Below are positions 1 to 64,000 of a DNA stretch of 64,000 nt, piece after piece. Within the stretch, counting starts at the first letter, position 1. Each line of letters opens with the position of its first letter. Origin of the DNA: Flavobacterium saccharophilum (GTDB taxonomy: Bacteria > Bacteroidota > Bacteroidia > Flavobacteriales > Flavobacteriaceae); assembly GCF_900142735.1 (NCBI RefSeq), contig NZ_FRBY01000007.1:1-64000 (forward strand), in the 5' to 3' direction. A program made the position numbers and the translations under genes. The notes below the pieces were generated by a model. It ran no database searches, had not been told where the DNA came from, and worked only from the letters and a program-made list of their open reading frames with translations.

Positions 1-516
1 GGTGATTGTGGAACTACAGCTGCAGGAGCGGTAATGATAAAGTCTTTGGTGATTGTTTCACTATAACATTTGTCGGTTATTTTGTAACTAACACTTACTG
101 TACCGCCTGCGCATAAAGTTGGTGCCATAGGATTTCCTATGAATTCCCCTTTAGCATCACAACCGCCGCTTACGCCAAAACCTAATTTGAAAGTTTCAAA
201 TGCAGCATCCAAAGCAGCCTGGTCAGCATAAGCACAAGCTGATGCGTTTACTGGATCTGGTGATTGTGGAACTACAGCTGCAGGAGCGGTAATGATAAAG
301 TCTTTGGTGATTGTTTCACTATAACATTTGTCGGTTATTTTGTAACTAACACTAACCGTTCCGCCTGTACATAAAGTTGGTGCCACAGGATTTCCTATGA
401 ATTCCCCTTTGGCATCACAACCTCCGCTTACTCCAAAACCTGATTTGAAAGTTTCAAATGCAGCATCCAAAGCAGCCTGATCCGCATAAGCACAAGCAGA
501 TGCGTTTACAGGATCT
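1..516 (-). repeat. 258-bp tandem repeats within the surface-protein gene
   Basis: Two in-frame copies of exactly 258 bp (86 codons) lie at 1-258 and 259-516. Their first ~95 bp are identical and the rest differs at roughly 15 positions. A third, clearly diverged unit begins at 517 with the same opening sequence. The array probably continues to the left of the window. Confidence 0.9.
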
Positions 517-2618
517 GGTGATTGCGGAACTACAGCTGCAGGAGCGGTAATCGTGAAAGTTGCAGAACAAGATTTTTGTTGACCACAAGCATCAGTAACA
601 CTGTAATTTACAGTTACAGATCCGCCACATAAAAGTGGAGCTGTTAGGTTTTCTAATCCCGAAGGTGTTAAAGTACCATCCCCGCCTGAAACTGTAAAGC
701 CTTGTTTAAATATTTCAAAGGCTGCATCTACAGCTGCCTGATCGACATAATCACAGGAACTTTTTATGTTATCCGGAGGGCAAACTATAACAATAGGTGT
801 TGGCGGCGTCATTGTAATAACTACCGTGTCCGCTTTCTGACATCCATTTAACGGATTAGTAACTGTTAAGGTATAAGTCCCGGCCTTATCTATTGTTGGT
901 GTCAGAGTAGTCTCATTTGAAACAATATTTCCATCCAATGTGGTCCATAAAAAAGTAGCATTAGGTGTGCTCGATGATCCCGACAATTGTATGGAGGTGA
1001 CTAAACACGTTAATGCCTTATCATCTCCCGCATTAACATTCGGTAGTTCCTTATCCTCAATAACCGTAACCGTTTTTTTAGCAAAACAACCTTCTAAATT
1101 GGTAAAAGCATAAACGGTATAAATCCCTTTAACGGATACAACCGGTGCAATTCCATCTAAAAGTGGTCCATCGGCGATACCATCTGGTGATGGACCGTAC
1201 CATTTAACAGTAGCATTTAAAGGTGTTGGTGTAGCTGTTAAAGTAGCATTAGGATTAGTACAGGTTAGTGGATTACTAACATTTCCCACTACCGCTACAT
1301 CGGTAATATTTCCGAATAAAAATGGCCCGGAAAAATCTTTTAATTCTGAAGTAAAGGACGAAGATGATCTTGTTTTTACTAACAGAGATCCTAATAAATT
1401 CGAACAAGCACTTTGATTAATATTTCGGCTATCTAACCCTAAAGCAGTCAAATTAATTCCGAACTCAGCAAATTGCAAAGCTTCATAATCATTTTGAAAA
1501 GAAGCCTGTGAACCTCTTAAGGTTCCCCAAGGTGGTCCCAGAGTCGGAGCTGTTACATTAACAACTGCAAAAATGTCTCCATTTATTCCTCCACCTTTTG
1601 CGTTTATCTCTGCATATCCATAAGGAGGTGCACCATTACCCTGGTCATAAACACCGGTAAGATCAAAAGGTCTGTTTGGTTTTGAATTAAAAGCAGCTCT
1701 ATCTGCATTCGATATCCAAACCCTTACACTTGCAATTGGTTTTGTACCTCCATTTTCAAAATCAACAGCAACTATTATATCTCCCGGAACGAGAATTTTT
1801 CCAGTTGCGTCAAAAGTCCAGGCTGTATGCCCCGACTGACCACCTGTACCAATTAAAGCGCTTCCGTTATAGCTAACTTCTGTTCTGAAAAATTCAAAAT
1901 CAAAATGCGAATTCCCGTCAGAGGATATTTTAGATGCCCCGCCATATCCCCATAAAATCCCATTGGGATTTGTAGCTAAGGCCAACGGAGATACATCTCT
2001 TTTTAAGTAACCATACACATCTACGATATCATCTTTTTGAGGTATACTTCCAACTCCTAAAGCCCATGTAGCGGGATTGTCTCCGTTTTTATTAGAATTA
2101 CCTGAAAAAACATTAGAATCATTGTTACTTTGTGTAGAATTTCCATCACGACCATATACAGCATCTATCCACAAAAAATTACCAACAGTGGTATTTTTGG
2201 GTTTTGACATTCTTTTTTCGAATGTAAAATTATTGTTTGCCTGAATTGAAGTTTTTAGACTTGCTGCATTGGTCTGATCGATCACATTTTCTCCAGTTCC
2301 AGTGGCAAAAGCAGCACTATAAAACCAGTCATCATAAATGCCTGAAGTCGTTGGGGGAACTAAAAACTGCTCTTTGTTCGCATAAACATCAGCATCGATA
2401 CCAAAATTAGCCTGTACAGCTGCTCCGGAAACCGCCTGGGAATACAGATTAGAATGGAAAGCAGATAGCATAAAAAACACAATCAGGTAAAATTGATGTT
2501 TCTTATACTTGAATATTTCCGTCAAATTAAAATTTGAGAAAATTAAATAAATTGAAGAACAAAAGATTTTGCAAAATTCATGTGCAATCTTCATCTGATA
2601 AAAAATAGTTTTTTTCAT
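1..2618 (-). CDS. Repeat-rich secreted surface protein, N-terminal part (C-terminus off window)
   Basis: One frame stays open on the minus strand from the left edge to an ATG at 2618, giving 872 codons with no stop. The N-terminus has about 40 polar residues before a strong signal-peptide core (FYLIVFFMLSAF, ending near YSQA), so a downstream start such as the Met at 2594 is possible. A region of about 350 residues follows, then Ig/PKD-like segments (GDDKALTC, GTYTLTVTN), then Cys-containing 86-residue repeats with the motifs CAYADQAALDAAF and GGTVSVSYKITD. This is the style of flavobacterial HYR/SprB-like adhesins exported by the type IX system. The expected C-terminal sorting domain is outside the window, so secretion route and role in adhesion or gliding are inferred. 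No terminator or partner gene is visible for it. Confidence 0.8.
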   Translation of the reverse strand, partial: MKKTIFYQMKIAHEFCKIFCSSIYLIFSNFNLTEIFKYKKHQFYLIVFFMLSAFHSNLYSQAVSGAAVQANFGIDADVYANKEQFLVPPTTSGIYDDWFYSAAFATGTGENVIDQTNAASLKTSIQANNNFTFEKRMSKPKNTTVGNFLWIDAVYGRDGNSTQSNNDSNVFSGNSNKNGDNPATWALGVGSIPQKDDIVDVYGYLKRDVSPLALATNPNGILWGYGGASKISSDGNSHFDFEFFRTEVSYNGSALIGTGGQSGHTAWTFDATGKILVPGDIIVAVDFENGGTKPIASVRVWISNADRAAFNSKPNRPFDLTGVYDQGNGAPPYGYAEINAKGGGINGDIFAVVNVTAPTLGPPWGTLRGSQASFQNDYEALQFAEFGINLTALGLDSRNINQSACSNLLGSLLVKTRSSSSFTSELKDFSGPFLFGNITDVAVVGNVSNPLTCTNPNATLTATPTPLNATVKWYGPSPDGIADGPLLDGIAPVVSVKGIYTVYAFTNLEGCFAKKTVTVIEDKELPNVNAGDDKALTCLVTSIQLSGSSSTPNATFLWTTLDGNIVSNETTLTPTIDKAGTYTLTVTNPLNGCQKADTVVITMTPPTPIVIVCPPDNIKSSCDYVDQAAVDAAFEIFKQGFTVSGGDGTLTPSGLENLTAPLLCGGSVTVNYSVTDACGQQKSCSATFTITAPAAVVPQSPDPVNASACAYADQAALDAAFETFKSGFGVSGGCDAKGEFIGNPVAPTLCTGGTVSVSYKITDKCYSETITKDFIITAPAAVVPQSPDPVNASACAYADQAALDAAFETFKLGFGVSGGCDAKGEFIGNPMAPTLCAGGTVSVSYKITDKCYSETITKDFIITAPAAVVPQS

Positions 2619-2931
2619 AATAATAGTATTTAGAATACCATTAATTAGTGAAACGGTAAAGTTTACAGATTTGGGAATTACATGAAAATAATAACCATCT
2701 TCAAAAAATTCTGAAGTACAAAATCAAAAAAAATCTTTTAAAAAGAAGAAACCCTCAGAAATAAATTCTGACACAAACGATGAGGGGTGAAAAACATTTG
2801 TTAAAATTAATTAATAACATAATTCAGCTTACTCAGAACCAGATATAATCGATATCATTCCGAAATAATCGATGAATGGAATCAAACAATAGGAAAAATA
2901 GTATTTTCAAATTTTAAAATTTAGAGAAAAT

Positions 2932-2984
2932 AAAAAATCAGGGCTTATGATTTGTTAAAAACAAAAAATAAGCCCCTGATTTTT
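2932..2984. terminator. Hairpin terminator after the esterase gene
   Basis: The arms AAAATCAGGGCTTAT and ATAAGCCCCTGATTTT pair with one bulged G across a ~19-nt AT-rich loop and are flanked by A and T runs on either side. It lies 60 bp past the stop of the minus-strand esterase and separates it from the surface-protein gene. The remaining DNA in the 2619-3045 gap shows a second weak hairpin (TCAGAA/TTCTGA near 2755-2770) and nothing else recognisable. Confidence 0.7.
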
Positions 2985-3045
2985 ACAGATATCTCAAAAA
3001 GATAACATTATATTAAGTTAATTCGTTCCAAATAACTAAAGGTTG

Positions 3046-3909
3046 TTATTTGGTTGTTTTACTTTTAAACAATATTTTACTGAAAAATAAAGCGTGATAA
3101 GGCAATGAATTATCCCAATAATCCCACGTATGGGCACCAGGACGTTCCGTATAATCGTGCTCTACTTTATTATAAACCAATCTGCGGTGCAATTCACGAT
3201 TTGGTTCTATTAAAAAATCATCAACACCACAGTCAATAATCAACGGCAACTTATTTTCTTTGATTTTATCCAGCATGTTCATAACAGCATATTTTGCATA
3301 CATTTCAGAACTATCACTTTTATCTCCAAATACAGGCTGCATTAATTTAACCACCTGAGCTGATGATTCGCGATTCAGCATTGTACTCATATCTACTGCC
3401 CCACTCATACTTCCTGCAGCGCAAAAAAGATCAGGATGTTTGGCCGATAAATAAAGCGCACCGTGACCTCCCATCGAAAGTCCGGTGATTACCCTTCCAT
3501 TTCTATTGTTAATGGTTCTGTATGTTTTATCTACTTTCTGAATCACTTCCTGGGTAATAAAAGTTTCAAACTGACTCTCCTTGTTTACCGGACTATCCAG
3601 ATAAAAACTAAAAGTTTCACCTTCAGGCATCACAATGATCATATTATATTGATCAGACAATCCCTGAACTAGTTTTTTATTGGGTGTATTTTTTAACCAA
3701 TCACTGAAGTGTCCGTAAGCACCATGAAGCAGATACATTACCGGATAAGCCGTTTTACTTTTTGTATAAGAGTTTGGCAATACAACTGCAGCTTTGTAGG
3801 TTTTGCTCATAGCTGTACTGGCAATTTGTAAAGTATCAACTTTTGCAGCATAACTCAGAGACGAAACGCATAAAAAAGCTGTAAATACTAAAATTTTAAA
3901 GTTTTTCAT
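3046..3909 (-). CDS. Secreted esterase, esterase-D / CE1 family
   Basis: This 287-residue alpha/beta-hydrolase of the putative esterase family (PF00756) resembles acetyl-xylan and feruloyl esterases and S-formylglutathione hydrolase. The start is placed at the ATG at 3909 because a clean signal peptide follows directly (MKNFKILVFTAFLCVSSLSY, cleaved near YAA); the upstream in-frame extension looks non-coding. The oxyanion strand YLLHGAYG, the nucleophile elbow GLSMGGHGAL, an acidic residue in DCGVDDF and the late His in PGAHTWDYW make a complete catalytic triad. It is a single gene with its own terminator. The natural substrate is unknown; a periplasmic or secreted carbohydrate-ester hydrolase is likely. 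Confidence 0.85.
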   Translation of the reverse strand: MKNFKILVFTAFLCVSSLSYAAKVDTLQIASTAMSKTYKAAVVLPNSYTKSKTAYPVMYLLHGAYGHFSDWLKNTPNKKLVQGLSDQYNMIIVMPEGETFSFYLDSPVNKESQFETFITQEVIQKVDKTYRTINNRNGRVITGLSMGGHGALYLSAKHPDLFCAAGSMSGAVDMSTMLNRESSAQVVKLMQPVFGDKSDSSEMYAKYAVMNMLDKIKENKLPLIIDCGVDDFLIEPNRELHRRLVYNKVEHDYTERPGAHTWDYWDNSLPYHALFFSKILFKSKTTK

Positions 3910-3985
3910 ATTGGTATTTTTTTGATTAGGGATTGTAAATATACTTTTTTCCCAGTAAATTATATGAAAAATCCGACTCGTTGTT

Positions 3986-4286
3986 TGTGATAAAAAGGTT
4001 TGCCACGAATTCACGAATTAATTCTTTTTATTGTTGTGATCAGGTTTGCTACGAATTACACAAATTTCCACGAATTAATTTTTATTGTGTTTGTGATAAA
4101 AGGCTACCAGAAATTCACGAATTAATTTTTATTATTGTTGTGATAAGGTTTAGCATAAATTACACGAATTTCCAATGATTAAAATGAGTTTAATTTTTAA
4201 AATATATTTCAAATAGTTCAAATTTTAAGCACAAACTCTAAAGAAATAAATTCGTGGAAATTTGTGAAATTTGTGGCAAAAAAAAA
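3986..4286. repeat. Intergenic CACGAATT-type repeat cluster
   Basis: Four related units starting TGTGAT lie at about 3986, 4035, 4092 and 4139 (spacings 49, 57 and 47 bp), each containing variants of CACGAATT and AATTAATT. An inverse-orientation version (AATTCGTGG ... TTTGTGGC) ends at 4280, so the cluster is a loose inverted repeat. A fragment of the same family occurs at 21453-21472. No ORF is supported in this gap. Confidence 0.75.
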
Positions 4287-4309
4287 CCATTCGTTTGTAG
4301 CGAATGGCT
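4281..4309 (-). terminator. Terminator of the AraC regulator gene
   Basis: On the minus strand GCCATTCG, a 7-nt loop and CGAATGG are followed by nine T residues. It lies 25 bp past the stop of the AraC gene and is a canonical Rho-independent terminator. Confidence 0.8.
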
Positions 4310-4333
4310 TTCAATATAAGTATGTTATTTATA

Positions 4334-5206
4334 TTAGCTAATTATAATTTTATGCTCCTGACGATATTGAGATGCACTTACACCAGTATAATGCTTAAAT
4401 GATTTACTAAAATGACTAAAATTATTAAAACCACTTTCGTAACAAACCTCGTTTATACTTATTGGTTTCTCTGCTAAGAGTTTTGACGCATGGACCAAAC
4501 GATATTCATTCACAAATTCGGTAAATGTTTTGTTCGAAACTTTCTTGAAATACCTGCAAAATGAAGGTGTTGTCATACTAACCATGCTTGAAACCTCATC
4601 GATAGCAATTGATTCCTGAAAATTATCTTTCACAAAATTAAAGATCATCTTCATTCTGTCATTATCCTGCGTGTTCAGTTCGAGTGAGAAACCATCTGCA
4701 TTAAGAATGGTGTATTCTTCTGATGCCTCAAGCTCGTCTAAAATACTTAAGAGGGTCAATAAACGTTCAAATGGAAGTTGTTTTTCCATCTTTTCTATTT
4801 TATCGCCAATTTGCTTTTTAGTTTTCCCTCCAAAAGCAATTCCTCCTTTAGACTGTGTAAGGACATTTTGAACCCTTCTCATCTCCGGAGCACTAAAAAA
4901 GTCGCTGCCTAAAAATTCAGGTTTGATATGAATAACTGTCTCGTTTATATTTCCTGTCAGCTCATTTGTAAAACCACAATGAGGCAAATTTGCACCTATA
5001 AGCATCAAACTACCATTCGTATAGTAAGAAACGTGACTTCCTATTTGTCTTTTCCCTGCCCCACCGTTTATATAAACCAACTCAATTTCAGGATGATAAT
5101 GCCATAAATGAGCTTTGCTATTGGTCTTTTCGGCGTGTTTAGTGTAGGTAAAAGAACTTCCGTATGAGTTTGATATCACTTCAAGAGCTGGGGCTATTGT
5201 CTTCAT
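4334..5206 (-). CDS. AraC family transcriptional regulator
   Basis: This 290-residue one-component regulator has an N-terminal cupin-like sensor region (HLWHYHPEIELVYI at about 30-43) and a C-terminal double helix-turn-helix at about 190-290 (motifs TPSFCRYFKKV and INEVCYESGFNNFSHFSKSF). The ATG at 5206 is chosen because residues upstream are an unlikely hydrophobic run and homologues begin near MKTIAPALE. A conserved AACC-N6-GGTT site lies 62 bp upstream (5268-5281), and the same site recurs before the three small secreted-protein genes that follow. Autoregulation and control of those genes are therefore inferred. The effector is unknown; the family often senses sugars or stress. Confidence 0.88.
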   Translation of the reverse strand: MKTIAPALEVISNSYGSSFTYTKHAEKTNSKAHLWHYHPEIELVYINGGAGKRQIGSHVSYYTNGSLMLIGANLPHCGFTNELTGNINETVIHIKPEFLGSDFFSAPEMRRVQNVLTQSKGGIAFGGKTKKQIGDKIEKMEKQLPFERLLTLLSILDELEASEEYTILNADGFSLELNTQDNDRMKMIFNFVKDNFQESIAIDEVSSMVSMTTPSFCRYFKKVSNKTFTEFVNEYRLVHASKLLAEKPISINEVCYESGFNNFSHFSKSFKHYTGVSASQYRQEHKIIIS

Positions 5207-5267
5207 GATAAAATCTTTAAATAATAATAGCAAAATTAACAAAAACACCTAAAATACTTCAAATTTT

Positions 5268-5281
5268 AACCTATAACGGTT
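5268..5281. promoter_or_regulatory. Candidate operator AACC-N6-GGTT, copy 0 (upstream of AraC gene)
   Basis: AACCTATAACGGTT lies 62 bp from the AraC start codon and is followed by TCGTAA, as in the other three copies. Conservation extends about 30 bp upstream but is lost downstream. It is either an operator of the AraC gene or a remnant of a lost fourth tandem gene unit. Confidence 0.5.
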
Positions 5282-5530
5282 TCGTAATTGATAATTTATC
5301 ATAATTTTTCCTTTGCGTTAAACCACAAAAATTTCACTATTTTACCTTTTTTTTCAAGACTCCTATTTTTATCCGTGATTTTTTTAATATATCGCATTTT
5401 ATTCCCGTTTTTTATATGCATGCAGTATTCTTTGTAAGAATTACAGAATATTTATAAAATGTTAAAAATTAAAAAAACATTGAAAAATAACAACTGAATT
5501 AACCAAAATACCTTTAATAATTCAAATTTT

Positions 5531-5617
5531 AACCTATAACGGTTTCGTAAATGAGAATATAGCATATAAATTGGCTAATAGAGTTGTGAAAAAAAATCTA
5601 CCACTGAAGTAATTTAG
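5531..5617 (+). promoter_or_regulatory. Operator and promoter of small secreted protein gene 1
   Basis: The AACC-N6-GGTT site lies at 5531-5544. A -33 TTG at 5584 and a -7 element TAATTTAG at 5610-5617 are separated by 23 bp; the -7 matches TAnnTTTG at 7 of 8 positions. The operator-to-TTG distance is 53 bp, identical in all three tandem units. Transcription should start near 5624, leaving a ~35-nt leader. Confidence 0.55.
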
Positions 5618-5657
5618 CATCAGAAAAAGGAACTAATAATTTAAAGAAATAATGGTT

Positions 5658-6065
5658 ATGAAAAAGATTTTAAAATTAAGTTTAGTGTGTGCAGTACTTT
5701 TTACAGGAATGAGCACTTATGCAATTGATGGTAACGAAGATTTTACTCTTCATGTATTAAAAGGAAACGGAAAATTAGTAACATTCGCTCTTAACCAGGT
5801 TAAAAAAGCAACTCTTACTATATATGATAAAGATGGTTCAGTACTTTATTATGAGAACGCTACAGGTAAAGACGGAATCTTAAGAACTTTCAGTTTCGAA
5901 GAATTTCCAGCAGGAACTTATATCTTAGAAGTGGAAGACAGTGTAAAAAAAGTAAAACATGAAATTACAGTAACTGATGATGGCTCTTTTTTATCATCAA
6001 AAGCAATTTCATCATCTTATAAAGCAGATACAACTGCAAAAAATACTAGCGTAGCAACACGCTAA
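5658..6065 (+). CDS. Small secreted beta-sandwich protein, tandem copy 1
   Basis: This 135-residue secreted protein has signal peptide MKKILKLSLVCAVLFTGMST, cleaved near YA-IDG. The ATG at 5658 is preferred over 5652 because the two paralogues begin at exactly this residue. The mature part of about 113 residues is nearly a single beta-sandwich domain with the cadence TIYDKDGSVLYYE ... EEFPAGTYILEVEDSVKK ... HEITV. That resembles the T9SS sorting-tail fold and DUF3244-type domains, but no passenger domain is attached. No catalytic residues are evident and the function is unknown. It is followed by a conserved 3' UTR with two hairpins. It is closely related to the proteins at 6579 and 7440 and more distantly to 8229. 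Confidence 0.85.
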   Translation: MKKILKLSLVCAVLFTGMSTYAIDGNEDFTLHVLKGNGKLVTFALNQVKKATLTIYDKDGSVLYYENATGKDGILRTFSFEEFPAGTYILEVEDSVKKVKHEITVTDDGSFLSSKAISSSYKADTTAKNTSVATR

Positions 6066-6075
6066 AAAAGTTTAT

Positions 6076-6178
6076 ACTCGCATACAGTATAAAAATGAGG
6101 TTAGATAGTTAGTAAAGTTTAAAAACTGTAAAGTTTTAGAAACAGCTCTTTGTGGTTATTGAGCTGTTTTTTTTTTGC
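6076..6178 (+). terminator. Conserved 3' UTR hairpin and terminator, copy 1
   Basis: A first hairpin (TTTATACT / AGTATAAA) follows the stop codon. The segment AATGAGGTTAGATAGTTAG comes next, then a terminator hairpin AACAGCTC ... GAGCTGTT at about 6141-6168 followed by nine T residues. The same order is kept after copies 2 and 3. Confidence 0.8.
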
Positions 6179-6192
6179 TTTTAACTTAATAA

Positions 6193-6339
6193 TTTAACCG
6201 CAAAGTGCGCAAAGGTTTTTATTCCGGCTTACTTATAACAGACACAAAGTTCGCAAAGCTTTATCAACACAAAGCTTTGCGAACTTTGTGTCTGTATAAA
6301 TCCGGTATATAAAAAAACCTTGTGCACTTTGCGGTTAAA
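6193..6339. repeat. Long inverted-repeat element, AACCGCAAAG family
   Basis: Outer arms TTTAACCGCAAAGTGCGC and GTGCACTTTGCGGTTAAA enclose a nested palindrome ACACAAAGTTCGCAAAGCTT / AAGCTTTGCGAACTTTGTGT. The ~147-bp element could fold as one long hairpin. Related copies are at 7102, 17206, 19390 and 20441. It fills most of the gap between copies 1 and 2 of the small secreted-protein genes. Confidence 0.85.
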
Positions 6340-6452
6340 CTTCAAAGTAGCTTTTTTGTAAGAAACAGATAATTTTACATTTTCTTAAACACCACAAAAC
6401 GTTGAAAAATAATCGGCTATTTTACTAAAACACTAAAAATAATTCAAGTTTT

Positions 6453-6539
6453 AACCTATAACGGTTTCGTAAATGAGAATATAGCATAGAAATTGGAAAA
6501 TAGAGTTGTGTTGAAAAATGGATTTCAGAAGTAATTTAG
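6453..6539 (+). promoter_or_regulatory. Operator and promoter of small secreted protein gene 2
   Basis: The AACC-N6-GGTT site is at 6453-6466, the -33 TTG at 6506 and the -7 TAATTTAG at 6532-6539 with a 23-bp spacer. The 53-bp operator-to-TTG distance matches copies 1 and 3 exactly. Confidence 0.55.
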
Positions 6540-6578
6540 CATCAGAGAATTAGAACTATTAATTTAAAAACTAATACC

Positions 6579-6986
6579 ATGAAAAAGATTTTAAAATTGA
6601 GTTTAGTATGTGCAGTACTTTTCACAGGAATGAGTACTTATGCAATCGACGGGAATGAAGATTTTAATCTTCATGTATTAAAAAGAGATGGTAAACTAGT
6701 GACTTTTGCGCTTAACCAGGTTAAGAAAGCAAATTTAACTATTTATGACAAAGATGGTTCTGTATTATATTATGAAAGTGCTTCTGGTAAAGATGGAATC
6801 TTAAGAACCTTCAATTTTGAGGAATTTCCTGAAGGAACATACATCTTAGAAGTAGAAGATAGCGTAAAGAAAGTGAGACATGAAATTACAATAACTGATG
6901 AGGCTACTGTTTTATCATCAAAAGCAATTTCATCTGTTTATAAAGCAGATTCAACTGCAAAAAGTACAAGCGTAGCAGTACGCTAA
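6579..6986 (+). CDS. Small secreted beta-sandwich protein, tandem copy 2
   Basis: This 135-residue paralogue has the same signal peptide as the copies at 5658 and 7440. Compared with copy 1 it has scattered substitutions (for example KRDGK for KGNGK and PEGTY for PAGTY), and the core strands and length are unchanged. The tail SSKAISSVYKADSTAKSTSVAVR is Ser/Thr-rich and disordered-looking. The unit, including promoter, CDS, 3' UTR and terminator, has been duplicated as a block of about 0.86-0.92 kb. Function unknown; a secreted or surface role is inferred from the signal peptide. Confidence 0.85.
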   Translation: MKKILKLSLVCAVLFTGMSTYAIDGNEDFNLHVLKRDGKLVTFALNQVKKANLTIYDKDGSVLYYESASGKDGILRTFNFEEFPEGTYILEVEDSVKKVRHEITITDEATVLSSKAISSVYKADSTAKSTSVAVR

Positions 6987-6996
6987 AAAAGTTTAT

Positions 6997-7093
6997 ACTC
7001 TCATAAAGTATAAAAATGAGGTTAGATAGTTAGTAAAGTAAAAACGTGATTGTTTATAAACAGCTCTTTGTGGTTATTGAGCTGTTTTTTTTG
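6997..7093 (+). terminator. Conserved 3' UTR hairpin and terminator, copy 2
   Basis: The TTATACT / AGTATAA hairpin has a different loop (CTCATAA) from copy 1 but the same stem. It is followed by the terminator AACAGCTC ... GAGCTGTT at about 7059-7086 with a T run. Confidence 0.78.
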
Positions 7094-7101
7094 TTTCCTA
7101 C

Positions 7102-7200
7102 TTAACCGCAAAGTTCGCAAAGTTTTATTGATAAAGCTTTGCGAACTTTTTCGTCTGTATAACACCTGATATGTAAAAACCTGGCGTTCCTTGCGGTTAA
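7102..7200. repeat. Inverted-repeat element, AACCGCAAAG family (degenerate)
   Basis: It starts TTAACCGCAAAGTTCGC and ends CCTTGCGGTTAA, with an internal AAAGTTTTATTGATAAAGCTTT hairpin region. It is a shortened relative of the element at 6193-6339 and lies between copies 2 and 3. Confidence 0.75.
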
Positions 7201-7314
7201 ATTTAAAAGTCACTTTTGTAAGAATTACAGATAAATTTACACTCTCTTAATTTAAATAAAACATTAAAAAATAATAAGTGAATTAACAAAAACAATAAAA
7301 ATAATTCAACTTTT

Positions 7315-7401
7315 AACCTATAACGGTTTCGTAAATGAGAATACAGCATCGAAATTGGAAAATAGAGTTGTGAGAAAAACACAATAACTTAAGTAATTTA
7401 G
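7315..7401 (+). promoter_or_regulatory. Operator and promoter of small secreted protein gene 3
   Basis: The AACC-N6-GGTT site is at 7315-7328, the -33 TTG at 7368 and the -7 TAATTTAG at 7394-7401, again with a 23-bp spacer and a 53-bp operator-to-TTG distance. Confidence 0.55.
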
Positions 7402-7439
7402 CATCAGAGAATTAGAACTATTAATTTAAAACTAATGCC

Positions 7440-7847
7440 ATGAAAAAGATTTTAAAATTGAGTTTAGTATGTGCTGTACTTTTCACCGGAATGAGTACTT
7501 ATGCAATCGACGGGAATGAAGATTTTAATCTTCATGTTTTAAAAACAAATGGAAAGCTTATCACATTTGCCCTTAATCAGGTGAAAAAAGCAAGCTTGTC
7601 TATTTACGACAAAGATGGTAATCTAATTTATTCTGAAAATGCTTCAGGTAAAGATGGAATTTTGAGAACTTTTAGCTTAGAGGAATTTCCGGAAGGAACT
7701 TACTATTTAGAAGTTGAAGATAATGTGAAAAAAGTAAAACATGAAATTACAATTACTGATGAAGCTACTGTTTTGTCAAAAAAAGCAGTTTCATCAGTTT
7801 ACAAAGCTGGTTTCTACAATAAAAATACAAGTGTAGCAACACGTTAA
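7440..7847 (+). CDS. Small secreted beta-sandwich protein, tandem copy 3
   Basis: This 135-residue paralogue is the most diverged of the three close copies (NLIYSENASG, PEGTYYLEVEDNVKK, tail YKAGFYNKNTSVATR). The signal peptide is identical to copy 2, and the hydrophobic core of the sandwich is kept, which argues that all copies are under selection and not decaying. Its terminator is at 7919-7948. Function unknown. Confidence 0.85.
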   Translation: MKKILKLSLVCAVLFTGMSTYAIDGNEDFNLHVLKTNGKLITFALNQVKKASLSIYDKDGNLIYSENASGKDGILRTFSLEEFPEGTYYLEVEDNVKKVKHEITITDEATVLSKKAVSSVYKAGFYNKNTSVATR

Positions 7848-7852
7848 AAAGT

Positions 7853-7948
7853 TTATACATACAGTATAAAAATGAGGTTAGATCGTTAGTAAAGTTTAAA
7901 AACTAAAAAGTTTTAGGAACAGCTCTTTGTGGTTAAAGAGCTGTTTTT
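7853..7948 (+). terminator. Conserved 3' UTR hairpin and terminator, copy 3
   Basis: TTTATAC / GTATAAA pair around a 5-nt loop that is shorter than in copies 1 and 2, so the stem is kept while the loop varies. The terminator AACAGCTCTTT ... AAAGAGCTG is followed by seven T residues. The following gap to 8229 is AT-rich with no further feature seen. Confidence 0.78.
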
Positions 7949-8228
7949 TTATGCCATATTTTTAGAAAAATTTCTGCTCAGAATTATTTTTGGAAAACTA
8001 TTCTTAATAATTTTAAAAGTCTGATTTTTACACTTTTAAAAAATAGCTAAAAAAAACATCCAATCCTTAAGTTTTTACGTACATACTTTAACAAAAACGT
8101 CGAAACATCTTTAATTCAGCAACTTATCCGTTTGAAAACGGCATTTTTTTGCACAAAATTAATTTTTTTTGTTAGTTTTACCGTTCCACTATTTAGTATT
8201 AAACAATTTAAAAACAATTTAAAAAAAC

Positions 8229-8615
8229 ATGACAAATTTTACCAAAATGGGCATGGTTGTAGCCTTATTTCTAACAACAATTTTTACCTACGCGATTGAT
8301 GGAAAAGGAGATTATATTTTGAATATAATTACCGGAAACGGAAAAGTAGTTAGTTTTACTTTACACACCGTTGAAAAATCAGTTTTTTCTATTTATGATG
8401 AAAATCACAATTTGCTTTACACAGGAGATTCTGCTGCAGACAAATTAGAGATTTCAAAAACAATAAGTTTAGAAGGTTTTCCAGCCGGAACTTACGTTTT
8501 AGAAGTAACAGAAAGCGGTAAAGTTGCCAAACATGAAATTAAAGTTGTAGCTAAAAAAGTAAAAAAAGTTGCATTAGACGAATCAGTAAACGAAAGTCCT
8601 GGTTTTCGTCGCTAG
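8229..8615 (+). CDS. Small secreted beta-sandwich protein, diverged paralogue 4
   Basis: This 128-residue protein is clearly related to the three upstream copies: signal peptide ending near TYA-IDGKGDY, core VFSIYDENHNLLYTG, then EGFPAGTYVLEVTESGKVAKHEI. Overall similarity is much lower. It lacks the AACC-N6-GGTT operator and the 3' UTR hairpin, so it is probably regulated differently. The Lys-rich linker (KVVAKKVKKV) and short C-terminus are unique to it. It has a terminator at 8641-8671. Function unknown. Confidence 0.8.
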   Translation: MTNFTKMGMVVALFLTTIFTYAIDGKGDYILNIITGNGKVVSFTLHTVEKSVFSIYDENHNLLYTGDSAADKLEISKTISLEGFPAGTYVLEVTESGKVAKHEIKVVAKKVKKVALDESVNESPGFRR

Positions 8616-8640
8616 TCACTCTTTTTGCCCAAAAAGTTAA

Positions 8641-8671
8641 AAGCAGCTCTTCCTACGAGCTGCTTTTTTTG
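8641..8671 (+). terminator. Terminator after paralogue 4
   Basis: AAGCAGCTC, a 7-nt loop and GAGCTGCTT are followed by a run of T residues. Confidence 0.8.
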
Positions 8672-8792
8672 TTTTCTTACGATACAATATAATATGATTT
8701 TTACGTTTTGATATTTAGTCTTAACAAACTGTTACTATGACCGTTAAATTTTCATTTAACCGTTAAAACAACCAAAAATCAATAGATTTAAA

Positions 8793-8800
8793 TACATTTG
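8793..8800 (+). promoter_or_regulatory. -7 promoter element TACATTTG
   Basis: An exact match to TAnnTTTG lies 31 bp before the start of the small TPR-like gene at 8831. No well-placed TTG was found upstream. Confidence 0.4.
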
Positions 8801-8830
8801 TACAATTAAGTTACTTATTATCAAAGGCAT

Positions 8831-9211
8831 ATGAAAAGAAAGCTAGCCATTTTGTTACCATTCACTCTTTTTTGTTTAAAGCTTTCTGCTCAAAATGAAA
8901 ATTATGTAACCAAGAAAACTGGCGAAAAATACGCTTATGTTGATGTAAACAAAACTTACGAAAAAGTGGCCGCAAAAGGCTATAAATCTATAGATCTGTT
9001 TCAGAAACTAGGAAATTCTTCTTACGCTATTTGTAATCTGGAAAAAGCTGCAAAATGGTACGGTGAGTTATTTGCCATGACATACGATTTAGATCAAATG
9101 TATTATTACCGATATGCAGAATCGTTAAGATTCATTTCTCAAAATGAAAAGGCCGATGCATTGATTGAGCGATTGAAACGGAAATCTAAAGTATCAGCTA
9201 AAAAGAAATAG
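8831..9211 (+). CDS. Small secreted TPR-like protein
   Basis: This 126-residue protein has signal peptide MKRKLAILLPFTLFCLKLSA (cut before QNEN). The rest is helical with TPR-like signatures (NLEKAAKWYGELFAM, MYYYRYAESLRFI). The second segment closely resembles the start of the TPR region of the OmpA-type protein at 58410-60548 (KAQRYYRLLFQK, REYYFRYAQTLKA). It therefore looks like a free-standing version of the N-terminal TPR unit of T9SS-associated OmpA proteins, without the propeller and OmpA parts. The basic tail KRKSKVSAKKK is unusual. It may be a periplasmic adaptor or a remnant of a larger gene; function unknown. Confidence 0.75.
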   Translation: MKRKLAILLPFTLFCLKLSAQNENYVTKKTGEKYAYVDVNKTYEKVAAKGYKSIDLFQKLGNSSYAICNLEKAAKWYGELFAMTYDLDQMYYYRYAESLRFISQNEKADALIERLKRKSKVSAKKK

Positions 9212-9241
9212 AACTATCAAAAATATATAGCACATCTGTGT

Positions 9242-9284
9242 ACAAACAAAAAGCAGCTCTAAAATAGAGCTGCTTTTTGTTTGT
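9242..9284. terminator. Bidirectional terminator, perfect 19-bp stem
   Basis: ACAAACAAAAAGCAGCTCT, the loop AAAAT and the exact complement form a 19-bp perfect stem between the convergent TPR-like gene (+) and the mutase gene (-), with T-rich ends in both directions. Confidence 0.85.
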
Positions 9285-9302
9285 ATTTTTTCTTCAAATA
9301 GA

Positions 9303-12300
9303 TTACATGTTTCTTCTATACTGCCCACCCACTTCAAACAAAGCCGAAGTAATCTGACCCAACGAGCAAACTTTTGTAGCTTCCATTAAATGGTCGAATA
9401 AGTTTTCGTTTTTAATAGCAGCTTCCTGTAATTTGTTTAAATGCTCGTTTACTTTTGCTTCATGAAATTGGTGCAAATTATCCAGCATTGTAATTTGATA
9501 TTGTTTTTCTTCTTCGGTGGCGCGAATTACTTCTGCCGGAATTACCGTTGGAGAACCTTTTGAACTTAGGAAAGTATTTACACCCACAATTGGAAAATCT
9601 CCGTTGTGTTTTAAGGTTTCGTAATACAAACTTTCTTCCTGAATTTTAGAACGTTGGTACATGGTTTCCATAGCACCCAAAACGCCACCTCTTTCTGTAA
9701 TTCTGTCGAATTCCTGTAAAACAGCTGCTTCCACTAAATCGGTTAATTCTTCGATGATAAACGATCCCTGAATTGGGTTTTCATTTTTCGCCAAACCTAA
9801 TTCTTTATTGATAATCAACTGAATCGCCATGGCACGACGCACTGACTCTTCTGTTGGTGTTGTAATTGCTTCATCGTAAGCGTTTGTATGCAATGAATTA
9901 CAGTTGTCGTAAATCGCATACAAAGCCTGCAAAGTCGTTCTAATATCATTAAAATCAATTTCCTGAGCGTGTAATGAACGACCAGAAGTCTGAATATGAT
10001 ATTTCAGCATTTGTGCTCTTTCGTTGGCTCCGTATTTGTTTTTCATGGCTTTCGCCCAAATTTTACGTGCCACACGACCAATTACTGAATATTCCGGATC
10101 TACTCCATTCGAGAAGAAAAACGATAAATTAGGTCCAAAATCGTTGATGCTCATTCCGCGGCTCAAATAGTATTCCACGTAAGTGAAACCATTTGAAAGT
10201 GTGAAAGCCAACTGTGTAATTGGGTTCGCTCCCGCCTCTGCAATATGATATCCAGAAATCGAAACCGAATAGAAATTACGAACGTTTTTGGTAATAAAAT
10301 ATTCCTGAACGTCACCCATTAATCGAAGTGCAAATTCAGTTGAGAAAATACAGGTATTTTGCGCCTGATCTTCTTTTAAAATATCGGCCTGAACAGTACC
10401 ACGAACTTGTGATAATGTTTTAACTTTTATTTCATTATAAACTTCTAAAGGCAAAACTTCGTCTCCGGTAACACCCAAAAGCATTAATCCTAAACCATTG
10501 TTTCCTTCCGGTAAATCGCCTTGGTATTTCGGACGCTCCGTTCCTTTTTCCTTGTATATTTTGTTGATTTTAGCTTCAACTTCTTTTTCTAAATCATTCT
10601 CCTTAATATAATACTCGCATTGCTGATCAATCGCGGCATTCATAAAGAAACCTAACAACATCGGTGCTGGTCCGTTGATCGTCATACTTACTGATGTTAA
10701 AGCATGAACCAAATCAAAACCGGAATACAGTTTTTTAGCATCATCTAAACAACAGATTGAAACTCCTGCATTTCCAATTTTTCCGTAAATATCCGGACGT
10801 AAATCGGGATCGTTTCCGTATAAAGTCACACTGTCAAAAGCAGTCGAAAGTCGTTTTGCCGGCAATCCTGCGCTCACATAATGAAAACGTTTATTTGTTC
10901 TCTCCGGTCCGCCTTCTCCTGCAAACATTCTTGATGGATCTTCTCCTTCTCTTTTAAAAGGATATAATCCTGAAGCAAAAGGAAATTCACCCGGAACATT
11001 TTCCTGTAAACTCCAACGTAAAATATCCCCCCAGGCCTCATATTTAGGCAAAGCAATTTTCGGAATTTGCAGGTGTGATAAACTCTCGGTATGTGTCGCG
11101 ATTTTAATTTCTTTATCACGAACCTTAAAGGTATAAACCGGGTTTTTGTATTTATTTACTTTCTCATCCCAATTTAGGATAATTTCCCAATTGTACGGAT
11201 CTAAATCCATTTTTACTTTATCAAATTGATTTAGTAAAAGGTTTAAGAAAATTCTGTTTTCATCGTGTTCCTGAATTCCGGCTGGCAAAACAGTTGCATC
11301 ATCAATTCCAGCTTTATTGATTTCCGGAATTTTACCCGAAACCGATTCTATCGTTTTGAAGATTCCATATAATTTCTGTGCTACTTTTTGTTGTGACAGC
11401 GCAATTTCATCATAGCTTCTGTTGTTCTCTGCAATTTCAGATAAATAACGTGTTCTGTGTGGCGGAATCACGAAGATTTTCTCACTCATTTCACGCGTAA
11501 TCTCAAAAGTCGATTTTAAATCTGAATCGGTTTTTTCGACAATTTTATCCATGATCGCTTTGTAAAGCGTGTTCATTCCCGGATCATTAAACTGCGAAGC
11601 AATAGTTCCGAAAACCGGCATTTCATCCGGATTTTTATCCCATAAATTATGATTGCGCTGGTATTGTTTTTTAACGTCACGAATGGCGTCTAAAGCACCT
11701 CTTTTATCAAACTTGTTTAAAGCTACCAAATCAGCAAAATCAAGCATGTCGATTTTCTCTAATTGTGTTGCAGCTCCAAACTCAGGTGTCATTACATATA
11801 AGGATACATCAGAATGGTCCATAATCTCTGTATCAGACTGACCAATTCCTGAAGTTTCAAGAATAATTAAATCATATTTTGCAGCTTTTAGAACCTGAAT
11901 GGCTTCGGCAACATATTTAGATAAAGCCAAATTAGATTGACGAGTTGCCAAGGAACGCATATAAACACGAGGATTATTAATTGCATTCATTCGGATTCTG
12001 TCTCCTAATAAAGCACCTCCTGTTTTTCTTTTTGATGGATCGACAGAAATCAATCCGATAGTTTTCTCTGGAAAGTCAATTAAAAAACGACGAACTAATT
12101 CGTCAACTAAAGAAGATTTTCCGGCTCCTCCTGTTCCGGTAATTCCCAAAACAGGAATTTTAGAATCAGCATTATTGGTATGAATCTGATCAAAAACGGG
12201 TTTTGCAATTTCAGGGAAGTTTTCTGCTGCTGAAATTAAACGTGCAATTGCAGTTGGAATTTTATTTTCAATATGATCAATTTCTCCATTTAGTTTATCT

Positions 12301-12743
12301 CCAATTGGATAATCGGCACGTTGTACTAAATCATTAATCATTCCCTGTAAACCTAAAGAACGGCCATCATCTGGAGAATAAATTCTGGTAATACCATATT
12401 CATGTAATTCAGAAATTTCGCTTGGCAGGATTACACCTCCGCCTCCACCAAAAATCTTGATATGTCCCGCTCCTTTTTCGTGAAGCAAGTCATACATATA
12501 TTTAAAGTATTCATTATGCCCACCTTGATATGATGTCATTGCAATGGCATTTGCATCTTCCTGAATGGCGGTATTCACCACTTCTTCAACGCTTCTGTCG
12601 TGACCTAAATGAATCACTTCGACACCCGTTGACTGGATAATACGACGCATAATATTAATCGCGGCATCGTGCCCGTCAAAAAGAGAGGCTGCGGTGACAA
12701 TTCTTACTTTATTTTTAGGAATATATGGTATTTGTTGTTCCAT
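9303..12743 (-). CDS. icmF: Fused B12-dependent acyl-CoA mutase with GTPase chaperone (IcmF type)
   Basis: This 1146-residue protein is organised as in IcmF. An N-terminal B12-binding domain (about 12-145) has DGHDAA at 23-28, SYQGG at 71 and a Gly run at 99-103. A MeaB-like G domain follows, with P-loop GTGGAGKS at 203-210, ETSGIGQSD near 296 and NKFD at 343-346. The C-terminal TIM-barrel mutase has [12 protein letters not shown] and [16 protein letters not shown]. IcmF interconverts isobutyryl-CoA and n-butyryl-CoA with adenosylcobalamin, and the fused GTPase gates cofactor loading and protection. The fusion and domain order distinguish it from two-subunit methylmalonyl-CoA mutase, but annotation pipelines often give that name. 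I did not verify the substrate-defining active-site residues, so substrate preference is inferred. It is a single gene; cobalamin demand fits the BtuF-like gene at 19582. Confidence 0.88.
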
Positions 12744-12872
12744 TTTATGAATATGATAATTTTAAGGGAGCAATTTACAAAATATTTTAATATTTGATCA
12801 TTGCAATAGCTTTATGTTAACAAAAAAAAGAATAGTTTTTTTGACCAGTAGGGTAACAATTTGAGTACTAAT

Positions 12873-12880
12873 CAAATATA
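12873..12880 (-). promoter_or_regulatory. Possible -7 element (TATATTTG) for the mutase gene
   Basis: On the minus strand TATATTTG matches TAnnTTTG exactly, 130 bp before the mutase start. Candidate TTG elements give spacers of 15 or 25 bp, both outside the usual range, so support is weak. Confidence 0.3.
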
Positions 12881-13038
12881 GTGAATATAAACCTACAAGA
12901 CATGGCAATTTCGCAACATTAAAATAAAATATAACAACGTGTTTTCCAGCATGCTAAAGTAATTTTACATCGTAGAAAAGCCCCAAATTTTTACCAAAAC
13001 TTACTTATTCAAGCAATAACGTAAAAATTCAAAATAAA

Positions 13039-14646
13039 ATGAAAACATTATTTCCAATCACCGCAATTTTAATTACAAGTTTCTTTCTTTCTTCTTTTAA
13101 TAGCGTGGACAAAAATGATTTAGAGAAGAAGAAAACATTAACTCATAATTACCTTTCTACTAATCAAAATGATGATGTAGTTGATAGTGAACTTTTGAGT
13201 GATTTTTTCAAAAAATACACTAACCTAAAAAAATACCAAAACGATGTGATCTCTTTATACAAGGACAGATCGTACGGAACTATTTGGTTTGAAAATGGAA
13301 AAATTACTCAATACGGAGTTTTATTGTATTCAAAAATAACTACTGCTAGTTTTGAAGTACCTCTTGAATTTCCGTACAAAAATGAAATTGACCAGATTTT
13401 TAATAAAACAGCAACCGAAAAACCTTCAAAAACGGATTCTGACATGTTATTAAGTGCCGCTTACATTATATATGCCCACCATACATTTGAAGGAGTAGAT
13501 ATTGAAACCGTTAAAAATTCAGAATGGTTATTGCCTAAGAAAAAATTAACTGCTGATACCTTAACAGCTGTTGCAACGACAAAACCTGTTGCGGAGAACA
13601 ATAATAAAATTGTAAAATTTGATCAATACAACAAACTTCAAAGTGTTCTAAACAAATATAGAAAAATAGAAAGAGACAATACCTGGAAAACAATAACAGT
13701 TGAAACTCCTTTTAAAGATATTAGACCTGATGCAAAATCAGCTACAATTGCTCAAATCAGAAACAGATTGTTTGTGATGGGAGATTTACAAAACGACTCT
13801 AAAAGTGATTTTTATGATCAGGAATTAATGGAAGGTGTAATGAAATATAAAGTACGTAACGGTTTAAAACCAAATTACATTATTTCTGAAGCCAATATTA
13901 AAGACATGAACGAGTCGATACAGGAAAAAATTAAAAAAATTACCATTAATATGGAGCGTTGTAAAGAGATTTACCCAACCTTATTAACAGACACAGAATA
14001 TGTAATGGTCAATGTTCCTTCATTTGAGTTGATTTATGTAAAAAATGGTAAAGTAGAACTGGTATCAAAAGTTTTTGTTGGTGCGCCTTTAACTAAAACA
14101 ACTATTTTTAGTGGAAAAATTGAAAAAGTGGTTTTTAGCCCTTATTGGACAGTTCCGCAAAGTATTGTTGAAAATGAATTAAAAATGAAAATAGCTGCCG
14201 ACCCAAACTATTTGGCAGAGCGCAATATGGAAATGGTAAATGGTATGGTGAGACAAAAACCGGGTCCGAATAACTCATTAGGTTTAGTGAAATTTATTTT
14301 CCCAAATCCGGATGATATTTACATGCACGATACTCCATCTAAAACCTTGTTTGATTTTGAACAAAGAACTTTTAGCCACGGTTGTATTAATGTACGTGAT
14401 GCCAAAGAACTAGCGATTGCAATGGTGAAAGATTATCCGGAATGGACCACTGAAAAAATCGATCAGGCTATGGATGGAACAGCAGAAACTACTTTTAAAT
14501 TACCGACTTCAGTTCCTATCTATATTACTTATTTTACAACATGGGTAAACGACGCTGGTCAGGTAAGTTTCTTTCAGGACGTTTATGAAAAAGATAGTGA
14601 TTTTGACCAAAACCTTTCTCCTGAAAATAATGTTGTAAGCAATTAA
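13039..14646 (+). CDS. L,D-transpeptidase (YcbB-like)
   Basis: This 535-residue exported protein has signal segment MKTLFPITAILITSFFLSSF. The N-terminal half is a scaffold region as in YcbB-type enzymes (about 50-300, including a peptidoglycan-binding-like stretch QELMEGVMKYKVRNGLKPN). The YkuD catalytic domain lies at about 320-500, with HDTPSKTLF and FSHGCINVRDA giving catalytic His447 and Cys449. The family forms 3-3 cross-links or attaches proteins to peptidoglycan in the periplasm. A poorly conserved acidic tail follows the catalytic domain. It is a single gene followed by a large hairpin at 14669-14745. Identity as an L,D-transpeptidase is firm; the exact acceptor is unknown. Confidence 0.9.
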   Translation: MKTLFPITAILITSFFLSSFNSVDKNDLEKKKTLTHNYLSTNQNDDVVDSELLSDFFKKYTNLKKYQNDVISLYKDRSYGTIWFENGKITQYGVLLYSKITTASFEVPLEFPYKNEIDQIFNKTATEKPSKTDSDMLLSAAYIIYAHHTFEGVDIETVKNSEWLLPKKKLTADTLTAVATTKPVAENNNKIVKFDQYNKLQSVLNKYRKIERDNTWKTITVETPFKDIRPDAKSATIAQIRNRLFVMGDLQNDSKSDFYDQELMEGVMKYKVRNGLKPNYIISEANIKDMNESIQEKIKKITINMERCKEIYPTLLTDTEYVMVNVPSFELIYVKNGKVELVSKVFVGAPLTKTTIFSGKIEKVVFSPYWTVPQSIVENELKMKIAADPNYLAERNMEMVNGMVRQKPGPNNSLGLVKFIFPNPDDIYMHDTPSKTLFDFEQRTFSHGCINVRDAKELAIAMVKDYPEWTTEKIDQAMDGTAETTFKLPTSVPIYITYFTTWVNDAGQVSFFQDVYEKDSDFDQNLSPENNVVSN

Positions 14647-14668
14647 AATACATTTTTTTTAAACTCGG

Positions 14669-14745
14669 GGGTAATTTTAGAATTTGATTAGAATTTGGAA
14701 GAAAAAGAATATCTTTCAAATATTAAACTCAAATCTAAAATTACC
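14669..14745 (+). terminator. Long hairpin between L,D-transpeptidase and Coa1-like genes
   Basis: GGGTAATTTTAGAATTTGA (14669-14687) pairs with TCAAATCTAAAATTACCC (14728-14745) with a single bulge across a ~40-nt loop. TTTTATT follows, and the next gene's ATG is at 14754. It can serve as terminator for the upstream gene, but its position places the stem directly in front of the downstream start codon. Confidence 0.65.
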
Positions 14746-14753
14746 CTTTTATT

Positions 14754-15173
14754 ATGGAAGATAACTACACAGAAGTTAGAAAAAATTGGTGGGACAGAAA
14801 CTGGAAATGGTTTGTTCCGACGGGATGTTTAGGCCTTTTAGTTCTTTTTGGATTGTTTATAGCCGGAATATTCTTTGGTGTAACTTCGATGATGAAAGAT
14901 TCTGATGCTTATAAAGAATCGATGACTATCGTACAACATGATAAATCAGTAAATGATAAACTAGGATCTCCTATTGAAGGTGACGGAATGGTTAGTGGAA
15001 ATATCAGTATTCAGAATGATACGGGAAACTGCGATTTACAAATCCCGATAAAAGGCTCTAAAGGTAAAGGAACGTTATTTGTAGTTGCCGAAAAAAGAGG
15101 CAAATGGAAATACAGTCAAATGTCTGTTTATATTGAATCAACAGATGAAGAAATTGATTTACTGGCTAAATAG
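14754..15173 (+). CDS. Coa1-like membrane protein (cytochrome c oxidase assembly factor Coa1 family)
   Basis: This 139-residue protein has a short cytosolic N-terminus rich in Trp (NWWDRNWKWFVP), one transmembrane helix at about 23-46 and an extracytoplasmic domain with the Coa1 pattern DKSVNDKLGSPIEGDG ... GNISI ... GKGTLFVVAEKRGKW. Coa1/TIM21-type proteins take part in respiratory complex assembly in mitochondria. Bacterial members are mostly uncharacterised and no oxidase genes are nearby, so the role is inferred only from family. The start codon lies 9 bp after a strong hairpin, which could limit translation. Confidence 0.75.
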   Translation: MEDNYTEVRKNWWDRNWKWFVPTGCLGLLVLFGLFIAGIFFGVTSMMKDSDAYKESMTIVQHDKSVNDKLGSPIEGDGMVSGNISIQNDTGNCDLQIPIKGSKGKGTLFVVAEKRGKWKYSQMSVYIESTDEEIDLLAK

Positions 15174-15302
15174 TTAACTCGTTGGAGTTTTCTTGCACGC
15201 AGATTTGGGCGGATTTTAGAAGATCAGCGCAGATTCTCTATTTTCTATACTCTTTCCTCTTTCCTCTTTCCTCTAAAATTGAAAAAACCGAAACCTCTAA
15301 AC

Positions 15303-15374
15303 TAGCCCCGATAGTAGTGTAAATCCTTTTGTGCCGGGGTTCGGCACAAAAGATTGGAACGGATAGCGGGACTA
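15303..15374 (+). ncRNA. Structured RNA element, possibly the Flavo-1 motif
   Basis: The outer helix TAGCCCCG / CGGGACTA encloses an internal loop carrying GATAGTAG and GGATAG. An inner helix AATCCTTTTGTGCCG / CGGCACAAAAGATT caps it with a GGGTT-type loop. A second copy at 31463-31566 keeps the same outer GATAG motifs, but its inner arm reads CCTTTTTAGGCA / TGCCTAAAAAG, which is compensatory change. From memory this resembles the Flavo-1 RNA motif of Bacteroidetes; I could not check against the model. The rest of the 15174-15469 gap holds a degraded CACGCAGATTT repeat and the promoter of the next gene. Confidence 0.5.
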
Positions 15375-15416
15375 ATGTTAATTATGAAACAAATTACGTG
15401 TGCTCCTAAAATAAAA

Positions 15417-15450
15417 TTGTGGCTTTGTTTTTGAATAAGTAGTATTTTTG
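15417..15450 (+). promoter_or_regulatory. Promoter of the DUF4197 gene
   Basis: TTG at 15417-15419, a 23-bp spacer and TATTTTTG at 15443-15450 match the Bacteroidota consensus exactly. The start codon is 19 bp downstream of the -7 element. Confidence 0.55.
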
Positions 15451-15469
15451 AACTCATAAAACCCCAAAC

Positions 15470-16189
15470 ATGAAAAAGATTTTATTATTAGCCCTTACGT
15501 TCTCGCTTACATCCTGCGCAGAGATGCAACAAACATTAAATCAGTTCCCACAAATTTCATCACAGATTCCCGGAGTGGGCGGTGTAGACATTGCTTCTGG
15601 ATTGAAAGAAGCCCTAAACAAAGGAATTACCCAGCAAGTAAGCAAACTAACTGCTGTTGATGGTTTTTATAAAAATGAAGCTGTAAAAATTTTGCTTCCG
15701 GCGGAATTACAAAAAGTAGATGCTACTTTACGAAAAATAGGTTTAAGTTCATTGGCTGATGAAGGTGTGAAAATGCTAAATCGTGCTGCTGAAGATGCGG
15801 TAAAAGAAGCAACTCCAATATTTGTATCTGCAGTGAAAAACATGACTTTTACAGATGCTAAAAACATTCTATTAGGAAACGACAGTGCTGCAACAAGTTA
15901 TTTACAAGGAAGTACAACAACAGCTTTATACGGAAAATTTAATCCGGTGATTAAAAGCTCCTTCGAAAAAGTAGGTGCCGATGTCGTTTGGACAAAGATT
16001 ATTACAAAATACAATACGATTCCGTTAGTAAAAAAGGTAAATCCTGATTTGACAGATTATACAACAAACCAAGCTTTGTCAGGTGTTTTTAAAATGATTG
16101 CTGTTGAAGAAAAAGAAATCCGAAATAACATCAGCGCAAGAACAACGCCTTTATTAAAAAGTGTTTTTGCAATGCAGGACGGAAAATAA
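15470..16189 (+). CDS. DUF4197 lipoprotein
   Basis: This 239-residue lipoprotein has a signal peptide ending in the lipobox LTSC (Cys16). The body matches DUF4197: alternating helices with ASGLKEALNKGITQQVSKL, ILLPAELQKVDATLRKIGL and the C-terminal YTTNQALSGVFKMIAVEEKEIRNN. The family is widespread in Proteobacteria and Bacteroidota with no assigned function. It is a single gene with its own promoter. An inverted repeat (16212-16250) follows and can act as terminator. Confidence 0.85.
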   Translation: MKKILLLALTFSLTSCAEMQQTLNQFPQISSQIPGVGGVDIASGLKEALNKGITQQVSKLTAVDGFYKNEAVKILLPAELQKVDATLRKIGLSSLADEGVKMLNRAAEDAVKEATPIFVSAVKNMTFTDAKNILLGNDSAATSYLQGSTTTALYGKFNPVIKSSFEKVGADVVWTKIITKYNTIPLVKKVNPDLTDYTTNQALSGVFKMIAVEEKEIRNNISARTTPLLKSVFAMQDGK

Positions 16190-16211
16190 ATTTCTTGAAG
16201 GTTCATAGGGA

Positions 16212-16250
16212 CAAAGTAACAAAGGTACAGAGTGAACCTTTGTTACTTTG
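16212..16250. repeat. Perfect 15-bp inverted repeat after DUF4197 gene
   Basis: CAAAGTAACAAAGGT and ACCTTTGTTACTTTG flank a 9-nt loop. The wording (CCTTTGTTACTTTGAGCC) recurs in inverted form around 17152-17185 and 17499-17535 on either side of the purU-katA intergenic region, so this is another repeat family as well as a possible terminator. Confidence 0.7.
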
Positions 16251-16297
16251 AGCCTTTGCAACTCTGTCACTAACCAAACCAAAAAAACTAACCAAAA

Positions 16298-17152
16298 ATG
16301 CAAAAAATTACCATTCTGATTCACTGTAAAGACCAAAAGGGAATAATTGCCGCTGTTACAACTTTTATTGCAAAGATGGAAGGCAACATTATCTATATCG
16401 ACCAACACGTTGATGTACAACAAAATGTGTTTTTTATGCGATTGGAATGTGAATTAACCAACAGCCAAATTACTGTTGAAAGCTTTAAAGAAGATTTTGA
16501 CAAATCTCTTGCCTCTGATTTTAATATGTCGTGGGAATTATACAATCAGGAACAAAAGCCAAAAATGGCTTTGTTTGTATCTAAATATGATCATTGCTTA
16601 TTTGACATTTTAGGACGTTACAGCGCTGATGAATTGAATGTTGAGATTCCGGTAATCATTAGCAATCACAATGATTTAAGATCGATTGCAGAGCGTTTTG
16701 ATATACCTTTTCATTGCGTACCATTTACAAAAGATAATAAAGAAGAAGGCGAGGCTAAACAGATTGAACTTCTCAACAGATATAAGATCAATTTTATTGT
16801 CTTAGCGCGCTATATGCAGATTATTACACCAAAATTGATATCGCTTTACGAGAATAAAATTATTAATATTCACCATTCGTTTTTACCTGCTTTCCCGGGT
16901 GCCAAACCTTACCATTCGGCTTTTAAACGTGGAGTGAAAATTATTGGTGCAACAAGTCATTACGTAACAGAAGAATTGGACGAGGGTCCAATTATCGAAC
17001 AGGATATTGCAAGGGTTTCTCATATTCATTCTGTTGATGATTTTATTATGAAAGGACGCGATTTGGAACGTATTGTTTTAGCTCGTGCTATTAAATTGCA
17101 TGCAGAGCGTAAGACGATGGTTTATAGTAATAAGACAGTTGTTTTTTCTTAG
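16298..17152 (+). CDS. purU: Formyltetrahydrofolate deformylase
   Basis: This 284-residue protein has an N-terminal ACT regulatory domain (ILIHCKDQKGIIAAVTTFIA, about 1-75) and a C-terminal formyltransferase-fold hydrolase domain (about 85-275). The catalytic elements are NIHHSFLPAFPGAKPYH and GATSHYVTEELDEGPIIEQD, supplying the Asn-His-Asp set. It hydrolyses 10-formyl-THF to formate and THF, balancing one-carbon units and supplying formate to PurT-type purine synthesis. Length is typical. It is a single gene convergent with katA. Confidence 0.93.
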   Translation: MQKITILIHCKDQKGIIAAVTTFIAKMEGNIIYIDQHVDVQQNVFFMRLECELTNSQITVESFKEDFDKSLASDFNMSWELYNQEQKPKMALFVSKYDHCLFDILGRYSADELNVEIPVIISNHNDLRSIAERFDIPFHCVPFTKDNKEEGEAKQIELLNRYKINFIVLARYMQIITPKLISLYENKIINIHHSFLPAFPGAKPYHSAFKRGVKIIGATSHYVTEELDEGPIIEQDIARVSHIHSVDDFIMKGRDLERIVLARAIKLHAERKTMVYSNKTVVFS

Positions 17153-17205
17153 GTACATAGAGGCAGAGGTACAAAGGTTCTAAGTTTTTTACTGCAAGAT
17201 TTTTT

Positions 17206-17397
17206 ACCGCAAAGTGCGCTAAGGTTATTTTTCTTTGTCTTCACTGAAACTTTATAAAGTTCGCAAAGGCTTTTGTCTATAGAGAAAGCTGCACTGTTTA
17301 TCGCAAAGTGCGCTAAGGTTATATTTCTTTGTCTTTACTGAAACTTTATAAAGTTCGCAAAGACTGTTGTCTATAGAGAAAGCTGAACTGCAGTTCG
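17206..17397. repeat. Two tandem 94-bp units of the AACCGCAAAG family
   Basis: CGCAAAGTGCGCTAAGGTTA begins at 17208 and again at 17302. Each is followed by TTTCTTTGTCTT, TTTATAAAGTTCGCAAAG and TTGTCTATAGAGAAAGCTG. The direct duplication is unlike the hairpin arrangement of the other family members. Confidence 0.8.
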
Positions 17398-17437
17398 GTT
17401 TAAATAAAATAAATTAAACGTTTTTATAACAAACAAT

Positions 17438-17470
17438 AAACCCGACAGGTTTTAAAAACCTGTCGGGTTT
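17438..17470. terminator. Bidirectional terminator between purU and katA
   Basis: AAACCCGACAGGTTTT and its perfect complement form a strong GC-rich stem with T runs on both sides, between convergent genes. Confidence 0.88.
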
Positions 17471-17540
17471 GCTTTTTAAATTCTATTTACAACTCATAAA
17501 CCTTTGTTCCTTTGAACCTATGAGCCTCTGAACCTTTCTT

Positions 17541-19034
17541 TTACCTAACTACAATCGCCAATCTTGGATCATCGAAGTTATTGACTTCATCCATTGTTAA
17601 TCCTAAGGCATTTGCTACACCTTCTCCGTATGCAGGATCGGCTTTGTAGCAATTACGGATATGACGAACCTGAATAAATTTCTGGGCTCCTCCTACTTGT
17701 CCGGCCGTGTTTTTAAACAACAATTGTTTTTTCTCGTCTGTTAGTAAGCGGAACAATAAGCCTGGTTGGGTAAAATAATCCGTATCATCTTCCCTGAAAT
17801 TATGTGCATAAGCATCGCCATGAAGTTTCAATGGTGGTTCTTTAAATTCCGGTTGTTCCTGCCATTCTCCAAAACTATTTGGTTCGTAGTGTTTACGGCT
17901 TCCGTTATTACCATCTACACGCATTGTTCCATCGCGGTGGAAAGTATTATAAGGACATCTTGATGAATTGACCGGAATCTGGAAATTATTTACACCTAAA
18001 CGGTAACGGTGCGCATCTCCATAAGAGAATAAACGCGCCTGCAACATTTTGTCCGGAGAAAAACTAACTCCGGGAACCACATGAGCAGGATTAAAAGCAG
18101 CCTGTTCTACTTCAGCGAAATAGTTTTCAGGGTTTTTATTTAATTCGAATTCACCAACTGGAATTAGAGGATAATCGCCTTTTAGCCAAACTTTCGTGAG
18201 ATCAAAAGGATGAAAACGATAATTCTCAGCTTGTTCTTCTGTCATGATTTGCACAAACATTTTCCATTTTGGGAAGTTTCCTTCTTCAATCGCATCATAC
18301 AAATCTCTTTGATGGCTTTCTCTGTCACCTCCCACTAATTTAGCCGCTTCTTCATCAGAAAGATTATCAATTCCTTGTTGTGTTACAAAATGGAATTTGA
18401 CATAATGTCTTTCGTTTTGATGGTTTATGAAACTAAAAGTATGGCTCCCGAATCCGTGCATTTGTCTGTACGATCTCGGAATACCTCTGTCACTCATTAC
18501 GATTGTAATTTGGTGTAACGCTTCTGGCAATAAAGTCCAAAAATCCCAATTGTTATCAGCACTCCTCAAATTGGTTCTTGGATCACGTTTTACGGCGTGA
18601 TTTAAATCCGGAAATTTCATTGGATCTCGAAAAAAGAAAACAGGCGTATTATTTCCTACCAAATCCCAATTTCCCTCATTGGTATAAAATTTCATGGCAA
18701 AACCACGAATGTCCCTTTCAGCATCAGCAGCACCTCTTTCTCCTGCAACAGTAGAAAAACGCACAAACATTTCGGTCTTTTTACCAATCTCCGAAAACAA
18801 GTCGGCTCTTGTGTATTTTGTAATATCATGTGTAACCGTAAAAGTTCCGTATGCACCAGAACCTTTAGCGTGCATTCTACGTTCCGGAATTACTTCACGA
18901 TCAAAATGCGCCATCTTTTCTAAAAACCAAAAATCTTGTAATAAAACAGGTCCGCGAGGTCCTGCTGTTTGAATGTTTTGATTGTCTGGAACCGGCGTTC
19001 CGGTTGCAGTTGTTAATTTTTTGTCTGATTCCAT
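17541..19034 (-). CDS. katA: Catalase, small-subunit monofunctional haem type
   Basis: This 497-residue cytosolic catalase disproportionates hydrogen peroxide. The distal haem His55 lies in [13 protein letters not shown], the Asn in [15 protein letters not shown] (about 125-140), and the proximal haem Tyr in [14 protein letters not shown] near 338. NADPH-binding-region motifs follow. Length fits clade-3 catalases and no export signal is present. It is a single gene. Upstream on the minus strand are TATATTTG (19058-19065) and a perfect 8-1-8 palindrome (19105-19121) suitable for a peroxide-responsive regulator. Confidence 0.95.
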
Positions 19035-19057
19035 CTTGCTGATATTTAATGTTTTAT

Positions 19058-19121
19058 CAAATATACAAACTAATACTTATCATATTCATAAGTAAAATTG
19101 ATAGTTATTATATTATAATAA
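19058..19121 (-). promoter_or_regulatory. katA promoter region with palindromic operator candidates
   Basis: The -7 match TATATTTG is at 19058-19065. ACTTAT-N7-ATAAGT lies at 19075-19093, over the expected -33 region. TTATTATA-T-TATAATAA, a perfect 8-1-8 palindrome, lies at 19105-19121. The 7-1-7-like architecture recalls Fur/PerR boxes, though the half-site differs from the Bacillus PerR sequence. Confidence 0.4.
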
Positions 19122-19230
19122 TCAAAAACAATTTACCGTAATAAAATCCTCAAAATGAACTCTTAAAAAATCTTAACTTATGTCCAACAAAGTAATAACA
19201 AAACCTTAACAGCAAAACATTCATATATGT

Positions 19231-19325
19231 TAGATCTTTGTAGTGTAATAAACTGGTTATTTATTATTTTGGTTTTGGTTAGTTAAATGATGCCGGCGTC
19301 TTCGAGATGCCGGCATTCTTTTTTT
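19231..19325 (+). ncRNA. Candidate short transcript (promoter plus terminator, no ORF)
   Basis: TAGATCTTTG at 19231-19240 resembles the -7 element before the DUF4142 gene (GCATCTTTG near 25540), including the following TGTAATA context. About 45 bp further on is a strong terminator, ATGCCGGCGTCT-TCG-AGATGCCGGCAT at 19290-19316, with a run of T residues. No gene on the plus strand lies between or nearby, so a ~75-nt RNA is predicted. Upstream TTG placement was not convincing. Confidence 0.4.
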
Positions 19326-19389
19326 ATGACAATTTTGTTTTTTTAGTTTCAGGTTTCAAGTTTCAGGTTGACTTACTTTGAACATAAAT

Positions 19390-19535
19390 TTTAACCGCAA
19401 AGTGCGCTAAGATTTTTATTCTCTTGGTTTTATAGAAACGAAAAGTTCGCAAAGCTTTATGTTGATCTAGCTTTGCGAACTTTGCGTTTAAAACATCTCG
19501 GTTAAGTAAAATCTTAGCGCACTTTGCGGTTAAAA
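19390..19535. repeat. Long inverted-repeat element, AACCGCAAAG family
   Basis: Outer arms TTAACCGCAAAGTGCGCTAA and TTAGCGCACTTTGCGGTTAA enclose an inner palindrome GTTCGCAAAGCT / AGCTTTGCGAAC. The element is flanked by TTTCAGGTTTCAAGTTTCAGG (19341-19361) and its inverted form (19550-19582), so two repeat families are nested. It sits directly downstream of the BtuF-like gene's stop. Confidence 0.85.
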
Positions 19536-19581
19536 AAACGTTCCAACAAAACTTGAAACTTGAAACAAAGAAAACCTGAAA

Positions 19582-20382
19582 CTAATTTTTTAGTCTTTCG
19601 TGTAGTAGTTTGAAATATGGGAAAGCTTTTAAAAGTCGGCTGCCGTGCCAGGAGAACATTTCTCCGTCTACGAAGATGGTTTTAGCGTGATGAGTAAATC
19701 TTCCTATGTCGAAAGCGTCTTCTTCTTTGAAAGGATACGGCTCTGATGAAAGGAAAACCAAATCGGGATCGCCTTCCAATCTCATTTTTTTTAGTTCTAT
19801 TTCAGGATAGCGTCCTTTCTCTTCGTAGATATTCTGAAAATGATTCAGCTTTAATAGCTCATTAATGTATGTATCTTTTCCCGCAACCATATAAGGATTC
19901 TTCCAGATAAAATAAGCGGCTTTTTTTGATGGAATATCGTGAATGTATTTTTTGAAATCGTTTAGGGCGAAAGTTAATTTGTCATTCCATTTTTGGGCTT
20001 CGGTTCTACAATTAAACAATTGCCCGAAATCTGAAATCATCTGAAAATTATCTTCAACAGAAACAATATTCGTTACCCAAACCGGACAAATTGCACTTAA
20101 TTGCTCGACGATTTCAAGTGTATTCTCTTCTTTGTTGCAAATGATAATATCGGGCTGCAATAATTTTATTTTCTCAAAATGAATCTTCTTGGTTCCGCCA
20201 ACAATTTTCTTAGTCGATTTTAGATGATAAGGATGTACACAAAACTTCGTTATCCCGATGATTTTTTCTTCTAAACCTAAATCAAATAATAATTCGGTTT
20301 GAGAAGGAACCAACGAAATAATACGTTTTGGAGCCGTCTCAAAAGAATGTAATGTACCAAGTTGATCTGTGAGTTGTTTCAT
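19582..20382 (-). CDS. BtuF-like helical-backbone metal/cobalamin-binding protein, no signal peptide
   Basis: This 266-residue protein has the two-lobed periplasmic-binding fold of class III ABC substrate-binding proteins: RIISLVPSQTELLFDLGLEEKIIGITKFCVHP, then PDIIICNKEENTLEIVEQL, then a long connecting helix and a C-lobe with KKAAYFIWKNPYMVAGKDTYINELL. The closest named relatives are BtuF and other cobalamin or haem binding proteins. It starts directly with MKQLTDQLGT, with no secretion signal or lipobox, which is unlike a true periplasmic BtuF. No permease or ATPase genes adjoin it. It may be cytosolic, or a family used for another ligand. Repeats bracket it on both sides. Confidence 0.75.
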   Translation of the reverse strand: MKQLTDQLGTLHSFETAPKRIISLVPSQTELLFDLGLEEKIIGITKFCVHPYHLKSTKKIVGGTKKIHFEKIKLLQPDIIICNKEENTLEIVEQLSAICPVWVTNIVSVEDNFQMISDFGQLFNCRTEAQKWNDKLTFALNDFKKYIHDIPSKKAAYFIWKNPYMVAGKDTYINELLKLNHFQNIYEEKGRYPEIELKKMRLEGDPDLVFLSSEPYPFKEEDAFDIGRFTHHAKTIFVDGEMFSWHGSRLLKAFPYFKLLHERLKN

Positions 20383-20440
20383 TTTATTTTTTGTTTCAGG
20401 TTTTCTTTGTTTCAGGTTTCAAGTTTTGTTGGAATGTTTA

Positions 20441-20537
20441 TTAACCGCAAAGTTCGCTAAGGTTTACGCTATGAACGCAAAGTTATTCCCTTTGCGAGCC
20501 TTGCGAAAAAACTTTGCGAACTTTGCGGTTAAATTAT
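20441..20537. repeat. Inverted-repeat element, AACCGCAAAG family
   Basis: TTAACCGCAAAGTTCGCTAAGG at the left and AACTTTGCGAACTTTGCGGTTAA at the right flank a short internal ACGCAAAG / CTTTGCGA pair. Outer TTTCAGG-type sequences continue to both neighbouring genes; the right one reaches into the pyrF coding end. Confidence 0.85.
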
Positions 20538-20562
20538 GTTCAAAGTAAGGCAACGTGAAACT

Positions 20563-21390
20563 TTAAACCTGAAACCTGGAATTTAAAATCTCTTCCATTT
20601 CCTGTTGTACTTTCAATGCTTCTTCTCTTGCTTTTTCAGCGAAGTCAGTTCCTTTTGAGGCGTAGATAATAGCTCTTGCAGAGTTTACCAATAAACCAAC
20701 TTTATCGTTCATTCCGTATTTGCATACTTCAGACAAACTTCCACCCTGAGCGCCAATTCCCGGAACTAATAAAAAACTGTCAGGAACAATTTTTCTGATG
20801 TCTGCGAAATATTCCGCTTTGGTAGCACCAACCACGTACATTAGGTTTTCGCTATTTTTCCATGTTTTAGAGGTTTCTAAAACTTGTTTGTATAATTCTG
20901 TTCCGTTGGTAGTTAAGGTTTGAAAATCAAATGCACCTTCGTTAGATGTTAAGGCTAACATGATGGTATGTTTGTTTTCGAAAGCTAAGAAAGGTTCAAC
21001 TGAATCTTTCCCCATATAAGGAGCAACGGTTACACTATCAAAATTTAAATCTTCAAAAAAAGCTTTTGCATACATACTTGAAGTATTCCCTATGTCGCCA
21101 CGTTTTGCATCGGCAATTGTAAACTGTTCAGGAAAATTTTCATTGATGTAATTGATTGTCTTTTGTAATGACATCCACCCTTTTATTCCATATGCTTCAA
21201 AAAAAGCGGTGTTTGGTTTGTACCCAACAGCCAAATCTTGAGTTGCATCAATTATGGCTTTATTGAATTCGAAAATTGGATCTTCTGTTTCTAATAAATG
21301 AGGAGGCATTTTAGTTAAATCAGGATCTAAGCCAACGCATAAAAATGATTTTTTTTGAAGAATTTGTTCGTGTAGTTGTTGTGTTGTCAT
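20563..21390 (-). CDS. pyrF: Orotidine 5'-phosphate decarboxylase (type 2)
   Basis: This 275-residue cytosolic enzyme catalyses OMP to UMP, the last step of pyrimidine synthesis. The ATG at 21390 is chosen because [25 protein letters not shown] is the family N-terminus and upstream codons look non-coding. [14 protein letters not shown] holds the catalytic Lys/Asp set and PGIGAQGG the phosphate site; the ~275-residue length is that of the PyrF type 2 subfamily. The last residues (SRFQV) and stop codon are encoded by an intergenic repeat of the TTTCAGGTTT family, so the C-terminus appears to have been altered by repeat insertion. Confidence 0.93.
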
Positions 21391-21625
21391 ATTGTATTTT
21401 ACTAGTGCGGCAAAATTACAAATAATATTATTGGTTTGCGAATGATTTTCCGCCACGAATTCACGAATTAACTGATCTCAGTTGCTCTAATTTAAAAATT
21501 ACACTAAATACTGGTTGCACTTTATTTTTCAAACATTGAATTCCTATAACATCTTCATAAAATTGTATAAGAAAAAAAATTACCCCCTAACCTATTTTTG
21601 TAAAACAACCTTAAATGAAGCACTT

Positions 21626-22099
21626 ATGAGCCCAAATATCGGAATTAGTACAAAAAACTTAAAGAAGAGCACCAGTATATTAGCCACTATATTATCTAAC
21701 GAAATGACTTTGTATGTGAAAACAAGAAAATTTCACTGGAACATTTCAGGAAACAGCTTCATGGAATTACACAAATTGTTTGAAGATCAATACCGAATTC
21801 TGGAAGCTAATATTGATGAAGTTGCAGAACGCATTAGCCAGCTTGGTGAAAAAACAATTGGTACAATGAACGAGTTTATTGAAAACTCAACCTTAAAAGA
21901 ATCTCCAAAAGAATATGCCTCACAAAAACATATGCTGGGAGAACTTTTAGAAAATCACGAGCAGTTAGTAACTGAATTCAGGGATTATATTCCCGTTTTT
22001 GAAAATGAAAACAACGATATTGGTTCGGCTGATTTTGTTACAGGCTTATTGCAGGAACATGAAAAAATGGCCTGGGTTTTAAGACGCTATCAGGTTTAA
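21626..22099 (+). CDS. dps: Dps family ferritin-like DNA-protection protein
   Basis: This 157-residue protein is a dodecameric miniferritin that oxidises iron with peroxide and protects DNA. KFHWNISGNSFMELHKLFEDQY carries the first-helix His and the Glu/Asp ferroxidase residues, and IDEVAERISQLGE the second-helix ones. The ATG at 21626 (MSPNIGI) is chosen over an upstream in-frame start because the first 37 residues of the longer form are unlike the family. A TATTTTTG -7 element lies 25 bp upstream (21593-21600). It opens a stress-gene stretch with CsbD next. Confidence 0.92.
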   Translation: MSPNIGISTKNLKKSTSILATILSNEMTLYVKTRKFHWNISGNSFMELHKLFEDQYRILEANIDEVAERISQLGEKTIGTMNEFIENSTLKESPKEYASQKHMLGELLENHEQLVTEFRDYIPVFENENNDIGSADFVTGLLQEHEKMAWVLRRYQV

Positions 22100-22205
22100 T
22101 AATAAATACAAATGTGAATTATACAACAGTTAACAGAATAAGTGTAACAACTGCCCAATCGATAATTTGCAATTTTACAAAACTATTAATACAAATATAA
22201 ATATC

Positions 22206-22391
22206 ATGAATAGTACTGAACTAAAAGGTAACTGGAACGAGTTGAAGGGAAAACTTAAACAACAATACGCTGATCTTACAGATGATGATCTACTTTACGA
22301 AGAAGGAAAAGAAGATGAACTCTACGGAAAAGTTCAGCAAAAATTAGGTAAGACCAAAGAAGAGGTTCAAAAAATCATTTCAGATTTATAA
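22206..22391 (+). CDS. CsbD family stress protein
   Basis: This 61-residue acidic, helical protein has the CsbD signature [52 protein letters not shown]. CsbD proteins are general-stress proteins induced by sigma-B in Bacillus; their molecular function is unknown. The ATG at 22206 is chosen because family members begin at this Met and the upstream codons read as leader. It follows dps by 106 bp and has its own terminator. Confidence 0.9.
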
Positions 22392-22412
22392 AATCTTCGA
22401 GGTCAACCAGGG

Positions 22413-22450
22413 TACCGTCTAATAAAAAAAACATTAGACGGTATTTTTTT
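22413..22450 (+). terminator. Terminator after CsbD gene
   Basis: TACCGTCTAAT, a 9-nt A-rich loop and ATTAGACGGTA are followed by seven T residues. Confidence 0.9.
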
Positions 22451-22549
22451 GATTTTTTTTAGTATATTCATGAATTACTTGAACTATCCGATAGTTATTA
22501 CGCCCGGAACCAAAAATAAATTAATTATCTTTAACCAAATTTTTATAAA

Positions 22550-23101
22550 ATGAAACTATTTATAAAGTTCGACATAAACACCATTTGTTCTCTCTATTTA
22601 AAGCAAAACCTGGAAGAACAAAATGTAAACTTTAAAACTTTAGGTTTTGGTGAGATCGAAATTGAAGATAATCTGAACGTTGAAGCGCTTGAAGCTTTAA
22701 AAGAAAATTTAGCTCCTCATGGTTTTGAAGTTGTTGAAAACCAGAAGAGTGTTTTAGTGCAAAAAATTAAAGATGCTATAATTGAACTTGTTTTCCTGGA
22801 AGACAGCAATAATTATAAAAGTTCTGTATTTTTAGCAGAAAAACTAAATCATAGTTATGGCTACTTATCGAACGTTTTTTCAGAAGTAACCTATTCTTCT
22901 ATCGAAAACTTTATCATTTTACAAAAAATTGAAAGAGCCAAACAATTAATTATTATTAATGAAATGAGTTTGACGGAAATTGCTTTTTTACTAAATTACT
23001 CAAGTGTTGCACATTTAAGTACACAGTTTAAAAACACTACCGGAATTACGCCATCGGCTTTTCAGAGAATCATTAAAAAACGAAGAGAAAATTTAAAATA
23101 A
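22550..23101 (+). CDS. AraC-type helix-turn-helix protein with small N-terminal domain
   Basis: This 183-residue protein has a short alpha/beta N-terminus (about 1-70: MKLFIKFDINTICSLYLKQNLEEQN ... GFEVVENQK), shaped like a ferredoxin or HMA-type fold but lacking the CxxC metal motif. A C-terminal AraC HTH spans about 95-180 (SSIENFIILQKIERAKQLI, MSLTEIAFLLNYSSVAHLSTQFKNTTGITPSAFQ). Such short AraC proteins recur in Bacteroidota next to response regulators and stress genes. It is followed 20 bp later by a response regulator and then a kinase, so it likely belongs to the same signalling operon. Confidence 0.82.
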   Translation: MKLFIKFDINTICSLYLKQNLEEQNVNFKTLGFGEIEIEDNLNVEALEALKENLAPHGFEVVENQKSVLVQKIKDAIIELVFLEDSNNYKSSVFLAEKLNHSYGYLSNVFSEVTYSSIENFIILQKIERAKQLIIINEMSLTEIAFLLNYSSVAHLSTQFKNTTGITPSAFQRIIKKRRENLK

Positions 23102-23121
23102 AACTTAAATACTATACTAAA

Positions 23122-23571
23122 ATGCAAAAAAACGCATTAAATATTTTATTGGCGGATGATGATGAAGATGATCGTCTTTTTTTCAAAGACGCATTTGAAG
23201 AAATCAAAATACAAACCAAAGTACAATTTGTTCATGATGGAATGCAGTTAATGGATCACTTATTGGATCCTGAAAACAAATTACCGGACATCTTGTTTCT
23301 GGATTTGAATATGCCAAAAAAAACGGGTAAGGAATGTTTGATCGAAATTAAAAAATCAGATCGTCTAAAAAACATTATCATTGCCATCTACTCCACTTCA
23401 TCATCTGAAGAAGATATTGAAGACACATTTGTTCAAGGAGCTAATATTTACATTAAAAAGCCAAGCGATTTTAATACGCTTAAAAAAATCATCAACGAAG
23501 TCGTGACCGTTAACTGGCACTATCATACTTCAGGTCTGAATCGTGATAACTTTTTGTTACGACTAAAATAA
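23122..23571 (+). CDS. Single-domain response regulator (CheY/Rcp1-like)
   Basis: This 149-residue receiver domain has no output domain. The acidic pocket is ADDDEDD near 12-18, the phosphoacceptor is Asp61 in LFLDLNMPKK, the conserved hydroxyl is in YSTSSSEED, and the Lys is in IYIKKPSDF. It is the Rcp1-like form often paired with phytochrome-like or CHASE3 kinases. The kinase gene starts 12 bp downstream, so phosphotransfer between the two is the obvious inference. Confidence 0.92.
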   Translation: MQKNALNILLADDDEDDRLFFKDAFEEIKIQTKVQFVHDGMQLMDHLLDPENKLPDILFLDLNMPKKTGKECLIEIKKSDRLKNIIIAIYSTSSSEEDIEDTFVQGANIYIKKPSDFNTLKKIINEVVTVNWHYHTSGLNRDNFLLRLK

Positions 23572-23583
23572 TACGCATGCTAA

Positions 23584-25368
23584 ATGAAATGGATACCAAA
23601 TTTTAATTCTTCAAACTCTTTGAGAGTTATTTTTGTCATCGCAGTTTTCATTCTGTTATTTCTATCTTCTATTGCTTATAAGCACAATCAGGATTTAAAC
23701 GAATCCAGTAAGCTGGCAATGCATACGTATGAGATCAACATACAATTAGAACGATTAATGTCGGCGATTAAAGATGCGGAAACTGGCCAGCGTGGATATA
23801 TCATCACACGAAACAACAGGTTCTTGACTCCGTATCTTTATTCGCGTGACAAAGTAAATGCCTCCTTTGTTACCCTGAAAAAACTCACTGTTGACAATGC
23901 CGTTCAGCAGAAAAATCTCGAAAATCTTTTTAAACTAATTATTCAGCGCTTTGTTTCGTTTGAAAATTGCCTGAAATACAGCGATCCAAAAACATACGAT
24001 AAACGAAAACTGGACAATCATATGTTTGGCGGACGAATATTGATGGAGAACATTCGTTTCCAGGTGGATAAAATGAATGATATCGAAAGAAAATATCTTA
24101 AAAAAAGATTAGAAATTTACGATCAGGAAATTTCACTAAGTCCGGTTTTCTCTATTTCTCTATTCTTAACCGCATTACTTTTTATTTTATTAGCTTATCG
24201 TCAAATCAGCCGCGATTTTCAGCGCTTAAAATTATTCAACAAACAACTTTTAATTTCTGGTGGTCTAATGGCCGAGTCTGAAATCATTGGAAAATTTAGT
24301 ACCTGGCAATGGGAATTAGATTCTCATAAAATTACTTATTCTGACAATCAGTATCGATTATTAGGCGTTACACCAAACTCTTTTGTACCCGTCATAGAAA
24401 CTTTTCTTGATTTCGTGCATCCTGATGACAGAGCTGCTGTTTCAGAATCAATGGATAAAATAATAGAGAAAAAAAATCTTCCTTTTATTTATTATAAAAT
24501 TGTACGTCCAAATAATGAAATCAGATATTTTAAATCAACTGGCAAATTATTGACCGATCAGCAAGGAAGTAAAATTCTACTCGGAATCAATTTTGACATT
24601 ACTGATGAGCATTTACTTAATATCGAACTTCAGGAACGAAACAGAGAATTAGAAAAAAGCAATAAAGAGCTGGCTTCTTTCAATCATGTGGCAAGTCACG
24701 ATTTACAGGAACCGCTTAGAAAAATTCAAACGTTTATTTCAAGAGTTTCTGAGGCTGATAAAGCAGTTATGTCTGAAAGCGGCAGGGATTATATTTCAAA
24801 AATTGCAGTTTCTGCGAAGAGAATGCGAGTATTAATTGACGATTTACTTTTATTCTCGAGAACAAATACGACTAAAAAAGAATTTATAAAATCGAATCTG
24901 AATGAATTGCTTCAAAATGCCGAATCAGAATTAGCTGAAGTTATTCATGAGAATAAAGCCGTAATTAAAGCTTCAAAAATGCCGAAGCTTGAAGTTATAC
25001 CCTATCAGATTGAACAGCTTTTCATCAACTTAATTGGAAATTCTTTAAAATATAATAAAGCAGGAGTTCCGCCTGAAATTTCTATTGAAAGTGAAAAAGT
25101 ATTATCATCAGATTATCCTGAATTTTTAGAACAGTCTGTGAAGAAATTTCACAAAATAACTTTTACAGATAACGGAATGGGTTTTGATCCGCAATTCAAA
25201 GAAACCATTTTTATTCTTTTTCAGCGTCTGCATTCTAAAACAGATTATCCGGGAACCGGAATTGGTTTAGCGATTTGCAAGAAGATTGTCGAAAATCATA
25301 AAGGACATATTTTAGCCGATAGCACTCCAAATGTCGGATCCGTTTTTACTGTATTTCTACCAGAATAA
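23584..25368 (+). CDS. Sensor histidine kinase with CHASE3 and PAS domains
   Basis: This 594-residue membrane kinase has TM1 at about 14-31, a CHASE3-type extracytoplasmic helical domain at about 35-185 with the hallmark KDAETGQRGYIITRN, TM2 at about 188-205 and a PAS/PAC segment at about 225-345. HisKA follows with phospho-acceptor His372 in VASHDLQEPL, then HATPase_c at about 470-594 (NLIGNSLKYN, DNGMGFD, GTGIGLAICKKI). The ligand of CHASE3 sensors is generally unknown. It is the last gene of the AraC-type / regulator / kinase run and is followed by a strong terminator. Confidence 0.92.
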   Translation: MKWIPNFNSSNSLRVIFVIAVFILLFLSSIAYKHNQDLNESSKLAMHTYEINIQLERLMSAIKDAETGQRGYIITRNNRFLTPYLYSRDKVNASFVTLKKLTVDNAVQQKNLENLFKLIIQRFVSFENCLKYSDPKTYDKRKLDNHMFGGRILMENIRFQVDKMNDIERKYLKKRLEIYDQEISLSPVFSISLFLTALLFILLAYRQISRDFQRLKLFNKQLLISGGLMAESEIIGKFSTWQWELDSHKITYSDNQYRLLGVTPNSFVPVIETFLDFVHPDDRAAVSESMDKIIEKKNLPFIYYKIVRPNNEIRYFKSTGKLLTDQQGSKILLGINFDITDEHLLNIELQERNRELEKSNKELASFNHVASHDLQEPLRKIQTFISRVSEADKAVMSESGRDYISKIAVSAKRMRVLIDDLLLFSRTNTTKKEFIKSNLNELLQNAESELAEVIHENKAVIKASKMPKLEVIPYQIEQLFINLIGNSLKYNKAGVPPEISIESEKVLSSDYPEFLEQSVKKFHKITFTDNGMGFDPQFKETIFILFQRLHSKTDYPGTGIGLAICKKIVENHKGHILADSTPNVGSVFTVFLPE

Positions 25369-25388
25369 CAAATACAATATTGTAAGAG

Positions 25389-25438
25389 AGCGTTTACTGC
25401 AAAATGATACCACTTCATTTCAGTAAACGCTTTTTTTA
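25389..25438 (+). terminator. Terminator after the histidine kinase gene
   Basis: AGCGTTTACTG ... CAGTAAACGCT with an inner AAATGA / TCATTT extension forms an almost continuous 17-bp stem followed by seven T residues. Confidence 0.9.
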
Positions 25439-25569
25439 TTTCTTCTAAATCCCTTAAAAAACCTGATATACAGCCATTATGGGAATTATATAACGTTTCT
25501 TTTTTATGCTGTAAAGCAAAACCTTTCATTCGTTAGCATCTTTGTAATGTAATACTTTATGAAGTAATA

Positions 25570-26139
25570 ATGAAAACAATACGCATATCAAAAGCACCCA
25601 TTTTTAAAGTTCTTTTCTTATTGATTTTTACAATTTGTTTTTCTTCCTGCGGAAAAAAAAACCAACAGACAAACTCATTTAAGAAAGAAGCTTTTAATAA
25701 AAGTAATAATGAAGAATTAGAAAATTCTTTTTTTATAGAAATGGGAAATGTTATGAATTCAATGATTTCAAAAAGTCAAGTTGCACAACAAAAAAGTTCT
25801 GACAATAAAATAGTGGAAGTAAGTAAAAAGATTGCGGATCATCAAATTCAATTGTTGCAGCAAGTAACTGAAATGGCCAATAAAAAGCTCATTATAATTA
25901 CCGACATCAACGCAGCTCATAAACAGGAGTTAACAGAATTGAGTAATACAACTGGTTCCAGTTTTAATGACGCTTATTTAAGTTCGATGACAGCAGCACT
26001 GGACCAACAAATCAAATTGCTGGAACAGATTTCAAAAAGAACAAATGATCAGTTGATTTTGAAATTAGTCCTTCAGTATCTGCCTGAACAGTACCAGCTT
26101 TTACGAGAAACAGAACAAATTAAGAATGAATTTTATTAA
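25570..26139 (+). CDS. DUF4142 lipoprotein
   Basis: This 189-residue lipoprotein has an N-terminal export signal ending in the lipobox FSSC (Cys near 27). The mature part is a ferritin-like helical bundle typical of DUF4142 (FFIEMGNVMNSMISKSQVAQQKSSD, KKIADHQIQLLQQV, AYLSSMTAALDQQIKLLEQI). Family members are stress-associated periplasmic or outer-membrane proteins of unknown activity. A CATCTTTG -7-like element with TGTAATA context lies about 20-30 bp upstream. It heads a set of closely spaced envelope genes reaching to 28142. Confidence 0.85.
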   Translation: MKTIRISKAPIFKVLFLLIFTICFSSCGKKNQQTNSFKKEAFNKSNNEELENSFFIEMGNVMNSMISKSQVAQQKSSDNKIVEVSKKIADHQIQLLQQVTEMANKKLIIITDINAAHKQELTELSNTTGSSFNDAYLSSMTAALDQQIKLLEQISKRTNDQLILKLVLQYLPEQYQLLRETEQIKNEFY

Positions 26140-26180
26140 ATGCCTTTATATATATTTTTTAACAACTAAAATTTTTAACA

Positions 26181-26822
26181 ATGAAAATGCAATCAAATTT
26201 TTTATGCGCCTTAACCCTTTTTATGACAGCTTCATTTGGAATGCTGCAAGCACAAGAAGAAAAAGTAACCACTGAGTTTGGTGTAAAAGGAGGATTTAAC
26301 ATGTCAAACCTTTATCAAAGCGAAGCTGATGATAACAATGTAATTTACGGATTCAATGCCGGTGTTTATGCAACTTTGCCAATTTCCGATTTTATCGCGA
26401 TTCAGCCAGAGATTTTGTACACTACAAAAGGTGCCGAATTAGACTATAACAATGCTTTTGTAGACGGAAATGCAAAATTCAAATTAAACTATATTGAAGT
26501 TCCTTTATTAGTGAGAGTTAATATTACTAAAAACTTTAATGTTCATGCCGGTGGTTATGCTTCATACCTGGTAAGTTCTAAAGTTACAGGTGACGGAGAC
26601 ATCAATTTTGATGAAGCAATTGATACTGATGATTTGAACAAATTTGATGCTGGTCTTTCAGCTGGTGTTGGAGTAGATTTTAACCCAATTAGTGTTGGTT
26701 TACGTTACAATTATGGTTTAACAACCGTTGGTAAAGAAAGAACAGTTGCCGGAACTACTTATACGTTTCCAGATGCAAAAAACAGCAATCTTACCTTATA
26801 CTTATCGTATAAGCTGAATTAA
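26181..26822 (+). CDS. Outer-membrane beta-barrel (porin family) protein
   Basis: This 213-residue protein has signal peptide MKMQSNFLCALTLFMTASFGMLQA (cut before QEEK). The barrel follows the PF13568-type pattern: EFGVKGGFNMSNL, AGVYATLPISDFIAIQPEILYTTKGA, LLVRVNITKNFNVHAGGYASYLV, SVGLRYNYGL and a closing LTLYLSYKLN. It is an eight-strand-type outer-membrane protein of a class often induced in envelope or osmotic stress. It is 41 bp downstream of the DUF4142 gene and probably co-transcribed. Confidence 0.88.
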   Translation: MKMQSNFLCALTLFMTASFGMLQAQEEKVTTEFGVKGGFNMSNLYQSEADDNNVIYGFNAGVYATLPISDFIAIQPEILYTTKGAELDYNNAFVDGNAKFKLNYIEVPLLVRVNITKNFNVHAGGYASYLVSSKVTGDGDINFDEAIDTDDLNKFDAGLSAGVGVDFNPISVGLRYNYGLTTVGKERTVAGTTYTFPDAKNSNLTLYLSYKLN

Positions 26823-26858
26823 TAAAAACAAATTATTAACCATTAAATAATAAAAACC

Positions 26859-27011
26859 ATGTCAAATTTATTATATACAGTCGCAGTTATTTTAGTTATA
26901 CTTTGGGCCATTGGGTTCTTTGCTTATAGCGCCGGAAGTATCATACACATATTATTAGTCATTGCCATTATCGCAATACTATTCAGACTTATTAAAGGTC
27001 GAGAAATTTAA
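26859..27011 (+). CDS. Small lmo0937-type membrane protein (50 aa)
   Basis: A 50-residue ORF begins MSNLLYTVAVILVILWAIGF and ends LFRLIKGREI. It has two hydrophobic helices joined by a Gly/Ser/Ala turn. This matches the lmo0937 family of tiny inner-membrane proteins, which commonly sit beside YtxH and CsbD genes. It is too short for most ORF cut-offs but is well placed 36 bp after the barrel gene and 47 bp before the YtxH gene. Function unknown; stress association is inferred from context. Confidence 0.85.
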   Translation: MSNLLYTVAVILVILWAIGFFAYSAGSIIHILLVIAIIAILFRLIKGREI

Positions 27012-27058
27012 AAAATTAAAAATTATACAAATTTATATTAATCACTAAATCAAATATT

Positions 27059-27343
27059 ATGAAAACGAGTAGCACATTATTAGGAATTTTAGGAGCCGCA
27101 GCGGCAGGAGCATTTTTAGGAGTATTGTTTGCACCGGACAAAGGTTCAAATACAAGAAAAAAAATCTCAGATAAATCAAAAGATTACGGAGATAACCTAA
27201 AAAGCAAAGTTGATGGAATTTTAAGCACAATTACTTCAAATGGAAAAGACATCCTTGATGAAGGAAAAGCAAAATTCAATCAGGTAAAAGAAGATTACAA
27301 TGCAATTAAAGACGAAGCTAAAACAGTAAAAACGAACTACTAA
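27059..27343 (+). CDS. YtxH domain protein
   Basis: This 94-residue protein has an N-terminal glycine/alanine-rich transmembrane helix (LLGILGAAAAGAFLGVLFAP), the signature DKGSNTRKKISDKSKDYGDNL and a charged amphipathic helical tail. YtxH proteins are general-stress, membrane-anchored proteins of unknown mechanism. It is part of the closely spaced gene set from 25570 to 28142. Confidence 0.9.
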   Translation: MKTSSTLLGILGAAAAGAFLGVLFAPDKGSNTRKKISDKSKDYGDNLKSKVDGILSTITSNGKDILDEGKAKFNQVKEDYNAIKDEAKTVKTNY

Positions 27344-27378
27344 ATAGTGAAATTTTTCAACCATAAAAATACCCTATC

Positions 27379-27750
27379 ATGGAACCAAATGCAACAACTA
27401 CCGAGAACCTTAATATGTATGAAAAAGCTGAGAACTATACCAAAACCAGTCTTGAGTTAATCAAGCTGAAAACAGTAGAAGCATCAGCAGATGTATTATC
27501 ATCACTAACATCCAAAATTGCGGTTGGCGCTGTTGTTGCATTTTTTACTTTATTCCTGAATATCGGACTTAGTTTATGGATTGGAAAAGAGCTTGGGGAG
27601 TATTATTACGGTTTTTTTATCATGGCGCTATTTTATCTTATCGTTGCAATTATTTTACATTCTGCGCAACATAAGCTTATCAAAACGCCTATCGGAAACA
27701 TGATTGTTTCCAGTATTTTAAAAGAAACAAAAACTGATTTAACTACATAA
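27379..27750 (+). CDS. Phage-holin-family (holin 3_6 type) membrane protein
   Basis: This 123-residue protein has a charged N-terminus (ENYTKTSLELIKLKTVEASADVLSSL) and two transmembrane helices at about 47-72 and 79-98. The pattern is that of the Actinobacteria/Bacteroidota holin-like family PF07332. Despite the name there is no phage context: it sits between the YtxH gene and another stress-cluster gene, and a role in envelope homeostasis is more plausible. Confidence 0.85.
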   Translation: MEPNATTTENLNMYEKAENYTKTSLELIKLKTVEASADVLSSLTSKIAVGAVVAFFTLFLNIGLSLWIGKELGEYYYGFFIMALFYLIVAIILHSAQHKLIKTPIGNMIVSSILKETKTDLTT

Positions 27751-27764
27751 TAAATAAAACTGTC

Positions 27765-28142
27765 ATGGAAGCTGTTTATACTATTGATGCATTAAATCAG
27801 AGAATAAAGCAATTAGAAGCACAACAAGATGCTGAATGGATTGCAATAAAAGATGAAATCGATGAAATTAAAGAGAATTTAAAACCTCTTAATCTTATTC
27901 GAAACACGGTGGCAGAAATTAATGAAACTGTTGGTTTTAAAAGCGATATAGCGCAATCAGCAATCAGTATCGGAATTGGGTTCCTGGCAAAAAAATTAGT
28001 AATTGGGAAAAGCGACGGAATATTTAAAAATATATTCGGTTCATTAGTACAGCTTGCTGTAACAACCTTAGTTGCTAAGCCACAACACGAGCACGAATCG
28101 TCACCCGAAGAATCATCTCAACACGAATCATCAGAAGAGTAA
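27765..28142 (+). CDS. Conserved hypothetical membrane-associated protein of the stress cluster
   Basis: This 125-residue protein has an N-terminal coiled coil (about 6-45), a weakly hydrophobic segment with Gly-rich AISIGIGFLAKKLV and FGSLVQLAVTTLVA (about 65-105), and a His/Glu/Ser-rich acidic tail. It starts 14 bp after the holin-like gene and is the last of the run. I do not recognise a named family; flavobacterial genomes commonly carry this gene after the holin-like one. Function unknown. Confidence 0.7.
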   Translation: MEAVYTIDALNQRIKQLEAQQDAEWIAIKDEIDEIKENLKPLNLIRNTVAEINETVGFKSDIAQSAISIGIGFLAKKLVIGKSDGIFKNIFGSLVQLAVTTLVAKPQHEHESSPEESSQHESSEE

Positions 28143-28167
28143 TTGTCTAAACTAAATATTATGTATT

Positions 28168-28266
28168 ATGGAAAAGATCGAAGAAATAATAATAAAAAAT
28201 GGTGTATTCATGTACTCTAATCTATATAAATGTTTTGAATTCACAAGAGTATTTCTAGGTATCTAA
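28168..28266 (+). CDS. Possible tiny ORF (32 aa) after the stress cluster
   Basis: An ATG at 28168 opens MEKIEEIIIKNGVFMYSNLY and closes at TAA 28266. It is in the right orientation, 25 bp after the previous stop, but is AT-rich and unlike any family I know, so it may be chance. Confidence 0.2.
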   Translation: MEKIEEIIIKNGVFMYSNLYKCFEFTRVFLGI

Positions 28267-28326
28267 CTCGTTTATACGTTTTTACTTTAACAACGGTTAA
28301 ACAGTTAATACTTCACTATATTTTTT

Positions 28327-28578
28327 TAGATGCTAAGACTCTAAGTTACTAAGCTTCTAAGAACAAAAGAGACTATTTCACCAATATGAAATAGTCTCTT
28401 TTTATTTTTAAGATGCTAAGGTTCTGAGATTCTAAGATAACAAGACAATAAAAATCCAAACTGCAAAGTAATCCAGCTTTCTTTCTATTTTCTATTTTCT
28501 ATTTTCTAAGTTCTTTTCTCTTGCTTCTTGCTTCTTGCTTCTTAACTTAGAATCTTAATATCTTAGAGCCTTAGCAAC
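28327..28578. repeat. CTAAG-type repeat element, copy 1
   Basis: The left edge AGATGCTAAGACTCTAAG and the right edge CTTAGAATCTTAATATCTTAG form an imperfect inverted pair, with another arm at 28411-28440 (AGATGCTAAGGTTCTGAG). Inside lie a terminator hairpin and pyrimidine-rich direct repeats (TTTCTATTTTCTATTTTC, TTGCTTCTTGCTTC). It ends immediately before the stop codon of the DUF5723 gene. The related copy is at 29996-30259. Confidence 0.8.
28365..28404. terminator. Bidirectional terminator inside CTAAG element 1
   Basis: AAAAGAGACTATTTCA / TGAAATAGTCTCTTTT, a 16-bp perfect stem, has T and A runs on either side. It can end both the stress cluster (+) and the DUF5723 gene (-). Confidence 0.88.
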
Positions 28579-29910
28579 TTAGTTATAATTTTGATAAATC
28601 GGCAATTTCAAACCAACATAAAGGTTACAAGCTTTTGAAGTGTTCGAAAACAAATTTGAAATCAAAGAACCCGAACCGACAAATAATGGTCCTGCTCTAA
28701 AACCAGTTCCAACCTGTGTACCGCTGTATTGCATATACGTTACCGGAAGATAAAAACTGAATTGTCTTGTTTCATATCGTGGCGTAAAAGTCACCGAGTT
28801 GGCGATAGCAGTTGCGTTTATCTTCTTAGCGTCAACCAAATTAAAATCACCGCTTAAATTCAAATAAAATCTTTGATCTATATTCCAGTCAAAGTTCGTG
28901 TGCAAAGCCGTTGGCAAGTTAGATTTCATTCCTTTTCTGGTCGCTGTTTTGGTATAGTTTGCATCAAAAAACTCGAAGATATCATCAGCACTATCAACAT
29001 CGTCTTGTGTAACAGCACCTGTTAAATCATAGGTGTTTTCAATCGCGTTTTTGTAGTTTAGCTTACCAATATCTGTTACCGAAATAGCTGCTTTATATTT
29101 ATAACGATTTCCAACACAAGTATGGCAATTGGTACGATACTCATAGGTAAAACCCAAATCGACACCCACACCAGCCGATGTAGCGTCAAACTCCGGGTCT
29201 TGTCCGTTTTCATAATCATAACTTGCAGAAGTTCTTAATGTTCCTGTAGAGTAATATTGACTCAAAGCCGGATCAACTTCATTTTTATTAAAGACGACAT
29301 TCAAATCATTTCCGTTGATATAACCGTTAACGCCAGCCATCAGGTATTTTAATGTAATTCCCCCCTTTACAAAATGATAATCATCATCCCATAATACAGT
29401 AGCATAACTGGCACCAATTTCAGCCCACGAATTACTAACTGCATTCGGACTTCCTCCGCTAATCATAAAACTATTCGACATGTCAATTTCTTTATTAACC
29501 TCGTCAATAAGTTCTCCGTTTACATCCACAAGATTGGTAACACTTCTTACGCGCGAAAAAAGAGCAATACTGTGTTTCGGCGTAATATTAAGCATAAACG
29601 AAGGTCCCATAATATCAACATTAAAATTCCCTCTGTTATTCGATTTGATGTTTTTATTTGCATCAGCCTGTAAATCATAATTACCATCTAATACCTCGGC
29701 AAAATTAACGCCGTACAAATCATTCTGTGCCGTGGAACTCACAGAAAAAAGAGTAACATCAGCCTTGTATTTGGACTCTACAATAACTGACGGATTAAAT
29801 AAAGCCCCCTGAATTCCGGCAAAATTATCATCCCTAAATCCGAAATACGATTGCGATCGGGCATAAAAAAAGCTTCCCAGGAAGCATAATAAAAGTAAAG
29901 TTTTCTTCAT
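28579..29910 (-). CDS. DUF5723 family outer-membrane protein
   Basis: This 443-residue protein has signal peptide MKKTLLLLCFLGSFFYARSQ and a following sequence typical of DUF5723 (SYFGFRDDNFAGIQGALFNPSVI). The rest is an amphipathic beta-strand-rich barrel ending in a typical outer-membrane C-terminus (LYVGLKLPIYQNYN). A loop carries a CHTC pair that could form a disulfide. The ATG at 29910 is chosen because the signal peptide starts there; the upstream extension is polar. Function is unknown. CTAAG repeats abut it on both sides. Confidence 0.85.
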   Translation of the reverse strand: MKKTLLLLCFLGSFFYARSQSYFGFRDDNFAGIQGALFNPSVIVESKYKADVTLFSVSSTAQNDLYGVNFAEVLDGNYDLQADANKNIKSNNRGNFNVDIMGPSFMLNITPKHSIALFSRVRSVTNLVDVNGELIDEVNKEIDMSNSFMISGGSPNAVSNSWAEIGASYATVLWDDDYHFVKGGITLKYLMAGVNGYINGNDLNVVFNKNEVDPALSQYYSTGTLRTSASYDYENGQDPEFDATSAGVGVDLGFTYEYRTNCHTCVGNRYKYKAAISVTDIGKLNYKNAIENTYDLTGAVTQDDVDSADDIFEFFDANYTKTATRKGMKSNLPTALHTNFDWNIDQRFYLNLSGDFNLVDAKKINATAIANSVTFTPRYETRQFSFYLPVTYMQYSGTQVGTGFRAGPLFVGSGSLISNLFSNTSKACNLYVGLKLPIYQNYN

Positions 29911-29995
29911 AAATTGGTTGGTTAAGTTTATTTTGTCATGTTTAAAAGTTTGCAAATATTTAACAAAAAAAATGAAAAAAAAAGGCTTTTTTTTC

Positions 29996-30259
29996 TAGAT
30001 GCTAAGATACTAAGACTCTAAGGTTCTAAGTTTTTGAAAAGGTATTACTTCTCCTACTTCATCACCATTTCAAGTAGTATTGCACTCTAAAAAAAAGTCC
30101 CTAAAGTTAAAACCTCGAGCTTTAGAATTGAAAACAAAAAAGCCAAACTACACAGTAGTCCGGCTTTCTCTATTTCTATTCTCTTTATTGTTGCTTCTTT
30201 CTTCTATTCTCTAAGAAAAAAACCTTAGAACCTTAGCGTCTTAGTATCTTAGCATCTCA
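29996..30259. repeat. CTAAG-type repeat element, copy 2 (long terminal inverted repeats)
   Basis: TAGATGCTAAGATACTAAGA ... GGTTCTAAG (29996-30031) is mirrored by CCTTAGAACCTTAGCGTC ... CTTAGCATCT (about 30222-30257) with near-perfect complementarity over ~38 bp. The ~180-bp interior shares AAACTRCAmAGTARTCC and CTTTCT-TATTTCTATT wording with copy 1. It fills the whole gap between prfA and the DUF5723 gene and ends 2 bp from the prfA stop. Confidence 0.85.
30135..30167 (-). terminator. prfA terminator within CTAAG element 2
   Basis: On the minus strand AAAGCC, a loop containing a CTAC/GTAG stem, and GGCTTTTTTG form a terminator-like hairpin with a T tail. Confidence 0.65.
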
Positions 30260-30261
30260 GA

Positions 30262-31338
30262 TTAAAACACTTCAGAAGCTTCCTTCAATTTCTCCATATT
30301 ATTCACCAACTGCAGCTCAGCCACAATTTTCTGAATATCACCGTTCATGATGTTTCCTAGATCGTAAAGTGTCAAACCAACTCTGTGATCCGTTACACGA
30401 CCCTGAGCATAGTTGTAAGTACGAATCTTAGCCGAACGGTCACCAGAACTAACCTGAGAAGTACGTTTTGTAGCATCTTCAGCCTCTTTCTTAGCTAACT
30501 CTTGTTCGTATAAACGAGAACGTAAAACGTTCAACGCCTTATCTTTATTTTTGTGTTGCGATTTTTGATCCTGACATTGCGCCACCAATCCGGTTGGAAT
30601 GTGCGTTAAACGTACAGCCGATTTTGTTGTATTAACCGATTGTCCTCCAGGTCCAGACGAACAAAAGAAATCCACACGAACATCGTTCATATCAATTTGT
30701 ACATCAAACTCTTCTGCTTCTGGTAAAACCATAACCGTTGCAGCCGATGTATGCACACGTCCTTGTGTTTCAGTCTGAGGAACACGCTGTACACGGTGAA
30801 CACCTGCTTCAAACTTCAAAGTTCCGTAAACATCTTCTCCCGAAACCTCAAAAATAACCTCTTTGAAACCTCCTGAAGTTCCTTCGTTCATATCGACAAC
30901 CGAAGTTCTCCAGCCTTGATTCTCACAATATTTAGTATACATTCTGAACAAATCTCCGGCAAAAATACTCGCTTCATCCCCACCCGTTCCGGCACGAATC
31001 TCGACCATCACGTTTTTAGCATCCTCAGGATCTTTAGGGATCAGCATAAACTTAATTTCTTCCTCCAGTTCAGGCAATCTTTCTTTTGCTTCATCTAGTT
31101 GCATTTTGGCCATTTCGGTCATATCTGCATCACTTCCATCCGCAATAATTTCGTTTGCCTCATCTATATTAGCCATCAAAAGCACATATTCATCACGCTT
31201 TTCAGCCAATGCTTTCAGGTTTTTGTACTCTTGATTCAATTGCACATAACGTTTCTGATCAGCAATAACATCCGGCTGGATAATTAAGTCCGAAATCTCG
31301 TCGAAACGTTGTTTTACTATTTGAAGTCTATCTAACAT
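30262..31338 (-). CDS. prfA: Peptide chain release factor 1
   Basis: This 358-residue protein recognises UAA and UAG and triggers hydrolysis of peptidyl-tRNA. Domain order is the N-terminal helical domain, then domain 2, then the GGQ domain ([20 protein letters not shown]) and the C-terminal helical tail. [20 protein letters not shown] is the classical family signature. The Gln of GGQ is the normal methylation site of PrmC. The ATG at 31338 ([12 protein letters not shown]) is chosen because it matches the RF1 N-terminus. It is a single gene. Two ncRNA-like hairpins lie upstream on the same strand. Confidence 0.96.
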
Positions 31339-31462
31339 TTTTAATTCCTTTTTATTGGACTGCAAAATTACAAAATTTTTGTTGAAAATTCTATCATTAA
31401 CTTTTTGAGTTTTTTAGGCTTGGTTTCTTGAGATTGTTTGGTGGAATTATGTTCATTATCTG

Positions 31463-31566
31463 GAGCTATTTCCTGCTATCCGCTATATCTTTTTAGGCAG
31501 ATTGTTTTCGTTTGGATTAGAAATTTTCGGTTGCCTAAAAAGGATGCCGCTGCTATCAGGGCTAGG
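31463..31566 (-). ncRNA. Structured RNA element, possible Flavo-1 motif (copy 2)
   Basis: Read on the minus strand: TAGCCCTGATAGCAGCGGCA, then CCTTTTTAGGCA, a long loop, TGCCTAAAAAG and ATAGCGGATAGCAGG. The order of motifs is the same as at 15303-15374 but the inner stem sequence differs, and it remains fully paired. It lies 125 bp upstream of prfA in the same orientation, so it could be a leader element or an independent small RNA. Confidence 0.5.
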
Positions 31567-31600
31567 GGTTTTGGTTTTAATTATGCCTTTTATCTCAAAT

Positions 31601-31795
31601 TTACACCAAAGTCAAATCACTTAATTCATCGGCTAATTTGTGTAATTGTTTAGAAATTTACAACATTTTGTCACTTGAAAAAGTTGCTAAACCTTTTGTA
31701 TATTGTCGGAATAAGCTTTGGTTTATTTCTACATAATGTTCTGCAAAAGCTGATTTATTTAGTACACTAAAATAATCAAATACCTGCTCTAAATC
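31601..31795 (-). pseudogene. Decayed HicB-like antitoxin (C-terminal DNA-binding part)
   Basis: In one minus-strand frame, 65 codons read as the C-terminus of HicB-type antitoxins that carry a DNA-binding domain: DLEQVFDYFSVLNKSAFAE, EINQSLFRQYTKGLATFSSD, then an in-frame TAA, then ISKQLHKLADELSDLTLV. The key family pattern (SAxxxxxxINQxxLxxYxxG, then KxxxxLHxLxxEL) is preserved on both sides of the stop. A further stop lies just upstream in frame, and no toxin or N-terminal half is recognisable. This is a relic in the AT-rich gap between prfA and the TIR genes. The rest of the gap (31930-32398) shows nothing else recognisable. Confidence 0.6.
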
Positions 31796-31839
31796 AATTT
31801 GTAACTAATATCAGATTTATCTTTGCTCCGAAGCTCTGA

Positions 31840-31925
31840 GAACGCTATATATTTTAGATAAAATTTTCAGCAAACAAGGAAATTTCATTTTCCTAAAAAA
31901 AGAATACCACTTCTATCAGCGATTT
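31840..31925 (-). ncRNA. Degenerate third copy of the Flavo-1-like element
   Basis: On the minus strand CGCTGATAGAAGTGGTATTC, a run CTTTTTTTAGG and a distal ATATATAGCG correspond in order to the intact copies, but the stems are partly broken. It is probably a decaying copy. Confidence 0.3.
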
Positions 31926-32398
31926 ATGCATTTTATTTAGAGATTTATGGTTTTCCGTAAAATTATTGATTTGAAAGAATTTACTTTTGATAAAACTATT
32001 ATAAATAAAATCAGGTGTTTTTACGTATTGATTAATTTAAATTAAAGGCGATGTTTGTTTTTATAAAATTTAACTATTTAATATGATTTATAAATCTTAA
32101 AAATTTGTGAAACTAAATAATGCCCCATTACTTTATAATTTTTCACTAAGATGGTTCAATTTATAATTCTTGCTATTAAATTTCACAATCCTTTACAGTT
32201 TTCCATCCAGCTTGAATTATAAAAAGTTATACTTATAGAACTTTAAATCAGTTTTTTTTACGATTAATTTACACATATGAAGATGTAATAAAAGATTAAA
32301 AATATAACCAAGATTAATTTAAATATAATATAAAAATGGCATTAGTCATAATCACTAATCTATAAGTAAAAAATGAATGTATATAAATATCTCCTCAT

Positions 32399-32947
32399 AT
32401 GAATGAACTCGAACTCCTAAATCTCTTAATTACCATTGAACACAATTTGCAATCTGCAAAGATGGATGTTCAATATGCGAATGATACAGAATCAAAACAG
32501 ATTGCATATCAAACTCAAAAAGAAATTGAACATAAAATTGATTTAGTAACTACTGACCTAATTGATATTGCAGATAAAAGTCAAAGTGAAGAAACTAAAT
32601 ATTCTGTTATAAATCAATTAAATCATTATGTTGAACAAATAAATCTTGCAAGACCTGGAGCAAGACTGACACGAAATCAAGGTATGATGTTAGAAAATAT
32701 GCTGTTTGGAAATATCTCCATGGATATTAATAATATAATTTCGCATGGAGCTCGAGGAGCACACATTCCTGCATATTTAGAGTATACTCTTAGTGAAAAG
32801 AATTCTATATCCATTCCCGAATTATCCACTTTTTTAAACAATGAAATTCTAATCATTAGATCCATTGAAAACGTAAATTTCATTAAATTAAGAGATTATT
32901 ATAATCAATTCCGAATACGAGTTCAATCACAATTTATGAACGAATAA
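32399..32947 (+). CDS. Unknown helical protein, first gene of TIR island
   Basis: This 182-residue soluble protein has no signal peptide or transmembrane segment and is almost all helical. The N-terminal half is an amphipathic coil (about 1-60). The middle contains a less charged segment, ARPGARLTRNQGMMLENMLFGNISMDINNIISHGARGAHIP (about 83-123), which looks like the conserved core. I recognise no family. It lies 44 bp before the TIR-domain gene in the same direction, in DNA distinctly richer in A+T than the flanks, so it probably belongs to the same module. Confidence 0.55.
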   Translation: MNELELLNLLITIEHNLQSAKMDVQYANDTESKQIAYQTQKEIEHKIDLVTTDLIDIADKSQSEETKYSVINQLNHYVEQINLARPGARLTRNQGMMLENMLFGNISMDINNIISHGARGAHIPAYLEYTLSEKNSISIPELSTFLNNEILIIRSIENVNFIKLRDYYNQFRIRVQSQFMNE

Positions 32948-32991
32948 TTATCAATTACTAGCACTTAACATAGTAAAATTTATGAAAAAAA

Positions 32992-34077
32992 ATGATGAAG
33001 AAAAGATATAATCAAATCATTAAAGATTTAAACTTAAAAATTGGAGAAGTCAATTATGAAGTTTATTTAGGTTCTGATATATATTTTAATAAAAATGAAA
33101 AAAAAAATTGGGATATTCAAATATATCAAAGAATTAAAGGAACACCTTTAGAAAAATATATGTTTGTTTCTGCCTTAGTAACAATAAAAAGAAAAGAAGA
33201 CCAATGGTTTGAAGATGAAACAGAACCTATTAAAATAATAGGTAAGCAAATATTACAAGAACTTAGAGTTGAACAAACCGATTCGACCGAAACAGTGATT
33301 TGTGACATAATCGAGAGCTTAAAGTATTCATTGGAAGTTGATTTAATTTTAAAAAATCAATATTTAACGCATGATGATATTCGTGAATTAATAAAATATT
33401 ACCAACAAGTTTCTATTGTCCAAATGATGTTATATCAATTTATTGCTGGCCTGTCAGCTCTTAGAATTAATGGAGGCGATATAACTATTTTTCACGAAAC
33501 AATAATCCAAAAAAAAATTTATAATGTTCTTGAGATGATAGACATTTATGAAAATTGTATAAACACAAAAACTATAAGTAAAGGCGATGTAAAAAAAATC
33601 TTCAATTTATTATATCCCGATTTAAAAAATCAAATTAAAATCATGAAAATTATTTCTAATCAAGAGGAAGATCAAAATTATGATGTCGCACTTTCGTTCG
33701 CTGGCGAGGATCGAGCTATAGCAAAAAAAATTGCTGACGAATTAACAAAACAAAATTACAAAGTATTTTACGATGAATATGAACAGGCCAGTTTATGGGG
33801 GAAAGATTTATATTCACACTTAAATGATGTTTATAAAAATCGAGCTCGATATTGCTTAATTATAATTTCCGAAAATTATTCAAAAAAAGTATGGACAACA
33901 CATGAAAGAAAAGCAGCACAAACAAAAGCATTTTTAAATAATAAAGAATACATTTTACCCCTAAGAATTGATAATACGGAAATTGATGGCTTAAACGAAA
34001 CAGTGGGATATATTGACCTAAACCAAGTCGGGATAGAAAAAACAATTGACTTATTAAAACAAAAGCTAAGTTCATAA
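32992..34077 (+). CDS. Protein with novel N-terminal region and C-terminal TIR domain
   Basis: This 361-residue protein has a TIR domain at about 229-361. NYDVALSFAGEDR (229-241) is the first strand and BB-loop start, VFYDEYEQASLWGKDL (258-273) the second strand with the WGKDL motif, and ARYCLIIISENYSKK the fourth strand. Glu305 in VWTTHERKAA is in the position of the catalytic glutamate of NAD-cleaving TIRs. Residues 1-225 are a non-TIR region with a beta-rich start (to about 75) and long helices after it; I do not recognise it, and it could be the sensor. The start is the ATG at 32992 or 32995. The TIR fold is firm; NADase or cyclase activity and antiphage function are inferred from bacterial TIR systems such as Thoeris. 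Confidence 0.82.
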   Translation: MMKKRYNQIIKDLNLKIGEVNYEVYLGSDIYFNKNEKKNWDIQIYQRIKGTPLEKYMFVSALVTIKRKEDQWFEDETEPIKIIGKQILQELRVEQTDSTETVICDIIESLKYSLEVDLILKNQYLTHDDIRELIKYYQQVSIVQMMLYQFIAGLSALRINGGDITIFHETIIQKKIYNVLEMIDIYENCINTKTISKGDVKKIFNLLYPDLKNQIKIMKIISNQEEDQNYDVALSFAGEDRAIAKKIADELTKQNYKVFYDEYEQASLWGKDLYSHLNDVYKNRARYCLIIISENYSKKVWTTHERKAAQTKAFLNNKEYILPLRIDNTEIDGLNETVGYIDLNQVGIEKTIDLLKQKLSS

Positions 34078-34199
34078 AATAATAGCATACTAGATAGTTA
34101 ATGAAATTACCAAATTAAAAGTTAAGTTCTTAAAACTTTCAACATGCATAAAGTGCTAAAAATCAAAAAAAATATAAATTACCATCAAAATTTAATATT

Positions 34200-34985
34200 A
34201 TGTATAGAGGATTTAATCTGAAGATTACTGAAGATTTAGAACAACGATACCTTATTAGTGGATATACTGTTTTTAAATATTTAAAAGATAAAGCTATTGA
34301 ATCTTTGGACAACTTTTTTTTAAAAAATGGTTCTCTAGATGGCAACAAAATAATGGAAAGCTGGTTTCCAAATGTTCCTTCTCATATATTTCTATCACAC
34401 TCACATAAAGACATTGAAAAAGCAATTTTAATTGCAGGAATGCTTTATGAAAATTTCAAAATAATCACCTTTATAGATTCAATAGTATGGTCATATTGTA
34501 ATGATCTTTTAAAACAGATAGATGATAATTATAGTTTAAACGATGATAAATTACATTATAGTTATGAGCGAAGAAATTATACAACAGCTCATGTTCATTT
34601 AATGCTTTCAACCGCTTTAAACAAAATGATAGATTCTTCTGAATCAGTTTTCTTTTTAAATTCTCCGAATTCAATTTCTACAGAAACTGAAATAAGTCAA
34701 AAAACAAATTCCCCTTGGATTTTTTCAGAGATTTCTACTACTCAAATTATAAGAAAACAAACGCCAGAAAGGTTAAAACCTCAAACTAAACTATTTAAAG
34801 CACTGGATCTTAACGAAAGTCAAAGATCAAGTCTTACCATTGAATATGACTTGGAATTGTCTCATTTAAGAGATATTAATTCTAATGAATTTAATATTTG
34901 GATACAAAATCAAACAGAAAATGCTGAAGAAGCTTTAGATTTACTTTATAATCAATTCCCACTTAAACCGAAATTTTTAATATGA
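34200..34985 (+). CDS. TIR-like protein of SHSHKD type
   Basis: This 261-residue protein has a divergent TIR-like core. HIFLSHSHKDIEKAILIAGMLY (62-83) is strand A and helix A, ITFIDSIVWSYCNDLLKQID (89-108) resembles the strand B and W-x-LL motif, SESVFFLNSPNS (147-158) is strand D, and SPWIFSEIS (171-179) places Glu177 where the catalytic glutamate of TIR domains sits. The insert around 110-135 (KLHYSYERRNYTTAHVHLML) is unlike canonical TIRs. The N-terminal 60 residues and the C-terminal helical tail are unassigned. Its stop overlaps the next start by 4 bp (ATGA), indicating translational coupling with the membrane protein. Assignment rests on motifs only. Confidence 0.65.
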   Translation: MYRGFNLKITEDLEQRYLISGYTVFKYLKDKAIESLDNFFLKNGSLDGNKIMESWFPNVPSHIFLSHSHKDIEKAILIAGMLYENFKIITFIDSIVWSYCNDLLKQIDDNYSLNDDKLHYSYERRNYTTAHVHLMLSTALNKMIDSSESVFFLNSPNSISTETEISQKTNSPWIFSEISTTQIIRKQTPERLKPQTKLFKALDLNESQRSSLTIEYDLELSHLRDINSNEFNIWIQNQTENAEEALDLLYNQFPLKPKFLI

Positions 34986-35425
34986 GCAATGAAAACAAAT
35001 TAAAACATCTTGAATTTTTACACAACACTATTAATCGAATGAGTGCAAATTCATTTATTATAAAAGGATGGGTGATTACATTACTTTCAGCAATATTTGT
35101 GTTAGCTGATAAACAAACTAATCAAAATTACATATATTTAATATTTATAGTTGTTCCCGTTTTTTGGTATTTAAATGCATACTTTTTATTACAAGAAAGG
35201 AAATTTCGATCTCTATATAACGACGTTCGAATCAAAAAAGAAAATGAGATAGATTTTTCAATGAATGTTAGTAGCTACAAAAACGGAAAAAACAAGATTA
35301 AAAAGTGTTTCTGGGCTTCTTCAATTTGGCCACTCTATATTTTCTTATTTATTATTGCTTTAATTGTAACACTAGATTTTAATTCTAATAAAATTACAAT
35401 TCTATTTTCAACTATTTTTAAATGA
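34982..35425 (+). CDS. Small multi-pass membrane protein coupled to the TIR-like gene
   Basis: This 147-residue protein has three hydrophobic helices at about 26-43 (IIKGWVITLLSAIFVLA), 48-69 (NYIYLIFIVVPVFWYLNAYFLL) and 112-133 (IWPLYIFLFIIALIVTL). Between helices 2 and 3 is a charged cytosolic segment starting LQERKFRSLYNDVRIKKE. The conserved-looking block NRMSANSFIIKGW precedes helix 1. The ATG lies inside the stop of the preceding gene. Small 2-3 TM proteins coupled to nucleotide-signal enzymes often act as membrane-damaging effectors in bacterial immunity; that role is inferred here. No catalytic motif is visible. Confidence 0.65.
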   Translation: MSNENKLKHLEFLHNTINRMSANSFIIKGWVITLLSAIFVLADKQTNQNYIYLIFIVVPVFWYLNAYFLLQERKFRSLYNDVRIKKENEIDFSMNVSSYKNGKNKIKKCFWASSIWPLYIFLFIIALIVTLDFNSNKITILFSTIFK

Positions 35426-35483
35426 TTCCGCTCTGCTAAGCGTTCCCCCCTCCGCTCTCCGAAGTCTTCCTTCCAAAGCGTTA

Positions 35484-35512
35484 CGCAAATGTCTCGACTT
35501 TGCGTAATTTTT
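35484..35512 (+). terminator. Terminator closing the TIR island
   Basis: TTACGCAAA, a 9-nt loop and TTTGCGTAA are followed by seven T residues, about 60 bp after the last gene of the island. Confidence 0.8.
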
Positions 35513-35540
35513 TTATCTTCTTAGAAACTATAAAACTGAT

Positions 35541-35651
35541 AAAAGTCTCCCGACTTTTAACGATTCGTTGTAATAAAATAGTATTTATGACAATCAAGTT
35601 ACTTAAAAAAAAATCAATACAAATTCGGTAAAAGTTGGAGACTTTTTACAA
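35541..35651. repeat. Spaced inverted repeat upstream of the WGR gene
   Basis: AAAAGTCTCCCGACTTTTA near 35541 pairs imperfectly with TAAAAGTTGGAGACTTTTT near 35632 across ~70 bp. The rest of the 35426-35814 gap has a TATTTTTG -7 match at 35706-35713 and a GTTTCCC / GGGAAAC pair in the probable leader of the next gene. Confidence 0.5.
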
Positions 35652-35814
35652 ATCCTCTAAAATTATAATTACGGTTTCACGTAAGGCTTTTGAATTAAAT
35701 GTGCTTATTTTTGAAAAATGATTTTCCTCTCGCAGGCGAAAGTTTCCCGCAGAGCAAAACGCTTGCACTAGCAAGGGAAACAAACAATTCAAATTCAACA
35801 GAAAATTAAATACT

Positions 35815-36297
35815 ATGTTTAAACTTTATAAAGTAAGAGACAATCAACTTTACTACTGGGAAACTTGGAACAAAGATGAAAAAACAGCTATTTTTCATTG
35901 GGGAAAAGTTGGAGAACGTGGCGAAAACAAAGAAGTGAAAGGGAACTTTTTTTCAAATTTTCAAAAGAAAGTTCTAAAAGAAATTGCTGAGAAAGTAAAA
36001 GAAGGTTATGCCGAATTTGATAAAGATAAAATTTCATTTTTAGAAATAGAATATATTATTGATGGTTTTGGAACAGAACAAGATTTAGAGAAAAGACATA
36101 AACTCGAAGCTAAAATGGACGAAGTTTTAGGATGGACGGGACTTGGACATACTGATGGAGGAAGTATAGGCAGCGGAACCATGGAAGTGGGTTGTATTGT
36201 TGTTGACTTTGATGTAGCAAAGAAAGTAATCGAAGAAAAACTGAAAGGAACCCAATTTGCAGACTACTCAAGAATTTATAAAATTGATCAAGAATAA
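35815..36297 (+). CDS. WGR domain protein
   Basis: This 160-residue soluble protein has residues 1-70 as a WGR-type domain (FKLYKVRDNQLYYWETW, HWGKVGERGENKE), here in the variant form WGK. The C-terminal part is a compact alpha/beta region with GWTGLGHTDGGSIGSGTMEVGCIVVDFDVAKKVI. WGR domains bind nucleic acids in eukaryotic PARPs and occur in bacterial stand-alone proteins of unknown role. No ADP-ribosyltransferase domain is attached. It opens a run of short genes on the same strand. Confidence 0.8.
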   Translation: MFKLYKVRDNQLYYWETWNKDEKTAIFHWGKVGERGENKEVKGNFFSNFQKKVLKEIAEKVKEGYAEFDKDKISFLEIEYIIDGFGTEQDLEKRHKLEAKMDEVLGWTGLGHTDGGSIGSGTMEVGCIVVDFDVAKKVIEEKLKGTQFADYSRIYKIDQE

Positions 36298-36369
36298 GCA
36301 TCCGCTGGCGCAAGCTTCAAAAGGTTTCAAAAATCAAATCCCAATCAAAACTAAATCCTAACCAAAATT

Positions 36370-36867
36370 ATGATCAAAAAAATTACATTTCTACTTTTTA
36401 TTGCTTTTGCTTTAAATACAAATGCTCAAACGCCTACAGAATTTTCGACTGTTAAAACACAAACTGCTGATGTGAAAATTCCAGGAAACTGGGAACAATT
36501 AAATTCAATAAATGACTCTGGTCAGACGTACTTAAAAAATAGTGAAGGCGTAATAATTGCCATTGCCCAAAATCCTAGAAAAGCATATTCTTTTTTCAAA
36601 AGCAATAAATCTGGTTTCGAAAACGTAAAATTATTTTATGTCTGGGATTCCGATTATATTAAAGAAAACAAATATAAAACGGACAAGATCAAAGAGAATG
36701 CTGAATCAGAATATATCATTTGGAAATACAATGATGGGAAACTGGATAATGTATTTCTATTCGGTTCTGCTAAAGATAATTTTTTAAATCTGCTGGTTTA
36801 CTCCAATATTTGGGATGAAGATAAAAAGGTCTTGTTTTTAGAGAATTTATATCAGTTAAATAAATAA
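36370..36867 (+). CDS. Secreted protein of unknown function
   Basis: This 165-residue protein has signal peptide MIKKITFLLFIAFALNTNA (before QTP). The mature part looks like a PsbP/MOG1-type alpha/beta sandwich (ADVKIPGNWEQLN, AYSFFKSNKSGFENVKLFYVWD), common among small periplasmic proteins of Bacteroidota, but this is a fold impression only. No catalytic motif is visible. It lies 72 bp after the WGR gene. Confidence 0.7.
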   Translation: MIKKITFLLFIAFALNTNAQTPTEFSTVKTQTADVKIPGNWEQLNSINDSGQTYLKNSEGVIIAIAQNPRKAYSFFKSNKSGFENVKLFYVWDSDYIKENKYKTDKIKENAESEYIIWKYNDGKLDNVFLFGSAKDNFLNLLVYSNIWDEDKKVLFLENLYQLNK

Positions 36868-36916
36868 CTCCGCTTTGCGAAGTATTCTTTTCTAAAACAT
36901 AACAATAATTACAATC

Positions 36917-37285
36917 ATGAAAAAATTCTATTTCCTCCTCTTCTTTGGTTTACTTTTTAACATCGGTTTTTCTCAGGAATCTATTTGCGAAAAATTTAAA
37001 ATCGGAAAATTTCTCTATACCAGTGAAGGACTTCCAGACATAACCGTAACCCGAACCAAAACCACTCAAACGGAAACCATTAAAGAATCGCCAGAAGTTA
37101 TTCAAGGTACAATCGTTTGGAAATCAAATTGTACTTATGAATTTATCTTTACGAAAGGTCCTGTACCAGAGCTTATAGGAAGAACGATGTCTGTAGAAAT
37201 ATTCAATATAAATGGAAATACGGCTAAAGGAAAAGCTTTGTTTGAAGGAAAGTATGTAAATTTCGGTTTAGAAAAATTAGATTAA
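36917..37285 (+). CDS. Small secreted beta-rich protein of unknown function
   Basis: This 122-residue protein has signal peptide MKKFYFLLFFGLLFNIGFS (before QESICEKFK). Beta strands alternate with polar turns in the rest (FKIGKFLYTS, TIVWKSNCTYEFIFTKGP, TAKGKALFEGKYVNFGL), reminiscent of lipocalin-like domains, and two Cys could form a disulfide. I recognise no family. It has a short 49-bp spacing from the preceding gene. Confidence 0.68.
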   Translation: MKKFYFLLFFGLLFNIGFSQESICEKFKIGKFLYTSEGLPDITVTRTKTTQTETIKESPEVIQGTIVWKSNCTYEFIFTKGPVPELIGRTMSVEIFNINGNTAKGKALFEGKYVNFGLEKLD

Positions 37286-37352
37286 TTTCAAACAAAATGA
37301 AAGTTCGCGCTGGCGAAGTTCAAAACCAAATTACAAACCAAAATACAAACCA

Positions 37353-38330
37353 TTGAAATCAAAAAACCTACTCATCATTATCTTTTTACTATTACTTGCA
37401 AAATCTGTAAAAGCGCAAAATAAAATTGACGAAATTTTTAAACTTAAAATTGAAAGGGCTATGATCTCGAGAGGAGATAATTTTCCCGATTTTAAAATAA
37501 AAAAGGACAGCTTAGATAAATTTTTATTTGCACTTCACAAAGGCTTCTCACCAAAAGATTTTCAGGAGTATGTGAAGTTTAGTGATGAAAAAATGAATAG
37601 TTCAATTGCACTTTTAGAATCTAAAAACTGGCTTCATAAAGTTAACAATCAATACAAACCAACTGTTTTTATTGCCGATTCAAAAGATGGTGAGCTGCTT
37701 TTTAAATATGCAAAACCAATTTCAGGAAAAATAACAAAATCTATACATAAAAATTTAGCCGCAATAAAAGAGCAATTTGGCAAAACAGAAATAGCAAAAA
37801 AAAAGGATTTTCAAACCTGGTCGTTTTTTATTTTAAGTGACGTTCTTTTAGATTCCTGGCAAATTGATAATGTGGAAAAAGAATTTCTTAAACAAGATGA
37901 CAGACCTTTACGAAACGGCAAACATTATTATTTTAGAATCACTGAAAATACCAATCAGCAAATAGAATCTTTTGGAATTTACGGCAATCAAACCGAACAA
38001 ATTGAAGGCCGTTATGTAAGTGTCTACGGAAATAACCGTGATCATTTAAAAATGGCTGTTTCTGAAAATCTGGTTTCAACTGCAGACAACGAAACTTTTG
38101 ATAAAATGGCCAAAAGCTTTTTGCCTGAATTATTAAAAATCTTAGAAGAGGAAAGAAACTACAGCAAAAAAATATACGTTCAATTGGGCTACGATAAAGA
38201 AATAACTTTCGAAGAATTTTTTATCTGGTGGTACCACCTTATTTACACGCAGGCGACAAACGAAATGAAAGAGAAAGGACTTTTGACCATTCCGGAAAGT
38301 GGTAATTTCCCTTATACTATTGAAGGATAA
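37353..38330 (+). CDS. Secreted protein of unknown function with TTG start
   Basis: This 325-residue protein's reading frame begins with a signal peptide (MKSKNLLIIIFLLLLAKSVKA, before QNK) directly at TTG 37353. No in-frame ATG suits, so TTG is the probable start. The first mature half has a winged-helix-like stretch (ISRGDNFPDFKIKKDSLDKFLFALHKGFSPKDFQEYVKFSDEKMNSSIALLESKNWLHKV); the C-terminal half is helical with EFFIWWYHLIYTQATNEM. I recognise no family. It is one of several small secreted proteins in series. Confidence 0.7.
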   Translation: MKSKNLLIIIFLLLLAKSVKAQNKIDEIFKLKIERAMISRGDNFPDFKIKKDSLDKFLFALHKGFSPKDFQEYVKFSDEKMNSSIALLESKNWLHKVNNQYKPTVFIADSKDGELLFKYAKPISGKITKSIHKNLAAIKEQFGKTEIAKKKDFQTWSFFILSDVLLDSWQIDNVEKEFLKQDDRPLRNGKHYYFRITENTNQQIESFGIYGNQTEQIEGRYVSVYGNNRDHLKMAVSENLVSTADNETFDKMAKSFLPELLKILEEERNYSKKIYVQLGYDKEITFEEFFIWWYHLIYTQATNEMKEKGLLTIPESGNFPYTIEG

Positions 38331-38410
38331 AGCATTTTTTTTAATTATCTATAGGATAAATCCTTATATTTCATTCCGTAATTAGTTATTAATTAAAATA
38401 TATTTTAATT

Positions 38411-38782
38411 ATGGAAACAAAATTTGAAGCAGGAATTAACATCGCTATTAAACTTCCAAAAAATAAATACGACGAAACCGTAGCATTCTACCGTGACATT
38501 TTAAAACTGGAAGTTAAAGAAGTGCCTATAACTAATCTGACCGTTTCAAGAACACATTCGGTGCAATTTGGACATAATGTTATTTGGCTCGATTGCGTTG
38601 ATAATTATACACATTCTGAAACCTGGTTACAATTAACGGTGCCAAATGTAGAAGAAGCAACAAGTTACTTAAAACAAAATGGTGTATCGACTTGCGATGA
38701 AATTGAAGAAATTCCGCAAAACATGCATTGGATTATGGATCCTTCTGGTACGGTTTTTAATTTGCAAAAAAAGAGCGAGTAA
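38411..38782 (+). CDS. VOC (glyoxalase/bleomycin-resistance fold) protein
   Basis: This 123-residue protein has the single VOC module pattern KLPKNKYDETVAFYRDILKLEV ... VQFGHNVIWLDCVD ... QLTVPNVEEATSYLKQNGV ... HWIMDPSGTVFNLQ. The superfamily covers glyoxalases, dioxygenases and antibiotic-sequestering proteins. The metal ligands are not clearly conserved, so the substrate cannot be predicted. It has a spacing of about 80 bp from its neighbour. Confidence 0.85.
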   Translation: METKFEAGINIAIKLPKNKYDETVAFYRDILKLEVKEVPITNLTVSRTHSVQFGHNVIWLDCVDNYTHSETWLQLTVPNVEEATSYLKQNGVSTCDEIEEIPQNMHWIMDPSGTVFNLQKKSE

Positions 38783-38836
38783 AAATCGCTTCAGAAGAAC
38801 TACTCAAACAAACCTGAAATTAAACCAAAACGCCAA

Positions 38837-39181
38837 ATGAGTAAATTTGACTTTAATAATAAAAGATTTGCCGTTATTGAAAATTCCGATAATGGAGAAG
38901 TAAACACACAAACCGTTTTCCACTATCAGCAGAAAGGCAATCTTGTAACGGCAGACTATTCTGGAGGAACAATAACCTACGGAAAAATTATTGCCGACTT
39001 AAAAGACGATAGATTACACATGCTTTATCAATGTTTAACAGTAGACAATGAATTGAAAGCGGGTAAGGCTTTAGCAAAAATTAGATTGACAGAAAACGGC
39101 AAAATTAAATTGACTTTAGATTGGGAATGGCTCGACGAAGAAAATGCAAAAGGAAGATCTGAATATCTGGAAATTGAGTAA
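38837..39181 (+). CDS. Small beta-barrel protein, family often mislabelled N-acetylglutamate synthase
   Basis: This 114-residue cytosolic protein has the pattern FDFNNKRFAVIENSDNGEVNTQTVFHYQQKGNLVTADYSGG, then repeated strands and a final KLTLDWEWLDEENAKGRS. This matches a widespread family of small avidin-like barrels that pipelines name n-acetylglutamate synthase without biochemical basis: there is no GNAT fold here. Function unknown. Confidence 0.72.
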   Translation: MSKFDFNNKRFAVIENSDNGEVNTQTVFHYQQKGNLVTADYSGGTITYGKIIADLKDDRLHMLYQCLTVDNELKAGKALAKIRLTENGKIKLTLDWEWLDEENAKGRSEYLEIE

Positions 39182-39215
39182 AAATATTAATCTGATTCTT
39201 TAAAAAAACAAACCA

Positions 39216-39647
39216 ATGAAACTAATCACTACCATCCTATTTTTAATCTTCAACTTAACCCTATTCGCCCAATCAAATCAATTTGCTGGCGAATATCAGC
39301 GTACACTTGAAGACACACAAAATAAACATTTGATCGAATACAAATTAACGCTAAATCAAGACGGAACATTTTTATTTCATTCGTATTCAAAGATTAATGG
39401 AGGTGTTCCACCAGAAGTCAATAAATACGGAAAAGGAAAATGGACCGCAAAAGACAATCTGATTACTTTTTCTTCAAACAAACAAGAGGATTTTGATGCA
39501 AAATATACTTTAGATTTTAATAAGTCTACGGCGAGATTTGTAACTAAAAACCCAAGAGATAAGTCGGACAAAATTGTTAAAACCAGACTTACTTTTTTGG
39601 AGTCAGGAATCTTCTGGATGGAGAGAATTGATATTTTTAAAATCTGA
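39216..39647 (+). CDS. Secreted lipocalin-like protein of unknown function
   Basis: This 143-residue protein has signal peptide MKLITTILFLIFNLTLFA (before QSNQFAGEY). The pattern AGEYQRTLEDTQNKHLIEYKLTLNQDGTFLFHSYSK ... GKGKWTAKDNLITFSS is the copper-resistance NlpE/lipocalin-like beta pattern seen in many Bacteroidota secreted proteins. No ligand can be predicted. Confidence 0.7.
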   Translation: MKLITTILFLIFNLTLFAQSNQFAGEYQRTLEDTQNKHLIEYKLTLNQDGTFLFHSYSKINGGVPPEVNKYGKGKWTAKDNLITFSSNKQEDFDAKYTLDFNKSTARFVTKNPRDKSDKIVKTRLTFLESGIFWMERIDIFKI

Positions 39648-39741
39648 AAATAAAAAGACTTAATGCCAACTCCTTAACAACAAAAAATTTCGTTCCTAAT
39701 TTCTAAATTCCTATTTTGCAGCTTCAAAATCAGAATTTACA

Positions 39742-40836
39742 ATGACCAAAACAGTTACCGAAGTTTTAAAACCAAAACAACATTTTGAAATCCTTGACGG
39801 TTTAAGAGGAATAGCCGCTTTAGCCATTGTTGTTTTCCATTTTATGGAAATCGTTTATCCGCCAGCTGAAAATTTCATTGCTCACGGTTTTTTAGCCGTT
39901 GACTTTTTCTTTTGCCTCTCCGGATTTGTTATTGCCTACGCCTATCATGATCGTATGGAGAAAATGAGTCTTACTGAGTTTTTTAAACTACGATTAATTC
40001 GATTGCATCCATTGGTGATTTTTGGTTCGGTTTTGGGCTTGCTGACTTTTCTTTTTGATCCGTTTAGCGATCATGCCACAAATTATGAAACCGGAAAATT
40101 GATTCTGATAATTTTGAGCACACTTCTGCTGATTCCTTTTCCGGCAATGCCCGATCGTTATTTCAATATATTTGGTTTAAACGCACCCGCCTGGTCTTTA
40201 TTTTGGGAATATGTTGCCAATATTTTTTATGCCCTTTTCCTTCACAAACTAAGCCGTCGTGCGCTCTTTGTATTGACCCTTTTTGCTGCAGCAGGAATTT
40301 GTTTTGTTAGCCATCGTGCGGGAGGTTCATTAATGGGCGGATGGAGCGGAGAAACCTTTTGGGATGGATGCGGTCGTATTTCGTTTTCCTTCTTAGCCGG
40401 TATGCTGATTTATCGTTCTAATTGGATCATCAAAACAAAACTTGGTTTTATTGCGTTGTCTGTATTATTGTTGTTTGCGCTCTTATTGCCTTTTACTAGT
40501 TGGAACTGGCTGACAGAACCTATAGTTGTATTAGTTTATTTCCCATTATTAATTGCATTGGGAGCCGGAGCCACACTAACGCAAGGTTTCAGAAAGCTCT
40601 GCATCTTCTTCGGAAAAATATCTTATCCGTTATACATGACGCATTATGCTGTGATGTGGATCTTCGCTGGCTATTATGCGAAGTACAAACCTGCAACGGG
40701 GCAATTGGCTCTTATTATAATCATCGGAACACTTCTTTTGCTTGGTTTCGCTTATTTAACAATGTTTTTTTATGATACTCCAATTCGAAAGTATTTAACG
40801 GAGCGAAGAAAAAGCTTAATTTTAAAGAAGAAATAA
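39742..40836 (+). CDS. Membrane acyltransferase (acyltransferase-3 / OafA type)
   Basis: This 364-residue protein has about ten transmembrane helices. Motifs are FEILDGLRGIAALAIVVFHFME with the catalytic-type His, FLAVDFFFCLSGFVIAYAY, and a long Arg-containing loop (RLIRLHPL). The family transfers acyl groups, usually acetyl, onto sugars, peptidoglycan or other extracytoplasmic acceptors. It is a single gene, 20 bp upstream of the AraC gene, and may share a transcript with it. Confidence 0.88.
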   Translation: MTKTVTEVLKPKQHFEILDGLRGIAALAIVVFHFMEIVYPPAENFIAHGFLAVDFFFCLSGFVIAYAYHDRMEKMSLTEFFKLRLIRLHPLVIFGSVLGLLTFLFDPFSDHATNYETGKLILIILSTLLLIPFPAMPDRYFNIFGLNAPAWSLFWEYVANIFYALFLHKLSRRALFVLTLFAAAGICFVSHRAGGSLMGGWSGETFWDGCGRISFSFLAGMLIYRSNWIIKTKLGFIALSVLLLFALLLPFTSWNWLTEPIVVLVYFPLLIALGAGATLTQGFRKLCIFFGKISYPLYMTHYAVMWIFAGYYAKYKPATGQLALIIIIGTLLLLGFAYLTMFFYDTPIRKYLTERRKSLILKKK

Positions 40837-40855
40837 GCAGCTAAATAATTTTCCA

Positions 40856-41611
40856 ATGAACAATAACTTCTATTATAAAGCTGTAGAACCAGACGAGTCA
40901 CTTGCTGACTTTGTAGAAAATATTGGGATGTTTCATAATCCGTCAGACCAAGCCATGGAAGTGGTCTTAATGCCAGACGGAAGAATAGATTTGTTTTTTA
41001 TGAAAACAGAATCAGAGCCATTTGAAATTACACTTATTGGTCTTGAAAATGTGCCTGAACAACAAATTATTCCGGCAAATGCACTGGCTTTCAAAATTAG
41101 TTTTAAACCCTTGGGCGCCGAATATCTTTTGCAGACTTCTATTGCCGACATTTTAAATAGTGCCAAAGTTTTACCTAATGATTTTTGGGAATTTACCGCT
41201 GATGATGTAAAAGATTTTGAGGCTTTTCATTCTAAAATAGCCAAAAAATTAAAAGAACTTTTACCCGCTAAAATCGACGAAAGAAAACGTAAACTTTTTA
41301 AACTGGTTTACGAATCAAATGGCGAAATAAAAATACAACAGCTTTCAGAAGAAATATTTTGGAGCAGCCGCGAAATCAATCGGTATTTCAATAAACAATT
41401 CGGACTTTCTTTAAATGCGTTTTGCAAAATACTGCGTTTCAAGGCATCATTAGAACATATTGCAAAAGGCAGACTTTTTCCCGAATTAAACTTCACCGAT
41501 CAAACACATTTCATCAAAGAAATAAAAAAATTCTCAGGCGTTGTACCCAGCGAATTGCTGAAAAATAAAGATGACCGATTTATACTATTATCCGTTCTAA
41601 AACAACAATAA
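40856..41611 (+). CDS. AraC-type regulator with DUF6597-like N-terminus
   Basis: This 251-residue protein has an N-terminal sensor-like region (YKAVEPDESLADFVENIGMF, VVLMPDGRIDLFF, FKISFKPLGAEYLL) that resembles the DUF6597 domain of many Bacteroidota AraC proteins. A C-terminal HTH follows (IQQLSEEIFWSSREINRYFNKQFGLSLNAFCKILRFKASLEH). It lies 62 bp before the TetX-like monooxygenase gene, so local control of that gene is a reasonable inference. Confidence 0.85.
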   Translation: MNNNFYYKAVEPDESLADFVENIGMFHNPSDQAMEVVLMPDGRIDLFFMKTESEPFEITLIGLENVPEQQIIPANALAFKISFKPLGAEYLLQTSIADILNSAKVLPNDFWEFTADDVKDFEAFHSKIAKKLKELLPAKIDERKRKLFKLVYESNGEIKIQQLSEEIFWSSREINRYFNKQFGLSLNAFCKILRFKASLEHIAKGRLFPELNFTDQTHFIKEIKKFSGVVPSELLKNKDDRFILLSVLKQQ

Positions 41612-41673
41612 TTTTGTTCCGATCAAAGGCTGAAAAGCCAAACGGAATCAAATTAACTTAAAATGGAACGGAA

Positions 41674-42831
41674 ATGTTACTAGAAAATAAACAAGTCGCT
41701 ATCATTGGCGGCGGTCCCGGCGGACTTACTTTAGCCAGACTTTTACAACTGCAAAATGTTAATGTAAAAGTATACGAAAGAGATTTAAATAAAAATGCAA
41801 GAGTACAAGGTTCTCCCTTGGATATGCATGATGATTCAGGCTTAGCCGCGATTCGCAAAGCCAATTTATTTGAAGAATTCAGAACTAATTTTATGCCTGG
41901 CGCAGATAAAACGCTGCTTTTAGATGAGCAGGCAACAGTATTTTACAGCGACCACGAAACGAATCTTGAAGAAGATTTTGACAATGAATATTTTCGTCCT
42001 GAAATTGACCGCGGTGTACTCCGAAAAATATTGATCGAATCGCTACAGCCTGAAACAATAGTTTGGGACAGTCATTTTATTTCGATGGAACTCCAAAACG
42101 AAGGCTGGCTGCTGCATTTCAAAAACGGTTTGTCGGTTTACGCTGATATTGTAATTGGTTCTGATGGTGCCAATTCAAAAATCCGTCCGTACATCACAGA
42201 TATAAAACCTTTTTATTCGGGCATAACCATGCTGGAGGGCAATATTTACGATTCTGAAAAAGCCGCACCACATCTGCATTCGGTAATAAAGGGAGGTAAA
42301 ATAATGGCCTTCGGAAATGAAAAAAACATATTGATGGGACAAAAAGGCGACGGCGCTCTTGGTTTTTATGCCAGCTTTAAAGCGGATGAAAACTGGTCTA
42401 TTGAAAGTGGTTTAGATTTCGCTGACAAAGAGCAAATTTTAGAATGGTTTAAAAACGCCTATCCGGAATGGAGCATTGTTTGGCATGAACTATTCGAAAA
42501 TGTTTCGGCACCTTTTATTCCCCGTCTTATTAATTGCATGCCTTTAGATCAGGCCTGGGAAGCTTTACCTAATGTAACCATCATTGGAGATGCTGCACAC
42601 GTAATGCCTCCTTTTGCTGGTGAAGGTGCTAATATGGCCATGCTTGATGCTCTGGAATTAAGCGAATGTTTAACTTCTGATAAATACAAAACCATTCAGG
42701 AAGCTATTTCTTTTTACGAATCAAATATGCGTGAAAGAGCAGCTGAAGCAGCAAAGGAATCGCTTGAAAACGGTGAAAAAATGCATTCTAAAGACGCATT
42801 AAAAACAATGTTGGAGTTCTTTAATCACTAA
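41674..42831 (+). CDS. FAD-dependent monooxygenase, TetX-like
   Basis: This 385-residue class A flavoprotein has a Rossmann start VAIIGGGPGGLTLARLLQ (8-25), a GADKTLL region, the DG-type segment VIGSDGANSKIRPYI (about 158-172) and the second FAD motif GDAAHVMPPFAGEGANMAMLDALELSE (about 307-333). Length, the VYERDLNKNARVQGSPLDMHDDSG stretch and the C-terminal helix parallel TetX, the tetracycline-inactivating enzyme. Overall identity looks moderate and I did not verify drug-binding residues. Flavobacteriaceae are known hosts of tet(X) homologues, most of which do not confer resistance. An AraC regulator precedes it. Confidence 0.82.
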   Translation: MLLENKQVAIIGGGPGGLTLARLLQLQNVNVKVYERDLNKNARVQGSPLDMHDDSGLAAIRKANLFEEFRTNFMPGADKTLLLDEQATVFYSDHETNLEEDFDNEYFRPEIDRGVLRKILIESLQPETIVWDSHFISMELQNEGWLLHFKNGLSVYADIVIGSDGANSKIRPYITDIKPFYSGITMLEGNIYDSEKAAPHLHSVIKGGKIMAFGNEKNILMGQKGDGALGFYASFKADENWSIESGLDFADKEQILEWFKNAYPEWSIVWHELFENVSAPFIPRLINCMPLDQAWEALPNVTIIGDAAHVMPPFAGEGANMAMLDALELSECLTSDKYKTIQEAISFYESNMRERAAEAAKESLENGEKMHSKDALKTMLEFFNH

Positions 42832-42902
42832 GTTGTTGAGCTAAAAACTAATCAATGACAGTACGGAATTTTCGCGTAAAGTCAATGACTCGCAAATGTT
42901 TG

Positions 42903-43003
42903 TTTCACGCAGATTTTAGAAAGATTTTAGCAGATAAACGCAGATTTTTTACAACTGATTTTAAGTAAAAAAATCTGCTAAAATCTTTTTAAAATCTATG
43001 TTA
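42903..43003. repeat. CACGCAGATTT-type inverted repeat
   Basis: TTTCACGCAGATTTTAGA and AGATTTTAGCAGAT on the left face AATCTGCTAAAATCTTTTT and AAAATCTATG on the right. A related but distinct copy is at 45531-45629, with a fragment near 15195. After it, 43020-43100 holds a degenerate AACCGCAAAG-family sequence (CCTTAGCGGCTTTGCGAG). Confidence 0.75.
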
Positions 43004-43158
43004 AATAAGTTGCAATAAAAAACTTTACGCCTTAGCGGCTTTGCGAGATTAAAAAATCAAGCTCAAAAAAAATCTTAGTGTCTTTGTGCCTTAGTAGCAA
43101 AAAATTTCAATACCAATTTCTAATTCCCTAATTTCGCTTTCCAATTAAGAAAGAGAAA

Positions 43159-45474
43159 ATGAAGGTCTGTATTGCCGAGAAACCAAGTGTAGCACGTGAA
43201 ATCGCATCCGTTTTGGGCGCCAATACCAAGTATGACGGTTATTACGAAGGCAATGGTTATGCAGTGACCTATACTTTTGGGCATTTATGCACCTTAAAAG
43301 AACCCAACGATTACAAACCACACTGGAAAAGCTGGGATTTGAACAACCTGCCAATGCTTCCTGAGAAGTTTGAAACCAAAGTGGTTGAAAATTCAGGAAT
43401 TCAAAAGCAATTCAAAATTGTAAAAAGCTTATTCGACAAAGCCGATGTTGTCATAAACTGCGGGGATGCCGGGCAAGAAGGAGAATTGATTCAGCGTTGG
43501 GTGATGAACGAAGCCAATTATAAAGGCGAAGTGCAGCGTTTGTGGATTTCGTCTTTGACAACAGAAGCCATAAAAGAAGGTTTTGACAACTTAAAACCAT
43601 CTGAGAACTACGATAATTTATTCTACGCCGGATTCTCAAGAGCGATTGGCGATTGGCTACTCGGAATGAATGCTACCCGTTTGTATACCGTAAAACATGG
43701 TGGTTACAAACAAGTTTTATCTATCGGTCGTGTGCAAACGCCGACTTTAGCAATGGTTGTAGATCGTTTTAAAGAAATTGAGAATTTTAAACCCCAACCC
43801 TATTGGGAATTGCAGACTTTATACAGAGAAACACTTTTTAGTTATGAAGAAGGCCGTTTTTTGAATAAAGAAGACGGACAGCTTTTAGCTAATAAAGTCA
43901 AGGAAAGTGATTTCGAAATTGTTTCAGTAGACAAAAAGAACGGAAACGAATTTGCTCCAAAACTATTTGACTTAACAGGTTTACAGGTTTATTGCAATAC
44001 CAAATTCGGATTTTCGGCAGATGAAACGCTTAAAATTGCGCAGAGTTTGTACGAACAAAAAGTGGTTACCTATCCCAGAGTTGATACGACATTTTTACCA
44101 AGTGATATTTATCCGAAAGTACCGGGAATTCTGCAAAAATTATCGAATTATAGTACGTTAACCCAACCGCTTTTAGAGAAAAAGATTAAAAAATCGCCAA
44201 AGGTTTTCAACGATAAAAAAGTTACCGATCACCACGCTATTATTCCAACCGGAATAGAAATCAATTTGCCGTACAATCAACAACAGGTGTATGATATTAT
44301 TGTAAAGCGTTTTATTGCTGTTTTTTATGATGATTGTTTGGTTGCCAACACCACAGTAGTTGGAAAAGCAGCTGATGTACTATTTAAAACTACTGGAAAA
44401 GAGATCCTAAAAAAAGGTTTCCGTGTTGTTTTTGAAGATCCGAATGCTAAAGAAAAAGAAGCGGATATATTACCAAGTTTTGTTGTGGGCGAAAGGGGTC
44501 CGCATGAACCTTCATTTTTAGAAAAAGAAACCAAACCACCCAATCAGTTTACCGAAGCGACTTTACTGCGTGCCATGGAAACTGCAGGAAAACAAGTAGA
44601 TGACGAAGATTTACGCGAATTGATGAAAGAAAACGGAATTGGTCGTCCGTCAACGCGTGCGAATATCATTGAAACGCTTTTTAAACGTCAGTACATCGTT
44701 CGAAACAAAAAACAGGTTTTACCAACACCAACGGGAATTCAGCTTATTGAAACGATTCAGAATGAATTAATCAAATCGGCTGAATTGACAGGTTCCTGGG
44801 AAAAGCAATTGAAAGATATCGAGAAAGGAACTTATACCGCCGGCGCCTTTATAAAAAACATGAAACGCATGGTTGAAGCTTTGGTCACCGAAGTGCGAAG
44901 TGAAACCCGACACGCTAACATTTCGCATGCAGGAAATGTTCAAAAAGAAGCGGTCAAAGTCGAGCAAAAGAAAGCGGCTGGAATTTTGGCGGAAGCCTGT
45001 CCGAAATGCAAAAAAGGAAATCTGATAAAAGGAAAATCAGCTTACGGCTGTTCTGAATATAAATCAGGTTGTGACTTTGTATTGCCTTATGTTTTTTCAG
45101 ATAAAAAAATAACGGAGAGCCAATATATGCGTTTGCTTCAAAAAGGTTCAACTGTTAACATAAAAGGCTTTAAAACCGAAGCTGGTACCGTAGAAGGTTT
45201 AATTCGTTTTGAAGAAAACTATAAACTAAAATTAGAAGCAAAAAAAACAGCTCCGAAAGCAAAATCAGAAGCAAAATCAGAAACCGCTTCAGACGCCCTA
45301 ACCTGTCCGAAATGTAAAAAAGGAACGGTACTTAAAGGAAATACAGCCTACGGTTGCAGCGATTATAAATTAGGCTGTGATTTCAAAGTAACCTTTGATG
45401 AGGTAAGAGCGAAGCTAAAAGATCAAAAACCAAGTAAAGAATTGGTTTATGCGATTTTAACGGAAAGTTTTTAA
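43159..45474 (+). CDS. topB: DNA topoisomerase III-like type IA enzyme
   Basis: This 771-residue protein relaxes or decatenates single-stranded-bearing DNA. It begins directly with the TOPRIM domain (MKVCIAEKPSVAREIASVLG, acidic DAGQEGELIQRW near 99-110). The catalytic tyrosine is Tyr305 in VVTYPRVDTTFLPSD, and GRPSTRANIIETL is the family signature near 495. The C-terminus carries two zinc-ribbon-like modules (CPKCKKGN ... GCSEYKSGCDF and CPKCKKGT ... GCSDYKLGCDF), each with four Cys, joined by a Lys/Ala-rich linker. Such TopB forms are common on both chromosomes and conjugative elements of Bacteroidota; no transfer genes are nearby here. Confidence 0.93.
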   Translation: MKVCIAEKPSVAREIASVLGANTKYDGYYEGNGYAVTYTFGHLCTLKEPNDYKPHWKSWDLNNLPMLPEKFETKVVENSGIQKQFKIVKSLFDKADVVINCGDAGQEGELIQRWVMNEANYKGEVQRLWISSLTTEAIKEGFDNLKPSENYDNLFYAGFSRAIGDWLLGMNATRLYTVKHGGYKQVLSIGRVQTPTLAMVVDRFKEIENFKPQPYWELQTLYRETLFSYEEGRFLNKEDGQLLANKVKESDFEIVSVDKKNGNEFAPKLFDLTGLQVYCNTKFGFSADETLKIAQSLYEQKVVTYPRVDTTFLPSDIYPKVPGILQKLSNYSTLTQPLLEKKIKKSPKVFNDKKVTDHHAIIPTGIEINLPYNQQQVYDIIVKRFIAVFYDDCLVANTTVVGKAADVLFKTTGKEILKKGFRVVFEDPNAKEKEADILPSFVVGERGPHEPSFLEKETKPPNQFTEATLLRAMETAGKQVDDEDLRELMKENGIGRPSTRANIIETLFKRQYIVRNKKQVLPTPTGIQLIETIQNELIKSAELTGSWEKQLKDIEKGTYTAGAFIKNMKRMVEALVTEVRSETRHANISHAGNVQKEAVKVEQKKAAGILAEACPKCKKGNLIKGKSAYGCSEYKSGCDFVLPYVFSDKKITESQYMRLLQKGSTVNIKGFKTEAGTVEGLIRFEENYKLKLEAKKTAPKAKSEAKSETASDALTCPKCKKGTVLKGNTAYGCSDYKLGCDFKVTFDEVRAKLKDQKPSKELVYAILTESF

Positions 45475-45488
45475 AGTTTTTTTGCCAC

Positions 45489-45506
45489 TCCCGATAGCTA
45501 TCGGGA
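45489..45506. repeat. Perfect 18-bp palindrome CCCGATAGC/TATCGGG
   Basis: TCCCGATAGCTATCGGGA lies 15 bp after the topB stop. The GATAG wording is also found in the Flavo-1-like elements; relation is uncertain. Confidence 0.7.
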
Positions 45507-45530
45507 TCAAGGATTAAAATGATTTTTTTA

Positions 45531-45629
45531 TTTCACGCAGATTTAAAAAAGATTTAAGCAGATATACGCAGATTTATATATTTTAAAATCAAAATTAATC
45601 TGCCTAAATCTGCAGAATCTGCGTGAAAT
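45531..45629. repeat. CACGCAGATTT-type inverted repeat with long arms
   Basis: TATTTCACGCAGATT at the left end and AATCTGCGTGAAATA at the right are perfect complements, with secondary GATTTAAGCAGAT / AATCTGCCTAAATC pairs inside. Confidence 0.85.
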
Positions 45630-45670
45630 AAAAATTATTGAATCTGATTCACCTATTCCCTTCGGTTGAG

Positions 45671-45699
45671 TTGTGGTAAGCTTTTTTTTCATACTTTAG
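45671..45699 (+). promoter_or_regulatory. Promoter of the DUF6265 gene
   Basis: TTG at 45671-45673, an 18-bp spacer and TACTTTAG at 45692-45699, 7 of 8 to the -7 consensus and 31 bp before the start codon. Confidence 0.45.
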
Positions 45700-45730
45700 T
45701 ACCACTATTTAATACCTAAAACCAAAAAAA

Positions 45731-46207
45731 ATGTTTCAAAAAACCACTCTTCTACTTGTTTTATTAGCCGTTGTGTCTTGTAAAAAAGAAGAAACTGTCG
45801 AAAAAGATAAAATTAAACTAGCCGACTGGCTTATTGGAACCTGGGAAAATAAAACAGAAGACGGTGTTTTGTCCGAAAGCTGGCAAAAGGTAAACGACAG
45901 TACTTTCAGCGCGACTTCATATTTTATAAAAAACGATGACACTTTACATTCAGAAAAAATAACCCTGGCTCAAAAAGGCGAAATGTTGTTATATAGCGCA
46001 ACCGTAAACGGGCAAAACAATGACAAAGCTGTCGATTTTGGTTCGACTACAGAAAGCGAAAACAAACTGGTTTTTGAAAATCCATCACACGATTATCCTC
46101 AAAAAATCACGTATTCAAAAGGAGCAAATAATACTTTGACTGCTGAAATTTCCGGGAATTTACAAGGGAAGATGACTAAGGAGAAGTTTGTTATGAGTAA
46201 GAAGTAG
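45731..46207 (+). CDS. DUF6265 lipoprotein
   Basis: This 158-residue lipoprotein has signal MFQKTTLLLVLLAVVSC (Cys17). The mature part has the DUF6265 pattern ADWLIGTWENKTEDGVLSESWQKVNDSTFSATSYFI ... FENPSHDYPQKITYSK, a lipocalin-like beta-barrel. No function has been assigned to the family. It is a single gene followed closely by an unrelated pair. Confidence 0.82.
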   Translation: MFQKTTLLLVLLAVVSCKKEETVEKDKIKLADWLIGTWENKTEDGVLSESWQKVNDSTFSATSYFIKNDDTLHSEKITLAQKGEMLLYSATVNGQNNDKAVDFGSTTESENKLVFENPSHDYPQKITYSKGANNTLTAEISGNLQGKMTKEKFVMSKK

Positions 46208-46235
46208 AAAAAAATCAATAATATATATACTAAAA

Positions 46236-47123
46236 ATGAGTTACGACTTATACTTTTTCAAAAGAAAAGAAAGCCAAATAAACGAGAATGACATCGCAAA
46301 TTACCTATCTCTAAATTTAGTAGAAGAAGATAATAATCAATGGTTTTTTCAAAATCCAGATACTGAAGTTTATTTCATTTTCGAAAGAACTGAAATTGTT
46401 GGTGATGACGAAGATCAAATGATTGAAAATTTCAAAGAATTTGATAATTTGAATTTTGCTTTTATTTTAAACTTTTTACGCCCAAGTTTTTTTGGAATTG
46501 AGGCATTTCAATTTATTGAAAAAATAGTAAAGGATTTAGATTTATATATCTTCAATCCACAATCTGATAAAGCTGATCCATATAAACCATCTCAAGAGGA
46601 ATTATATGAAAATTGGAATACAACAAACCTAAATGCTAGTTCAGAACACTTTTCAGAACAATGCAGTTATTTAGAAATTGAAAAATCTAATAGTATTTGG
46701 AACTATAATTTACACCGAAGTCAAATCCAAAATAAATTAGGAAATGACTATTTTGTCCCTAAAATGTTTTTTTTCAAAACTAAAGAGGATAATAAAATAA
46801 TAACCGTTTCAAGTTGGACAGAGCATATTCCAAATTTAATTCCACCAGCTGATTATTATTTATTGACAAAAGTTCAAAAGAAGCTATTCAGAACTAAACA
46901 AGAAAATGTATTTATTTCACGAGAAAATTTAATTTCAATCTTTGGAGATTATTTTGATGAATACAACTTTGTAAATTGCAAAATAATCAATCCTGAAAAT
47001 GCTCGTAAAATTAAATCAATATTTAATTCAACAACCTCTGAAATAAAGCTGGAGAATTTCGCTGAAAGAATTCAAATTGAGAATTTATTTAATGCAAAAC
47101 CGTCAGTAACTACAGAATTATAA
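46236..47123 (+). CDS. Conserved hypothetical protein (SYDLYF family)
   Basis: This 295-residue soluble protein has an N-terminus (MSYDLYFFKRKESQINENDIANYL, QWFFQNPDTEVYFIFE) that is a recurring opening among Bacteroidota hypothetical proteins, some of which occur near toxin/immunity loci. No motif of known activity is visible. It is AT-rich compared with topB. The next gene starts at the base after its stop, so the two are co-translated. Confidence 0.65.
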   Translation: MSYDLYFFKRKESQINENDIANYLSLNLVEEDNNQWFFQNPDTEVYFIFERTEIVGDDEDQMIENFKEFDNLNFAFILNFLRPSFFGIEAFQFIEKIVKDLDLYIFNPQSDKADPYKPSQEELYENWNTTNLNASSEHFSEQCSYLEIEKSNSIWNYNLHRSQIQNKLGNDYFVPKMFFFKTKEDNKIITVSSWTEHIPNLIPPADYYLLTKVQKKLFRTKQENVFISRENLISIFGDYFDEYNFVNCKIINPENARKIKSIFNSTTSEIKLENFAERIQIENLFNAKPSVTTEL

Positions 47124-47579
47124 GTGAGAAGGAATTTAATTTTAATTCTAATTGCAATCCTAATATTTGGTTGTAATTCAAAATTTGAAAATACATTAGA
47201 AGATTTTATTGATAATTATTCCTTTAATAAAACAAAATCTAACAGTAAAGAAATAATTATCAAGCTATACGATACAACAATTACCAAAAGAAGAATAACA
47301 GATGTTGAATTTTTCGCTTCAAAAAAAGAATTCAAAGCTATAAACAAGCAACAACTTGAAAACTTTGACAGATTATTTATAAATGCTGAAAAAACTGGAT
47401 ACTGTTGTTGTCCTCTAGCTATTTATTCTATTCATTTTTTAAATAAAAAAGAAGAACTGGATCTATTTTATGTTGATACGCTTCAATTTAAAAACAAGGT
47501 AAGAATCTATGAAAAGGGCTTACAATACTCTTATACCATTGAAAAACAAAAATGGAAAGATTATTTAAACGAATTTTAA
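47124..47579 (+). CDS. Lipoprotein of unknown function with GTG start
   Basis: This 151-residue protein has GTG at 47124, immediately after the previous TAA, opening a lipoprotein signal MRRNLILILIAILIFGC (Cys17). The mature part contains an unusual CCC triplet (EKTGYCCCPLAIYSIHFLN, about 93-111) followed by beta strands. No family is recognised. Zero intergenic distance to the preceding gene suggests a two-gene operon. Confidence 0.65.
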   Translation: MRRNLILILIAILIFGCNSKFENTLEDFIDNYSFNKTKSNSKEIIIKLYDTTITKRRITDVEFFASKKEFKAINKQQLENFDRLFINAEKTGYCCCPLAIYSIHFLNKKEELDLFYVDTLQFKNKVRIYEKGLQYSYTIEKQKWKDYLNEF

Positions 47580-47658
47580 AAATAAAAAAGAACCATCGTT
47601 TCTACCAAATTTGTAACAAAAATTCTTAGCGTCCTCGTGCCTTCGTGGCAAAAACTAA

Positions 47659-48819
47659 TTACTCGTTTTCTCCAATCTTATTCACCATCAAAATCATCAG
47701 TATTCCTAAAAGCGCCATAATTAAAAACGCCCATTTCATACTTAAATATTCCGAGATAAAACCCACCATTGGCGGGACAAGTAAAAAACCAAGATAACCA
47801 ACAGTAGATATAGAAGTTAAGGCAGAACCGCTGCTTAATTTTGACGATCTGCCGGCAATAGCAAATACTAGCGGAACCACGCAGGAAACCCCTACACCAA
47901 TCAAAACATAACCAAAAATAGTTGGGTAAGCATAAGGCAGAATAAAACAGATTCCAAATCCAGCAGTGATCAAAATACCACTATAAAACAGAATTCGTTT
48001 TGTACCAAATTTCATTACACCATAATCTCCAAACAAACGTCCTAACGTTACCGCTGTTGCAAAAAACACAAAGGCAGCACTGGTTAACTTTGGAGAAGCG
48101 TGTAAGATATTTTTAAAATAAATACCACTCCAGTCGTACATCGTGTTTTCGCAAGCCATAGACACAAAACAGATCAGGGCAAACTTAACCAGATTTTTTT
48201 CCGGCATCGAAAAGAATTTCTTTTTAACCGGTACAGGCTGATTATGAATACTCATGGGATAAAAACAGAAAGTAAGAGCCATCATAAAAACACTCACTCC
48301 TAATAAATGGTATGATGGTGCTATATGCTGTGTAACCATCACATAACCTAAACCGGCTCCGGAAAAAACGGCAATACTCCAAACCGCATGAAAACGCGTT
48401 ATGATTGATTTTGGATACAATTTCTGAACCTCCAGGGATTGTGCATTAATGGATAAATTAAAAATATTACGCGAAGCTCCAAAGATTAAAAGCACAATTA
48501 CCAACTGCCATACAAAAGCTACTAAACCGGGCAAGGACAGGGCAATATTGAACATGATTGCGCCTAGCAACATAATATAACGACTACTGTATTTATTTAA
48601 TAACATTCCGGTAAAAGGCATTGTCAGCATTAAACCAATCGGAAATGCAAATAAAACCGCTCCAAATTCAGCTTCAGACAAATGTAATTCTGCTTGTATA
48701 TGCGGAATTCGCGATACCCAGGAAGAATATCCAAATCCGGAAAGGAAAAAAAATACAGTATTGGCTAGTCTAAACCCTTTTGGGGAACCGTGTATTTTTT
48801 TTAAGAAAGGAATGATCAT
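47659..48819 (-). CDS. MFS transporter (YbjJ-like)
   Basis: This 386-residue inner-membrane protein has twelve predicted helices. The first helices carry FFLSGFGYSSWVSRIPHIQAELHLSEAEFGAVLFAFPIGLM, the pattern of the YbjJ/fucose-permease-like branch of the major facilitator superfamily. The substrate is unknown; drug or sugar export are both possible. The stop is 57 bp from a fragment of the CGTGGCAAAA repeat family at 47615-47651. It is a single gene. Confidence 0.87.
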   Translation of the reverse strand: MIIPFLKKIHGSPKGFRLANTVFFFLSGFGYSSWVSRIPHIQAELHLSEAEFGAVLFAFPIGLMLTMPFTGMLLNKYSSRYIMLLGAIMFNIALSLPGLVAFVWQLVIVLLIFGASRNIFNLSINAQSLEVQKLYPKSIITRFHAVWSIAVFSGAGLGYVMVTQHIAPSYHLLGVSVFMMALTFCFYPMSIHNQPVPVKKKFFSMPEKNLVKFALICFVSMACENTMYDWSGIYFKNILHASPKLTSAAFVFFATAVTLGRLFGDYGVMKFGTKRILFYSGILITAGFGICFILPYAYPTIFGYVLIGVGVSCVVPLVFAIAGRSSKLSSGSALTSISTVGYLGFLLVPPMVGFISEYLSMKWAFLIMALLGILMILMVNKIGENE

Positions 48820-48986
48820 GTAGTTGTGTCATTTTGTTCGGCTGCAAAATTAAGGCTTTTACACCTATTCTATTCTACGATACTCTTTTTAATTTTTTAA
48901 GGCATTCTATATAACTCAAAAGTCACTTCTAAATTAAATACTCTATTTTTTTGTTGATTTAATTTTTAATTATTCTAAATAAGCTT

Positions 48987-48994
48987 TAAATTTG
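48987..48994 (+). promoter_or_regulatory. -7 element TAAATTTG before DUF4198 gene
   Basis: Exact TAnnTTTG match 39 bp before the start codon. The nearest TTG is 30 bp further upstream, outside the usual spacing. Confidence 0.4.
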
Positions 48995-49033
48995 TGAAAA
49001 ATATCATACTTAACAATTTTATACCTTGATCTT

Positions 49034-49759
49034 ATGAAATCAAATACTTTAAAAAAAGTCAGCCTTTTTCTTTTTATGTTAGTTGCAAGTCCGCAATTGT
49101 TTGCACATGCCCTTTGGATCGAAACTAAAGCAACTGGAACAAAAGGAAAAGCACAGGAAATCTCTGTTTACTTTGGAGAATTTTCAGATAACGATATTAC
49201 TAAAGCTGACAAATGGTTTTCAGATCTAAAAGATTTTTCGCTGGTTGTGATTAGCCCATCAAAAAAAGAAACTAAACTTTCAGCAAAAGCATTAGATAAT
49301 AAATACCAGGCCTTTTTTACACCAGATGAAGAAGGAGTATATACAATTGTAATGCATCATAAAGTAAAAGATGTTTATGGTACTATGGTTTTAGATTATA
49401 ACTCAAGCGCTAACGTAACTGTTGGTACTGCAGCAAAAGGAAATGAAGCTGTAGCGAACACAAATGTTATCAGTTTATTTTCTAAAGATGTTTTAACGGC
49501 AAAACAAAATACAAAAATCAATGTAAATGCTCTATACGAAGGTAAAATTGCCAAAGAGCAAAAAATGAAAGTAATTGCTCCAAACGGATGGGAAAAAGAA
49601 TTATGGAGTAATGAGAACGGAGAAGTTTCATTTACACCAATCTGGCCAGGAAACTACATGGTTGAATTTGCTTATACTGAAAAAGCAGCAGGAGAACATA
49701 ATGGCAAAAAATACGATGAAATCTGGAAAATGGCTACTTACTTAATTTCTGTTAAATAA
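49034..49759 (+). CDS. DUF4198 periplasmic protein
   Basis: This 241-residue protein has signal peptide MKSNTLKKVSLFLFMLVASPQLFAHA and then the family pattern HALWIETKATGTKGKAQEISVYFGEFSDND, two Ig-like halves, and the end GNYMVEFAYTEKAAGEHNGKKYDEIWKMATYLI. DUF4198 proteins frequently sit beside TonB-dependent receptors in metal or siderophore uptake loci, and a receptor gene follows at 50035. A role as a periplasmic partner in that uptake is inferred. Its own terminator separates it from the receptor. Confidence 0.88.
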   Translation: MKSNTLKKVSLFLFMLVASPQLFAHALWIETKATGTKGKAQEISVYFGEFSDNDITKADKWFSDLKDFSLVVISPSKKETKLSAKALDNKYQAFFTPDEEGVYTIVMHHKVKDVYGTMVLDYNSSANVTVGTAAKGNEAVANTNVISLFSKDVLTAKQNTKINVNALYEGKIAKEQKMKVIAPNGWEKELWSNENGEVSFTPIWPGNYMVEFAYTEKAAGEHNGKKYDEIWKMATYLISVK

Positions 49760-49796
49760 CATACCTTATTTAGATCCTGATCTATTTGCAATAATT

Positions 49797-49827
49797 AAAA
49801 CCTTGTTCCTTTGAGCAAGGTTTTTTC
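49797..49827 (+). terminator. Terminator after DUF4198 gene
   Basis: AAAACCTTG, a ~9-nt loop and CAAGGTTTT followed by T residues. Confidence 0.85.
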
Positions 49828-49964
49828 ATTTTAATCTGTAAATGTTTTTTTGAATTTATATATTTCACCTATTTATAATTAATAAAAATAAAAAACGCAA
49901 TATCTTAAGCTAATCTTAAGATAAAAATAATACAAAATTAAGCCATAAAATCTATTGTTAAATT

Positions 49965-49995
49965 TTGTTAAAACTAATTAGTAAACCTATATTTG
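49965..49995 (+). promoter_or_regulatory. Consensus promoter of the TonB receptor gene
   Basis: TTG at 49965-49967 (within TTTTG), a 20-bp spacer and TATATTTG at 49988-49995 match the Bacteroidota housekeeping promoter exactly. The leader to the ATG is about 35 nt. No clear Fur box was identified by eye. Confidence 0.65.
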
Positions 49996-50034
49996 CACAA
50001 AAAATATTATTTTTATTAAATCTAAATAAAGAAC

Positions 50035-52314
50035 ATGAAACATAGTTTACTACTTGCGTTGTCTTTTCTAAGTTTTGGTGCTTATAGCCAGGAATACACA
50101 AGTGCAGAAAATACGACTACTTTAAATGATACTGTAAAAAATAAAAAAGGAGAAATTCTTAATGAGGTAATTGTTACTAAAGCAAGAGAGCCAAAACCTG
50201 TAACGGCAGTTCGTTCTGGATTAAAACCAATGGATAATCCACAAGCGATACAAGTTATTGGTTCTGAAATTATCGAACAACAACAAGCTATCAGGTTAAG
50301 TGAGGTCTTAAAAAATGCAAATGGTGTTTATGTAAGTTCTGCAAGAGGTGGTGCGCAGGAGTCTTTTTTCTCAAGAGGATACGACATGTCTGCCAATAAT
50401 ATGTTTAAAAATGGTTTTCGTTATAATGCCGGTTCTATACCTGATGTTTCTGGTTTAGACAAAGTAGAATTCCTTAAAGGTGGTTCAGCATTGCTATTTG
50501 GAAATGTCGCTCCGGGTGGAATCCTTAATCTTGTAACCAAAACTCCATCATTCAAAAGTGGTGGTGAAATATCAATGCAAATGGGTAGTTATGCTTTTTA
50601 CAAGCCATCTATTGACTTTTATGGTCCATTAACTAAATCTATTGCTTTTAGAATTAATGGATCATATGAAAACTCAGAAAGTTTTAGAGATGTTGTAAAA
50701 AATGAACGTTTATACATTAATCCATCTTTACTTTTTGATATCACTCAAAAGACACAAATAACACTTCAGGGAGATTATTTATCTGCAGATTGGACTCCTG
50801 ATTTTGGTACTGGAATTATCGGAAAAGAAATTTTAGACTTGCCACGTAATGCTTTTTACGGATCATTATGGTCAAACGGTACAACTAAATCTGCCAGTGC
50901 ATCTTTATTATTAAATCACGATTTTAACAAAAACTGGAAATTAAATTTCAACTCTTCTTTCCAAAGCTATAATAGAGGAAGTAATTCTACTGCTCAATTA
51001 TCAAACTTAGATACTTACGCAACTCCTGGTGATTGGAACAGAGGATTAGCGAAGAATAAAAACCTGGAGCAAATATTAGGAGATCAGTTGAGTTTACAGG
51101 GGGATTTCAATACGGGATCTGTAAAACATCAAATTTTTACCGGGGCTGACTGGGAGAATTCATTTGCCACAGCATATACTTATACATTCGATGAAAAATA
51201 TGTTCAGACAGGTACAAAAGATGGTTTACCAGTTTACGGACCAACTCTTTACGATACTATAAATCTTTTTACTTTCGATCCAAATAATCAAAGAAAAGAT
51301 ATTCCAACTACAGACCGTGCAACACAAATAGCAAAAACAGACACCAATCGTTTTGGGGTTTATTTTCAGGATTTAATTTCTATTACTGAAAAATTCAAAG
51401 TACTTGCCGGTGTTCGTTGGTCTTGGCAGGAATCTGAAGTAAGCACTTACAAAGAAACTTTCACGGGAGGAAAACAAACTGTAGCGCCTGAAAATGCAAT
51501 ACCAACTGTTACTCCAAAACGTTTAGATAACGCATTTTCGCCTAAAGCCGGATTAATTTATCAGCCAACTAAAGATGTTTCGCTATTTGGAAGTTATTCT
51601 AACTCTTTTACGCCAAATACAGGAACAACTGCAGATCTACAACCTATTAAACCTTCTATTATTGATCAGGTAGAAGCAGGTATTAAAACAGATTTCCTTA
51701 AAGGATTATTAAGTACAAATGTTACAGTTTATCAAATTACAAATAGCAATTTAGCTCAAATGGCCGAATTTAAAGCGGATGGAACGCCTAACACAGATAC
51801 AAACATAAAAATATTAAGTGGTGGAACAAAAAGTAAGGGTGTCGAAATTGACGTTACAGCTAAACCAGTTGAAGGCTTAAGCGTAATCGCCGGATACAGC
51901 TATAATGACATGCGTTATACTAAAACATCAGGATTAAACGGAAGTTTTATTGAAGGTGACCGTGTAGCAAGAACACCTTTAAACACTGCAAATTTAAGTT
52001 TCTTTTATACTTTACAAGAGGGGTTATTAAAAGGTGTGTCTGTAGGTGCCATCGGAAATTATATTGGAGATAGAATTGGTGGTTGGAACAGTCAATATGA
52101 TTCGACAAAGCCAGGAGGAATCTGGGACAGAGAAATTCCATTAGAAGGTTACACGACAATTGATGTTTCAGCTGGTTATACCTGGAAAAAAATCTCGATT
52201 TTGTGTAAACTATCAAACATAACAAACGAATTAAATTACACCGTTCACGAAAATTATAGTGTGAACCCTATTGCGCCTCGTCAGATTATGACAAGCTTGC
52301 GATACAAATTCTAA
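50035..52314 (+). CDS. TonB-dependent siderophore receptor
   Basis: This 759-residue outer-membrane receptor has signal peptide MKHSLLLALSFLSFGAYS. A plug domain follows at about 60-185 (NPQAIQVIGSEIIEQQQAIRLSEVLKNANGV, FFSRGYD, VEFLKGGSALLFGNVAPGGILNLVTKTP), then a 22-strand barrel with the FhuE/FpvA-type features SLFGSYSNSFTPNTG and a C-terminal aromatic end (MTSLRYKF). There is no N-terminal carboxypeptidase-like domain, unlike SusC types, so siderophore rather than glycan uptake is favoured. The ligand cannot be read from sequence. It is adjacent to the DUF4198 gene. Confidence 0.92.
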   Translation: MKHSLLLALSFLSFGAYSQEYTSAENTTTLNDTVKNKKGEILNEVIVTKAREPKPVTAVRSGLKPMDNPQAIQVIGSEIIEQQQAIRLSEVLKNANGVYVSSARGGAQESFFSRGYDMSANNMFKNGFRYNAGSIPDVSGLDKVEFLKGGSALLFGNVAPGGILNLVTKTPSFKSGGEISMQMGSYAFYKPSIDFYGPLTKSIAFRINGSYENSESFRDVVKNERLYINPSLLFDITQKTQITLQGDYLSADWTPDFGTGIIGKEILDLPRNAFYGSLWSNGTTKSASASLLLNHDFNKNWKLNFNSSFQSYNRGSNSTAQLSNLDTYATPGDWNRGLAKNKNLEQILGDQLSLQGDFNTGSVKHQIFTGADWENSFATAYTYTFDEKYVQTGTKDGLPVYGPTLYDTINLFTFDPNNQRKDIPTTDRATQIAKTDTNRFGVYFQDLISITEKFKVLAGVRWSWQESEVSTYKETFTGGKQTVAPENAIPTVTPKRLDNAFSPKAGLIYQPTKDVSLFGSYSNSFTPNTGTTADLQPIKPSIIDQVEAGIKTDFLKGLLSTNVTVYQITNSNLAQMAEFKADGTPNTDTNIKILSGGTKSKGVEIDVTAKPVEGLSVIAGYSYNDMRYTKTSGLNGSFIEGDRVARTPLNTANLSFFYTLQEGLLKGVSVGAIGNYIGDRIGGWNSQYDSTKPGGIWDREIPLEGYTTIDVSAGYTWKKISILCKLSNITNELNYTVHENYSVNPIAPRQIMTSLRYKF

Positions 52315-52334
52315 AATTTTGAATTAGATTTTAA

Positions 52335-52370
52335 AAAGAGCCTCGTTTAGAAATAGACGAGGTTTTTTAT
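52335..52370 (+). terminator. Terminator after receptor gene
   Basis: GCCTCGT, a loop and ACGAGG are followed by TTTTTTATTTT. Confidence 0.82.
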
Positions 52371-52400
52371 TTTCATAGAGGAGACTGCTTTAAATATCTT

Positions 52401-52408
52401 TACTTTTG
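52401..52408 (+). promoter_or_regulatory. -7 element TACTTTTG before permease gene
   Basis: Exact TAnnTTTG match 36 bp before the start codon. No well-placed TTG was found. Confidence 0.42.
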
Positions 52409-52443
52409 CACAAAGCATTTCAATTTCAACAAAACAAAATTCT

Positions 52444-53769
52444 ATGTCAGATTCCAAACAGAACCAATTAAAAAAAACACTCGGATTAAGTTTTAACATT
52501 GCCGTATTAATTGGAGGAACAATTGGAGTCGGAATTCTGCGAACACCGGGAACAATAGCCGGAATGTTAGATAATTATTGGCTTATTATTGCTTCTTGGC
52601 TTTTTGGTGGAATATATGTTTTAATTGGTGCTAATTCTTATGCAGAATTGGCTACAATGCTTCCAAAAGCTGGAGGATCTTACAATTATATCAAAAGGGC
52701 TTTTGGCGATTATGCCGGCTTTTTATCAGGTTGGTTTGATTATATTACCAATGCCATTCCGCCTGCTTTTTACTGTATTGTTATAAGCGAATATTTGATC
52801 ATTTTGTTTCCCGGCTTAGAAAGTTATTCTACTGTAATAGCGATTTCTCTTTTGATTGCTTTTGTATTGTTACATTTAAGCGGCGTAAAAAACGGAAGTA
52901 CTATTCAACAAATAACAAGTTTCCTTAAAGTTATCTGCTTTGTATGTTTAGTCGTAGCCTGTTTTATGTATTCGGGTGTACAACTAGCACCGATTCCTAA
53001 AGACAATGCAGCCTTTCAACTTGGACTTATATTTAGCTTTTTTAAATCCTTACAGCTTATCATCGGAACTTATAACGGCTGGAACAGCGTTTGCTTTTTT
53101 GCTGAGGAGAATGATGATCCAAGTAAAAACATTCCCAAATCATTATATAGTGGTGTGCTTCTGGTTATTGCCATTTATGTTTTGGTAAACGTTGCTTTTT
53201 TTCATGTTTTATCACTTGAAAACGTAGCAAAATCAAATTTGGCTGCAGCCGATGTTGCCAATATTATCTTCGGAAAAAATGGCGCTGTTATCGTAACGGT
53301 AATATCTATTTTCTCTTTAATCAGCATTCTGAATGCTTTCATGATGATTCCGCCGCGAATTTTATATGGCTTAAGCCGCGATGGTTTTTTTACTCAAAAA
53401 GGAACTAACGTAAACAAAGGCGGTACTCCAATTACGGCACTTTTGGTTTCCTCTGTATTCAGTTTATTTTTGATTTGTATTGGTTCGTTTGAAGTCCTAT
53501 TTTCATTTGCGGCCTTTACTTCTATTATTGTTTGGGGATTAGCGTATTGCTCCCTGATAAAACTTAGAAATTCGGAACCTGATTTACCCCGTCCCTATCG
53601 TTCGGTTTGGTATCCATGGACTACTATTTTGGCTATTATCGCGTCTTTAGCTTTACTACTTGGTTTTATTTTCAGTGATCCTAAAAGCTTTGTAATTATT
53701 GTTGGAATTACGATTATTTCTTATCCTTTGTTTTTGATTTTGAAGAGGAAAAGAAATGACAATTTGTAA
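52444..53769 (+). CDS. Amino-acid permease (APC superfamily)
   Basis: This 441-residue inner-membrane protein has about twelve helices. LSFNIAVLIGGTIGVGILRTPGTIAGML is the unwound first helix with the GxGI motif, and AELATMLPKAGGSYNYIKRAFGDYAGFLSGW the typical second/third-helix block. It resembles the LAT/serine-threonine exchanger branch. The substrate is an amino acid but cannot be specified. It is a single gene with its own promoter; no terminator was seen after it. Confidence 0.9.
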   Translation: MSDSKQNQLKKTLGLSFNIAVLIGGTIGVGILRTPGTIAGMLDNYWLIIASWLFGGIYVLIGANSYAELATMLPKAGGSYNYIKRAFGDYAGFLSGWFDYITNAIPPAFYCIVISEYLIILFPGLESYSTVIAISLLIAFVLLHLSGVKNGSTIQQITSFLKVICFVCLVVACFMYSGVQLAPIPKDNAAFQLGLIFSFFKSLQLIIGTYNGWNSVCFFAEENDDPSKNIPKSLYSGVLLVIAIYVLVNVAFFHVLSLENVAKSNLAAADVANIIFGKNGAVIVTVISIFSLISILNAFMMIPPRILYGLSRDGFFTQKGTNVNKGGTPITALLVSSVFSLFLICIGSFEVLFSFAAFTSIIVWGLAYCSLIKLRNSEPDLPRPYRSVWYPWTTILAIIASLALLLGFIFSDPKSFVIIVGITIISYPLFLILKRKRNDNL

Positions 53770-53797
53770 TTATTAAACTACAAATTTTTAAGATTTT

Positions 53798-53827
53798 TTG
53801 ATAACTTAATAAAATGTAATACTTTTA
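53798..53827 (+). promoter_or_regulatory. Promoter of polyvalent-kinase-like gene
   Basis: TTG at 53798-53800, a 19-bp spacer and TACTTTTA at 53820-53827, 7 of 8 to the -7 consensus and 11 bp before the start codon. Confidence 0.42.
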
Positions 53828-53838
53828 CATTTTACAAT

Positions 53839-54465
53839 ATGAAACATGAATTACAACTTATCATTTCAGGAAAGAGCAAAGTTAAGCATGGAACAATTAT
53901 CCAAGCAGCAACCGGTTACCTTAGCAGAAGCAAAAGCTCAAGCGAAATGGCTAAAAAGTTCAAGCACTTCAAAAAACAAGAAGCAGAAACCTTAGAAAAA
54001 TTTGCAACCGAAAACAATCTTTGGATTTTAGATATTAACATTGAAAACTATGTTTCTGAAGGTGCTGAGCAAAAAGTATATCTAAAAGATGGAAAAAATG
54101 TAATAAAATTAAATGATTCTATTTACTATAATTCATGGATAGATTATTTCAATAACTTACTCTTAAATAATTTTTTCTTCCCTGATACTGCTTATAATCT
54201 AATAGGATTTTATAAAAATGAAAATATAATTTACGCAGTTGTTGAGCAACCTTTTGTAAAAGCAACCGAAAAAACCGATTTAGAATTAGTTAAAAAATTC
54301 ATGTTTTCAAATGGCTTTCTCAACACTAAAAACAACGATTATTACAATCCTGATATAGGAATTATTCTTGAAGATCTCCACGATGAAAATGTCTTAACAG
54401 AAAATGGCGTTTTAAAATTTATTGATACCGTTTTTTATCTTAAAGATGTTTTTTACGAAAAATAA
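53839..54465 (+). CDS. Stand-alone polyvalent-type kinase domain protein
   Basis: This 208-residue protein has, after about 45 residues with repeated Lys/Ser (ATGYLSRSKSSSEMAKKFKHFKKQEAETLEKF), a compact kinase-like domain. GAEQKVYLKDGKNVIKLND (about 75-93) has a Gly-strand and strand-3 Lys. YFNNLLLNNFFFPDTAYNLIGFY, AVVEQPFV as hinge, GIILEDLHDENVLTENGVLKFIDTVFYL with DLHDEN as catalytic loop, and FIDT in place of DFG complete it. This matches the kinase found in phage and plasmid polyvalent proteins (PF18762-like), which is usually embedded in giant multidomain proteins. A chromosomal single-domain form next to valS is notable. Targets are unknown; motif-based assignment. Confidence 0.7.
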   Translation: MKHELQLIISGKSKVKHGTIIQAATGYLSRSKSSSEMAKKFKHFKKQEAETLEKFATENNLWILDINIENYVSEGAEQKVYLKDGKNVIKLNDSIYYNSWIDYFNNLLLNNFFFPDTAYNLIGFYKNENIIYAVVEQPFVKATEKTDLELVKKFMFSNGFLNTKNNDYYNPDIGIILEDLHDENVLTENGVLKFIDTVFYLKDVFYEK

Positions 54466-54503
54466 AAAAATCCCAAAACTGAAATTCAGCATTGGGATTT
54501 TAT
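54466..54503. terminator. Bidirectional terminator between kinase-like gene and valS
   Basis: AAAAATCCCAA / TTGGGATTTT with an inner CTGAAATTCAG pair, between convergent genes and starting right at the stop codon of the plus-strand gene. Confidence 0.85.
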
Positions 54504-54522
54504 ATTTAAACGTAATTGACTC

Positions 54523-57159
54523 TTATTTCAATCCCGCAATACTCTGTTCAATAGTAGCAATTTTTGCCAAGGCATCAGCTTCTTTTTGTTTTTCGTTAGC
54601 CAAAACTTTTTCAGGTGCTCCGGCAACAAATTTCTCGTTCGACAATTTTGCCTGAACCGATTTTAAGAAACCTTGCGTATAAACCAACTCTGCAGTCAGT
54701 TTTGCGATTTCAGCTTCAACATCAATATTTCCTCCTGAGATAGGAATGAAATATTCATTTGATTTTACACGGAAAGATAATGCTCCGTCCACTTTAGCTG
54801 AAACATATTCGAAAACTGAAATATTTCCTAATTTCGTTACGATTGAATCAAAATAAGTCGAAAGATTCTCGCTGTTGATTGCCTTCAATTCAATAGCATC
54901 TTTAAACGGAATATTTTTATCTTTTCTAATCGTTCTGATTCCAGAGATTACTTCAATTGTACTTTCAAAATCAGAAATCAAGTTCGCATTAAACGGTTTT
55001 AATTCTGGCCAGGTTGAAACAATTAAAGCTTCTTCTGGGATTCTATCAGCAATTAAATGCCAAATTTCCTCCGTTAAGAAAGGCATGAAAGGATGTAGTA
55101 ACTTCAAGTTACTTTCTAACATTTCAATTGCTTTATCAAATGTAGCTTTATCAATTGGTTGTTGGTATGCCGGTTTGATCATCTCTAAAAACCAAGAACA
55201 GAAATCATCCCAAACTAATTTGTAGATCGCCATTAACGAATCTGAAATTCTATATTTCTCGAAGTTATCTTCAATGTCAACTAAGGTTTGCTGCAACTTC
55301 GCTTCATACCATTCGATAGCCACTTTTGATGATTCTGGTTGTGGAATCGTTTCAGAAACTTCCCAACCTTTAATCAATTTAAAGGCATTCCAAATTTTGT
55401 TTGAGAACGCTTTTCCTTGGTTACATAATTCTTCATCAAACATAATATCGTTTCCTGCAGAAGCACTCAAAAGCAATCCTACACGAACACCATCGGCACC
55501 GAATTTTTCGATCAAATCTAAAGGATCAGGAGAATTTCCTAATGATTTAGACATCTTACGACGTTGTTTATCACGAACTAAACCAGTCAAATATACATTT
55601 GTAAATGGTTTTTCACCAGCATATTCATAACCTGCAATAATCATTCTCGCCACCCAGAAAAATAAGATATCCGGACCTGTTACCAAATCGTTCGTTGGAT
55701 AGTAATATTTATAATCTGCACTTTCAGGATCCATTATTCCACCGAAAACAGACATTGGCCATAACCAAGAGGAGAACCAGGTATCTAATGCGTCAACATC
55801 CTGCTTAAGGTTGTCGGTTGTTAGTTGTTGGTTGTTGGTTCTTTCTTTTGCTAATACTAGCGCCTCTTCGATGTTTTCTGCAACTACAAAATCTTCTTTT
55901 CCGTCTCCATAATAATAGGCCGGAATTTGTTGTCCCCACCATAATTGACGAGAGATATTCCAATCACGTATATTGTTTAACCAATGCGCGTAAGTGTTTT
56001 CGAAACGTTTTGGATGCAATTTAATATCACCATCAACCAATACCGATTGGATTGCCGGTTTTACCAGATCTTCCATTTTCAAAAACCATTGATCTGATAA
56101 TCTTGGTTCGATTACCGCTTTGGTTCTTTCAGATGTTCCTACTTTATTTAAATGGATTTCGGTCTTCGCCAAAGCTCCAATTTCTTCTAATTCTTTTGCA
56201 ATTTCAGTACGAACTACAAAACGATCTTTTCCCTGATAATGCAATCCAAAGCTATTTAATGTAGCATCTTCATTAAAAATATCAACGATTTCCAGATTGT
56301 GCTTCTCTCCTAGCGTTTTGTCATTCATGTCATGCGCCGGAGTTACTTTCAAACATCCGGTTCCGAATTCAACATCAACATACTCATCTTCAATAATCGG
56401 AATTATTCTTCCGCAAATAGGAACAATCGCTTTCTTTCCTTTTAAATGCGTAAAACGCTCATCATTTGGGTTGATACAGATTGCTGTATCCCCGAAGATA
56501 GTTTCAGGACGTGTTGTTGCAATCGTTAAGAAATCTTCTGAACCTTCAATTTTATATTTTAAGAAAAATAATTTTCCTTGTTGTTCTTCGTAAATTACTT
56601 CTTCGTCAGATAAAGTTGTTTTGGCTTCAGGATCCCAGTTTACCATTCGGTATCCTCTGTAGATTAAACCTTTGTTATATAAATCAACAAACGATTTAAT
56701 TACGGATGCCGACATATCAGGATCCATCGTGAATTTGGTTCTTTCCCAGTCGCAAGAAGCTCCTAACTTTTTAAGTTGGTCAAGGATAACTCCACCATAC
56801 TTATCGGTCCATTCCCAGGCATGTGCCAAAAATTCTTCACGGGTTAAATCATTTTTATTGATTCCTTCTGCTTTTAATTTTGCTACAACTTTAGCCTCGG
56901 TCGCAATTGAAGCGTGATCCGTTCCCGGAACCCAGCAAGCGTTAAAACCTTTAAGACGCGCTCTACGAATTAAAACATCCTGAATTGTATTGTTCAACAT
57001 ATGCCCCATGTGAAGGACTCCTGTCACGTTTGGCGGTGGAATTACAATTGTATAAGGTGTTCTATGATCTGGCTCCGAATGAAAATAATTATTTTTCATC
57101 CAGTAATCATACCATTTATTCTCGATCGTTTTAGCGTCAAATTGTGCTGGAATTGTCAT
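54523..57159 (-). CDS. valS: Valine--tRNA ligase
   Basis: This 878-residue class Ia synthetase charges tRNA-Val and edits mischarged Thr. HIGH-type motif PPNVTGVLHMGHML lies near 41-54, followed by the large editing domain (TTRPETIFGDTAICINP near 214, TPAHDMNDKTLG). KMSKS is in RRKMSKSLGNSPDPLDLI near 533. The C-terminal anticodon-binding domain (FMPFLTEEIWHLI) and the closing coiled-coil arm (EAEIAKLTAELVYTQGFLKSVQAKL) are typical of ValRS. Length is normal for Bacteroidota. It is a single gene. Confidence 0.96.
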   Translation of the reverse strand: MTIPAQFDAKTIENKWYDYWMKNNYFHSEPDHRTPYTIVIPPPNVTGVLHMGHMLNNTIQDVLIRRARLKGFNACWVPGTDHASIATEAKVVAKLKAEGINKNDLTREEFLAHAWEWTDKYGGVILDQLKKLGASCDWERTKFTMDPDMSASVIKSFVDLYNKGLIYRGYRMVNWDPEAKTTLSDEEVIYEEQQGKLFFLKYKIEGSEDFLTIATTRPETIFGDTAICINPNDERFTHLKGKKAIVPICGRIIPIIEDEYVDVEFGTGCLKVTPAHDMNDKTLGEKHNLEIVDIFNEDATLNSFGLHYQGKDRFVVRTEIAKELEEIGALAKTEIHLNKVGTSERTKAVIEPRLSDQWFLKMEDLVKPAIQSVLVDGDIKLHPKRFENTYAHWLNNIRDWNISRQLWWGQQIPAYYYGDGKEDFVVAENIEEALVLAKERTNNQQLTTDNLKQDVDALDTWFSSWLWPMSVFGGIMDPESADYKYYYPTNDLVTGPDILFFWVARMIIAGYEYAGEKPFTNVYLTGLVRDKQRRKMSKSLGNSPDPLDLIEKFGADGVRVGLLLSASAGNDIMFDEELCNQGKAFSNKIWNAFKLIKGWEVSETIPQPESSKVAIEWYEAKLQQTLVDIEDNFEKYRISDSLMAIYKLVWDDFCSWFLEMIKPAYQQPIDKATFDKAIEMLESNLKLLHPFMPFLTEEIWHLIADRIPEEALIVSTWPELKPFNANLISDFESTIEVISGIRTIRKDKNIPFKDAIELKAINSENLSTYFDSIVTKLGNISVFEYVSAKVDGALSFRVKSNEYFIPISGGNIDVEAEIAKLTAELVYTQGFLKSVQAKLSNEKFVAGAPEKVLANEKQKEADALAKIATIEQSIAGLK

Positions 57160-57312
57160 TTTATCGTGGATATGTTTATTTCTTTAATTTAATATTCCTA
57201 ACTACTGTTAAACAAGTAACTATGTCAGAAATTCACTTTGGTTCAATTTTTGTAATTATAACTGACAGCAAAAGTAAATAATTAAAGACACTATAAAAAG
57301 CGAATTATAAAT

Positions 57313-57342
57313 TTGTGTGTTAATTAAAAGAATGTATATTTA
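57313..57342 (+). promoter_or_regulatory. Promoter of DUF1573 gene
   Basis: TTG at 57313-57315, a 19-bp spacer and TATATTTA at 57335-57342, 7 of 8 to the -7 consensus and 24 bp before the start codon. Confidence 0.45.
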
Positions 57343-57365
57343 CTTACAATTTAAAACAATTTCAA

Positions 57366-57746
57366 ATGAAAAATGTTGCCTCTTTTATTGCAATCGTATT
57401 GTTTAGTGCAATAGGTTACGCACAAAATGGCCCGAAAATTGAATTTTCGGCTCAGGACAATACAATTGATTATGGAAAAATTTCTAAGAGTGATAATGCC
57501 GTTCGTTCTTTCGAATTTACAAACACTGGAGATGCGCCGCTATTAATTTTAGGCGCCGAATCTACGGTAAGCTCTATTATTGTGACCAAACCTGCAGCTG
57601 CAATTCAGCCAGGAAAAAAAGGAAAAATTGACGTGAAATATAATATGGCCGCTGGTCCTATTCGTAAAACTATTACAGTTGAAACCAATGCGGTGAATTA
57701 TCCTGATGGTCGTGTGGCCTTAAAAATTAAAGGTGAAGTTTTATAA
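57366..57746 (+). CDS. DUF1573 secreted protein
   Basis: This 126-residue protein has signal peptide MKNVASFIAIVLFSAIGYA (before QNG) and one Ig-like DUF1573 domain (IDYGKISKSDNAVRSFEFTNTGDAPLLILGAE, IQPGKKGKIDVKYNM, ITVETNAVNYPDGRVALKIKGEVL). The family is abundant in Bacteroidota, related to ASH/MSP-type domains, and of unknown function. It is divergent from valS and has its own terminator. Confidence 0.9.
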   Translation: MKNVASFIAIVLFSAIGYAQNGPKIEFSAQDNTIDYGKISKSDNAVRSFEFTNTGDAPLLILGAESTVSSIIVTKPAAAIQPGKKGKIDVKYNMAAGPIRKTITVETNAVNYPDGRVALKIKGEVL

Positions 57747-57768
57747 AAAATAATTTAATCAAAATAGT

Positions 57769-57806
57769 AAAGCCGTTTCATAAAATTTGTGAAACGGCTT
57801 TTTCAT
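57769..57806. terminator. Bidirectional terminator
   Basis: AAAGCCGTTTCA, a 9-nt loop and TGAAACGGCTTT with a T tail, between the convergent DUF1573 gene and the lipoprotein gene. Confidence 0.88.
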
Positions 57807-57822
57807 TTTAAATTTTCTCTAC

Positions 57823-58311
57823 TTATTTTGCTTTTTCAACACAATCAACAGCTGAGAATTTATATTTCACATTTTCGAAATCGATAGGTTTGTCTTTTAC
57901 TAAATATGTGACTCCCATTGTAGTCTGCATAGTTCCGTTACCCAGGATAAGTTGTTTGTCACGTTTTAACAATGCCATCGGATTTTTGAATTTTGTATCT
58001 TTATGTTCGGTATCTACAAACGTGTAATCAATAAACAGCGTATCTCCTTTAAATTCTCCGGTTATTTCTCCGGTTCTTTGCGGGGCTTTAGCAACTTTCA
58101 TTACCATATCTCCGGATACTTTTCCATTTTTTAATGTATTTACATTTAAGTCAATCGTATCCTTTTCATATACTGCTTTAAAACACTCCGTATTTACAAC
58201 CTTTTCACCTTCGGCTTTTGTAGCTTCAATTTGCTTTTGCTTTTCATCATTTTTACAACTTTGAAATCCAACAGAAGCCAAAACCAAACATAATAACACA
58301 GTTTTTTTCAT
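57823..58311 (-). CDS. Lipoprotein of unknown function
   Basis: This 162-residue protein has a lipoprotein signal MKKTVLLCLVLASVGFQSC (Cys19) followed by a charged linker. A beta-rich domain comes next (FKAVYEKDTIDLNVNTLKNGKVSGDMVMKVAK, GEITGEFKGDTLFIDYTFVD, KQLILGNGTM), with the look of a small lipocalin-like barrel. Two more Cys (near 43 and 157) could pair. No named family is recognised. It is downstream of the T9SS adhesin operon on the same strand but separated by a terminator. Confidence 0.7.
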   Translation of the reverse strand: MKKTVLLCLVLASVGFQSCKNDEKQKQIEATKAEGEKVVNTECFKAVYEKDTIDLNVNTLKNGKVSGDMVMKVAKAPQRTGEITGEFKGDTLFIDYTFVDTEHKDTKFKNPMALLKRDKQLILGNGTMQTTMGVTYLVKDKPIDFENVKYKFSAVDCVEKAK

Positions 58312-58351
58312 AATTTAATTTTTAAGTTCATTCTTATCCTATAAAAATAAA

Positions 58352-58380
58352 TAAAAAAGAAGCCAAAAAAAAGGCTTCTC
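58352..58380 (-). terminator. Terminator of the adhesin-SprF-OmpA operon
   Basis: On the minus strand GAGAAGCC, an eight-T loop and GGCTTCTTTTTTATT. Confidence 0.78.
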
Positions 58381-58409
58381 AATTAAATTATCTTTTATTC
58401 CTATGAATT

Positions 58410-60548
58410 TTATAAGTTCTTAATTACAAATTCACTTCGTCTGTTCAATTCGTGATCTTCTTCTGAACAGGCATCATCTGTTTTACATTTTATAATTGGT
58501 ACAGATTCTCCATATCCTTTAGCTGAAACTCTATTGGCATTGATACCAGACTGGATTATAAATTCTCTTGTAGAATTAGCTCTTTTTTGAGATAACTCCT
58601 CATTGAATTTCGCATTTCCTCTTGAATCTGTATGTGAACCAATTTCGATGACCATTCCGGGATATTTGTTCATTAAAGCTATAACTCTGCCTAAAACCAC
58701 TTTAGATTCCTTACGGATGTACCACATATTGTAATCAAAATAAATAGGATCTGTTTTGATAATTAAACGGTCTTTATCTTTTACGACATCTTTTTCCTGT
58801 GTCATAATTTGATTCTCTTTTTCTTTTTTCTTCGCTTCACCAGCTGCAATTTCGTCAGCTTTAGCCTTTTTTGCTGCTTCATTTAGGGCGATAAGAGCCA
58901 GAGCTTCTTTATCCCTTTTTTCTTTTTCCTGACGAATTTCTTCTTTTCGTTTGTCCTCCGCATTTTTCTGTTCCTCTAATTTAATAGCATCCAACGATTT
59001 TAATGCCAATGAACCGTCATTTGTAATGTTTCTGGTTTTTCCAATTTCCAGCGTTTTTGATTCGTTGGTGTATTTTTCTTTAAAAGCAACAATTGTATAG
59101 GAACTTTCGCAGGCAACCGCAAAACTGAATTTTCCGTCGGCAGAAGTCGTAATTGTATTTAAAACTTTTTTAGTAGCATCCTGTAACATTACAGTGGCAT
59201 TTTCAAGTACTAACTGAGTATCGACATCTGTAATTGTTCCGGCAATAAACTGTTTACAATCTTCAACAATTAAATCTTTAATTTCTTTGAATTGATATAT
59301 ATCATCGTTTCCTTTTCCGCCTTCTCTGTTTGATGCAAAAAATCCTTCTTTAGTATCAGAATCAATGTTAAAAGAGAAATCATCCAAATTAGAATTTAAT
59401 GGCAAACCAATATTTACAGGTTCGACATATTCATTTCCATTACTATCTGAAACAAAAACATCCAGAGATCCATAACCTAAATGTCCATCAGAAGAAAAAT
59501 ACAATTTGTTATCCTTTGAAACAAAAGGGAACTGCTCTCTTTTATCGGTGTTGATTAGTGATCCTAAATTCTTCGGTTTATCAAACGCTCCTTTATTAAT
59601 ATTTACTGAATAGATATCAAAAGAGCCAACACTTCCGGGCATATCAGAAGCAAAATACAATACTTTTTCATCAGGGCTAAGTGCAGGATGTTCTACAGAA
59701 TAATTTGGACTATTAAATGGTAGCGCCGTAATATTTGTCCATTTTCCATCCACTAAGTCAGCTTTAAAAATTTGAAGATTTGAAATCTTCTCCTCATTTT
59801 TCTTTTTAGTTCCGTTTTTAGAATTATTACGTGTAAAATATATTGTTTTACCATCTTTAGTAAAAACTGCATTTGCCTCGTGCATTCCGGTTTTTAGCTC
59901 GTCAGCAAAGTAACCGGTATTTGGTTCAGAAGCATTAAGTTCAGTTAAAGGAACTGTAACCAGATTTAAATAGGTTTCATTATCCCACTTAAACTTTTTA
60001 TCAAATAAACCAGGTTTTAATTTCACTCCGGCAAAAACTAAATTACCTTTATATTTTACAGCTCCAAACTCAGAATTTGGCGTATTAATAGCGAGGTTTT
60101 TTATATCAAATCGATTACCGATTGCCGACACATTCTCTAGCTCATGAAGCTCATTTTTAAAATAGACAGAATCCTTGCTAGTTGTAGATAAGGCATAATA
60201 TTGTTTTAAAACTTCATTGGCATCTGCATAAGTATTGCTCGCTTTTAAGGTTTGTGCATATCTGAAATAATATTCCCGATCTAAATCTTTTCCATACTTT
60301 TGAAATAAAAGCCTGTAATAACGTTGTGCTTTTATTAGATCATTGGTATAATAATAAGAATCGGCCAGGTTTTTAATTACTTCCTGAGAAGGTTTTTCTT
60401 CAGCTAATTTTTCATAAAGAATAATGGCTTCACTGTAAAATGTTTTATCAAAAAAACGTTTGGCTCTCGCCACATCTTTATCCTGCGCGTTTATAAACTG
60501 TATTGAAAATACGAATATAATAACAAGTAGTTTTTTCATATTTTTCAT
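58410..60548 (-). CDS. TPR / PD40-propeller / OmpA outer-membrane-peptidoglycan protein of a T9SS adhesin operon
   Basis: This 712-residue exported protein has signal peptide KKLLVIIFVFSIQFINA. TPR-like helices follow at about 25-125 (AKRFFDKTFYSEAIILYEKLAEEKP). A PD40/WD40-like beta-propeller lies at about 190-420 (HPALSPDEKVLYFASDMPGSVGSFDIY, QFPFVSKDNKLYFSSDGHLGYGSLDVF), then a carboxypeptidase-regulatory-like domain and a charged coiled coil rich in Lys/Glu/Ala. The C-terminal OmpA domain has GMVIEIGSHTDSRGNAKFNEELSQKRA. This architecture accompanies PorP/SprF and adhesin genes in T9SS loci and probably anchors the complex to peptidoglycan. The start at 60548 follows the upstream stop by one base; the longer in-frame start overlaps the PorP/SprF gene. 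Confidence 0.9.
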   Translation of the reverse strand: MKNMKKLLVIIFVFSIQFINAQDKDVARAKRFFDKTFYSEAIILYEKLAEEKPSQEVIKNLADSYYYTNDLIKAQRYYRLLFQKYGKDLDREYYFRYAQTLKASNTYADANEVLKQYYALSTTSKDSVYFKNELHELENVSAIGNRFDIKNLAINTPNSEFGAVKYKGNLVFAGVKLKPGLFDKKFKWDNETYLNLVTVPLTELNASEPNTGYFADELKTGMHEANAVFTKDGKTIYFTRNNSKNGTKKKNEEKISNLQIFKADLVDGKWTNITALPFNSPNYSVEHPALSPDEKVLYFASDMPGSVGSFDIYSVNINKGAFDKPKNLGSLINTDKREQFPFVSKDNKLYFSSDGHLGYGSLDVFVSDSNGNEYVEPVNIGLPLNSNLDDFSFNIDSDTKEGFFASNREGGKGNDDIYQFKEIKDLIVEDCKQFIAGTITDVDTQLVLENATVMLQDATKKVLNTITTSADGKFSFAVACESSYTIVAFKEKYTNESKTLEIGKTRNITNDGSLALKSLDAIKLEEQKNAEDKRKEEIRQEKEKRDKEALALIALNEAAKKAKADEIAAGEAKKKEKENQIMTQEKDVVKDKDRLIIKTDPIYFDYNMWYIRKESKVVLGRVIALMNKYPGMVIEIGSHTDSRGNAKFNEELSQKRANSTREFIIQSGINANRVSAKGYGESVPIIKCKTDDACSEEDHELNRRSEFVIKNL

Positions 60549-60549
60549 T

Positions 60550-61479
60550 TTAAAAGAATCTAGGTGATTTATCATATCCTTTTCCTAATAAGTCTAAATC
60601 AAACAGCAGCATAATTTCATGTGTCCCGGAATTGAACTGTCCTAAATTTGAAAGCGTGTAATCGTATGCATAACCAACTCTAAGAGTAGGCGTAACATTA
60701 AAATTAAATAATGCACTTACTGAATCATCAATTCTATAGGCCACCCCTAATTCAAACTTCTCATTATACAATGCATTGGCTGTCAAATCAACAGAAACTG
60801 GAGCTCCTTTTACAAGTCGTGACATAAATGCCGGTTTCAATTTTAAATTATCATTAAGTTGAAAAACATATCCTCCTGTAAAAAACATGTGTATTTCTTC
60901 AGCACCAAAAGCATTTACCCCTGATTTTTCTTCGATGTATTTTGTCTTCAATAAATTAGGTGCTGAAAATCCTATATACAAATTGTCTCTAAAATAATAA
61001 GCTCCAACTCCAATATTTGGTTTTGTTGCATTAATATTTTCGGCGAAAGCCCTATCAACATCGGGATCACTAAAACGAAATCCATTAAAGTTAGTCTGCA
61101 TTGAAGATACGCCAGCTTTAAGTCCTAAGGAAAGTTTATTTTTTCCTCCTAAGTTCAGTACATAAGCAAAATCGGCGTAAATATTATTTTCTGTTTTCGC
61201 ACCGTCTCCAATATCGTCAGAAATGAAGGATAGACCAACTTCGACCTTTTCGGTCAAAGCGCTGTGTCCAAAAAATGTAAAAGTTTTTGGAGATCCAACC
61301 GCACCAACCCATTGCGTTCTATACAAACCTCCAAAATTCATCATCGCCGGAACACCTGTCGCATAGGCCGGATTTACTATGCTCATATTGTACATATAAT
61401 GCGTGTACTCCGGATCTTGTTGCGCAGAAATAGTGTTTATATAAAAGAGAAAACTTATAAAGAGTATTATTTTTTTCAT
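60550..61479 (-). CDS. PorP/SprF family T9SS membrane protein
   Basis: This 309-residue outer-membrane barrel has signal peptide MKKIILFISFLFYINTISA (before QQDPEYTHYMYNM, the family's typical start). Motifs include NPAYATGVPAMMNFGGLYRTQWVGAVGSPKTFTFFGHS and the end GTHEIMLLFDLDLLGKG. SprF is needed to deliver and attach SprB to the cell surface in Flavobacterium johnsoniae. Each paralogue is thought to serve the adhesin gene next to it. It lies 32 bp downstream of the adhesin and 1 bp upstream of the OmpA-type gene, a clear three-gene operon. Confidence 0.93.
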   Translation of the reverse strand: MKKIILFISFLFYINTISAQQDPEYTHYMYNMSIVNPAYATGVPAMMNFGGLYRTQWVGAVGSPKTFTFFGHSALTEKVEVGLSFISDDIGDGAKTENNIYADFAYVLNLGGKNKLSLGLKAGVSSMQTNFNGFRFSDPDVDRAFAENINATKPNIGVGAYYFRDNLYIGFSAPNLLKTKYIEEKSGVNAFGAEEIHMFFTGGYVFQLNDNLKLKPAFMSRLVKGAPVSVDLTANALYNEKFELGVAYRIDDSVSALFNFNVTPTLRVGYAYDYTLSNLGQFNSGTHEIMLLFDLDLLGKGYDKSPRFF

Positions 61480-61511
61480 TTGAAAAATATATTAGGAATG
61501 CAAAAAAGAAA

Positions 61512-64000
61512 TTATCGATTTAAATAAAGACGTCCCTGTTGTGGAGGTTTATTGCCTTTATTAAAATTGAGAATATAAAAATAAACTCCATTAGGTGCTA
61601 CACCGTGGCTAAGTCCCTGCGTTTCGTAATTTATACCGTCCCAGCCTGGTTTATTTTTATAACTTCTATACATTCCATTTCCGTATCGGTTGAAAATTTC
61701 AAGTGTATAATCCGGATATAAAAAATCAATGTCCGGAATAACAAAAGTGTCGTTTATACCGTCACCATTTGGCGAAAATCCATCTGGCACAAAGAAGGTA
61801 TCAGGTACAGTATTACAATCAGTTAAATCAGGAATAACAGAAAGACTTTCAGAAGAAAGACAACCAGTGGTTGTATCAAAATCAAATCCGTAATACGTAA
61901 TATTCTCGCGCAAAAGAGTAGTTGACGGAAGAATATTTCCATTATCAGGAGCATCATACCAAACGATTGACGAGGGAATATTTGTGTTATTAGATAAGTC
62001 TGCAATCGTCGGAAGATCGGTACCACAAAAGTTTTGTCCATCCTGATTCAATTCTGGCGCAGGAGTATCTTTTAAGGTTACTGTAATCATTGTTGGATCT
62101 GAAGGACAATTTAATATTGTTTGTCTTACCCAATAACTTTCTTCTTTTAAAAGATAAGTTTCCGCAAGAGGTGTTGTTTCAGTTGCAGAAATGTACCATT
62201 TGTATTGAGCTCCTTTTGGTTCCAGACTGGCAATCGTAGCTCTGTCTGATTTACAAAAAGACTGATCAATAGCTGTTGGTGCAACAGGAATCGGATTTAA
62301 TAAAAAAGAGTCAGAAACACCACTTATATTCACACCACAATTTGTACTATTGTTTGTTAAATTGGTTACTGTTGCAGTTGTTGATCCTAAGTTTAAAAGT
62401 AAATCAGCAGGAATTACAAAATTTGCATTTCCAGCCGTAGGACTTAAATCGATTGTTTGTAATGTTGCTATATTACTTCCTGACAGAACATAAGATAATT
62501 TAACATTCGTTAAACTTCCTAATCCTGAAACTGAAGCTGTAACAGGTGAACCAAAGCAAACATCGTTAATTTGGATTCTTACACCTGATACATTCGGCAA
62601 TGGATTTATAAGAAGGTTTCCTTTTAAATTTGCTGCATTTTCACACGGTGTTACAACCAGTGCAATACTTGTAATTTGAATTTCACTTGTACCACTTTTA
62701 GCATTTAATATTCCGGGAATTATAAAATCATTGGCAACACCTCCACTAAAGGTAACTCTAGCACTCTGACCTGAAACCGTATTTGCACCTGACAAATTAT
62801 ATGTAATTTGATAGATCCCATCTGCTACTTTAGCCGCATCCGAAATTTGTACCGTGGCATCAGTCCCTTGACAGGTTACTGCCTGCACAATTTTAGCTCC
62901 TGTTAAATCTGGGATAGGATAAATAGTTAATTTGCCAAATAAATCATTAATAATATTGGCGCAGGCCTGGAAACTATTTTCAGCAGCAATATTGAGGATA
63001 TCTACGGTAAAATCGCCAACTTGCTGAAAGTAGCTCGATCTTATAGGAAATATCAAAACTCCATTAATAAAATTTGCCGTTATAGTTTCGGTAGCAGCAT
63101 TAGGTCCGGATACGTGATAGGTAACAAAATAAGTCGTATTAGGAATAGCTGCTGGTCCTTTTGTAATTTTCACAGAATAACTGGCTGTTGAAATATCTTT
63201 TTCACATAAATACGGTGGATCAATGTAAACTTGAGCTCCACTAAAATCGAGTTTTCTTTCAAGAATTATTCTGACAGTGGACTGTCTGTCTGAACAAATA
63301 GGATTTGTAGAGGCAACTCTATAACTAAAAGAGTAAATTCCCTGTCCTTTTGCATTAAATATTTTTTGAAGGTCAACAAAATGGTCTGTGGAAGATGTCA
63401 ACTCTCCCGTGGAACTAAGGTCAACCCATACTCCATCAGTATCTTCCCCTGTAATCAAATTATTTAAATCATAATTTGTATAACCAGCCAAACCATCTGT
63501 ACCGCATAAAATTAAATTTTCGGGCTCTCCTGGCTCAGGTGATCTAAAAATTGTGATTACAGCTGTTGAAGACATAGCAGGACAAGTACCAATAGCTGGC
63601 ATTGTATATGTGAATTGAAATGTGCCTTGTATTTTTTCTACATTAATGACAGCACCAACATCTCGATTTGTTGTATCATTATGCCATTGACCATTGGAAT
63701 GAGGCCCCATGCCAACACCATTAAAAGCCGAAAAAAGATTGAATGTTTCAACAGCACTACAAACGGACACGTTTGGCGAAGTTATACCCGAAAATCCACC
63801 AATGGTAAGTGTAATAGTTGCAGTATTATCCGGACAAAGTGGAAGGCCTTCAACCTTATATGTATAATGGTAAACACCACTCTGGCGAATAAGCTGGGCA
63901 TTTAAAATTCCTGTAACTACATCTAAACCTCCTGCCTCATCATCATCAGTCCATTCTCCACCAGAAACAGGTGAACCATTCAAATAATTAAATAAATTGA
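61512..64000 (-). CDS. T9SS surface adhesin with gliding-motility-type C-terminal domain (5' end off window)
   Basis: The frame is open to the right edge (829 codons visible), so a TTG-start reading at 63983 is only a fragment of a longer gene. The visible part contains repeated Ig-like modules of the form NLFxxxNGxxxxGxW (NLFNYLNGSPVSGGEW, NLFSAFNGVGMGPHSNGQW, DLNNLITGEDTDGVW), several TxxNxSxxCG-type domains, and two CKSD or CGTD boxes. It ends with the CHU_C/type B T9SS sorting domain PDGFSPNGDGINDTFVIPDIDFLYPDYTLEIFNRYGNGMY ... GVYFYILNF. Type B domains require a SprF-like partner, and that gene follows directly. It is probably a large cell-surface adhesin. Confidence 0.9.
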   Translation of the reverse strand, partial: NLFNYLNGSPVSGGEWTDDDEAGGLDVVTGILNAQLIRQSGVYHYTYKVEGLPLCPDNTATITLTIGGFSGITSPNVSVCSAVETFNLFSAFNGVGMGPHSNGQWHNDTTNRDVGAVINVEKIQGTFQFTYTMPAIGTCPAMSSTAVITIFRSPEPGEPENLILCGTDGLAGYTNYDLNNLITGEDTDGVWVDLSSTGELTSSTDHFVDLQKIFNAKGQGIYSFSYRVASTNPICSDRQSTVRIILERKLDFSGAQVYIDPPYLCEKDISTASYSVKITKGPAAIPNTTYFVTYHVSGPNAATETITANFINGVLIFPIRSSYFQQVGDFTVDILNIAAENSFQACANIINDLFGKLTIYPIPDLTGAKIVQAVTCQGTDATVQISDAAKVADGIYQITYNLSGANTVSGQSARVTFSGGVANDFIIPGILNAKSGTSEIQITSIALVVTPCENAANLKGNLLINPLPNVSGVRIQINDVCFGSPVTASVSGLGSLTNVKLSYVLSGSNIATLQTIDLSPTAGNANFVIPADLLLNLGSTTATVTNLTNNSTNCGVNISGVSDSFLLNPIPVAPTAIDQSFCKSDRATIASLEPKGAQYKWYISATETTPLAETYLLKEESYWVRQTILNCPSDPTMITVTLKDTPAPELNQDGQNFCGTDLPTIADLSNNTNIPSSIVWYDAPDNGNILPSTTLLRENITYYGFDFDTTTGCLSSESLSVIPDLTDCNTVPDTFFVPDGFSPNGDGINDTFVIPDIDFLYPDYTLEIFNRYGNGMYRSYKNKPGWDGINYETQGLSHGVAPNGVYFYILNFNKGNKPPQQGRLYLNR

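What the first reader, a model, noticed from the sequence alone, without database searches (positions are those of the whole stretch)
5268..7401. Four copies of a conserved AACC-N6-GGTT box, at fixed distance from three promoters
AACCTATAACGGTT followed by TCGTAA occurs at 5268, 5531, 6453 and 7315. In the last three it begins exactly 53 bp before the TTG of a TTG-N23-TAATTTAG promoter. The first copy lies upstream of the divergent AraC gene, where flanking similarity stops just past the box. An activator site shared by the regulator and its target genes would explain this.
Basis: partly seen in the sequence, partly recalled or inferred. Interest (0 to 1): 0.58.

Follow-up and report, generated by a model that had tools for sequence, protein, structure and literature searches.

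The report
AraC operator shared with secreted-protein genes
The repeated DNA box is part of a longer, very old switch site that sits at a fixed distance in front of a family of small secreted-protein genes and beside their neighbouring regulator gene in many related bacteria; it very probably marks an undescribed but ordinary kind of regulator-and-target pair.

Summary
In detail: the 14-mer occurs four times at the stated places and nowhere else in the 5.2-Mb genome; copies 2-4 start exactly 53 bp before TTG-N23-TAATTTAG. The reading (operator shared by the AraC gene and its targets) is largely supported, but AACC-N6-GGTT is not the conserved unit. Comparison of 69 Flavobacterium, 60 family and 15 more distant loci shows a ~50-bp block: site A (TTAACCTATAACGnTTTCGTAA) beside the araC promoter, and site B (AATATAGCATAnAAATnnGnAAA), which starts 54 bp before the target's TAnnTT element in 80 of 94 genus and family loci (55 in 6) and in 12 of 15 distant ones. 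Ancestral layout: araC / one block / divergent secreted gene, about 187 bp between start codons. In the window's clade (30 genomes) copy 1 kept site A, lost site B, and lies 260-263 bp before copy 2. Unlinked target copies keep the 54 bp (7 of 7 measured). Targets are DUF3244-like secreted proteins. Best reading: this AraC protein binds the sites, activates the targets and controls itself; binding and sign are inferred. New member of a known kind. Boldest untested option: a DNA loop across the spacer.

The parts
4334..5206 (-). AraC-family regulator gene, 290 aa, divergent from the target genes
   Evidence: HTH_18 E 8e-21, 74.6 bits vs cut-off 33.6; orthologs at E<=1.6e-99 in 69 of 199 genus genomes
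5231..5238 (-). -7 element of the araC promoter (TAATTTTG on the - strand); TTG at 5262-5260, 21 bp upstream of it
   Evidence: read; usually kept as CAAAnTTA on the + strand in the alignments; TAnnTTTG consensus from passages of PMC6847099
5268..5287 (+). site A, copy 1, beside the araC promoter (about -42 to -61 of the inferred araC start)
   Evidence: mean column identity 0.97 in 30 genomes while the following site-B stretch has 0.68
5288..5530 (.). spacer of nearly constant length between copies 1 and 2 (start to start 260-263 bp in 30 genomes), with T-tracts at 5347-5354, 5366-5370, 5379-5385 and GTAAGAA at 5434-5440
   Evidence: coordinates read
5531..5550 (+). site A, copy 2
5556..5578 (+). 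site B of target gene 1 (about -66 to -44 of the inferred start)
5584..5617 (+). promoter of target gene 1: TTG 5584-5586, TAATTTAG 5610-5617
5658..6065 (+). target gene 1, secreted single-domain DUF3244-like protein, 135 aa if started at ATG 5658
6453..6472 (+). site A, copy 3
6478..6500 (+). site B of target gene 2
   Evidence: exact match
6506..6539 (+). promoter of target gene 2: TTG 6506-6508, TAATTTAG 6532-6539
6579..6986 (+). target gene 2
   Evidence: predicted fold
7315..7334 (+). site A, copy 4
7340..7362 (+). site B of target gene 3 (more than one mismatch to the pattern, so not listed there)
   Evidence: by position; similarity to copies 2 and 3
7368..7401 (+). promoter of target gene 3: TTG 7368-7370, TAATTTAG 7394-7401
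7440..7847 (+). target gene 3
8229..8615 (+). fourth paralog, without the block (best match 23 of 49 positions); probably outside this control

Best explanation
The boxes are parts of an operator for the AraC-family protein encoded at 4334-5206. The full operator is a ~50-bp block lying between the divergent araC and target promoters. Site A abuts the araC -33 element (centre about -52 of the araC start). Site B abuts the target -33 element (centre about -55 of the target start), a usual place for an AraC-type activator. When its ligand state is right, the protein occupies site B (helped by site A) and activates the secreted-protein genes; through site A it also controls its own gene. In the window's clade the target was multiplied in tandem with its block, and the original block was left at araC as a site-A-only element about 262 bp from the next block. 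Shown: sequence, position, conservation, linkage. Inferred: that this protein binds the block, that it activates, the order of events, and the start positions (from the -7 elements).
For: All 69 AraC orthologs (E<=1.6e-99) in 199 genus genomes have a target gene divergent from them; start codons are 184-204 bp apart in 34, 448-452 in 30 and 434-896 in 5. 70 of 199 genomes have the target at E<=1e-5; the one outside the 69 (G044) lies near a contig end. A box with up to 4 mismatches starts 53-64 bp from the araC start in 57 of 69; the 12 others have none at that threshold but align in the same block. Site B to the -7 element is 54 bp in 80 and 55 bp in 6 of 94 loci, 54 bp in 12 of 15 loci outside the family and 54 bp in the 6 Pedobacter loci opened. 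Mean best site-B score is 14.2 (genus) and 13.5 (family) of 15 against 10.6 in shuffled sequence. Target copies on other contigs or more than 1 Mb from araC keep 54 bp in 7 of 7 measured. In 199 genomes exact site B occurs in 35 of the 70 genomes with the module and 0 of the 129 without; with up to 1 mismatch in 59 of 70 and 11 of 129 (counted by hand; the pattern was drawn from module loci). Half-wise decay of copy 1: site A 0.97 vs site B 0.68 in 30 genomes; at copy 2, 0.99 and 0.94. In 140 orthologs residues 231-245 of the DNA-binding domain are the best conserved bin, 0.93.
Against: No binding or expression data exist here. araC, block and target are neighbours, so joint inheritance alone does not prove that this AraC is the binder. 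Site A differs strongly outside Flavobacterium, and its AACC end is missing at most of the unlinked target copies measured, so site A may have another role. 8 of 94 loci gave no 54/55 spacing with the simple scoring, 3 of 15 distant AraC hits (41-43% identity) lack the block, and 11 of 70 module genomes have no site B within 1 mismatch of the pattern.
Confidence: 0.72

Rival explanations
1. The block is bound by a different, unlinked regulator; the AraC gene is only a neighbour or one more target.
For: Binding was not tested, and neighbours are inherited together.
Against: The pairing in 69 of 69 loci, ortholog-and-block pairing across Bacteroidia and absence of exact site B from the 129 genomes without the module are what a cognate pair gives.
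Confidence: 0.15
2. AraC and the block are right, but the protein represses the targets or itself, or switches between repression and activation.
For: AraC of E. coli does both (passages of PMC7408454); site A lies just upstream of the araC -33.
Against: By the inferred starts both sites lie upstream of the -33 elements and none overlaps a -7 element or start, which suits activation better.
Confidence: 0.2
3. The boxes are only relics of recent tandem duplication, without function.
For: Copies 2-4 precede similar genes (83-87% identity) and were surely duplicated together.
Against: Columns of the block stay fixed across species whose flanks differ, and copy 1 keeps only its araC-side half.
Confidence: 0.03
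4. AACC-N6-GGTT is a dyad for a dimeric regulator of another class.
For: The dyad with the window's core is perfect in 36 of 199 genus genomes (counted by hand).
Against: In other congeners the second half differs while the rest stays, and the AACC half is missing at most unlinked copies measured.
Confidence: 0.05

Closest known systems
E. coli araC-araBAD control region (AraC/XylS family; from passages of review PMC7408454)
   Same: AraC-type regulator; activator half-sites upstream of the target promoter centred at -52.5 (here site B centred about -55); a further AraC site far upstream (211 bp there; here copy 1 is about 262 bp before copy 2). That araC is divergent from araBAD is recalled.
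   Different: Targets are secreted DUF3244-like proteins, not sugar enzymes; no CAP site was sought; loop and ligand unknown; Bacteroidota -33/-7 promoters. The site sequences were not compared with those of E. coli.
DUF3244 (PF11589) and type A sorting domain (PF18962/TIGR04183) beta-sandwich proteins, solved as 3sd2, 4g5a, 3d33 and 8glk chain D
   Same: Predicted fold of the target; DUF3244 passes its cut-off in 4 of 8 distant targets scanned and PF18962 in 4 of 8.
   Different: The window targets are free-standing single domains of 135 aa with a tail and miss the Pfam cut-offs; in the distant relatives aligned the target has about 197 aa with a second similar domain.

Membership tests
AraC/XylS transcriptional regulators | C-terminal pair of helix-turn-helix motifs | tested here: met
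   HTH_18 74.6 bits vs 33.6, HTH_AraC 52.5 bits vs 26.6 with 2 stretches
AraC/XylS transcriptional regulators | N-terminal cupin-like ligand domain | tested here: inconclusive
   Cupin_2 19.3 bits below its cut-off 27.2; AraC_binding 15 below 21.1; H36, H38, E40, E42, H76 are at least 95% conserved in 140 orthologs; that such residues form a cupin site is recalled
AraC/XylS transcriptional regulators | binds and regulates the neighbouring block | not testable with these tools
   positional and comparative evidence only
DUF3244 / type A sorting domain proteins | sequence match above the family cut-off | tested here: inconclusive
   window gene 1: DUF3244 22.1 vs 25 and PF18962 21.1 vs 27, both missed; TIGR04183 23.3 vs 23, just met. 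Relatives L310, L340, L345, L346 pass DUF3244. A profile search of PDB sequences found no DUF3244 chain; best was 3isy, E 0.0021
DUF3244 / type A sorting domain proteins | Ig-like beta-sandwich fold | tested here: met
   AlphaFold2 model pLDDT 78, pTM 0.72; the four best Foldseek matches are 3sd2, 4g5a, 8glk chain D and 3d33, E 0.003-0.008, prob 1.00; none reaches E 0.001
T9SS cargo proteins | sorting domain at the extreme C-terminus behind a separate passenger (recalled definition) | tested here: not met
   the domain is nearly the whole mature protein and about 30 residues follow it
AraC-type DNA-loop regulation (E. coli ara) | two distant sites on one helical face | tested here: met
   spacing 260-263 bp, mean 262.0, SD 0.7 in 30 genomes; 24.8-25.0 turns at 10.5 bp by my arithmetic; geometry only
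AraC-type DNA-loop regulation (E. coli ara) | loop formed by the protein and changed by a ligand | not testable with these tools
   needs protein and DNA

The most novel reading that the evidence does not exclude
In the window's clade copy 1 and copy 2 form a built-in DNA loop: AraC bound at the site-A-only element at araC and at the full block of target gene 1 touch across a spacer kept at 25 helical turns (260-263 bp in 30 of 30 genomes), with three T-tracts and a TGTAAGAA motif at fixed places. It would be an ara-like loop switch that arose on its own in Bacteroidota when an old shared operator was split in two.
Probability: 0.18. Interest if true: 0.65.

Novelty: new member of a known kind. 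Interest (0 to 1): 0.45.

Why it matters
If right, one regulator-operator-target unit has been kept with base-pair spacing across Flavobacteriaceae and into Pedobacter and other families. It would be a natural model for how AraC-type proteins activate the unusual -33/-7 promoters of Bacteroidota, and a handle on when these bacteria make this unstudied group of secreted DUF3244-like proteins. I found no paper on the pair in five searches of an open-access library. Of the papers listed in all my searches I saw passages of three (PMC9723704, PMC6847099, PMC7408454) and otherwise only the listings, so absence from print is not established.

Tried and rejected
RNA element in the 262-bp spacer: no consensus structure on 30 sequences, + strand only. 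Further own-genome targets: two near-matches of site A elsewhere have no site B or promoter behind them. Fourth paralog as a hidden target: no block. GTAAGAA as a general part of the block: it lies 81-115 bp upstream (35 times at 97) of 46 of 114 boxes that have a -7 element and of 0 of 32 that have none; 55 of the 101 non-first boxes lack it, so it belongs mainly to the double-box layout. Neutral length drift as the reason for the constant spacer: crude star-tree simulations gave an equal or smaller spread in 1.25% of runs at the most lenient setting and in none at the five others; the star tree overstates independence. Looping literature: listing plus passages of PMC7408454. One search's site-B column was limited to the first 330 bp and is blank or wrong for double-box loci, so I use it only for the Pedobacter spacing. 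The two other HMM libraries (PHROGs, PADLOC), a second fold job and the other structure libraries were not used.

Full report
Observation. The four exact copies are at 5268, 5531, 6453 and 7315. The own genome (5,209,309 bases) holds no other exact copy. TAATTTAG is a variant of the Bacteroidota -7 element TAnnTTTG (passages of PMC6847099, and of PMC9723704).

Surroundings. 4334-5206 on the - strand encodes an AraC-family protein. Three similar secreted proteins follow at 5658, 6579 and 7440 (83-87% identity); a fourth, more distant paralog at 8229 has no block. On the - strand araC has its own promoter, TTG-N21-TAATTTTG, and copy 1 begins 5 bp beyond that TTG. If T of the -7 element is -12, as in PMC6847099, copy 1 covers about -42 to -61 of the araC start.

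Comparison within the genus. The pattern AACCN6GGTTTCGTAA matches 44 of 199 genus genomes. By hand count 36 of these carry the window's core (or a one-base variant), one to four per genome and mostly clustered; the other 8 have single matches with unrelated cores. The reversed-pattern control also gives scattered matches (74 by hand count), so it is the shared core and the clustering that count. The AraC ortholog (E<=1.6e-99; the next match is 1.8e-58) is in 69 of 199 genomes and the target gene (E<=1e-5) in 70. The one genome with target but no listed AraC, G044, ends 567 bp upstream of the target, and an AraC start can be read there by eye. In all 69 the target lies divergent from araC. In 34 the start codons are 184-204 bp apart with one block between; in 30, the window's type, they are 448-452 bp apart with two; 5 have other layouts (434-896 bp). 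The true block is therefore site A plus site B.

Half-wise decay. In the 30 double-block genomes site A has mean column identity 0.97 at copy 1 and 0.99 at copy 2; site B has 0.68 and 0.94. At the place of the -7 element copy 1 has a T-tract. So only the araC-side half of copy 1 seems to be under constraint, as expected of autoregulation; that copy 1 once drove a target gene is inferred from the one-block layout of the other species.

Beyond the genus. The AraC ortholog (E<=1e-70) is in 163 of 299 family genomes, 139 of 236 genera, and in 41 of 395 phylum genomes, 14 of them outside the family. I fetched 60 of the 163 family hits, chosen across the identity range, and 15 loci from those 14 genomes. 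Taking the best site-B score and then looking for TAnnTT gave 54 bp in 80 and 55 bp in 6 of 94 (34 genus, 60 family) loci. The 8 others are G031, G005, G453, G438, G262, G294, G440 and G353; in several the best-scoring stretch lay elsewhere. Of the 15 distant loci 12 show 54 bp; the 3 others belong to AraC proteins of 41-43% identity. The six Pedobacter loci that I opened have the block, the divergent gene and 54 bp. A forward ATG-started ORF of at least 70 aa was found beyond araC in 58 of the 60 family loci, not in G434 and G200; these ORFs were not all compared by sequence.

Unlinked targets. In G168, G112, G094, G030, G151, G010 and G003 further copies of the target lie on another contig or more than 1 Mb from araC. 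I measured one from each: all seven keep site B 54 bp before the -7 element. The further copies of G168 and G112 printed read the same there but were not measured; a cut-off copy in G151 (L175) was not used. Three of the six loci of G168 and G112 were tested with Rfam and lie beside rRNA operons; the others show the same reading frames of rRNA type. In the five copies of the G168 type the AACC end of site A is absent while CGTTTTCGTAA and site B are kept.

Specificity. Site B alone, with up to 1 mismatch, matches 59 of the 70 module genomes and 11 of the 129 others; the reversed-pattern control gives 28 matches in all (these counts are by hand). Exact matches number 53, in 35 of the 70 module genomes and none of the 129 others. 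52 of the 53 lie within about 6 kb of araC; the other (G162, contig 107) directly precedes a target copy. In G005, G051 and G074 the exact site is on the far side of araC, before a second target copy with TATCTTTG at 54 bp. Single-mismatch matches in genomes without the module (12) and off the cluster in module genomes (7) are no commoner than in the control. The pattern was drawn from module loci, which favours them.

Targets. In the distant relatives aligned the target is a ~197-aa protein with two similar domains; the window copies have one. The AlphaFold2 model (pLDDT 78, pTM 0.72) matches DUF3244 structures and a T9SS sorting domain best, at E 0.003-0.008; a sequence-profile search of the PDB did not find them. 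Function is unknown.

Mechanism. Site B (about -66 to -44) is where AraC-type activators act; the E. coli half-sites are centred at -52.5 (PMC7408454 passages). Site A is in the same place at the araC promoter. The -33 TTG of targets is poorly kept across species, which suits activator dependence, though a -33 motif is weak in F. johnsoniae promoters in general (PMC6847099 passages). The AraC N-terminal domain keeps H36, H38, E40, E42 and H76 in at least 95% of 140 orthologs (G149, G663 and the two G674 proteins were left out), so a metal or small ligand is plausible; that is inference.

The spacer. Copy 1 to copy 2 is 260-263 bp (262 in 19, 263 in 6, 261 in 4, 260 in 1) in 30 genomes, while the next intergenic stretch (gene 1 stop to the next box) varies from 261 to 1055 bp. 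Spacer sequence differs by about 36% between pairs, and two genomes (G075, G091) have compensating insertions and deletions. Three T-tracts and TGTAAGAA are invariant or nearly so. There is no RNA structure on the + strand. 262 bp is 24.95 turns of 10.5 bp. A loop between the sites is possible but untested; a cluster of other binding sites would also fix the length.

Verdict. The finding is real and the idea of a shared operator is well supported in a corrected form. It is a new member of a known kind: a local AraC regulator with a divergent target. Its breadth and exact spacing are its main interest.

Noticed in passing
L354:3231-4003, L356:3019-3791, L358:3089-4251: Near-identical extra copies of the target gene with its block lie a few hundred bp beyond the 5S rRNA gene of rRNA operons in G168 and G112; they may have spread by exchange between the operons.
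   Followed up: partly
5288-5530: Spacer of nearly constant length with three fixed T-tracts and TGTAAGAA, conserved in 30 genomes.
   Followed up: partly
15300-15377 (+) and 31465-31567 (-): Two Flavo-1 RNA matches above the Rfam gathering score.
   Followed up: no
8229-8615: Fourth paralog lacks the block; in G010 an unlinked target copy with a block lies beside a gene resembling the one at 9303-12743 here (by eye).
   Followed up: partly
6190-6345 and 7100-7200: Repeats of the type cgcaaagttcgcaaag between the gene copies, seen by eye.
   Followed up: no
L318, L321, L324, L326, L327, L332: In Pedobacter the pair lies a few hundred bp before three short ORFs that look like rpsF, rpsR and rplI (named from recall).
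   Followed up: no
L357:3568-4890 and L359:1238-2561: ORFs that look like pieces of a transposase lie between a target copy and the rRNA-type frames (named from recall).
   Followed up: no
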